A stretch of 34,880 nucleotides of DNA from Bacteroidales bacterium (GTDB taxonomy: Bacteria > Bacteroidota > Bacteroidia > Bacteroidales > JAADGE01): assembly GCA_029934515.1 (NCBI GenBank), contig JAOZMB010000018.1, positions 1 through 34,880 on the forward strand, written 5' to 3'. The position numbers and the translations under genes were made by a program. Of the stretch, positions 1-34,880 are shown one piece after another; the stretch's first letter is position 1; every line of letters starts with the position of its first letter. Below the pieces are notes generated by a model, which saw only the letters and a list, made by a program, of their open reading frames with translations, was not told the DNA's origin and did no database searches.

Positions 1-190
1 TTTTTGCAAAGATATAAAAAAAATAACAAATAGCATTACTTAATTAGTACAACCAAGTTTAGTAATTAAAACAGTACAAATGGATTTGCAAAATTGTTTG
101 ATGAAGCTATATAATATTGTATTTATAATAAAAATTTAGAACTTTTTATTAATTTTGATGCGTTTGCTCTACATCATAATATATCAATTT

Positions 191-220
191 TTTGTATTTA
201 ATATTTTTTTTATAATTTTG
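191..220 (+). promoter_or_regulatory. Bacteroidota-type promoter for the THX gene
   Basis: TTTG at 191-194 and TAATTTTG at 213-220 are separated by 18 bases, matching the Bacteroidota primary sigma consensus (TTTG, 17-19 bases, TAnnTTTG). The start codon of the THX gene follows about 40 bases downstream, which leaves an ordinary leader. No Shine-Dalgarno sequence is visible. Confidence 0.6.
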
Positions 221-259
221 CGATTAATTAATAATCATTTTTTTATAAAAATAACAGAT

Positions 260-415
260 ATGGGAAAAGGCGATAAAAGAACAAAACGTGGAAAAATTAT
301 AGCTGGTAGTTATGGAAAGTCTCGTTTGCGAAAGAAAAAATTAAAGAAAAAGAAAGCCGCAGCAGCCGCAGCCAAAATAAAAGCAGATGAACAATTGACA
401 ACTGATAATGTATAA
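260..415 (+). CDS. 30S ribosomal protein THX
   Basis: The 51-residue product begins MGKGDKRTKRGKI and continues with a GSYGKSR segment, the signature of THX, a small basic protein that sits in the head of the 30S subunit and is usual in Bacteroidota. The tail is a lysine-rich run followed by an alanine-rich stretch and an acidic end. The reading frame is open further upstream, but that extension is hydrophobic and lies across the promoter, so the ATG at 260 is the right start. The last codons overlap a 12-bp hairpin at 398-434. The gene stands alone on its strand. The family call rests on the conserved N-terminal half; the low-complexity tail varies between species. Confidence 0.9.
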   Translation: MGKGDKRTKRGKIIAGSYGKSRLRKKKLKKKKAAAAAAKIKADEQLTTDNV

Positions 416-434
416 TTGACAAATTATCAGTTGT
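398..434 (+). other. 12-bp hairpin across the THX stop codon
   Basis: ACAACTGATAAT (398-409) pairs perfectly with ATTATCAGTTGT (423-434) around a 13-base loop that contains the stop codon at 413-415. There is no T run after it, so it is not a classic terminator. It could protect the 3' end of this short mRNA. Confidence 0.5.
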
Positions 435-545
435 AAATAACAGTATATAATTGTATTTAATTTAGCTACAAATAATGAAGTTGGGAAAGTATAAAAAGAG
501 GAAGAAGAAGCTTGTTTTTGATTAACTAAAAAATACCAATTCAAA

Positions 546-566
546 AGCCGCAAATAAATTGCGGCT
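546..566 (-). terminator. Rho-independent terminator of atpC
   Basis: AGCCGCAA (546-553) pairs with TTGCGGCT (559-566) around a five-base loop. Read on the minus strand, the stem is followed by a short T run (plus-strand AAAA at 543-546). It lies about 45 bases past the atpC stop and is placed to end that transcript. Confidence 0.6.
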
Positions 567-610
567 CCAATCATGAAAAAATAAACAAAAAAACAATTCT
601 CTTTTTAATA

Positions 611-850
611 TTAAAATTTTGCCAATATTACAATATTATTTTTTAGCACCTCAGTAACTCCGCCTTTTATTTCAAATTCTCTTTCTTCATTGTTTTCGTC
701 TTTTATTTTTATGATACCCTCGCCAAGTGAAGAAATAAGTGGTGCATGATTTCGCAACACTCCAAAAGAACCTTCACTGCCAGGTATTTTGACATAATTT
801 ACTTCTCCATTAAACAGCGTTTCCTCAGGTGTTATAATTTCCAAATACAT
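611..850 (-). CDS. atpC: ATP synthase F1 subunit epsilon
   Basis: The 79-residue product is the beta-sandwich domain of the F1 epsilon subunit, which sits in the central stalk and couples rotation to catalysis. MYLEIITPEETLFNGEV at the N-terminus, then a PGSEGSFGVLRNHAPLIS segment and a GGVTEV segment near the end are typical. The C-terminal helical hairpin of the longer family members is absent, which is usual in Bacteroidota, so this is not a truncation. It is odd that atpD does not lie next to it: the gene is flanked by the THX gene and a CPBP protease and has its own promoter (876-906) and terminator (546-566). The rest of the ATP synthase must be encoded elsewhere. Confidence 0.93.
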   Translation of the reverse strand: MYLEIITPEETLFNGEVNYVKIPGSEGSFGVLRNHAPLISSLGEGIIKIKDENNEEREFEIKGGVTEVLKNNIVILAKF

Positions 851-875
851 AAAACTATCAATTATAAAATTTTTA

Positions 876-906
876 CAAAGATAATAAAAAAATCAAAAAT
901 AACAAA
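876..906 (-). promoter_or_regulatory. Bacteroidota-type promoter for atpC
   Basis: On the minus strand TTTG (plus-strand CAAA 903-906) and TATCTTTG (plus-strand CAAAGATA 876-883) are separated by 19 bases. The site lies 26 bases before the atpC start and supports transcription of atpC as a single gene. Confidence 0.6.
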
Positions 907-1093
907 AAAAATAAATATTTAATAAAAATTTAATTTGAAAATATTACTATCTAATTGAAAACTAATATATTAGAAAATATAAATAAATAAATAAAATTTG
1001 TGATATTGCTTTATTAAGAAATAAAAACTAAATTTGTGTTTTGAAAACTTGTAATTATTAAATAATCAAACTCAAATATAAAATATTAAATTT

Positions 1094-2008
1094 ATGAAAA
1101 ATCCTTTGTTCGAAATATCTTCTCCTTTGACAAAATTACTGTTTTTAACTTTTATAATATTATCCTCTCTCTTGTTATTCTTGATTATTGGATTGCTTGT
1201 GAGCATTCCTTTGTTTGGTATTGACATTACTAATCTTAAAAATTATTTTGCAATCGAAGACCCCGTAAATTTACCTTTCATAAAATTTATACAAGCATTT
1301 CAATCTATCGGAATTTTTATTGTACCGCCTTTTGTTGCTGGATATTTGTATTCAGAAAATACTTATTCATATCTTAAATTAAATAATGCTACTTCTTTTG
1401 TTTTGCTAATAATATCAGGAATATTAATTTTTACTATTTTACCTATAATTAATTTTACTGCTGATATAAATTCATTGTTATCTTTACCAGATTTTCTCTC
1501 TGGTTTAGAAACTTTTATTAAAGAGTCCGAAAGGAATGCCGAAAATATTACAAAACTATTTCTTTCAGTAAATACAATTAGTGGTCTATTTATAAATCTA
1601 ATAATCGTCGCAGTAATACCCGCAATAGGCGAAGAATTATTGTTCAGAGGTGTTATTCAAAAACTATTTATAGAATGGTTCAAAAATATTCATATAGGAA
1701 TAATAGTAACTGGACTTTTATTTAGTGCAATTCATTTTCAGTTTTACGGTTTTATTCCTCGTGCTTTGCTTGGTATTTTATTTGGTTATCTGTTTGTCTG
1801 GAGCAAAAATATAATAATACCAATATTTGCTCATTTTGTAAACAATGCAACTGGAGTAATTGTATATTATTATCTACAAAACTCCGAACTTCTTAAAAAA
1901 ACAGAAACATTTGGAACAGAACCGTCTCAATATCCTTTACTATTTGGAACATTACTATTAAGCATTTTTTTGATTTATATATTCAAAAAAAATGTCCGCA
2001 GTTTTTGA
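1094..2008 (+). CDS. CPBP family intramembrane metalloprotease
   Basis: A 304-residue polytopic membrane protein with about eight hydrophobic segments. The C-terminal half carries the CPBP (CAAX protease and bacteriocin-processing, Abi) motifs: EELLFRG with the glutamate pair at residues 180-181 and arginine 185, a histidine at 214 in SAIHF, and H247/N250 in FAHFVNN. These residues form the metal-dependent active site inside the membrane in this family. The substrate cannot be inferred: bacterial members act in prenyl-protein processing, bacteriocin immunity or membrane-protein regulation, and nothing nearby points to one of these. The gene is monocistronic and divergent from atpC. The ATG at 1094 is preceded by an AT-rich leader. 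Confidence 0.85.
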   Translation: MKNPLFEISSPLTKLLFLTFIILSSLLLFLIIGLLVSIPLFGIDITNLKNYFAIEDPVNLPFIKFIQAFQSIGIFIVPPFVAGYLYSENTYSYLKLNNATSFVLLIISGILIFTILPIINFTADINSLLSLPDFLSGLETFIKESERNAENITKLFLSVNTISGLFINLIIVAVIPAIGEELLFRGVIQKLFIEWFKNIHIGIIVTGLLFSAIHFQFYGFIPRALLGILFGYLFVWSKNIIIPIFAHFVNNATGVIVYYYLQNSELLKKTETFGTEPSQYPLLFGTLLLSIFLIYIFKKNVRSF

Positions 2009-2047
2009 TAATAGCGACAAGATACGCATAATGTCATGTTCACAACT

Positions 2048-3838
2048 TTATATTTTTTTTAGGTGTCCTTTTTCTTTTGTATGTCCGTAAATGTGTTTTA
2101 TTTTTACGTTATATTTCTTGTTAATAATTCTTCTTTTTAATTTTAACGTTGGCGATAGTTCTTCTGATTCGGGTGTCCATTCTTCGCAAACAAGTTCAAA
2201 TTTCTTAATTTTCATTGTTTTATCAAAAGTTTTGTTAAATATTTCTATCTCCTGTTCGAATCGTTTAATTACTTTATTGTTTGTTATTAGTTCGAGGTTA
2301 TCTTTAAAATGTATTTTGTGCTCTGATGCCCAGCTGTGTAAAAATTCAAAATTAGGACAAATAATTGCGGCACAGAATTTCTCTCCGTCTCCGACAATCA
2401 TAAGTTGCTCAATAAATATTGATTCTTTAAAAGTATTTTCAATTAATTCTGGAGCGATATATTTTCCTGTTGATAATTTAAATAATTCTTTTTTTCTTCC
2501 TGTAATTTTCAGATTTTTGCCGTCTAATCTTCCCATGTCACCTGTGTGGAAGAATCCGTCTTTATTTATAACTTCTTTTGTTTTCTTTTCGTCTCTATAA
2601 TATCCTTTCATCAGGTTTGGCCCTTTAAAAAGTATTTCACCGTCTTTTGCAATTTTAACTTCTACTCCTTCAAGTATCTCGCCTACTGTTCCGGGACGTA
2701 TATTATTGAGTCTATTTACAGAGATTACTGGTGCCGTTTCAGTAAGTCCGTATCCTTCGAGTATAGGAATACCTGCTGCCGCAAATACTCTTGCCAATCG
2801 CGGTTGTAATGCTGCTCCGCCAGATACTATTGTAATTATTCTTCCGCCGAGAGCATCACGCCATTTTGTAAAAATTAGCTTATTTGCCATTGCCAATTTT
2901 ATATCAAAAAGTAAACTTTGTTTTTTTGATGGGTCATATTTTTGTCCTAATTCAATTGCTTGAAAGAATAATTTCTTTTTTATTCCTGTAAGATTTATTC
3001 CTTTGGCGTATATTTTATCGTAAATTTTTTCGAGAACACGAGGTACAGATGCAAAAATATGAGGTCTTATTTCTTTTATGTTATCAACAAGGACTTCAAT
3101 ATTTTCGGCATAATTAATACTAATTCCCATATACATAAATAAATAATTTAGCATTCTCTCGAACACATGATTCAATGGCAAAAAACTTATTGCAATTTTT
3201 GTTTCCGAAGGTACTGCAACCTGCGAAGCCAAAACATTACTTACAAAATTTTTGTGTGTCATCATCACTCCTTTTGATAGTCCGGTTGTTCCAGAAGTAT
3301 ATATTATAGAACACAAATCGTCTTCTTTTATACTATTTTTTATCTCAATCAATTTATCTTTATCTCTATCTATATTTTTCTTTCCGAGTTCGATTATTTC
3401 ATCAAAACATGTAACACCTTTTATTTTATCAAAACTGTATATTTTTTCAATATTTTTTATTTTGTCTACAATAGGTTTAATGTAATTATATCTATCTTCC
3501 GATGAAACTATTACTATTTTGGTCTCAGAATGCTTTAATATATGCTCGTACTCAGCCTCGCTGACAGTTGGATAGATAGGAACATGAACAACTCCTATTT
3601 GCGACATTCCTATATCTACAAAGTTCCATTCTGGTCGATTGTTGGATACAGTTGCGATTTTATCATCTTTCTTAAAGCCTAATTCTACTAACCCACAACT
3701 GAAATAATTTGCATTATTTACCAAATCATCGCTTGAAAATCGTTCCCACTTTCCATTTCTTTTCACAGTTAAAGCATCATCTTTTGGAAAATTTTGCAGT
3801 GCATATTCGGCAAAATCAAATGTACGTTTTAATGTCAT
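2048..3838 (-). CDS. long-chain fatty acid--CoA ligase (AMP-forming)
   Basis: A 596-residue acyl-adenylate-forming enzyme, close to the usual length of the family. It activates fatty acids with ATP and CoA at the cytoplasmic face of the membrane. The ATP-binding loop TSGTTGLSKGV is at about residues 181-191, the A5-type motif YGLTE at 363-367, HTGDMG at 431-436 (the aspartate that binds the ribose), and GRKKELFKLSTGKYIAPE at 447-464, the hinge and fatty-acyl signature typical of the long-chain (ACSL/FadD15-like) branch. All key residues are present. It is the last gene of a minus-strand run with the Tim44-like protein (81-base gap) and the M42 peptidase. The precise chain-length preference cannot be read from the sequence. 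Confidence 0.92.
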   Translation of the reverse strand: MTLKRTFDFAEYALQNFPKDDALTVKRNGKWERFSSDDLVNNANYFSCGLVELGFKKDDKIATVSNNRPEWNFVDIGMSQIGVVHVPIYPTVSEAEYEHILKHSETKIVIVSSEDRYNYIKPIVDKIKNIEKIYSFDKIKGVTCFDEIIELGKKNIDRDKDKLIEIKNSIKEDDLCSIIYTSGTTGLSKGVMMTHKNFVSNVLASQVAVPSETKIAISFLPLNHVFERMLNYLFMYMGISINYAENIEVLVDNIKEIRPHIFASVPRVLEKIYDKIYAKGINLTGIKKKLFFQAIELGQKYDPSKKQSLLFDIKLAMANKLIFTKWRDALGGRIITIVSGGAALQPRLARVFAAAGIPILEGYGLTETAPVISVNRLNNIRPGTVGEILEGVEVKIAKDGEILFKGPNLMKGYYRDEKKTKEVINKDGFFHTGDMGRLDGKNLKITGRKKELFKLSTGKYIAPELIENTFKESIFIEQLMIVGDGEKFCAAIICPNFEFLHSWASEHKIHFKDNLELITNNKVIKRFEQEIEIFNKTFDKTMKIKKFELVCEEWTPESEELSPTLKLKRRIINKKYNVKIKHIYGHTKEKGHLKKI

Positions 3839-3919
3839 AATTTTTATTTTTTTTTATTGATTTATATTTAAGTGCATGATTGTAAAATCAGAAAATAACC
3901 TATTGAAAAAAATTATCTT

Positions 3920-5428
3920 TTAAGAATATACTTCGTCTTGTGTTATGATTGCCAATACCCAAGAATAGTCTCCGTTACTTATTTTGCTGTTACAATATTC
4001 GCATATTCCAGCTTGTCCTATTTTTTCTGCTGGTGCTCCACAATTTGGACATGTTGAGAAATCATAAGAATTTTTTTCTACTCCTTCTTTTCGTATAAAA
4101 GTCCAATATTCACTAAATTTTCTTGATTTTCGTACAGAACCGCCTTTTATTTTTCCTCGTTCATCTTCCACGTAATCCAAACACGAAGCGAACACTCTGA
4201 ATGTCAGCGTATCATAAAATTTATCTGTATCAACATTTACCAATTGAACATAAGAAATATCAATATTTTCGAGCTTATTTGTGAGACCTTCTCTTTGATA
4301 TGAATCTATCCAAAATAAAAACGATTCATACAAACGGTCGCTTAATAAATTCCTAACAGATTGTAAATTTTTGTTCGACCACGCTTCATAAATATTAAAA
4401 AAATAAGGACTAACAACTTCGTCAATCAATTTATTATACCATGTATTATTGTTGAATCCATGCGAATAAGCAAAAGCCTCAATATGCTCTTCTAAATTCG
4501 GTTGAAAAACAGTAGGAAGGTCTGTGCCTTGTTCTTTCTCGTAGTGGGCAAGTCCTTTTGTTTTAAAAACTTTTTGACTCAAAACTCTATGAGTTTTAAC
4601 ATACCATTGCATCTCGCCGTTTTTTATATGATTTCCACAATATGCGCAATCGCCAGCATCAGTAAAATTAGGTGTTGAGCCACAATTAGGACATGCAAGT
4701 TTTCGCAATTTGTCTGGTTCTGGCGAAAGGACATCCTTATTACGATTAAAATACCAACGCTCAACAATTGCATATCTCGTACTTCTTCCTTTTATTGTAA
4801 CCGTAAAATTTGCATCAATATCAACAGCTATTCCAGTTATTTTAGGATAAATATTTATATCACTAATATTTGTGCTTCCTATAACAATTTCTTCAATATC
4901 TTGTTTTATTTTAATATTTTTTGATTTAATTTGTTCATTTTGAAGCAAATATGGCGAAATATTTTTAAAATCTTTTTTTCCGAACCAAGAATAATATTTT
5001 ATAAATATAAGATTTGCAAAATCAATAAACAATACTTTTGAAAAATTTGGGTCTTGCTTTTTAAGCATATCAATTTTATCTTCGATATCATTATTTTGTT
5101 CGTATCTTTGATATCCCGCTGGTGCAGAACTTATAATTTCATTTTCGTTGTTTCTTCTTTTCTGAATTATAAATCTGACAACAAATATTGCAATTATTAC
5201 TGGAATTGAAAGTTGAGGAGGCAAGACCGTAAAAAGAAAATATATTAGAAGTCCTATTCCATCGCCACCACCTCCACCACCGCTTCCGCTTCTTCCACCT
5301 GAATACGAACTCCCTCCACCAGGTCGTGAAAAAGCAATATCACTACCAAAGATTGATGGTAAAATAATAAGAATTGCCAAAGTCAATAATAGCAATATTA
5401 TACCAAAATATTTTTTGTTATGTATCAT
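3920..5428 (-). CDS. Tim44-like membrane protein with two zinc ribbons
   Basis: A 502-residue protein. Residues 8-27 form a membrane segment or signal anchor, followed by a glycine/serine-rich stretch (36-57) and a second hydrophobic region (about 58-89). The following soluble part, with an alpha/beta pattern from about 120 to 235, resembles the Tim44-like (NTF2-fold) domain. A CxxC...CxxC zinc ribbon lies at C246/C249/C261/C264. A second alpha/beta region follows (about 290-450), then another zinc ribbon at C460/C463/C476/C479. The duplicated domain-plus-ribbon layout suggests internal duplication. Tim44-like bacterial proteins are membrane-anchored and poorly understood. It lies 48 bases after the M42 peptidase and 81 bases before the acyl-CoA ligase, so co-transcription is possible. 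Confidence 0.7.
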   Translation of the reverse strand: MIHNKKYFGIILLLLTLAILIILPSIFGSDIAFSRPGGGSSYSGGRSGSGGGGGGDGIGLLIYFLFTVLPPQLSIPVIIAIFVVRFIIQKRRNNENEIISSAPAGYQRYEQNNDIEDKIDMLKKQDPNFSKVLFIDFANLIFIKYYSWFGKKDFKNISPYLLQNEQIKSKNIKIKQDIEEIVIGSTNISDINIYPKITGIAVDIDANFTVTIKGRSTRYAIVERWYFNRNKDVLSPEPDKLRKLACPNCGSTPNFTDAGDCAYCGNHIKNGEMQWYVKTHRVLSQKVFKTKGLAHYEKEQGTDLPTVFQPNLEEHIEAFAYSHGFNNNTWYNKLIDEVVSPYFFNIYEAWSNKNLQSVRNLLSDRLYESFLFWIDSYQREGLTNKLENIDISYVQLVNVDTDKFYDTLTFRVFASCLDYVEDERGKIKGGSVRKSRKFSEYWTFIRKEGVEKNSYDFSTCPNCGAPAEKIGQAGICEYCNSKISNGDYSWVLAIITQDEVYS

Positions 5429-5476
5429 TTTTATATTTAAGATTTTGTGATTTTTAAATTTATTATAGAATAATAA

Positions 5477-6391
5477 TTATAACTCGTCCATAAGTGATTT
5501 ATAAAGTTCTATTGTATCATAAATATCACTTTTTTGTATAGTTTCATTTGGCGAATGTACTTTATTTTCAGCTGGACCAATAAAACACCAATCCATAGGA
5601 TATGAAGATTTTTGTATCCTTGTACCATCGCTTCCGCCAGAACGTTCTACTTCAAATTGATAATTTAGCTTGTAATTATCAATTATTTTAATAATTTTTT
5701 CAATATATTTTCTTCTCGGAATACCTGAATCACGAAGCGAAACAACTGTTCCATTTCCATGTTTTATGCCTTCTGTTATCCATGTTACATCAAGTATAAG
5801 AGCTTGGCTAACATTCATTTTCTCATAAATTAACCTTGTAATAATATCAGCACCTCCGCCACTATGCTCTTCGTAACTCGTAAATGTAATAATTCCGTTT
5901 TGTAATGTTTCTGCTATTTTAAGTGCCACCCAAACTCCAACTCGGTTATCCAAATAAGGCGATTCAATCATTTTATCTGTTTCTCTAAAATTTGGTTTAT
6001 ATACCAAACTTGTTCCTCTGTCAATTTCTCTGGAAAAAATATAAGACAAATCAGAATCATTTTCTCCCTTTTGTAAAATACATTCTATTTCACCTTTTGA
6101 ATCTCTACCTGTTAAAATTGTTCCAGACTTGGCACTCGGAGAACCAATTGGAATAAGTTCATTTTTGTATCTTACCGTGTAACCGACAGAGTCAACATGT
6201 GCATAAATTGCCGTTTGCGGATTTCCAAATTTTAAAATAATATTATCATGAAGACCATGACCATAAAATAAATCTGGTGGAACTTTCCACTTACCAACAT
6301 TATTGGAAATGTATCTCAAAATAAAATTTTTCATTCTATATTCTTCACCAGAAGGAGAATGAACTTTACATAATTTTTCTAAATTTTTCAT
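5477..6391 (-). CDS. M42-type zinc aminopeptidase
   Basis: A 304-residue metallopeptidase of the M42/M20/M28 (MH clan) fold. The metal-binding and catalytic residues can be placed: H65 and D67 in YAHVDSVG, D148 in YLDNRVG, the glutamate pair E174/E175 in SYEEHSGGG, D201 in LDVT, and H279 in KVHSPNE near the C-terminus. Together these match an active two-metal aminopeptidase. The chain is slightly shorter than the 340-360 residues usual for M42 enzymes. It is the first gene of a possible minus-strand operon with the Tim44-like protein and the acyl-CoA ligase. A TATCTTTG-like -7 box lies at 6520-6527, without a clear -33 partner. The substrate is unknown. Confidence 0.8.
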   Translation of the reverse strand: MKNLEKLCKVHSPSGEEYRMKNFILRYISNNVGKWKVPPDLFYGHGLHDNIILKFGNPQTAIYAHVDSVGYTVRYKNELIPIGSPSAKSGTILTGRDSKGEIECILQKGENDSDLSYIFSREIDRGTSLVYKPNFRETDKMIESPYLDNRVGVWVALKIAETLQNGIITFTSYEEHSGGGADIITRLIYEKMNVSQALILDVTWITEGIKHGNGTVVSLRDSGIPRRKYIEKIIKIIDNYKLNYQFEVERSGGSDGTRIQKSSYPMDWCFIGPAENKVHSPNETIQKSDIYDTIELYKSLMDEL

Positions 6392-6518
6392 TAAAAGAAA
6401 ATTTTAATCTAATTTTTTTTATTAAATTTGTGCGCTGATTTTTATGATAATAAATTATAAAAACTTACTAATCAATAATATATAATATTAAATATAACAA
6501 TGAAATTTGTGTTACGAT

Positions 6519-6527
6519 GCAAAGATA
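6519..6527 (-). promoter_or_regulatory. possible -7 box for the M42 peptidase gene
   Basis: Plus-strand GCAAAGATA reads TATCTTTGC on the minus strand and fits the Bacteroidota -7 consensus. It lies about 130 bases before the M42 start. No TTTG is found at the right distance, so support is weak. Confidence 0.3.
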
Positions 6528-6575
6528 CAAAAATAAAAAAGACTTTTTTCATTAATTTATATTAATTTTTAATAG

Positions 6576-9500
6576 ATGAAACAATTACAAGCAGGATATT
6601 TTATAGAAACAGTTACAGAATTATACAGCACTCGGCATATAGAAGAACAATTTTTACCTTTGTTAAAAAAACTATCATGCTTCGATATAGAAACAGAAAC
6701 AGATATTTCACACAGAATAAAAAATTCATCTGTTGCTGTAATAAATAATATTATAACAAGAGGAACTCCTACTCGACCTTCGATTTTTATTGGAGATCTT
6801 ATTTCACGAATTTTTTCGCAAACAGTGAAACGAACAAATGCAGGAGGAAATATAAGATATAATTTTGTTGCAGGAACAGATAAAGAACTAATAAATAAGG
6901 TCTTTCATATTATAGACCCAAGAATAAAAATAAAATATCCGACAAAATATATGTCGGAAACAGAAAAATTTAAAATAGATTTTATTTTTAATGATGTTTT
7001 GAAATATACAGGCGATTATTTTTTGCAGGAAATTAATCTGTTAGACAAAAAAAATAAATTCACAATCGAACCGCCTTATTCAAATAATAACAAAAAAGCT
7101 ATTGTTATTGAGACAGATGTCGACGCAGATATTATAAATGTTGATTACATTCTTATTGAAAAGAAAAGAAAAGAACTTGAAAAACAAAATATTAATTATT
7201 TATACGTAAAAAAAGGTCAAACAGAAACGGTAACCTCTGATTTACAATATTTTACATATAATGAATATTTTGATATTATAAAGAAGAACTTTCTTGTTCC
7301 TTTGTATAATAGAACTTCTGGGCTTGATATGTTGCAAATAGTACTTGCACCTTTTGCAATTGCGAGAATACAAAAAACAGTTATTGAATTTATACTTGCA
7401 GGAAAACTTAAATTAAATGTAAGAAAACTGAAAATTGCTGTTATTGAACGTGATGTACCTGCTGGATATCTTGCATTTGAAGATTTAAAACAACAATTTG
7501 AAAATCTTTACATATTACAAGGAAAAAAAATATATTTTCCAAAAATTGAACTTGATATTTATTACAGCAAAGAGTTTAAGAATGCAAAGTTGAACAATTT
7601 TTTTAAGGGAAACAAAAAAGACATAACCGAATTTGATAAAAACAAATTTTATGATTTGCTGATTGATATTTCCATGCTTCAAAAAACAGGATTTGATGAT
7701 TGTATTCCAGAAACGAAAGCAAAAAATAAAGTGAAAATCCGCTCGGTAAATTCAGTAAATTCTACACGAAAATTTTATACAAGTAAATTAATTTTTTACG
7801 ATGCACTTAAATTCAGAACAGCTGTCAGTTTGGAAAACAAAACAGAAAGGTCTTTAAAATTTTTTCTGCAAAATATATTCCGAAAAAATAATTTTTACGA
7901 TAATCAAATTAATGCAATCAGAAAAGCATTGACACTTGAAAGTTTTACTCAAATAAGTCCACCTGGGAGCGGGAAAACTCTTATTTATCAGTTCGCAGCC
8001 ATAATGCAAGCTGGAATAAGTATTGCCGTGCTTCCTGATACAAATATACTGAGAGAACATTACAACGATTTGCAAAACGAAAATATTGACGGAACTTGTT
8101 ATATTAATTCTTCTAATTATAGGTGTACCGAAAATACAAAAGCTCTAAATAAATTCGGAAACGGTGAATCTTTAATTACTTTTGTTAGTTCGGAAAAATT
8201 TAAGGAAATATCATTCAAGGAAAATATTAACAAATTATTTTTAAATAAAATATATTTTTCTTATTTTGTTATCGATGAAATTCAATGTATTTCGGAATTT
8301 TCATGCGATTTTCGACCTGCATACAAAGAACTTGCAAAATTTGCTTTTGATAATTGTAAAACAAAAAATATTAGAAAAATACCAATTATAGGACTCGGCA
8401 CAACAGCAACTTACAACGTAAAAAAAGATATTATAAGTAACACGAATATAAATTCAGAAAATTTTTTGATATATAAAAACGACAAAAGAAAAATAAATTA
8501 TAAAGTAATAAAAACAAACGAAAAACATACAACTGTGTTGCAATTGTTGGAGGAAACAAAATCCAATACATTAATAGTAAGTCCCGATATAAAAAAGATT
8601 TACGAAATAAATGATGAGAATTATGCAGATATTACAGATATTATACAAACAGAACATAGAGAAATAAAAACTGAATCTTATTTTGGAACAATTGATGCAA
8701 GACGAAATTATGTAGAAAAAGAAGAAGCATACAGTTCAGAAGAAAATTATTTTAATTTTAAAAATAATAATATTAACATATTGACAGTCAACGAGTCGGT
8801 GTGCAATTTTAAGAAATCAGATATTCGTAGAATAATATTTATGAACTTACCTGAATCGTTGGAAAATTTTTATAAAATAATAGGTTGTGCTGGCAGAGAC
8901 GGAAAACCAGCGAACATATATGTATTATACGATGACACAGTTACCGAAATTTTTGAGAATACATACGCCGCAAAATCAAATGGCAAACCCGAACAAGCTG
9001 AGTTAATTCTAAATATAACAAAAGATAGTATTGTTCAAAGACAAAAATTAAATAGAACATATCAGAGTAGAAAAAAAGAAATAAACGTATTGCACGAAAT
9101 TATTGATATAATCAACAAAAAACATAAAGAGTTTAAATTTAACAAGATAACAAAGATTAATTTGATGTTTTCAAATAATGTTTTGAACAATACAATTAAA
9201 ATGCTTGATAAACATTTGCCAGATAAATTCGATGTAAAAGATGTAGAAAAGGCATACAATTCAAATAATTATCATACTGGTTTTATCAATTCTCTAAACG
9301 AAGTTTATAGAACAAAACTTGTAAACGATGATATAGATATTGATGTCGAACTTGAAACGATGTTTTATAATCACAGAGACCAAAATGATACAGAAATAGC
9401 TTTATATAGATTGCAGACAATATCTTATATCGAGAGTTATGAAATTAATTTAAAAGAGAAATATTTTGTTATTTATTTAATGAAAAAACAAGATAGAAAA

Positions 9501-10226
9501 TATATAGAAGCTCTTTCGAACTATTTACAAAAATATTTATCTGCTCGTAATTATCTTGATTTTAGCAAAAAAATAAATGCTTACACTGATACAACAACAT
9601 TAAAAAAGTGTGTAAACTATTTGATTAATTATATTTATGATAATATTGTTGTCGAGAAATATAAACAAATAGAATATATTGATGAGCTTTGTTCAACTCT
9701 TTCCATTGACAAATCAATAGACAAAGAGATTAGAAAAAAAACGAATACTTTTTTGGATAATATTTTTTATTCTAAATATATAAATAATATTTTACGTCCC
9801 AGTTTGGCGCTTGAATGTAGTAATTTCCAAAAAGAAAATTTCTATACTGTTCTAAGATTTATGCGCGATGCTGGTAATTCTTTATGTAATTGTGAACATC
9901 TTTATGTAAGTTCAGAAAAAGCATTATCTAAAAATCCAGAAAATTTTACTTTTCTTTTATTAAATGCTTATGCTCGTTTTTGGAGGAATCCAGATGATGA
10001 GAAAAATTATAATATAGCTTTTGAACGACTGACAAAAGGTTTTTTATTAATGAAACAAAAAGAGATTCTTAGTCTGGAACAAATATTAGACAGAAAAAAT
10101 AATTTTCTTGAAAAATTATACGAACAAAACAATAAATTAAAAGCAAATATAGAACCTATATTTTTCCTTAAAACACACATAAATTGGCTTAATGATTTTA
10201 ATAAAAAATTCTTAAGCAAAAATTAA
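6576..10226 (+). CDS. large divergent RecQ-like superfamily 2 helicase
   Basis: A 1216-residue protein. The core is a RecQ-like helicase: FYDNQINAI (about 440-448) corresponds to motif 0, PPGSGKTLIYQ (462-472) is the Walker A loop, VIDEIQCISEF...DFRPAY (565-582) is Walker B plus the RecQ aromatic-rich region, GLGTTAT (606-612) is motif III, and IIGCAGRDGKP (768-778) is motif VI, with C where the family usually has R. The zinc-binding, RQC and HRDC domains of classical RecQ are not recognisable; about 400 C-terminal residues are unassigned. Residues 174-211 (IVIETD ... D190 ... RKELEKQNINYLYV) recall the Vsr/DUF559 nuclease-like pattern, perhaps degenerate. It stands alone between an AT-rich leader and a large inverted repeat. 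A role in DNA repair or phage defence is inference. Confidence 0.75.
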   Translation: MKQLQAGYFIETVTELYSTRHIEEQFLPLLKKLSCFDIETETDISHRIKNSSVAVINNIITRGTPTRPSIFIGDLISRIFSQTVKRTNAGGNIRYNFVAGTDKELINKVFHIIDPRIKIKYPTKYMSETEKFKIDFIFNDVLKYTGDYFLQEINLLDKKNKFTIEPPYSNNNKKAIVIETDVDADIINVDYILIEKKRKELEKQNINYLYVKKGQTETVTSDLQYFTYNEYFDIIKKNFLVPLYNRTSGLDMLQIVLAPFAIARIQKTVIEFILAGKLKLNVRKLKIAVIERDVPAGYLAFEDLKQQFENLYILQGKKIYFPKIELDIYYSKEFKNAKLNNFFKGNKKDITEFDKNKFYDLLIDISMLQKTGFDDCIPETKAKNKVKIRSVNSVNSTRKFYTSKLIFYDALKFRTAVSLENKTERSLKFFLQNIFRKNNFYDNQINAIRKALTLESFTQISPPGSGKTLIYQFAAIMQAGISIAVLPDTNILREHYNDLQNENIDGTCYINSSNYRCTENTKALNKFGNGESLITFVSSEKFKEISFKENINKLFLNKIYFSYFVIDEIQCISEFSCDFRPAYKELAKFAFDNCKTKNIRKIPIIGLGTTATYNVKKDIISNTNINSENFLIYKNDKRKINYKVIKTNEKHTTVLQLLEETKSNTLIVSPDIKKIYEINDENYADITDIIQTEHREIKTESYFGTIDARRNYVEKEEAYSSEENYFNFKNNNINILTVNESVCNFKKSDIRRIIFMNLPESLENFYKIIGCAGRDGKPANIYVLYDDTVTEIFENTYAAKSNGKPEQAELILNITKDSIVQRQKLNRTYQSRKKEINVLHEIIDIINKKHKEFKFNKITKINLMFSNNVLNNTIKMLDKHLPDKFDVKDVEKAYNSNNYHTGFINSLNEVYRTKLVNDDIDIDVELETMFYNHRDQNDTEIALYRLQTISYIESYEINLKEKYFVIYLMKKQDRKYIEALSNYLQKYLSARNYLDFSKKINAYTDTTTLKKCVNYLINYIYDNIVVEKYKQIEYIDELCSTLSIDKSIDKEIRKKTNTFLDNIFYSKYINNILRPSLALECSNFQKENFYTVLRFMRDAGNSLCNCEHLYVSSEKALSKNPENFTFLLLNAYARFWRNPDDEKNYNIAFERLTKGFLLMKQKEILSLEQILDRKNNFLEKLYEQNNKLKANIEPIFFLKTHINWLNDFNKKFLSKN

Positions 10227-10243
10227 TAATTTATTGAAATTAC

Positions 10244-10328
10244 TAATAAAGTGAAATTGGTTTTTCTATGAATTTATTTTTTTTGTAAAATTAATATTTT
10301 AATCCGAAAAACCTAATTCACTTTATTA
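10244..10328. repeat. long inverted repeat after the helicase gene
   Basis: The segment 10244-10266 pairs with 10306-10328 over 23 positions with two mismatches around a 39-base loop. A second, weaker inverted pair (GGTATA-centred, about 10335-10346 with 10406-10418) lies just beyond it. The first hairpin begins 18 bases past the helicase stop, so it could shape the mRNA 3' end. There is no clear T run. The rest of the space up to 10500 shows no gene. Confidence 0.55.
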
Positions 10329-10500
10329 TAAAAATCTTTGGTATATTTCATAAATACAAAAAAAGATTTTATTTGATTTTTCACTTTTTCCATCAATAAT
10401 TTTTTATACCAAGAATAACATTTTAAATGAATTGCGAGCTACTCATGGTGGCAAAGAACTATATATAAAGTTAAAGCATCAAATACTTTCAGTTATTAAT

Positions 10501-11148
10501 CTACTCTTTTTTTGATGACGGCTCGTTGTTGTTATCATCAATACTTTGTTTATAATCTGTCCTCCATGCTTTGTTTCTGATGTCTTTTAAAAGTCTATAT
10601 GCGTTTTCGCCATAGAAAAAATTATTAAGGTCTTCTATTCCGTATGTTCTTAATATTGCATATTGTTTATCAGAAGGTAATGTTCTTACTTTTGGGTCTT
10701 TATGTCGAGCCCATCCTTTGGCTGTTCCACTATGAGGATACGGATATTCGCAATATCGTAATCGCCAAAGATTGTTAAGTGTATTAATTGTTTTGCTAAT
10801 TGTGTAGTCTGATATTTTTTCTTCACCTTTTGTGGAAACATCATCTGGAATATCAATAACTTTATGTTTCAATAACAAATTTTCTTTGTTAGGATTTGCA
10901 AGAGATCGTTCATTGCCTGTAAGTTGTAATACCCAATTTCTCTGTGCCAAAAAAAATATTTCATAATCACCGTAGCCCGTATTTTTAATAAGTGCATATT
11001 GGACTAATTTATTGTTAAAATTAGGCATTATTTTAAATGCAAAATAGAAATCATCAGAGGTTTCATCTGTTCCAAACTTTATATTTCCTTGTGCCGAGAT
11101 TTTACAAATTGTAAATATTATAACGATTAAAAAAATTATTTTTTTCAT
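10501..11148 (-). CDS. secreted protein of unknown function, paralogue 1
   Basis: A 215-residue protein with a signal peptide (MKKIIFLIVIIFTICKISAQ, cleavage likely after SAQ). I do not recognise the family. Visible landmarks are FAFKIMP near residue 36, NPNKENLL around residue 86, LNNLWRLRY, a segment with RTLPS and ILRTYGI, and FFYGENAYRLL, ending NEPSSKK. It contains no cysteine cluster, sorting domain or lipobox. The neighbouring gene at 11245-11886 is a clear paralogue with the same landmarks in the same order, so the pair arose by tandem duplication. The protein is probably periplasmic or exported. The gap between the two is 96 bases and co-transcription is possible. Confidence 0.75.
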   Translation of the reverse strand: MKKIIFLIVIIFTICKISAQGNIKFGTDETSDDFYFAFKIMPNFNNKLVQYALIKNTGYGDYEIFFLAQRNWVLQLTGNERSLANPNKENLLLKHKVIDIPDDVSTKGEEKISDYTISKTINTLNNLWRLRYCEYPYPHSGTAKGWARHKDPKVRTLPSDKQYAILRTYGIEDLNNFFYGENAYRLLKDIRNKAWRTDYKQSIDDNNNEPSSKKE

Positions 11149-11244
11149 TTTATTTCTGATTTATTAGTTTGTGAACATTTATTTTTAATAAAAAAAACAA
11201 ATTTTAAAGTTGTTTATAACTAAAAAAAATATCTTTAAATGTAA

Positions 11245-11886
11245 TTATTTTTTTTTTGAAGACGGTTCGTTTGGATCCATATCAATACTCTCGGCGTAGT
11301 TATTTTGCCATGCTGTATTTCCTACATCTCTCAAAAGTCTATATACGTTTTCACCGTAAAAAAAATTATTAAAATTCTCAATTCCGTAAGTTTTTAATAT
11401 CTCAAATTGATTATTTGAAGGTAATGTTCTTATTTTATGATTTAAATTTTTTGCCCATCCTTTTGTTGAGCCTTTGTAAAATCTGTATGGATATTCATAA
11501 TATCTTAATCTCCACAAATTATTAAGTAACTGAATTGTTTTGTACATTGTATATTCTGAAACACTCACATCACCTTCTCTCTGCACCTTGTCTGGAATTT
11601 TAAAGAGCTTATATTTTATTAACAGATTTTCTTTATTTGGATTGGCTTTTGATATTTCTTTGCCAGAAATTTGTCTAACCCAACTTTGTTTTGTAAGGAA
11701 AGATATCTCATCTATACCTTTATTATCATTCTTAATCACTGCAAATTGAACTAATTCATCGGCTACTCCTGGCATTATTTTAAATGCAAAATAATAATTC
11801 TTTGATTGTTGTTTTTTTCCGTAGCTCTGTGCATATATCTCAAAAATTGTAAATATTGCAATTATAAAAAAACTTATTTTTCTCAT
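11245..11886 (-). CDS. secreted protein of unknown function, paralogue 2
   Basis: A 213-residue protein with a signal peptide ending around IYAQ (residue 20). Roughly half of the aligned positions match the downstream paralogue by eye, including FAFKIMP, NPNKENLL, LNNLWRLRY, RTLPS, TYGIE, NNFFYGEN and the terminal NEPSSKK. The region just after the signal peptide and the middle loop are the most diverged parts. The conserved tryptophan, tyrosine and glycine positions suggest a folded domain under selection rather than a decaying copy. The function is unknown. The ATG at 11884-11886 directly precedes the signal peptide, and the upstream space up to pdxA holds an AT-rich leader. Confidence 0.75.
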   Translation of the reverse strand: MRKISFFIIAIFTIFEIYAQSYGKKQQSKNYYFAFKIMPGVADELVQFAVIKNDNKGIDEISFLTKQSWVRQISGKEISKANPNKENLLIKYKLFKIPDKVQREGDVSVSEYTMYKTIQLLNNLWRLRYYEYPYRFYKGSTKGWAKNLNHKIRTLPSNNQFEILKTYGIENFNNFFYGENVYRLLRDVGNTAWQNNYAESIDMDPNEPSSKKK

Positions 11887-11990
11887 TTCATTTAAAATTT
11901 ATTTATTTGCCAAAATTAAACAAAATTATAAATTATTTTATTTAATTTTAAAGAACATTTTTTAATTTTATAAATTCTTTTTCCTAAAGA

Positions 11991-12010
11991 ATAATGCTAT
12001 TTAGCATTAT
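11991..12010. promoter_or_regulatory. palindrome upstream of pdxA
   Basis: ATAATGCTA (11991-11999) and TAGCATTAT (12002-12010) form a perfect 9-bp inverted repeat with a two-base centre, 45 bases before the pdxA start and between two divergent genes. The short centre fits a dimeric repressor site better than an RNA hairpin. No regulator is identified. Confidence 0.35.
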
Positions 12011-12054
12011 AACGTTAAAAGTAATAAAATTATTTTATAAAAAAATTATAAATT

Positions 12055-13107
12055 ATGAATAATAAAGAAATTTTATCTGAAAAACCCAAAGTAGGTATTA
12101 CACACGGAGATATGAATGGAATTGGTTACGAGGTTATTATCAAGACGCTTTTTGACAATAGAATAACAGAACTTTGTACTCCCATTGTTTACGGTTCTCC
12201 GAAATTTTTAGCATATCACAGAAAAGCAATTAATATTGATAATTTTAGTTTGAACCAAATTAAGACACCAGAACAAGCAAACCACAAACGTTCAAATATT
12301 ATTAATTGTATTAGTGATAATATAAGAATCGAACTTGGAAAATCAACAACATTAGCTGGAGTTTCTGCTTTTCAGTCATTGGATTATGCAGTAAAAGATT
12401 TAAAAAGAAATAAAATAGATGTACTCTTAACTGCTCCTATCAATAAAAATAACATAAACTCAAAAAAATTTAATTTTCCTGGACACACAGAGTTTTTAAA
12501 ATCAAAGTTCGAAGCCAAAGATGTATTGATGCTTATGGTTGGCAAAAGTATGCGACTTGGTGTTGTTGCTGGACATGTAGCTATCAAAGATGTATATTCT
12601 TATATTACTTTTGACAGCATATTGAGTAAATTACACATATTAAATCAATCATTAATAAAAGATTTTAGGATACGCAAACCAATAATTGCTGTTCTTGGTT
12701 TGAATCCGCATGCTGGTGATGAGGGTTTGCTTGGAAAGGAGGAGCAGGATATTATTATTCCAGCTATAAACAAAGCAAGAGAAGATGGAATAATGGCTAT
12801 CGGGCCTTATGCAAGTGATGGTTTTTTTGGTTCTGGTTCATACGAAAAGTTTGATGCTGTACTTGCTATGTATCACGACCAGGGTTTGCCTCCATTTAAA
12901 GTTATTGAGTTTGAATCTGGTGTAAATTATACTGCTGGTTTATCTGTAATAAGAACATCGCCCGTTCACGGAACAGCATACGATATAGCAGGAAAAGGAA
13001 TTGCATCGCCAGATTCGTTCAGAGAAGCACTTTTTTTGGCTCTCGAAATTAAAAAAAATAGAGAGTTTTATGAAGAAATAAATATAAACCCACTCATTGG
13101 GTATTGA
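12055..13107 (+). CDS. pdxA: 4-hydroxythreonine-4-phosphate dehydrogenase
   Basis: A 350-residue cytosolic enzyme of DXP-dependent vitamin B6 (pyridoxal phosphate) synthesis. It oxidises 4-phosphohydroxy-L-threonine with NAD and the product condenses through PdxJ. The N-terminal GITHGDMNGIGYEV matches the PdxA start signature. Metal-binding histidines can be placed at H174 (AGHVAI), H219 (NPHAGDEG) and H274 (MYHDQGLPPFK), and the substrate-binding GHTEF is at about 143-147. The length is normal for the family and no key residue is missing. The gene is transcribed towards tRNA-His and is followed by a 14-bp terminator-like hairpin. A palindrome upstream (11991-12010) could be an operator. Confidence 0.95.
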   Translation: MNNKEILSEKPKVGITHGDMNGIGYEVIIKTLFDNRITELCTPIVYGSPKFLAYHRKAINIDNFSLNQIKTPEQANHKRSNIINCISDNIRIELGKSTTLAGVSAFQSLDYAVKDLKRNKIDVLLTAPINKNNINSKKFNFPGHTEFLKSKFEAKDVLMLMVGKSMRLGVVAGHVAIKDVYSYITFDSILSKLHILNQSLIKDFRIRKPIIAVLGLNPHAGDEGLLGKEEQDIIIPAINKAREDGIMAIGPYASDGFFGSGSYEKFDAVLAMYHDQGLPPFKVIEFESGVNYTAGLSVIRTSPVHGTAYDIAGKGIASPDSFREALFLALEIKKNREFYEEININPLIGY

Positions 13108-13153
13108 TTTTTACTTTTACTTAATCAAGATTGTTACAAACACAAAGTTGGGC

Positions 13154-13202
13154 AATAAATTACTGTCGGCGGGGTTTCAAACCACACTGACAGTAATTTA
13201 TT
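13154..13202 (+). terminator. terminator-like hairpin after pdxA
   Basis: AATAAATTACTGTC (13154-13167) pairs perfectly with GACAGTAATTTATT (13189-13202), a 14-bp stem whose 21-base apical part contains a smaller GGTTT/AAACC pairing. The T run after the stem is poor. It lies 46 bases past the pdxA stop. The 327-base space between pdxA and tRNA-His holds this hairpin, the repeat at 13271-13306 and the tRNA promoter, and no gene. Confidence 0.5.
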
Positions 13203-13270
13203 TGTGATTTTATTTAAATATCAGCAAAATCAGGTTTGGAAAAATCAAATTTAAATTAATATTTTTTTCT

Positions 13271-13306
13271 CTGCGCATGTGCGGTGTTTTCACCGCCAAA
13301 GCGCAG
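13271..13306. repeat. two-tier palindromic hairpin (GGTGTTTTCACC family)
   Basis: The outer stem CTGCGC (13271-13276) pairs with GCGCAG (13301-13306) and the inner stem GCGGTG (13281-13286) pairs with CACCGC (13291-13296) around a TTTT loop, with symmetric four-base internal loops. Both stems are perfect. Related sequences recur in inverted pairs at about 24165-24270, so this is a dispersed palindromic element rather than a local terminator. Confidence 0.65.
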
Positions 13307-13390
13307 GAGTAATTTATTACCAATAATTATATTTATTAACTCCATTTTTTTCTATCAAAATTAAAAATTTGTGAAAAATAATGAAAAAAA

Positions 13391-13421
13391 TTTGTAAGTT
13401 AAAAAACGTTTTTTAACTTTG
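13391..13421 (+). promoter_or_regulatory. promoter of tRNA-His
   Basis: TTTG at 13391-13394 and TAACTTTG at 13414-13421 are separated by 19 bases, a full match to the Bacteroidota promoter consensus. The tRNA begins 13 bases after the -7 box, so the 5' leader is only a few bases long. A perfect 20-base palindrome fills most of the spacer. Confidence 0.75.
13398..13417. promoter_or_regulatory. perfect 20-base palindrome inside the tRNA-His promoter
   Basis: GTTAAAAAAC followed directly by its reverse complement GTTTTTTAAC lies between the -33 and -7 boxes and enters the -7 box. It could be a repressor or activator site, or an intrinsically bent tract. AT-rich background makes such palindromes more likely, so a role is unproven. 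Confidence 0.4.
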
Positions 13422-13434
13422 CAATCTAATTATT

Positions 13435-13508
13435 GCCATCGTAGCTTAGCTGGTTAAAGCGCTGGATTGTGGTTCCAGAGATCAAGGGTTCGAATCTCTT
13501 CGATGGTA
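13435..13508 (+). tRNA. tRNA-His (GTG), lacking encoded G-1, with A73
   Basis: A full cloverleaf can be folded. The acceptor stem GCCATCG (13435-13441) pairs with CGATGGT (13501-13507), with a G-U first pair. T8 and A9 follow, then the D stem GCTT/AAGC and the anticodon stem CTGGA/TCCAG with loop TTGTGGT and anticodon GTG at 13469-13471. The T arm is AAGGG/CTCTT with a TTCGAAT loop. The base before position 1 is T and the discriminator is A73, so the usual bacterial G-1:C73 pair of tRNA-His is not encoded. The 3' CCA is not encoded either. It has its own promoter and terminator and lies directly before hisS. Confidence 0.95.
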
Positions 13509-13514
13509 CAGTTT

Positions 13515-13556
13515 AGAAGGCACTGCAAAATAAATGCAGTGCCTTCTTTTTTTTTT
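13515..13556 (+). terminator. strong Rho-independent terminator between tRNA-His and hisS
   Basis: AGAAGGCACTGCA (13515-13527) pairs perfectly with TGCAGTGCCTTCT (13535-13547), a 13-bp stem with a seven-base loop, followed by ten T bases (13547-13556). It starts seven bases after the tRNA ends and finishes 22 bases before the hisS start codon. Confidence 0.9.
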
Positions 13557-13578
13557 AATTAATCAAATAAATATAAAC

Positions 13579-15186
13579 ATGTCTGATAACAAAAGAGGTA
13601 TAATACCAAGAAAAATTAAAGGTTTTAGAGATATCTATCCAGAATTAAACCAGTTGAGATGGAAAATAATTACAAAAGCTGGAGAGGTTTATAAAAAATA
13701 CGGATACGAACACTGGGACACACCAATAATAGAATATGCTGATTGTCTTGGTAAATATATGCCAGATAGAGACACTATCGAAGAAGGAGTATATTCGTTT
13801 AGAAATCCTGAAAAAGAACCAGTTTATAAAAAAAACGGCGAAGAACTTAGAGATAAATGGAACAAAGTAATAATGGATAACCATCATTTGTCGCTAAGAT
13901 ACGATTTGACAGCACCTCTTGCACGTTTGTATTCTGAAAACCTGTGGTCTCAATTTCTGAAAAATAATATAAACGAAAAAAAAATACCGCTTTTTAGACG
14001 TTACCAATTTGGACAAGTATTTAGATATGAAACAAAATTAGACCCAGGCAGATTTAGAGAATTTTGGCAACTAGATTTCGATACAGTAGGTACAAATAAC
14101 ATAACAGCTGATGCTGAGGTTTGTATGATACTATCAGATGCAATGGAAGCAATAGGTCTAAAACGAGAAACTTATATTGTAAACGTAAACAATAGGAAAA
14201 TACTAAAAGGTTTTTTAAGAGAAATAGGTATCTTTGAAATAAAAATTATTGATGATAAAAATATTTCTCAGAACGGAGAAGAAATAGAACAAGATATTCT
14301 AAGAATAATTGACAAAGTTGATAAAATCGGAATAAAAGAAGTTGTTAAAGAACTCGGAAAAGGTAGAAAAGATTCTTCCGGTGCTAAAATAATAGGTTTA
14401 AAATTGACAGAAAATATTATAGAAAAAATAGAAAAATATTTGACAACTTTTAATGGAATATCAACTAGAACTGAAATAATTAATAATCTTAATAAGCTAT
14501 CAATTAAAGACAAAATATTTAATGAAGGACTTGACGAATTAATTATAATTGATAAATTATTAAATGACATCGGATACAAAGACGATAGAATAGCTTTTTT
14601 GCCAACAATGGTACGCGGTATGGCATATTATACGGGTCCTGTTTTTGAGGTTAATTCTATGCAAAAATACAAAGACGAAAAAGGAAGAGAAAGAAAAGTC
14701 GGTGCAATTTGTGGAGGAGGAAGATACGATGGATTAGTAGAAAAACTAATCGGCATAAAAGCACCAGCAACAGGAGCATCAATCGGAGTCGACAGACTCG
14801 CTGAATTACTTTATTTAACAAAACAAAAAGATAAATTAGAAAACGGACCAGTCTTTATTGTAGTATTTGATGATAACTTAATGTCTGAATATCAGAAAAT
14901 TGCAGCTGAAATAAGAAACGCCGGAATAAAAACAGAAATATATTACGGTACTCAGAAAGGTCTTAGAAAACAACTAACTTATGCTGACAAAAAAAATTGC
15001 CCACTTGCAATTCTAATAGGTGAAGACGAAATAAAACAAGGAATAGTTACTGTTAAAAACCTTAAACTTGGAAAAGATAAAAAAATGCAGGATATAAAAG
15101 ATAGAAAAATATGGAGAGCAAAAGTGCAAAAACAAGTAAAACGTGAAAATCTAATTTCATATATAATAGAAACAATAGAAAAATAA
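13579..15186 (+). CDS. hisS: histidyl-tRNA synthetase, alphaproteobacterial-like type
   Basis: A 535-residue class II synthetase that charges tRNA-His. The family motifs are present: RYDLTAPLAR at 107-116, motif 2 with QVFRYETKLDPGRFREF followed by DFDTVG at about 146-171, the HisA-type RGMAYYTGPVFE at 346-357, GGGRYDG at 379-385, and an anticodon-binding domain from about 422. In motif 2 the usual bacterial RPQKGRYR is KLDPGRFR, close to the alphaproteobacterial PGPGRFR form. In E. coli HisRS this loop contacts the G-1:C73 pair that this tRNA lacks. The frame opens upstream at an ATG inside the terminator (13534); MSDNKRG at 13579 is the plausible start. The enzyme is longer than most HisRS. 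Only 22 bases separate it from the terminator. Confidence 0.95.
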   Translation: MSDNKRGIIPRKIKGFRDIYPELNQLRWKIITKAGEVYKKYGYEHWDTPIIEYADCLGKYMPDRDTIEEGVYSFRNPEKEPVYKKNGEELRDKWNKVIMDNHHLSLRYDLTAPLARLYSENLWSQFLKNNINEKKIPLFRRYQFGQVFRYETKLDPGRFREFWQLDFDTVGTNNITADAEVCMILSDAMEAIGLKRETYIVNVNNRKILKGFLREIGIFEIKIIDDKNISQNGEEIEQDILRIIDKVDKIGIKEVVKELGKGRKDSSGAKIIGLKLTENIIEKIEKYLTTFNGISTRTEIINNLNKLSIKDKIFNEGLDELIIIDKLLNDIGYKDDRIAFLPTMVRGMAYYTGPVFEVNSMQKYKDEKGRERKVGAICGGGRYDGLVEKLIGIKAPATGASIGVDRLAELLYLTKQKDKLENGPVFIVVFDDNLMSEYQKIAAEIRNAGIKTEIYYGTQKGLRKQLTYADKKNCPLAILIGEDEIKQGIVTVKNLKLGKDKKMQDIKDRKIWRAKVQKQVKRENLISYIIETIEK

Positions 15187-15288
15187 ATTACTTAGTAAAT
15201 TACGAATTACGAATTGATTTACACCTGATAATAAGTATTTTACAAAAAACAAATCAAAAAGTTATTTTTTAACAATTACTTAGTAAAT
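15187..15288 (+). repeat. dispersed intergenic element, copy A
   Basis: About 100 bases made of a heptad run (AATTACG, twice), a core GATTTACACCTGATAATAAG, and an end with GTTATTTTTTAAC. The core recurs at 25834-25893 and 28521-28626. A 15-base direct repeat flanks it (15186-15200 and 15274-15288). TTGATTT (15214-15220) can pair with AAATCAA (15251-15257). Its right end abuts the start codon of the deacetylase. Confidence 0.75.
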
Positions 15289-16032
15289 ATGAACTTTCGA
15301 AAGACAAATATTACTATTTTTTCGGTATTATTAATATTTATTATAACTGATATTTTATTACATGTTTCATTTTATTTATACATTTTATTGCTATTTTCTT
15401 ATGTTTTTATTATTATTTATGCCTCTTTTAATATATGTTCAAATTTTTATTTAAAAGCAATATGTAAAGCAAAAATAAATACAAATAAAATAGCAATAAC
15501 TTTTGATGATGGACCTTGTCCAGAAACGACCTTGTATATACTCGATGTTCTTGAAAAATATAATGCAAAAGCAACTTTTTTTTGTATCGGCTGTAAAGCA
15601 GAAGTTTATCCAGATATTATTAAAAAAATCAATTCAAAAGGTCATACTATTGGAAATCATACAAAATTACACAATATAAATTTTACTTTTTCGAGTACAA
15701 AAAAAGTCCAAAAAGAAATATACGAAACAAATAAAATAATTGAAAATATAATTGAAAAATCAATTGTTCTTTTCAGACCTCCATTTGGAATTACAAACCC
15801 TAATATTGCAAAAGCAGTATGTAAACTCAATATGAAAACAATCGGCTGGAATATACGCTCACTAGATACTGTTAAGAATAAAAAAATTACTATAAAAAGA
15901 ATAAAAAAAACTAAATCCGGAGATATTATTCTCTTTCATGATACTGTTTATGATACAATTAAGATCTTGGATAACTTCCTAAATAATTATAAAAATAAAA
16001 ATATTAAATTTGTTACTATTAACGATTTGTAA
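15289..16032 (+). CDS. polysaccharide deacetylase family protein (NodB domain)
   Basis: A 247-residue membrane-anchored hydrolase. Two hydrophobic segments occupy about residues 8-50, and the NodB homology domain follows. It has TFDDGP with the catalytic and metal-binding aspartates D73/D74, the zinc-binding histidines H124 and H128 in GNHTKLH, RPPFG at 163-167, GWNIRSLDT at 186-194 and the catalytic histidine H217 in LFHDT. All five motifs are intact, so an active metal-dependent deacetylase of N-acetylated or O-acetylated sugar polymers, probably peptidoglycan or an exopolysaccharide at the outer face of the membrane, is likely. The gene is 25 bases upstream of the DUF721 gene, so the two are probably co-transcribed. 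The 5' leader is made of repeat copy A. Confidence 0.9.
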   Translation: MNFRKTNITIFSVLLIFIITDILLHVSFYLYILLLFSYVFIIIYASFNICSNFYLKAICKAKINTNKIAITFDDGPCPETTLYILDVLEKYNAKATFFCIGCKAEVYPDIIKKINSKGHTIGNHTKLHNINFTFSSTKKVQKEIYETNKIIENIIEKSIVLFRPPFGITNPNIAKAVCKLNMKTIGWNIRSLDTVKNKKITIKRIKKTKSGDIILFHDTVYDTIKILDNFLNNYKNKNIKFVTINDL

Positions 16033-16057
16033 ATTTTACAAATAAAAAACAAAACTA

Positions 16058-16348
16058 ATGAGAAGAAATAATACAGAACCTTTGAAAAATGTTTTAATGC
16101 AATATTTAAAAGTAATAGGTGCTGATAAAAAACTTAAAGAAATAAGATTAAAAAATAATTGGGAAGAAATAATGGGAAAAAGTATTGCTCTTAAAACAGA
16201 AAAAATTTATATTAATAAAGGTACTTTTTTTATTAAAATTAGTTCGTCTGTATTAAAATATGAACTCGCAATGATGAAACATGCTGTTATTGATAAACTT
16301 AATAAAACTGCTGGTGAAAATTTAATTAAAAATATAAAATTTATATAA
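16058..16348 (+). CDS. DUF721 (DciA-like) protein
   Basis: A small basic 96-residue protein with the DUF721 pattern: LKNVLMQYLK near the N-terminus, WEEIMGKSIALKTEKIYINKGTFFIKISSSVLKYEL in the middle (a KH-like fold), and a C-terminal helix with NLIKNIKF. DUF721 includes DciA, the replicative helicase operator of many bacteria. In Bacteroidota, short stand-alone DUF721 proteins are usual and a role in loading DnaB is inferred rather than shown. It overlaps no other gene, follows the deacetylase by 25 bases, and is followed by a heptad repeat and a hairpin that mark the left edge of the defence island. Confidence 0.75.
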   Translation: MRRNNTEPLKNVLMQYLKVIGADKKLKEIRLKNNWEEIMGKSIALKTEKIYINKGTFFIKISSSVLKYELAMMKHAVIDKLNKTAGENLIKNIKFI

Positions 16349-16356
16349 ATAAGAAA

Positions 16357-16390
16357 AATTACGAATTATAAATTACGAATTACGAATTGG
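16357..16390 (+). repeat. heptad repeat array at left edge of the defence island
   Basis: Four seven-base units of the form AATTAYR (here ACG, ATA, ACG, ACG endings) are followed by AATTGG. The same architecture occurs in inverted orientation at 24303-24336, matching at 28 of 34 positions, and opens the dispersed elements at 15187, 25834 and 28521. Confidence 0.65.
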
Positions 16391-16410
16391 TTTCTATATA
16401 AAAACTGTCG

Positions 16411-16437
16411 GTTTGGCTTTAAGCCAAACTTTTATTG
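16411..16437 (+). terminator. terminator-like hairpin before the defence operon
   Basis: GTTTGGCT (16411-16418) pairs with AGCCAAAC (16422-16429) around a three-base loop, followed by the T-rich stretch TTTTATTGTTTT. It would end the deacetylase-DUF721 transcript and insulate the next operon. Confidence 0.6.
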
Positions 16438-16529
16438 TTTTATGAATTTTTACAAGCTGAAAAACTTGTGATTCGTTGTCTAAAATTATATGTTTCATAA
16501 AAATATAAATATATTCTGATTATTTTACA

Positions 16530-16537
16530 TATATTTG
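16530..16537 (+). promoter_or_regulatory. possible -7 box of the defence operon
   Basis: TATATTTG matches the Bacteroidota TAnnTTTG -7 box and lies 40 bases before the first gene. No clear TTTG is found at -33, so the promoter may be weak or activator-dependent. Confidence 0.4.
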
Positions 16538-16577
16538 CAAAAAAATTAAAAAGAAAATTTTACTTTAAAAATAAACT

Positions 16578-17582
16578 ATGTTAAATAGACAAAAAATAAT
16601 ATTTGGGAGTCCCGGTACAGGGAAAAGTTATAAAATACAACATGAAATTTTACCCGATTTAGGAATAAAAAAAGAAGATACTGAAAATTGTGTAAAAACT
16701 GTTTTCCACCCAGAATATACTTATGGCGATTTTATGGGAAAACTCTTACCGCTAACAGTAAAAGGAAAAGTTGAATATAATTTTTATGAAGGACATTTTT
16801 TGACAGCATTAGCAAAAGCATATAAAAATATTTTGGAAAATAATAATAAATATGAAAAACCAAAAAATGTAGCACTCGTTATTGACGAACTTAATCGCGG
16901 AAACTCATCTGCAATTTTCGGAACAACTTTCCAACTTCTAGACAGAGAACAAGACGGATGGTCATCTTACGAAATCTCTATCTCCGAAATGGAATTTAAA
17001 AAATTACTTGAACTCTTTGGAATTATAGTAGATAAAAAAACATTTACATATAATGACAGCAATGATATTGTGATTTCAGAAATAGACTCATATCTGAAAA
17101 AATTAAAAATTAAAGATAGAAAAATTAAACTCCCTCCAAATTTATATATCTTGGCAACAATGAATACCTCCGACTCTTCTATTTATTATATGGATAGTGC
17201 TTTTAAAAGACGATGGGACTGGGAATTTTTAAATCCTGATTATGAAAAAGCAAAAGCAAAAAGCAAAAAATTACAAACCAAAGAAAGTAAAGTAGAATGG
17301 GTCAAATTTGTTGATAATTTGAATAAATTTATTAAAAGTAAATCTGATTCTATTCGTAAAGTAGAAGACAAACAAATTGGTTATTGGTTTATTAAAGGTG
17401 AAATAATAACAAGAGAACAAATTAAAAATAAACTTATGTTTTTTATTTGGGACAGCGTTTTTGGATATAATAAACAAGCGCTGGCTGATTTACTCAACGT
17501 AAAAAAGAACGAAATAATAACATTCGGAGACTTTACTAAAAAAGTTGATGTCTTTATTGAAAAAATAATTGATTTTAAATAA
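16578..17582 (+). CDS. McrB-type AAA+ NTPase without N-terminal DNA-binding domain
   Basis: A 334-residue motor protein of the McrB (LlaJI.R1-like) family. GSPGTGKS at 10-17 is Walker A, FHPEYTYGDFMG at 43-54 is a family signature, LVIDELNRGNSSAIFG at 100-115 is Walker B with the McrB DELNRGN motif, MNTSDSSI at 195-202 is the sensor/consensus corresponding to MNTADRS, and KRRW at 210-213 holds the finger arginines. In E. coli McrB a DNA-binding domain of about 160 residues precedes the motor; here Walker A starts at residue 10, so this chain has no room for one. It should assemble into a ring and drive the nuclease encoded two bases downstream. It is the first gene of a coupled four-gene operon. 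Confidence 0.9.
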   Translation: MLNRQKIIFGSPGTGKSYKIQHEILPDLGIKKEDTENCVKTVFHPEYTYGDFMGKLLPLTVKGKVEYNFYEGHFLTALAKAYKNILENNNKYEKPKNVALVIDELNRGNSSAIFGTTFQLLDREQDGWSSYEISISEMEFKKLLELFGIIVDKKTFTYNDSNDIVISEIDSYLKKLKIKDRKIKLPPNLYILATMNTSDSSIYYMDSAFKRRWDWEFLNPDYEKAKAKSKKLQTKESKVEWVKFVDNLNKFIKSKSDSIRKVEDKQIGYWFIKGEIITREQIKNKLMFFIWDSVFGYNKQALADLLNVKKNEIITFGDFTKKVDVFIEKIIDFK

Positions 17583-17584
17583 AT

Positions 17585-19228
17585 ATGTTTCAAAATTTAG
17601 TTGTAAAAAAAGAAGAAATTGAATTTTCTTTTGTCGGCATAAAATATAATCCAATACATAAACAATATGAATTATTTTTACCGCATGGATTTAAAAACTT
17701 TCCAGAAAACGACTTTGAAGTAAAAAAGAACTTCTTTTTTAAAATGTACAAAGTTTTTAAAAAATTTGTTGCCGAACATTCAGAAAGTATAAATAATTAT
17801 AAAATTAAAGACAGAGACGGAGTTATTAAAGGACAAGAAGGTTTTGAAATAAAATTGGGAAATAATAAAAGTACTGTTTTATATAGCAAATTAACTTTAT
17901 TAGATTCTATTTTGCATAATTACGACGAGTTAAAAATTTATTCTTTTTTAAATAAAAATGTAACTAGTCAAAATATTGATTATTCAAAATTAGATAAATA
18001 TTTGCATAAAGCTGTTTTTTTGGAAAATCATGTCCCATTTATCGATGAAATGATAACGCTAAGAAAAAAAAGAGAACACACACATACAAAGTTAATCGAA
18101 ATATATAGTTTTATTTTTAACGAAATTAAAACAGAACTAGAAGAAGAAGAAATTAACCCGATTGTTAGAAAACTTGCAAAAAATTTTAAAGATGAAAATT
18201 TAATGCCAAATAGTTCTTTATTCGATAACAAAACTTATGAAAATACAATTAATACATTAAAAAGTATTCTATCAGAAATAGATAGAAAAATTGCATATAA
18301 AGATGATGACTATTGGCATTTTTTTAGTGCAATAGAAACATTTCTTTACGGTGCAGAAACTAACATAGAACAAAAAGGTGAATATTTTGGAATTAATAAT
18401 TTCTCTTTTGTGTGGGAAAGTATTTGCCAAAACTATATGCTAAAAAGTAAAGATTTCGAAAACCTAATACTATTCGCTGATATCTCCGAAGATAGTGATG
18501 TTTATGAAAAAATATTAGATAAATACGGGGATATTGAAAATAAAATTTTTATTAAAAAAGGATTTAATAATCCATTTAGTTTCCAACTAAACAATACTAC
18601 AAAACAACGATTTCTGAAACCAGACCTAATGAAAGTTGTTTATTACTCGGCAAATATAGAAAAACTTGAAAATGACAGTGGACTAATCCTGGATAATGAT
18701 TTTGTTAATATAAAATTTACTTATATAAACAGTAAAAAATTAAATGCAAAAATTAAACTAATAAACAAAAAAAGAAAAAAAGATCTGGTAAAACTAATTA
18801 GGGTATTAAAAAAATCATCGCGTTCTGATAACCGTACAGAAATATTCATAAAAAATATTCATATAGATGTTATAATAAAAAATTTGAATCTAATGATGAG
18901 TGATAAATATGAAATTATAGATTACAAATACCATCCATTAAATGATTTTATTAAAATTAATGATAAAATTATAGATGATATAAAAAAACAATTAGTCTAT
19001 GAATTAGCTTTTGAAAACTCATTAGAGTTATCGAATAAAAATTATATTAATTACCAGATAAAAAGCCAATTTGTAATTCCTTATTATTTCGACGAAAATT
19101 ATTTTAAATCAAAAGATGATATGATTGGTGAATCACACATGAATACAAATAAATTATTGAAAAATAATAAAATTAAATTGTTCAAAGCAAATTTTATGTA
19201 TATTATAGAAAAATATTTAGAAAAATGA
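17585..19228 (+). CDS. LlaJI/McrC-type PD-(D/E)XK restriction nuclease subunit
   Basis: A 547-residue protein that pairs with the McrB-type motor. The C-terminal part carries a PD-(D/E)XK nuclease core: FVWESICQNYM (275-285) resembles the opening helix, P346-D347 in FLKPDLMKV provides the first acidic residue, D446-Y447-K448 in IIDYKYHP is the (D/E)XK element, and Q469 with Y472 in KKQLVYE is the QxxxY motif typical of LlaJI and McrC. About 100 residues, basic around 383-410, separate PD from DYK, more than expected, so there is an insertion. The N-terminal half (1-270) is unassigned and probably contacts the motor, as in McrC. The start follows the motor gene by two bases; the end overlaps the next start by four (ATGA). 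Confidence 0.85.
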   Translation: MFQNLVVKKEEIEFSFVGIKYNPIHKQYELFLPHGFKNFPENDFEVKKNFFFKMYKVFKKFVAEHSESINNYKIKDRDGVIKGQEGFEIKLGNNKSTVLYSKLTLLDSILHNYDELKIYSFLNKNVTSQNIDYSKLDKYLHKAVFLENHVPFIDEMITLRKKREHTHTKLIEIYSFIFNEIKTELEEEEINPIVRKLAKNFKDENLMPNSSLFDNKTYENTINTLKSILSEIDRKIAYKDDDYWHFFSAIETFLYGAETNIEQKGEYFGINNFSFVWESICQNYMLKSKDFENLILFADISEDSDVYEKILDKYGDIENKIFIKKGFNNPFSFQLNNTTKQRFLKPDLMKVVYYSANIEKLENDSGLILDNDFVNIKFTYINSKKLNAKIKLINKKRKKDLVKLIRVLKKSSRSDNRTEIFIKNIHIDVIIKNLNLMMSDKYEIIDYKYHPLNDFIKINDKIIDDIKKQLVYELAFENSLELSNKNYINYQIKSQFVIPYYFDENYFKSKDDMIGESHMNTNKLLKNNKIKLFKANFMYIIEKYLEK

Positions 19229-19692
19229 TAGAAAAAAATAAAAATATTAAAAGTAATTATGTACCACTCATTTCATTTCAGGATAGTGAAAAAGCAAATA
19301 AATATATAAACAAAGAAATAAAAAATTTCTTTTTAAGAAAAAAAATTGAAAATTATGCAGATAATCCATTAAATATTAAAGATATTATTTCGGATGAAGA
19401 TTTTCTGTACGTAGAATCTGAAAATCAAAAATATGAAGATTATAAATTTAAAATCGATTATTTTTATGATACTATTATTGGAAAATTAGAAAAAGATGAA
19501 AACGGTATTTTAAATCATAAAATAAATTATGCTATTACTTTTGATAAAAAACTAGTACCATTCAAAATAAAAATAAAATATAAAAATCGACTCTTCGGAG
19601 AAATTAGACTAGGAGGGAAAGCAGTATTTTATTATATATATTTCGATTTGCAAGAAATAATAAATCACAATAAAAATGATAAAGAAAGATAA
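19225..19692 (+). CDS. 155-residue protein of unknown function in the defence operon
   Basis: A small protein with a lysine- and asparagine-rich N-terminal third, an acidic middle (about residues 50-75), and a C-terminal segment with alternating hydrophobic residues (ITFDKKLVPFKIKIKYKNRL, then FGEIRLGGKAVFYYIYF) that looks like a beta-sheet. I do not recognise the family and see no catalytic motif, signal peptide or membrane segment. It overlaps the LlaJI-like gene by four bases and the following R-M-S gene by 17 bases, so it is translationally coupled on both sides and probably belongs to the system. It could supply the DNA-binding domain missing from the McrB-type protein, or link the two halves of the operon; both ideas are inference. 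Confidence 0.75.
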   Translation: MIEKNKNIKSNYVPLISFQDSEKANKYINKEIKNFFLRKKIENYADNPLNIKDIISDEDFLYVESENQKYEDYKFKIDYFYDTIIGKLEKDENGILNHKINYAITFDKKLVPFKIKIKYKNRLFGEIRLGGKAVFYYIYFDLQEIINHNKNDKER

Positions 19693-22600
19693 TTTTAAAG
19701 AACTTTTAAGATATTTAAAGTTCAAAGAAAAAAATAATATTTTTTATAAAAATTTTAAGCAGCCTGGAGTATATTTAAAAGCTGATTTTAAAAAAAAAAT
19801 ATTAGAATATCCAGAACTAATAGGACTCATAATTAACGAAAGACAAACATGTAATTTTGATGCAGCAGAAAATGCAGTCGTCTTCGAATGTGTAAACAAA
19901 CTATTAGAAAAAGGATACAAACCAAAACATATAGAACTCGAACCAAAATGGAAAATAGGACACGGAGCAAGCGGAGGAAGAGCTGATATACTCGTAAAAG
20001 ACCAAAACAACAAGCCTATTCTAATTATAGAATGCAAAACATACGGAAAAGAATTCTACAAAGCTTGGAAAGATACAAAAGAAGACGGAGGACAACTATT
20101 CTCGTATGCGCAACAAATAGCAGAAACAAAATTCCTATGCCTATACGCAAGCGAATTTGATAAAAAAAATAAACAAATTATAACAGAACAAAGAATAATT
20201 TCGCACAAAGATAATGATAAAATACTCGAACAAAATGAAAACCTAAAATCTTTTAGAAACGCTACTAATGTAAAAAAACGTTTCAACGTTTGGACAGAAA
20301 CATACCAACAAGAATATACGGAAACAGGAATATTCGAAAATAATATACAAGCATATCAAATTGGTAAAAATAATTATTCTCTCGAAATAGACACAAGACC
20401 AGTAACGGACAAAGATAAAAACGGAAAATACCACCGTTTCAGAACAATACTTAGACAACACAATATCGCCAGAAGAGAAACAGCTTTCGAAGTACTCGTA
20501 AATCTTTTCCTTGCTAAAATTGTGGACGAAGAAGAAAACAAAAATAAACTCGAATTCTACTGGAAAGGTATTGCTTATGATAATTACTACGACTTCATTG
20601 ACAGACTGCAAAAACTTTATCAAGTAGGTATGCGTAAATTCCTAAAAGATGAAGTTATGTATATCAGCTCAGAACAAATTGATAACGCATTCTGGACAGT
20701 AAAAAACAAAAAAAACGCAACTAAAAAACAAATACAAAAATATTTTAGAGACCTTAAATTCTTCTCAAACAACGCATTCTCGCTTATTAATGTACACAAC
20801 GAAAGACTTTTTAATAGAAATACAAAAGTTATTGTCGAAATTGTACAAATGTGGCAAAATCTAAGACTTAAAACTAAAAAACAAAACCAATTCCTGGGAG
20901 ATATGTTTGAATTCTTCCTTGACAATTCTATTAAACAATCAGAAGGACAATTTTTTACGCCAATGCCAATAACTAAATTTATTGTCGCAGCGCTGCCATT
21001 AGAATATAAAATAAAAAATTCAAAAGAACCATTAAAAGCAATCGATTACGCATGCGGAGCAGGACACTTCCTTAATGAATATGCAAACCAAATAAAAAAA
21101 CTTGTCGAAAAATATAAAAATACCGAAATTAGTAAATATTACGAAAATATAATTGGAATAGAAAAAGAAGACAGACTTGCAAAAATTGCTAAAGTATCAG
21201 CTTATATGTACGGACAAGACCAAATAAAAATATTAGAAAAAGATGCACTCAGCAATATTGATGAAATAAAACCCGAAAGTTTTGATGTACTTGTTGCAAA
21301 TCCGCCTTTTGCAGTAGAAGGTTTTTTAATGAATCTCGACCAAAAACAAAAGAAAAATTATAAACTTATAAAAACAACTAAAAATAACAGCAATACAAAT
21401 AATATACAATGTTTTTTTATCGAAAGGGCAAAACAAATTATGTCTCCAAACGGTGTAGTTGGAATTATTGTACCATCGTCTATACTCTCGAACTCTGATG
21501 CTACGCATATAGGAACTCGTGAAATTATAATTAAATTTTTTGATATTATTGCTATTGTTGAACTCGGAAGCGGTACTTTTGGTAAAACAGGTACAAATAC
21601 AGTAGTCCTTTTTCTGAAACGTAAATGCGAAAGACCAGAACAAGAAGAACATTACGCAAACCGTGTAGAAGATTATTTCGAAGAAAATTTAAGAGAACAA
21701 TTAATTGGAAATAAACCTCTAAATAGAGATATTTTAGAATATCAGGATTTAGACCTGATAAAAGAATATTGCAAACATATTAAAATAGAATTTGATGAAT
21801 ATATAAAAATATTTGGAATTACAGACGAAGATATGGATAAATTAGAAAAGCTTCTGAAATATGATATTTTTGTAGAATACAAAAAAAACTTTGAAAAAAG
21901 TAACGAAGTTAAAAACTTAAAAAAGAAAATCTATTTTAAAAAGAAAAATAAAGTAGAAAAAAAGAAAATTTTAGACGAAAATTTTATAGAATATATATAC
22001 GCAATAGAAAAAGAAAAACTATTTTATTTTATATTGGCGCACGAAAACAAGCAAAAAGTACTGATAGTAAAAAGTCCGAAAAATAACAAAATTCAAAAGA
22101 AATTTTTGGGATACCAATGGAGCGGAGCAAAAGGAAAAGAAGGTATAAAATATATAGATGGAAACGGATTAAATGATATTATTACACCTTTGTTTAACCC
22201 GAAAAACACAAACGACAAAACAAAAATAAATTATCTTATACAACAAAATTTTATCGGTGCTAAACAAAACGACTTAAAAGATTTTCAGCAATACAAAGAT
22301 TTAGTTAGTTATGTTAATGTTACTGATATTCTTGATTTTAGCAGAAAAGATTTTAATAAAAATTTTTTGCTCTCGCCTAAGAAAAATATTAATATTGATA
22401 CTAAATGGGAGTTAGTGAAGTTGGGAGAAGTTGTTGAAACTTTAAACGGATTATGGATTGGGAAGAAAGAGCCTTTTGTTAAAGTTACAGTAATAAGAAA
22501 TACGAATTTTACAAAAGGAGGAAAATTTGATTTATCTGATGTTGCTGTATTAGAAGTTGAAAAAAAACAATACGAAAAACGAAAATTAAAATACGGTGAT

Positions 22601-23500
22601 ATTGTTATTGAAAAATCAGGTGGAAGTGATACACAGGCAATTGGTCGTGTTATATTTTTTAATAAAAAAGAAGGTGAGTATTCTTACTCTAATTTTACAA
22701 GTAGATTAAGATTAATTTCAAATAATATAAAATCTGAATATTTATATTTATACTTAAACTATTTTTATGAACTTGGTTTTACATTTGATTTTCAAAAAGG
22801 TATGAGTGGGATTAAAAATTTAGATTTTGAACAATATTTGTCAATCAAAATCCCTTTACCTCCCAAAAGCGTACAAGAGCAAATAGTAAACGAGTGCGAA
22901 GTTATAGACAAGGCAAGCGAAAAAGCACAAAAAATTATTGATAAAACTAATGCAAATATTTATAATGAAATAAAAGAATTTAAAAAAAATAATTGGGAAA
23001 AATCGACTATTGAAAATTTAGAAATAGACATTTTAGGTAATTTGTCAAAAATACCAAAAAAAGAAATTTTAGAGAATGGGAAATATCCAGTGATAACACA
23101 AGAATCAAATAAATTAATATCTGGTTATACAAATGAATCATTCGTTATTACAGATTTGCCTTTAATTGTTTTTGGCGACCACACTTGTATTTTTAAATAT
23201 ATTGATTTTCCTTTTGTCAGAGGTGCCGATGGAACAAAATTATTAAAAGTTGATAGCAAAAAAATTATTCCTAAATATTTTTATTTTATAATAAAACAAA
23301 CACAAATAACAAATAAAGATAGATATGAAAGACATTATAAATATATAAAAGATTTAAAAATCCCTGTTCCACCCTTATCAGAGCAAAAAATTTTAGTATC
23401 CAAAATAGAAGACTTAGAAAATATAATAATTAAATCTCAAGGCATAATTTCTATTTCTTCTGCAAAAAAACAATCAATAATGGATAATTATTTGAAATAA
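19676..23500 (+). CDS. single-chain restriction-modification-specificity (R-M-S) fusion
   Basis: A 1274-residue protein with three parts. Residues about 50-200 form a PD-(D/E)XK nuclease domain like the HsdR N-terminus: D104 in GGRADILV, E119 and K121 in IIECK, and Q140 in GGQLFSYAQQ. Residues about 400-700 are an N6-adenine methyltransferase: QFFTP at 425-429, motif I DYACGAGHF at 457-465 (the usual DPACGSG), and motif IV NPPF at 542-545. From about 905 on there are two HsdS-type target recognition domains, one starting near TKWELVKLGEVV and one near NWEKSTIENL, each ended by a conserved PLPP/PVPP...EQ helix. No helicase motor is present, so it is of type IIG/IIB layout rather than type I. 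It overlaps the preceding gene by 17 bases. Confidence 0.9.
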   Translation: MIKKDNFKELLRYLKFKEKNNIFYKNFKQPGVYLKADFKKKILEYPELIGLIINERQTCNFDAAENAVVFECVNKLLEKGYKPKHIELEPKWKIGHGASGGRADILVKDQNNKPILIIECKTYGKEFYKAWKDTKEDGGQLFSYAQQIAETKFLCLYASEFDKKNKQIITEQRIISHKDNDKILEQNENLKSFRNATNVKKRFNVWTETYQQEYTETGIFENNIQAYQIGKNNYSLEIDTRPVTDKDKNGKYHRFRTILRQHNIARRETAFEVLVNLFLAKIVDEEENKNKLEFYWKGIAYDNYYDFIDRLQKLYQVGMRKFLKDEVMYISSEQIDNAFWTVKNKKNATKKQIQKYFRDLKFFSNNAFSLINVHNERLFNRNTKVIVEIVQMWQNLRLKTKKQNQFLGDMFEFFLDNSIKQSEGQFFTPMPITKFIVAALPLEYKIKNSKEPLKAIDYACGAGHFLNEYANQIKKLVEKYKNTEISKYYENIIGIEKEDRLAKIAKVSAYMYGQDQIKILEKDALSNIDEIKPESFDVLVANPPFAVEGFLMNLDQKQKKNYKLIKTTKNNSNTNNIQCFFIERAKQIMSPNGVVGIIVPSSILSNSDATHIGTREIIIKFFDIIAIVELGSGTFGKTGTNTVVLFLKRKCERPEQEEHYANRVEDYFEENLREQLIGNKPLNRDILEYQDLDLIKEYCKHIKIEFDEYIKIFGITDEDMDKLEKLLKYDIFVEYKKNFEKSNEVKNLKKKIYFKKKNKVEKKKILDENFIEYIYAIEKEKLFYFILAHENKQKVLIVKSPKNNKIQKKFLGYQWSGAKGKEGIKYIDGNGLNDIITPLFNPKNTNDKTKINYLIQQNFIGAKQNDLKDFQQYKDLVSYVNVTDILDFSRKDFNKNFLLSPKKNINIDTKWELVKLGEVVETLNGLWIGKKEPFVKVTVIRNTNFTKGGKFDLSDVAVLEVEKKQYEKRKLKYGDIVIEKSGGSDTQAIGRVIFFNKKEGEYSYSNFTSRLRLISNNIKSEYLYLYLNYFYELGFTFDFQKGMSGIKNLDFEQYLSIKIPLPPKSVQEQIVNECEVIDKASEKAQKIIDKTNANIYNEIKEFKKNNWEKSTIENLEIDILGNLSKIPKKEILENGKYPVITQESNKLISGYTNESFVITDLPLIVFGDHTCIFKYIDFPFVRGADGTKLLKVDSKKIIPKYFYFIIKQTQITNKDRYERHYKYIKDLKIPVPPLSEQKILVSKIEDLENIIIKSQGIISISSAKKQSIMDNYLK

Positions 23501-23506
23501 TATATT

Positions 23507-23818
23507 ATGATAACTCTAAATATTGAATTACAACCAGACATCGAGCAACGATTAAATTACCTCATGTCAAAACAAACCGATATAGAATACTTTTTTAAGG
23601 ATTTTATTATTTACAAAATTTCACATTTAGAGAAAGCTATTTTCAATATCGAAAAAGATTTACGAAAATATGAACGTAAATACAATCTTTCATCACCATT
23701 ATTTTTTCAACAATTTGAATCTGGGAAGTTCGGAGACGAAGATGATTATATGATTTGGTCTGGTATTTATGAAATGTTGCAAGAAAATAAAACCGAACTT
23801 AAAAAAATTCAATGTTAA
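23507..23818 (+). CDS. antitoxin-like coiled-coil protein
   Basis: A 103-residue acidic protein. A predicted helix-rich region (residues 20-60, with LEKAIFNIEKDLRKYERKY) is followed by FQQFESGKFGDEDDYMIWSGIYEML, a pattern (F..G..GDE.D...W.G..E) that I associate with small antitoxins encoded next to toxins such as TumE or nucleotidyltransferases. It starts six bases after the R-M-S gene and is followed 11 bases later by a broken nucleotidyltransferase gene, which fits a two-gene toxin-antitoxin or antitoxin-nucleotidyltransferase unit. The specific partner type is not certain. Whether it is still under selection without an intact partner is unknown; its own frame is intact. Confidence 0.6.
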   Translation: MITLNIELQPDIEQRLNYLMSKQTDIEYFFKDFIIYKISHLEKAIFNIEKDLRKYERKYNLSSPLFFQQFESGKFGDEDDYMIWSGIYEMLQENKTELKKIQC

Positions 23819-23829
23819 GAAATTATATT

Positions 23830-24156
23830 ATGCTTACAAAAGAAACAGCAATAGACCATGTAACAAATTTTATTAAAGATTGTTTAATATATGGAATTAA
23901 TATAGATAGAGCTATTTTGTTTGGTTCTTTTGCCAAAAATAAACAATCATAATATTCAGATATTGATATTGCTCTTATCTCGAATCATTTTACAAAAAAT
24001 TTCATTTATAATAATCGTCTAACATCTAAAATCAATATTAAATATCCTTTAATCGAAGTGCATCATTTTAATAATGAATATTTTAAACAAGGCGACCCTT
24101 TTATAAATGAAATTACAACAACAGGATTTGAAATAAAATGGCGTATAAAAGAATGA
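23830..24156 (+). pseudogene. minimal nucleotidyltransferase (MNT) gene with a nonsense codon in the active-site loop
   Basis: One frame of 108 codons reads MLTKETAIDHV ... AILFGSFAKNKQS, then a TAA at 23950-23952, then YSDIDIALISNHF ... EIKWRIKE with a TGA stop at 24154-24156. GSFA and SDID are the two halves of the MNT nucleotidyltransferase signature and the DxD metal-binding aspartates are intact after the stop. A single base change in a Lys, Gln or Glu codon would explain the TAA, and no other lesion is visible, so the break looks recent or the stop is read through. Such proteins add nucleotides to partner toxins or tRNAs. The 3' end overlaps a direct repeat that belongs to the palindromic complex. 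Confidence 0.8.
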
Positions 24157-24303
24157 ATAAAAAATAGGTGCAGTGAAAACACCACACAGGCGCAGATTTC
24201 AATTATGGCGAATTCGCCACAATTAGAAATCAGTCGAGATTAGTGCGCTTTGTCTGTGTTTTCACCGAGCTTTATGAATAAAAAAAATAGGTGTGATGAA
24301 AAC
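24153..24303. repeat. nested palindrome complex flanked by direct repeats
   Basis: A pair of direct repeats, about 28 bases each (24153-24180 and 24274-24303, starting ATGAATAAAAAA and ending GAAAAC), flanks about 93 bases. Inside, two inverted sequences of the GGTGTTTTCACC family (left arm about 24169-24194, right arm about 24251-24272) surround a hairpin centred on TGGCGAATTCGCCA, with arms GATTTC and GAAATC. The family also occurs as a stand-alone hairpin at 13271-13306. No gene lies in the 269 bases between the MNT remnant and the Na/Pi gene. Confidence 0.65.
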
Positions 24304-24336
24304 CAATTTATAATTCATAATTCGTAATTCATAATT
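24303..24336 (-). repeat. heptad repeat array at right edge of the defence island
   Basis: Read on the minus strand this is four AATTAYR heptads followed by AATTGG, matching the array at 16357-16390 at 28 of 34 positions in inverted orientation. The two arrays bracket the defence genes. Confidence 0.65.
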
Positions 24337-24425
24337 TATAATGGAATTGATTAATTCCAAAAAACCAGAGAAAAAAGTTATTATAGAAATATATTAACTT
24401 AAATTTCACACAATTTTATTTACAC

Positions 24426-25840
24426 ATGAAAAAATTTTTTTTAATTGTTTTTACGATAAGTTTATTTATTACTGACAAATTGTATGCCGCTGGTTCTGTT
24501 GATGATGGTATTAATTGGTTCTTTCTGATTATTGGGCTTCTTGGTGGTTTGGCTTTGTTTCTTTATGGGATGGAAAAAATGAGCGAAGGAATGCGAAAAT
24601 CAGCTGGTAATCAGATGCGTAGGATTTTATCAAAACTGACGGATAATCGTTTTATTGGTCTTGCCGTTGGCGCATTTGTAACAATGGTCATTCAATCGAG
24701 CAGTGCAACAACCGTTATGCTGGTTAGTTTCGTACAATCAGGTCTGATGAATTTCGGACAATCGCTTGGTGTGATACTCGGCGCGAATCTCGGAACAACT
24801 GTAACAGCACAATTAATTGCGTTTAAACTTACAGATTATGCTATACTAATGATAGCTGCTGGTTTTGGGTTTATAGCTTTCTCAAAAAAAGAGAGCATAA
24901 AAAATATTGGTGAAATAGTTCTCGGTTTCGGATTGTTGTTTTACGGAATGAAATTAATGAGTTCGGCGATGTCGCCTTTAAGAACTTATCCCGGTTTTAT
25001 AGATATGCTAAAAGGTCTTGAAAATCCATTTGCAGGTATAATTGTTGGTTTAATATTTACTGCGCTTATACAAAGTAGCAGTGCTTTTACGGGTATAGTA
25101 ATTGTTTTGGCACAGCAGGGTTTATTAACTCTTGAAGCTGGTATTCCCATGATTATTGGTGCAAATATAGGAACTTGCGTAACAGCTGGATTGACAAGTC
25201 TTGGTGCATCGCGCGAAGCTAAACGTGTTGCTGTTGCTCATACTTTTTTTAATGTCGGTGGTGCAATATTATTTGTATTTTGGATACCGTATTTTGCCGA
25301 TTTCGTAAAGACTTTTGGTTCTGGACCAGCAAGAGAAATAGCAAACGCACATACTATATTTAATTTTTCGGTAGCAATATTTTTCCTTCCTTTGACAAAA
25401 ATAACATCAAATTTGATATTAAAAATAATGCCTGAGCTAGAATCGGAAAAAGAAGACTCCTATCTTTCAACACGCTATCTTAATGAAAATGTTTTGAAAA
25501 CTCCTGTTCCCGCTATCAATTATTAATGATATTGAAAGTATAGGAGATATTATTTACGATGAGATGGTACCTCTTATTGAAGAGAAAAATCTTCTTGAGG
25601 CTGATTTTACAAAGTCTGGAAAGACTGAAATTAAAAAATATCATAAGAATACACAAAGGTAAATCAAAAACATTAATAACTCATAAAGTTCATGTTGATT
25701 TGTTTGATAACCTAAAACAAGTTGGTATGCACTTAGAAAATATAGCTAAAACAATAGCAAATACTTCACCTTTTAAAAGTATTTTAGATGATAATAATAT
25801 TGATGATAACGAAAACAAAACTGAAGATAATTTGACTTAG
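24426..25840 (+). pseudogene. Na/Pi cotransporter family gene with broken PhoU-like end
   Basis: The first 366 codons (24426-25526) encode the complete membrane part: a signal-like first segment and the duplicated family repeats with QSSSATT near residue 90 and QSSSAFTG around residue 220, each followed by GANLGTT/GANIGTC. The stop at 25524-25526 ends the frame. In the +1 frame the next bases (from 25525) read NDIESIGDIIYDEMVPLIEE ... EIKKYH, which is a PhoU-type segment, and a third frame from about 25680 continues HVDLFDNLKQVGMHLENIAKTI. About 100 residues usual between membrane part and this helix are missing. The cytoplasmic PhoU-like domain is therefore deleted and frameshifted; the membrane part alone could still be made. 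It ends inside repeat copy B. Confidence 0.85.
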
Positions 25841-25893
25841 TCAAATTACGAATTACGAATTGGTTTACACCTGATAATAAATATTTTACAAAA
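25834..25893 (+). repeat. dispersed intergenic element, copy B (3'-truncated)
   Basis: It shares the start CTTAG...AAATTACG, two heptads, AATTGG and the TTTACACCTGATAATAA core with copies A and C, and stops matching after ATTTTACAAAA at 25893. The right stem arm is absent. It follows the decayed Na/Pi gene and supplies its last in-frame stop. Confidence 0.65.
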
Positions 25894-25901
25894 GAATTTT
25901 T

Positions 25902-26006
25902 TCGTTAGAAGAAATTACAGTAACTGAAAAACTCGCGAAACCACCATTGATAATAATTCTTGTAAACGGATTGGAAAAAGACCAAGAATATATAATTTTT
26001 TTTTGA
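25902..26006 (+). other. possible remnant of a coding region
   Basis: Starting without a start codon, a frame of 34 codons (SLEEITVTEKLAKPPLIIIL, then VNGLEKDQEY) runs to TGA at 26004-26006. It looks protein-like in composition but has no recognisable family. It may be a gene tail cut off by repeat copy B. Confidence 0.2.
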
Positions 26007-26075
26007 TGTGTCTGCCCTATAATTAGACAAAAAAATAATATAAATTATCAATTATTCATTATAATATTTTAAACA

Positions 26076-26612
26076 ATGAAAGAAATATTTATTTTTTTAT
26101 TTATTGTATTTTTAATTCTCTCGTGCAACGATGACAATAAAAATATAACATATCAGCAAACAAAAATTATTTCTCAATTAGACAGAAATGATACTTTAAG
26201 ATTGATAAATAAATCGTTAATTATAACCGATAGAGAGAGAATATCTGCTTATATTAAACGCCGTAATTGGAATATGAATGAAAGCGAAACAGGACTTTTT
26301 TACGAAATTTATTTTAAATGTAAAAAAATAATATTAAAAAAAGGTTCAGTAGTAAGATTCAATTACAGAGTCGAACTTCTTGATGGAACGTTTTGTTATT
26401 CTTCTGATTCTTCCGTAGTTAAAGAATTAAAAATAGGATATAGTAAGATTGAAAGAGGATTAGAAGAAGGACTTCTGATGACTGGAAAAGGCGATAAAGC
26501 AAGATTTATTTTACCTCCTCACCTTGCACATGGATTAGTCGGCGATGGCAAAAAAATACCTGCAAGAGCAATAATTGTATATTACGTAGAAATATTAGAT
26601 GTTATTTTTTAA
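26076..26612 (+). CDS. FKBP-type peptidyl-prolyl isomerase lipoprotein, GldI-like
   Basis: A 178-residue lipoprotein. The signal peptide ends in ILSC, so the mature protein is lipidated at C17 and probably sits in the outer or inner membrane facing the periplasm. The C-terminal half is an FKBP domain: YRVELLDGTFCYSSD, IERGLEEGLLMTGKGDKARFILPPHLAHG and IPARAIIVYYVEILD correspond to the standard strands and the active-site pocket; some aromatic residues of the pocket are replaced. The N-terminal part of about 80 residues resembles the GldI-type extension. In gliding Bacteroidota, GldI is a folding helper for the T9SS/gliding machinery; the T9SS cargo at 33167-34171 fits, but gliding itself is not shown. 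It is followed 88 bases later by a membrane protein gene. Confidence 0.8.
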   Translation: MKEIFIFLFIVFLILSCNDDNKNITYQQTKIISQLDRNDTLRLINKSLIITDRERISAYIKRRNWNMNESETGLFYEIYFKCKKIILKKGSVVRFNYRVELLDGTFCYSSDSSVVKELKIGYSKIERGLEEGLLMTGKGDKARFILPPHLAHGLVGDGKKIPARAIIVYYVEILDVIF

Positions 26613-26700
26613 TAATGAAATTTTAACACTGTTTTTAAAATATATTTTTGTTAATGAAAAAAATTTTTTTTTATCAAAATATTTTTATCAAATTTGTATT

Positions 26701-27972
26701 ATGGAAAAAGTTATGGAAAATTCAATACAGAATGGCATTTCAGATATGTTGTCAGAATCTGTATTCAATGCAAAATTATTATTAAATTATGCAACAGAAC
26801 ATGGTTTAGAAATTGAAGAAGAATGGATTGCCATATTAATTGATGCCAAACAATGTGATGCAACAAACAAATGGGAACCAAATTTAGAAATTAAATTTTG
26901 GATGGCTTACAAACAATTGTCAAAGACCGTCAGACCTGTCTCTATTCAAAGTTTAAAAGCTACAAAAGAACAAAAAATTGTATTTCCTAATTATTTTCAA
27001 AATCTCTTTAAAATAAAGAGTAAAAATTCTCTTACTCAAAAAGCGGTTACACGTTATTCTCTTTTAACATTATTTTGGATTTTGCTAATGTTGATAATTC
27101 AAATGTTTTCGTTGAACGGAACAACACTTCTTAATAATATCCGTGCAAATAAAAGCAGAATTGACAAAATCGACGAAAGGAAAGACGAAATACAACTTAT
27201 TCTTAGTTCCGACCCAGCAGGAAACAAAAGAGCAGAACTAGAAAAATATCGTCTCGAAGCAGAAAAAGAAAAATTAGATAAAGAAATTAAAAGTAGTATC
27301 AAATTATTAGAACCATGGGTCGGTACAATAAGGACTATAACATTCAAAAAAACAAAAAAAGAAATAGCCGAAGAAAAAAAAGTTAGAAATATAAGTAAGA
27401 AAAATATCGTTCAAACACAATCTGAATTAATGCTAGATTATCCAAAAAATGACAGCCTAATCCCGACAAAAGAAGACAGTATGTATTTGTCGGAAGAAGA
27501 ACTGGCTAATTTTAACAAAAAACAAATAAATGATAATTCTAAAACAGACTATGACAACAATATGTCTGTTCCTGAAACAAATATAAGTACAAATATAGAA
27601 ACAATACAAGAGGCTCAAAATTTTACTCAAATACTTCAACTTTATCTGCTACCACTTTTGTACGGATTAATTGGTGGTTTTGTATTTGTTCTCAGAGGTT
27701 TAGCGTCAGATATTAAATCTGTAACATTCTCTGATTATTCAAATATAAAATATACTCTGAGGATACATCTCGGAGCATTAGCTGGTTTAATAGTAGGTTT
27801 ACTTTGGGGTGATATAGAACAACAAAAAATTACATTTGTAAAATCATTATCAACAGCTGCTTTGGCTTTTCTTGCTGGATACGGAGTTGAATATGTCTTC
27901 GACGGTGTTGATAAATTGATAAGTTCAATTGTAAAACCAAAAGAAGAAGACGAAAAAATTAAGGTAAAATAA
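26701..27972 (+). CDS. membrane protein with long coiled coil, unknown function
   Basis: A 423-residue protein. A soluble N-terminal region (about 1-110, with the WEPNLEIKFWMAYKQLSK segment) is followed by a transmembrane segment at about 121-138 (LLTLFWILLMLIIQMF), a charged region with coiled-coil character to about residue 200 (KYRLEAEKEKLDKEIK), an acidic and asparagine-rich linker, and three C-terminal hydrophobic segments (LLYGLIGGFVFVLRG, LGALAGLIVGLLWG, TAALAFLAGYGVEYVF). The frame is open upstream to 26599, but this part overlaps the FKBP gene and is low-complexity; MEKVMENS at 26701 is the better start. I do not recognise the family beyond the GGFVFVLRGLASDIKS segment, which resembles hypothetical bacterial membrane proteins. 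Confidence 0.7.
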   Translation: MEKVMENSIQNGISDMLSESVFNAKLLLNYATEHGLEIEEEWIAILIDAKQCDATNKWEPNLEIKFWMAYKQLSKTVRPVSIQSLKATKEQKIVFPNYFQNLFKIKSKNSLTQKAVTRYSLLTLFWILLMLIIQMFSLNGTTLLNNIRANKSRIDKIDERKDEIQLILSSDPAGNKRAELEKYRLEAEKEKLDKEIKSSIKLLEPWVGTIRTITFKKTKKEIAEEKKVRNISKKNIVQTQSELMLDYPKNDSLIPTKEDSMYLSEEELANFNKKQINDNSKTDYDNNMSVPETNISTNIETIQEAQNFTQILQLYLLPLLYGLIGGFVFVLRGLASDIKSVTFSDYSNIKYTLRIHLGALAGLIVGLLWGDIEQQKITFVKSLSTAALAFLAGYGVEYVFDGVDKLISSIVKPKEEDEKIKVK

Positions 27973-28006
27973 ATATTACTCCGATAAATAGGAACGCTGA
28001 AGAACG

Positions 28007-28034
28007 CGGATTATACGGATATTTCACGGATTTT
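28007..28034 (+). repeat. short CGGAT-type degenerate repeat
   Basis: Three units ending in CGGAT (28007, 28016 and 28027) lie in the 130-base space between the membrane protein and the STAS-like gene. The pattern resembles intergenic CGGATT repeats of other Bacteroidota genomes. The significance is low. Confidence 0.3.
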
Positions 28035-28102
28035 GTTGCAAAGATATAAATATTGTTTTTTTTTATAAAATTTTATAAGGCAAACTCATTAAAAAATAAA
28101 TT

Positions 28103-28504
28103 ATGATATTACACAAAAACAATTATGTAGAGATAATTTACGAAAAAAATAATTCTTTAATTATTGATAAGTTTTTATCGACAACAGAGAAAATGAAGAA
28201 TGAAGAATTTAAAAAAGAAATGACTATTTTCGCAGAAAAATGTGAGAAATATAAACCAGAAAGAGAATTAGTGGATCTTATTGATATGAAATATCCAATC
28301 GTTCCAGAAATTCAAGAATTGGTAAACAATAATATTTTTCCAAGATATAAAAGTATAATAAAAAGGATGGCTTTTTTAATGCCAAAAGATTTGTTTGTCA
28401 AAATGTCAGTAGAACAAACAATGGAAGAAGAAGTAGGAGAAGAATTTACAAAGGCGTGTTTTGATAATGAACAAAAAGCCCGTAAATGGTTAATGGAAAA
28501 ATAA
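28103..28504 (+). CDS. STAS/SEC14-like small protein
   Basis: A 133-residue cytosolic protein. The layout (a strand-forming N-terminus NNYVEIIYEKNNSLIIDKF, a long helix, a strand-turn region YKPERELVDLIDMKYPIVPEIQEL, the FPRYKSIIKRMAFLMP segment, and FDNEQKARKWLME at the end) matches the SpoIIAA-like (STAS/SEC14) proteins common in Bacteroidota, where the last helix follows FDN. It lacks the conserved phosphoserine pattern of true SpoIIAA, so an anti-sigma-antagonist role is not supported. The function is unknown. It is a single gene between the coiled-coil membrane protein and the M18 peptidase. Confidence 0.6.
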   Translation: MILHKNNYVEIIYEKNNSLIIDKFLSTTEKMKNEEFKKEMTIFAEKCEKYKPERELVDLIDMKYPIVPEIQELVNNNIFPRYKSIIKRMAFLMPKDLFVKMSVEQTMEEEVGEEFTKACFDNEQKARKWLMEK

Positions 28505-28520
28505 AATACAAACAATATCA

Positions 28521-28626
28521 GTTAAGTAAATTACGAATTATAAATTATGAATTACGAATTGGTTTACACCTGATAATAAGTATTTTACAAAAAACAAACC
28601 AGAACTTATTTTTTAACATTACTAAG
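28521..28626 (+). repeat. dispersed intergenic element, copy C
   Basis: It has four heptads (ACG, ATA, ATG, ACG endings), AATTGG, the TTTACACCTGATAATAAG core, AAAACAAACC, and ends near TTATTTTTTAACATTACT. TTGGTTT (28559-28565) can pair with AAACCAG (28596-28602). Copy A has TTGATTT/AAATCAA at the same place, a compensatory G-C to A-T change. Confidence 0.75.
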
Positions 28627-28646
28627 TTGATTTATAATAAGAATAA

Positions 28647-28664
28647 TGTAAGTATATACTTACA
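28647..28664. promoter_or_regulatory. perfect 18-base palindrome before the M18 peptidase gene
   Basis: TGTAAGTAT joined to its reverse complement ATACTTACA lies 28 bases upstream of the start codon. The lack of a spacer fits a dimeric regulator site. No regulator is identified in the window. Confidence 0.4.
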
Positions 28665-28692
28665 ACTTTTTTTGAACAAAAAAAATAATTTT

Positions 28693-29991
28693 ATGTCACA
28701 AGAAAAAAAATTTGCTAATGATTTGATTGATTTTATCTATGCAAGTCCGAGTCAATATCAAGCTGTAAGAAATATAAAAGCTGCTCTTTTGAAAAAAGGA
28801 TTTAAAAAGTTAGACAGAGGAGCTATTTGGAATTTGCAAAAAGGGGAGAAGTATTTTACATCTAAAAATAGTTCTGCAATAATTGCTTTTATTGTCGGGA
28901 CAGGAAAGATAGAAGATAAAGGATTCAGAATCGTCTCGGCACATACGGATTCGCCTTCTTTGAAAATAAAACCAGAACCAGAGATTGTTGCCGAAAACAG
29001 TTATCTCAAAATTAATGTTGAAACTTATGGTGGTGCAATTTTAAGTACATGGCTTGACAGACCGCTTTCTATTGCGGGACGTGTAAGTCTGATGAGCAAA
29101 AATCCTTTGTCGCCAATTGTAAAGTACATAAACATAAAAAGACCGATTCTTATAATTCCAAACCTTGCGATACATCTTTTTAGAGACGTAAACGATGGCA
29201 AAAAATTCAGAAAACAAGTTGATATGTTGCCAATTATGAGTATCATTAAAGATAAATTTGAAAAAGACGGATATTTAAAAAAATTGCTTGCAAAAGAACT
29301 AAACGTAAATGCAGAAGATATTCTTGACTTTGATTTAAATTTATACGAGTTTGAAAAAGGTCTAATTATGGGAGAGAATAATGAATTTATATCTTCAGGG
29401 AAAATTGATGACCTGTCAATGGTACATGCTGGTATTGATGCTCTCTTTAATAGTATTTCGCCAGAGGCTACAAATGTAATGGCTTGTTTTGATAACGAAG
29501 AGGTAGGCAGCGGTACAAAACAAGGTGCAGCATCACCATTTCTTAAAGATGTTCTGAAAAGAATAACATGGGAATGTTCTATTGAAAAAGATGCTTTTAT
29601 GCGAGCAAAAATTAATTCGTTTTGTATTTCGGCAGATATGGCGCATGCTGTACACCCAAATATTCCAGAAAAACATTGTCCTGTAGCAAGACCTAAAATA
29701 AATGGAGGTCCTGTAATTAAATTCAATGCAAATCAAAAATATACAACAGACGGAATCTCGGCTGCCGTTTTTGGAATGTTATGCAAAAAAGCTGGTGTCG
29801 AATACCAAAAATATGCAAACCATTCAGACGAAGCTGGAGGATCAACACTCGGAAGTATATCAACATCACAAATTGATATAAGAACTGTTGACGTAGGAAA
29901 TCCAATGCTTGCAATGCACTCAATTAGAGAACTATGCGGTGTAAAAGACCATTTTAGTATGAAAAAAGTTTTTGATGAATTTTATAAGTAA
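28693..29991 (+). CDS. M18 family aminopeptidase
   Basis: A 432-residue zinc exopeptidase that removes N-terminal (often acidic) residues in the cytosol. Key residues are in place: H84 and D86 in SAHTDSPSLKIKP, D239/D240 in SSGKIDDLSM, the catalytic glutamate pair E269/E270 in CFDNEEVGSGT, ISADMAHAVHPN with further ligands, and the C-terminal NHSDEAGGSTLG histidine. The length is normal for the family. The frame is open upstream for 69 codons, but that part is the repeat copy C and lacks conserved residues, so MSQEKKF at 28693 is the start. A palindrome lies 28 bases upstream and a 12-bp stem-loop follows the gene at 30023-30056. Confidence 0.93.
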   Translation: MSQEKKFANDLIDFIYASPSQYQAVRNIKAALLKKGFKKLDRGAIWNLQKGEKYFTSKNSSAIIAFIVGTGKIEDKGFRIVSAHTDSPSLKIKPEPEIVAENSYLKINVETYGGAILSTWLDRPLSIAGRVSLMSKNPLSPIVKYINIKRPILIIPNLAIHLFRDVNDGKKFRKQVDMLPIMSIIKDKFEKDGYLKKLLAKELNVNAEDILDFDLNLYEFEKGLIMGENNEFISSGKIDDLSMVHAGIDALFNSISPEATNVMACFDNEEVGSGTKQGAASPFLKDVLKRITWECSIEKDAFMRAKINSFCISADMAHAVHPNIPEKHCPVARPKINGGPVIKFNANQKYTTDGISAAVFGMLCKKAGVEYQKYANHSDEAGGSTLGSISTSQIDIRTVDVGNPMLAMHSIRELCGVKDHFSMKKVFDEFYK

Positions 29992-30022
29992 ACATAACAG
30001 TAATTTTTTTCTGTTTGATATC

Positions 30023-30056
30023 TTTACGGTCAGGATAAGAAGAACCTGACCGTAAA
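30023..30056. terminator. terminator-like stem-loop after the M18 peptidase gene
   Basis: TTTACGGTCAGG (30023-30034) pairs perfectly with CCTGACCGTAAA (30045-30056) around a ten-base loop. The plus strand has no T run after it. It may stabilise the mRNA 3' end or serve as a terminator with an unusual tail. Confidence 0.55.
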
Positions 30057-30135
30057 CTGTAAAACAAATATTAAAGCTTTTTTATATAAAAAAATGAAAT
30101 CAAAACTTTATGACAAATTAAGAACATAAAATTTT

Positions 30136-31185
30136 ATGAGAAAAATATTAAAAATACTCTTTTATTTATTTATTGTTATTTTGACAATTTTTGGCAGTTT
30201 TTTGCTTTACGCAACAGTTGATGATTATAAACCAGATGAAAAAATTGTAGTATATGATGAGTTAGAGAACGCAGATACTATAAGCGATACACTCAAAATT
30301 TCGTTAATGCTTTGGAACATAGGCTATTGTGGATTAAATGCAGAAATGGATTTTTTTTACGATGGAGGTGAAAAAACAAGACCAGAGAAAGAAATTGTTG
30401 AAAGAAACATTGCAAAGATAAAAAACTATTTGCAAAAATATAACGATATTGATTTTTATTTGTTTCAGGAAGTTGATAAAAAATCGAATAGAAGTTATAA
30501 ATTTAATGAATATGATACAATATCGTCAATATTTCCGAAATACAACGCCGTTTATGCTAAAAACTATGATGTATTTTTTGTTCCTCAACCTATAAGTTCG
30601 CCTATGGGAAGTGTGAACTCTGGATTGATGACACTAAGTAAATATGCACCTTCAAAAGCGACAAGATATTCATTTCCAGGTAATTATCAGTGGCCTATTG
30701 GAATATTTTTTCTCGACAGGTGTTTTCTTGTAAATCGTTATAATATAAATAACGGAAAAGAACTTATTATAATAAATATTCACAACTCGGCTTACGATGA
30801 CGGCTCATTGAAACAACAACAAATGGAATATCTTAAAATATTTCTTGTTGATGAATTTAAAAAAGGTAACTACGTAATTGTTGGAGGAGACTGGAACCAA
30901 TGCCCCCCAAATTTTAGTCCCAATTTTAAAGAAGATATAATGGACAACGAATCAAGAACTGACATAAATGAAAATTATCTAAAAAAATGGACATGGCTTT
31001 ATTATAATATGTTGCCAACAAACAGAAGATTAAAAATAAATTACCAAAAAGGAAAAACACTAACAACTGTTATCGATTATTATTTGCTCTCGCCTAATAT
31101 TGAGGCGCTTTATATAAAAAATATTGACTTCAATTTTAAATACTCAGACCACCAACCTGTAAAAGCAATTATTAAACTGAAATAA
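30136..31185 (+). CDS. endonuclease/exonuclease/phosphatase (EEP) family membrane-anchored protein
   Basis: A 349-residue protein with an N-terminal membrane anchor (about residues 6-27) and an EEP (DNase I-like) catalytic domain facing outward. N61 in LMLWNIGYCG, E112 in FQEVD, H216 in NIHNSA, D252 and N254 in GGDWNQ, and the terminal D338-H339 in SDHQPV are the metal and catalytic residues. All are present, so phosphodiesterase or phosphatase activity is likely; the substrate may be nucleic acid, a lipid or a sugar phosphate. It lies 15 bases upstream of the UbiA-like prenyltransferase, so a shared transcript and a lipid-linked role are possible, but this is inference. Confidence 0.85.
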   Translation: MRKILKILFYLFIVILTIFGSFLLYATVDDYKPDEKIVVYDELENADTISDTLKISLMLWNIGYCGLNAEMDFFYDGGEKTRPEKEIVERNIAKIKNYLQKYNDIDFYLFQEVDKKSNRSYKFNEYDTISSIFPKYNAVYAKNYDVFFVPQPISSPMGSVNSGLMTLSKYAPSKATRYSFPGNYQWPIGIFFLDRCFLVNRYNINNGKELIIINIHNSAYDDGSLKQQQMEYLKIFLVDEFKKGNYVIVGGDWNQCPPNFSPNFKEDIMDNESRTDINENYLKKWTWLYYNMLPTNRRLKINYQKGKTLTTVIDYYLLSPNIEALYIKNIDFNFKYSDHQPVKAIIKLK

Positions 31186-31200
31186 AAAATATTAACAATA

Positions 31201-32172
31201 ATGATTTTAAATTATATTAAACTAATACGAGGGAAAGATTTGTTAATTATTGCATTTACGCAATATTTAATGAGATATTGTATTATCTTTCCTATTCTGG
31301 AATACAAAGGATATGTTTCGCAGTTTAGCGATTTGAATTTTTTGTTTCTTGTAATATCAACAATTATGATTGCAGCCGCTGGATATGTAATCAATGATTA
31401 TTTCGATACAAAAACAGATATAATAAATAGACCTAAAAGAGTCGTCGTAGGAAAACATATAAGCAGAAGAACTAGTATTAGATTGCATATTATTTTTAGT
31501 CTGGTCGGAATATTAATCGGATTTTATATATCTTATAAAATAAACCTTTGGAAACTCGTATATATACATGTCCTCGTTACAGGATTACTCTGGTTCTATT
31601 CAACATCTTACAAAAGACAATTCCTTACAGGAAATATAATAGTTGCACTTTTAACGGCACTCGTTCCACTGATGACAATACTGTATGAAATACCGCCTTT
31701 AAATGTAGAATATTCAGAAACTCTTATTTTGTTAAAACAAAACTTTTATAATATTTCTTATTGGATACTCGGATTTACTATTTTTGCTTTCCTGACAACA
31801 ATTGTTAGAGAAATTATTAAAGATATCGAAGATTTTGAAGGAGATAGAGCATACGGAAGAAGAACAATGCCAGTCGTCTCTGGTATAAAAATAACTAAAA
31901 TCGTTGTAATTACAATAACAATTATTGTTATACTTATGTTATTTTTTGTTTACTTTTTTAAATTGCATAATTTAAGTTATTACGGAGGATTCAAATATAT
32001 GTCAGCTATATATTTGACAATATTTTTATTAATTCCAAATACTTTTTTTATTTACAAACTAATAAAAGCAAAATCAAAAGAAGATTGGCACTTTGCAAAT
32101 AATTTATCAAAAATAATTATGCTATTTGGAATACTTTATTCATTAGTCGTTTGTTATCACTATACAAATTAG
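31201..32172 (+). CDS. UbiA family prenyltransferase
   Basis: A 323-residue polytopic membrane enzyme of the UbiA superfamily, with about eight or nine membrane segments. The first metal motif is N65-D66-Y67-F68-D69...D73 in VINDYFDTKTD, followed by NRPKR. The second is D208, D211 and D215 in DIEDFEGDRA. These bind Mg2+ and the prenyl diphosphate. Members of this subfamily in Bacteroidota are annotated as geranylgeranylglycerol-phosphate geranylgeranyltransferase-like or menaquinone-type enzymes; the acceptor here is not clear. The stop TAG is formed by the first bases of a repeat array (32170-32514), so the natural C-terminus may have been slightly altered. Confidence 0.9.
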   Translation: MILNYIKLIRGKDLLIIAFTQYLMRYCIIFPILEYKGYVSQFSDLNFLFLVISTIMIAAAGYVINDYFDTKTDIINRPKRVVVGKHISRRTSIRLHIIFSLVGILIGFYISYKINLWKLVYIHVLVTGLLWFYSTSYKRQFLTGNIIVALLTALVPLMTILYEIPPLNVEYSETLILLKQNFYNISYWILGFTIFAFLTTIVREIIKDIEDFEGDRAYGRRTMPVVSGIKITKIVVITITIIVILMLFFVYFFKLHNLSYYGGFKYMSAIYLTIFLLIPNTFFIYKLIKAKSKEDWHFANNLSKIIMLFGILYSLVVCYHYTN

Positions 32173-32514
32173 TGGTTAGTTGTTAGTGGTTAGTGGTTAG
32201 TGGTTAGTGGTTAGTTGTTAGTTTTTAGTTTCTATTTATTTATTTTTAATTTTAGTTTCTATTTTCTATTTGTTTATTTCTATTTTTTAGTTTTTATTTG
32301 TTAATTTTTAATTTCTATTTGTTAATTTTTATTTGTTAGTAATCCATTAAATAATAAATTAGTATTCTGTATAAATTAGTTTTTGCTTCTTACAGTTTTA
32401 CAAAATTTACTAATAATATGGCAACGCATCAAAATATTTAAGTGCTGAAAATCAAGGGATTACTATTTTGAAAAAATAGAGAACTAACAACTAACCACTA
32501 ACAACTAACCACTA
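32170..32514. repeat. element with 25-base terminal inverted repeats built from GGTTAG units
   Basis: Units of GGTTAGT and TGTTAGT begin at the ubiA-like stop (32170-32194 and on to 32224) and the reverse complement recurs at 32490-32514, giving a perfect 25-base terminal inverted repeat. A nested pair TAGTAATCC (32337-32345) / GGATTACTA (32457-32465) lies inside. The interior is T-rich with TTTCTATTTGTTAATTT-type units and has no coding frame. It fills the 388-base space before maf. Confidence 0.6.
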
Positions 32515-32560
32515 TATAAGAATCGTAAATTATTTTTTTGATATCACTTAGTTGTTTAAT

Positions 32561-33148
32561 ATGTTATTTGAAAAATTAAAAAATAAAAAAGTATTACTTG
32601 CATCAAAATCGCCACGCCGTAAAGAAATATTAGAAAATCTTGGTATAACTTTTGAAATAATCGTTAAAGACGGAATAGATGAAACTATACCAGACGGAAT
32701 AAATAACGAAACGGCAGCAGTATATTTATCAGAAAAAAAAGCAAAATCATATACAGAACATATTTGTGAGAATACAATACTTATTACAGCCGATACAATT
32801 GTTTGTCTGGACGATGAAATACTCACAAAACCAAAAAATTATGATGATGCTTTCCGAATACTTTCTATCTTATCAGGACGTAAACATAAAGTAATAACTG
32901 GAGTATGTATAAGATTGTTGAACAAACAAATATCTTTTGCCGATACAACTTATGTTTATTTTAAGAAATTAACAAATGAAGAGATTGATTATTATATAAA
33001 AAATTATAAACCATACGACAAAGCTGGAGCCTATGGTATTCAAGAATGGATTGGATATATAGGAATTGAAAAAATCGAAGGCTCGTATTTTAATGTTGTT
33101 GGTTTGCCTATAAATAAAATTTACAAAACGCTAAATAAATTATTGTAA
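32561..33148 (+). CDS. maf: Maf family nucleoside triphosphate pyrophosphatase
   Basis: A 195-residue cytosolic enzyme that hydrolyses non-canonical or excess nucleoside triphosphates to the monophosphate. SKSPRRKEIL (15-24) is the substrate loop, ITADTIVCLD (75-84) the catalytic acid region, GRKHKVITGV (106-115), and KAGAYGIQ (154-161) with EGSYFNVVGLP (173-183) complete the signature. The usual initial S/A-S-x-S-P-R-R arginines are intact. The ATG at 32561 is preferred over an earlier TTG at 32552. It stands alone between the inverted-repeat element and a minus-strand gene that converges from the right, with only 18 bases between the two stops. Confidence 0.93.
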   Translation: MLFEKLKNKKVLLASKSPRRKEILENLGITFEIIVKDGIDETIPDGINNETAAVYLSEKKAKSYTEHICENTILITADTIVCLDDEILTKPKNYDDAFRILSILSGRKHKVITGVCIRLLNKQISFADTTYVYFKKLTNEEIDYYIKNYKPYDKAGAYGIQEWIGYIGIEKIEGSYFNVVGLPINKIYKTLNKLL

Positions 33149-33166
33149 AACAAACATAGAACAGAT

Positions 33167-34171
33167 TCAAAGTTTTATAATTTTACGGAAGTATGAGTTC
33201 TTATTTCCAAGAAATTTAATAATATACAAACCAGTTTTAATTTCGTTAATATCAATATTGTTGTCTTCTGGATTTTTTATATGTTTGGCAATACTTCCGT
33301 TTGCCGAGTATATAATTATTTCATAAATTATATCATTTTTTATTTCAAAATAAATTTTGTCTGAGCTTATATTCTGATATATTTTTAGTTCTTCGTTCTT
33401 GCTAAAAAAAGAATTATTTTTATTATTAATCACTCCAACAGCATCTAAATCAAAGCCTCCTGATTCGAATTCCGTAGGATATGGGTCGTTGATTTTGTTT
33501 CCGCGCGAGTCGTAGCTTGCATAATTGTCATCAATATTTCCGATGACATCAATAATTTTAATGTGTGTAATTTTGTTAATATCAACGGTTGTTCCAGCAG
33601 TTATGTTTTTAATATCATCTAAATTAAAAGGTGTTCCGTAAAATAAAGTATATTTACCAGCTAAATTATTTATATATCGAGCGTTAATATAACCAAAACC
33701 AGCAATTTGGATTTTTGTTTGTAGTTCGCTGACAGCAGGAAATCTTACAAATTCAATTCCATCTGAACTAACCTCAACAAATGCAAGTTCAAGGAAAGCA
33801 AATTCTGATGTGTCGTTTTCAAAAAAACCGTTCTCAAAAACCACAAAATCGTCTCCCGCTCCGTTGACAATATCAATATTAAAATTAAAAACGGCATAAC
33901 CTCCATCGCCAAGACTAAGAACACTTGCATCTGCTTTTCCTATTGTATTTTCTGGATAACCAAAAGTCGCAAACCCAATATTATGATTTTCAATATTCAT
34001 ATACGACCTGTATATTTCGACCCCAGACGACCAATCAATAATAATACTACTGTCTTTATGAATAGCATTATTGCCATGATAACCAACCGCTGGCGGATAG
34101 TTCTGAGCAAAAATTGACGAGATAATAGAACATATAAAAATTATCAAAAAGGTGTAAAATTTTTGGTTCAT
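33167..34171 (-). CDS. secreted cell-surface protein with T9SS C-terminal sorting domain
   Basis: A 334-residue exported protein. The N-terminal signal peptide ends around SIFAQ (residue 23). The central part (about 25-255) is a beta-rich domain with FATFGYPENTIG, LGDGGYAVFNF, VFENGFFEN and ELAFVEVSSDG segments, resembling Bacteroidota surface proteins of unknown binding function. The last 75 residues have the type A T9SS sorting domain pattern: LKIYQNISSDKIYFEI, VxxYSANGSI and DINEIKTGLYIIKF...RKIIKL. This directs passage across the outer membrane by the Por secretion machinery, and cleavage. It lies 32 bases after the DUF4870 gene and is probably co-transcribed with it. Confidence 0.88.
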   Translation of the reverse strand: MNQKFYTFLIIFICSIISSIFAQNYPPAVGYHGNNAIHKDSSIIIDWSSGVEIYRSYMNIENHNIGFATFGYPENTIGKADASVLSLGDGGYAVFNFNIDIVNGAGDDFVVFENGFFENDTSEFAFLELAFVEVSSDGIEFVRFPAVSELQTKIQIAGFGYINARYINNLAGKYTLFYGTPFNLDDIKNITAGTTVDINKITHIKIIDVIGNIDDNYASYDSRGNKINDPYPTEFESGGFDLDAVGVINNKNNSFFSKNEELKIYQNISSDKIYFEIKNDIIYEIIIYSANGSIAKHIKNPEDNNIDINEIKTGLYIIKFLGNKNSYFRKIIKL

Positions 34172-34203
34172 ATAAATAATCAGAGTATTGTTTTAATGTA
34201 ATT

Positions 34204-34566
34204 TTATTTTATAAATGAAATAGCAAGTGGATATTTCCAAATTTCGTTATTATTTGACTTTGATGCGCCTATAATAGGAAAGATAATACAAAGTGCTAAT
34301 AAAACAATCAATAAAGCAATTCCAATAACAACAAATATCAGAATAGCAGAAATAATTGCATATATTGTACTGCTTATTAGCCAGTTAATTATATTTTTAC
34401 CATTTTCATCAATATTCTCGTTCTTATCTTTATTAGATATCCACATCATTACAGGCAAAGCATATCCTGCAAAAGGAATAATAAAACCTGCAAATTGACT
34501 AACATGCATTAACGAAATAAAGCTGTTCTCGTTCATTCCCCAAAATTGATTTTCTTGTGTTTCCAT
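34204..34566 (-). CDS. DUF4870 membrane protein
   Basis: A 120-residue membrane protein with the DUF4870 (Tic20-like) pattern: an N-terminal MHVSQFAGFIIPFAGYALPVMMW segment, a soluble loop with NIDENGKNIINWLIS, and two adjacent C-terminal membrane segments. The family is widespread in bacteria and its function is unknown; the sequence shows no catalytic residue. A Bacteroidota-type promoter lies about 90 bases upstream on the minus strand. It is the first gene of a pair with the T9SS cargo protein. The product is complete, with a clear ATG. Confidence 0.85.
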   Translation of the reverse strand: METQENQFWGMNENSFISLMHVSQFAGFIIPFAGYALPVMMWISNKDKNENIDENGKNIINWLISSTIYAIISAILIFVVIGIALLIVLLALCIIFPIIGASKSNNNEIWKYPLAISFIK

Positions 34567-34657
34567 AATTTTTTATTGTTTTGTTGTAACTACACAGGAC
34601 AACTATTCTTACTTGCAATTAAGTCTTAAATATCAACATTGTTTTTAATCTCTGTAT

Positions 34658-34686
34658 CAAATATAAACTGTTCTAATTATTGCAAA
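34658..34686 (-). promoter_or_regulatory. Bacteroidota-type promoter for the DUF4870 gene
   Basis: On the minus strand TTTG (plus-strand CAAA 34683-34686), 17 bases and TATATTTG (plus-strand CAAATATA 34658-34665) match the consensus, about 90 bases before the gene. Nothing else is seen in the 314 bases to the window end. Confidence 0.5.
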
Positions 34687-34880
34687 TCTATCTTCACCTT
34701 TTTCATTTTTAAATTGTCCATATATTAAAAAAATAATTATTGCACAAAGTTAATAATATTTTATATTATTACAAATAATTTCTTATTGTTATAAACAATT
34801 AGTATAGTCCTATGGTAGTTACAATTTTGTTATATACGGTTCTTTTCCTGCAAAAACTATCGGAACTCTTTTTATTTTAT

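Follow-up and report, generated by a model that had tools for sequence, protein, structure and literature searches.

The window, the 34,880-nt stretch of contig JAOZMB010000018.1 (assembly GCA_029934515.1, Bacteroidales bacterium) that we analyzed, contained a single tRNA gene, tRNA-His(GUG), followed on the same strand by hisS. ARAGORN and Rfam both called a complete tRNA-His(GTG) at 13435-13508/9 (67.5 bits). The base before it at 13434 is T (position -1), and the acceptor stem reads GCCATCG / CGATGGT, giving G1:U72 with A73 at 13508, followed by C-A-G, so that neither G-1:C73 nor CCA is encoded. Position 72 is the other acceptor position in which the Caulobacter and E. coli pairs are said to differ (PMC3875453). 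Upstream of the tRNA was a likely Bacteroidota-type promoter at 13391-13421 (+) (TTTG at 13391-13394, a 19-nt spacer, and TAACTTTG at 13414-13421), assigned by resemblance to the Bacteroidota -33/-7 consensus. An intrinsic-terminator hairpin (13 bp, followed by about 10 T) lay between tRNA and hisS at 13515-13547 (+). Little more than 20-30 nt separate its T run from the hisS start, so hisS is probably made by read-through from the tRNA promoter. A long inverted repeat at 13155-13205 (aataaattactgtc ... gacagtaatttatt) lay between pdxA and the tRNA. Elsewhere in the window, 6576-10226 encoded a 1216-aa protein with a RecQ/DpdF-like helicase domain in the middle and unexplained N- and C-terminal parts, and 16578-23818 held a defence island near hisS with a McrB-like AAA protein and a 1274-aa type IIG restriction-methyltransferase (1284 bits).

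The hisS gene (13579-15186, +) encodes a 535-aa histidyl-tRNA synthetase, with the start supported by relatives at ATG 13579 and not 13534. The protein scored 329 bits against TIGR00442 (cut-off 286.75), contained PF13393 and PF03129, and had a predicted fold that matched HisRS structures (model pLDDT 80, with low confidence in the motif-2 loop at residues 151-156). Motif 2 reads FRYETKLDPGRFREF, as the initial annotation stated. The motif-2 loop, RYETKLDPGRFR (residues 149-160; 14023-14058, +), has Asp where ordinary enzymes have the Gln linked to G-1:C73 (PMC3937112), and one extra residue. The genome (3.34 Mb, 98% complete, 201 contigs) had no other hisS over the cut-off, as two weak hits in one 649-aa frame were far below it, and no other tRNA-His recognizable by pattern.

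tRNA type and HisRS type co-segregated among relatives. In 60 relatives, 47 of them informative, 42 had C73 with an ordinary HisRS (about 32-37% identity to the window enzyme) and five had A73 with the window-type HisRS, with none discordant (Fisher 6.5e-7, not corrected for relatedness). The encoded G-1 was read in all 21 distinct ordinary tRNAs checked. The five were the window genome (G000), G004, G013, and G018 of the same family (72-75% identity) and G055 of another family (57%). Both types occurred within the single genus g4. One further assembly, G056, had an A73 tRNA-His (A1:U72) but no HisRS of this clade; its HisRS-like ORF is divergent and may be on a foreign contig (loci on contigs C308 and C419). 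In 395 genomes drawn across the phylum, nine recognizable tRNA-His had A73, all with U72, after many pattern matches that did not read as tRNA-His were discarded by eye. All nine genomes carried a HisRS of the same wider clade: four, including G000, were window-type, and five were a second type ("type 2", about 44-45% identity where reported).

A scan of 84,980 species genomes found 60 loci with window-type HisRS in Bacteroidales, Saprospiraceae, Chitinophagales, Ignavibacteria, Kapabacteria, and three MAGs labelled Acidobacteriota or Aminicenantes. In about 40 of these, tRNA-His lay just upstream on the same strand (28-382 bp, median 102), although in some genomes it was not adjacent (e.g., G055 and loci L082 and L087). 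A terminator hairpin similar to that of the window was present between tRNA and hisS in 30 of 37 cassettes. None of the tRNAs had G-1:C73. Position 73 was A, with G in four loci and U in two. The 1:72 pair was G:U or, in many Saprospiraceae, C:G, and position 72 was C in G055, so identity cannot rest on U72 throughout. The C1:G72-A73 arrangement of the Saprospiraceae cassettes is notable because G72 and A73 are listed as bacterial tRNA-Pro determinants (PMC9976931), and we infer that the anticodon should carry much of the discrimination there. Of 40 carriers of the wider clade checked for other HisRS, each had only this one, apart from a decaying second cassette in SZUA-53, in which hisS stops after about 250 codons and has lost conserved Arg residues while its tRNA has A73 (the first cassette has G73).

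Changes in the synthetase matched those in the tRNA. Ordinary enzymes had R/K-P-Q-K/R-G-R-Y-R in 25 of 25 sequences, while the alphaproteobacterial enzymes had KPGPGR(F/Y)R, type 2 had KPDPGRFR, and the window type had xKLDPGRFR, one residue longer, with D, T, S, A, L, M, and rarely Q at the place of the Gln. The ancestral Gln there interacts with G-1:C73, and its replacement covaries with the tRNA in alphaproteobacteria (PMC3937112). No Thg1 (PF04446) was found in the window genome or in 20 others carrying A73-type tRNA-His or the clade HisRS, while the positive control genome gave a hit, so G-1 is neither encoded nor, as far as known enzymes go, added.

The mature 5' end is inferred. Ordinary tRNA-His had A-Y just before G-1 (21/21), whereas the new type had Y at -1 (44/48), as if the RNase P cut had moved by one base; the base at -1 contributes to the efficiency and fidelity of RNase P cleavage (PMC3874170). 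Alternatively, U-1 may be retained, with U-1:A73 replacing G-1:C73 as an eighth pair that the enzyme reads. Position -1 was T in 36 of 42 distinct window-type tRNAs, folding paired U-1 with A73, and A-1:U73 in two related loci and U-1:G73 in four keep pairing possible. The A-1 with U73 in the slightly shorter tRNA-His of MAGs labelled Acidobacteria and Aminicenantes (L078 and L121) is a possible compensatory swap. However, C-1, A-1, and G-1 opposite A73 occurred in several lineages, and U-1 with A73 appears to be common in tRNAs that are cut at +1. Retention of U-1 is not excluded, but we consider it unlikely.

Phylogenetics of 68 HisRS with IQ-TREE resolved the window type as sister to the alphaproteobacterial G-1-less HisRS (99/97), with type 2 joining them (99/99) and ordinary Bacteroidota elsewhere. 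Grouping the window type with ordinary Bacteroidota was rejected (AU p=5.9e-8). The eight alphaproteobacterial sequences formed one clade (100/99), so the window enzyme is not an alphaproteobacterial gene but a sister lineage of it, although alphaproteobacterial sampling was limited to plasmid-borne Rhodobacterales and Rhizobiales genes. Holding the alphaproteobacterial and human HisRS together was also rejected (p=0.0012), but this is weak, as one partial human sequence on a long branch stands for all eukaryotes. Sequences from the Acidobacteriota and Aminicenantes MAGs nested inside the Bacteroidota set.

DISPLACEMENT. Within the family, the cassettes of G000, G004, and G018/G013 lay in three different neighbourhoods, and the pdxA beside the window cassette was not shared by the other carriers of the family, contrary to a conserved insertion site. 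In the g4 genomes with the ordinary enzyme that were read, hisS followed infB. In G018 and G013 the same place held an open frame of about 220 codons (L213:2942-3589 and L214:4087-4734), 44-47% identical (G018) to native HisRS of the genus over residues about 127-346, without motifs 1 and 2 or the anticodon domain, with conserved glycine-rich stretches altered and only a weak PF13393 hit. We take this to be the displaced native enzyme. It may not be a plain pseudogene, as the frame is open in both species and its dN/dS of 0.39, against 0.17 for the cassette hisS, shows some constraint (p about 0.006-0.015), so it may be decaying slowly or reused. The tRNAs of the family's cassettes matched cassette tRNAs of Saprospiraceae or Ignavibacteria at 90-92% over their length, against at most 73% for ordinary tRNA-His of the family, though the comparison sets differ in size. 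Together these results support joint transfer of tRNA and synthetase. In-place drift, in which the native tRNA lost G-1:C73 and the native HisRS adapted to it, would be the simplest model needing no transfer, but it had no positive evidence here and is rejected by the tree, with the tRNA similarity and the native remnant also against it.

Two other explanations appear improbable. The window-type pair could be ancestral to the FCB group, having coexisted with the ordinary pair and been lost in most lineages without recent horizontal transfer, since the clade recurs in Saprospiraceae and Ignavibacteria and the tree does not require an outside donor. However, this would need long coexistence of both pairs with repeated loss, and both types occur within one genus whose two cassette-bearing members carry the native remnant at the native site, the family's cassettes lie in three neighbourhoods, and the sequences from Acidobacteriota and Aminicenantes MAGs nest inside the Bacteroidota clade. 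A binning or assembly artefact is very unlikely. Although the window is a contig of a fragmented assembly and the genomes of this family appear to be MAGs, four assemblies of the family showed the same pair in different contexts on 22-168 kb contigs, each without another full hisS, and the neighbouring pdxA was 65-69% identical to that of most family members.

We therefore propose, with a probability of roughly 0.85, that tRNA-His and hisS form a two-gene identity cassette acquired horizontally. In this model, RNase P cuts the pre-tRNA after U-1 to give an ordinary 7-bp acceptor stem with A73, CCA is added post-transcriptionally, and the adjacent HisRS, whose motif-2 loop has lost the Gln that reads G-1:C73, charges it without G-1 by reading A73, the acceptor end, and the anticodon. 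Because the resident G-1:C73-type HisRS and tRNA-His should not cross-react with this pair, synthetase and tRNA travel together, and after acquisition the native pair is lost or decays. The 5' end, charging without G-1, lack of cross-reaction, and mechanism of transfer are inferred without biochemistry, and no transposase or integrase was noticed beside the window cassette, although cassette edges were not analyzed systematically. The initial annotation, which suggested replacement of the identity system by transfer of hisS, possibly with its tRNA, was thus largely right, with the refinements that the enzyme described there as alphaproteobacterial-like belongs to a sister lineage with a motif-2 loop one residue longer, and that the system is not a one-off but is scattered through Bacteroidota, Ignavibacteriota, and a few MAGs labelled Acidobacteriota or Aminicenantes.

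Loss of G-1 in bacterial tRNA-His has been described as an alphaproteobacterial trait that "likely arose only once" (PMC3937112), in contrast to "all other bacteria" (PMC4284800). Reviews and papers of 2014 to 2019 list only alphaproteobacteria among bacteria (PMC4284800, PMC6471195, PMC3937112), a 2023 review has no mention of Bacteroid- (PMC9976931), and our searches found no description in Bacteroidota, though an earlier mention in the key primary papers is possible. A foreign synthetase is expected to adapt to resident identity rules rather than replace them (PMC3937112), but here it appears to have brought its own tRNA and its own rules. It is somewhat more likely than not that the cassette behaves as a transplantable, orthogonal identity system that has entered lineages of Bacteroidota, Ignavibacteriota, Acidobacteriota, and Aminicenantes and displaced the resident synthetase and tRNA together, with the alphaproteobacterial exception being one branch of this wider lineage rather than a unique event of eukaryotic origin. 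These loci provide repeated natural transplants of tRNA identity to compare, one with the displaced native enzyme still visible, a reason to re-examine the proposed eukaryotic origin of the alphaproteobacterial enzyme, and dozens of natural HisRS/tRNA-His pairs that may be orthogonal to E. coli and useful for genetic-code work. They also urge caution in annotation, as a fixed expectation of G-1 would misplace the 5' end of these tRNAs.

The closest known system is the G-1-less tRNA-His/HisRS pair of RRCH alphaproteobacteria (Rhodobacterales, Rhizobiales, Caulobacterales; C. crescentus), which shares the absence of an encoded G-1, A73, the absence of Thg1, replacement of the motif-2 Gln, and a HisRS of the same wider clade. 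Our search for alphaproteobacterial tRNA-His on plasmids returned only tRNA-Met and tRNA-Arg among the four hits read, so no alphaproteobacterial tRNA-His was compared directly. The window system differs in its separate sister HisRS lineage (35-41% identity) with the longer motif-2 loop (KLDPGRFR against KPGPGRFR), in its variable 1:72 pair, in its occurrence in other phyla, and in having tRNA-His directly upstream of hisS, while no tRNA was found within 3 kb in the four alphaproteobacterial loci examined. The ordinary Bacteroidota (Bacteroides type) pair shares the enzyme family (TIGR00442) and codon assignment, but has RPQKGRYR in motif 2, an encoded G-1:C73, hisS after infB in this genus, and about 30-35% identity in a separate clade. 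The cytosolic tRNA-His of Trypanosoma brucei and Acanthamoeba castellanii are histidylated without G-1 (PMC4284800, PMC6471195), as is inferred here, but these are eukaryotic, with a different HisRS solution according to PMC4284800. CPR bacteria with archaeal-type TyrRS/TrpRS and matching tRNA identity (PMC5370408) likewise combine a foreign synthetase with foreign tRNA identity, but for different amino acids and from different donors.
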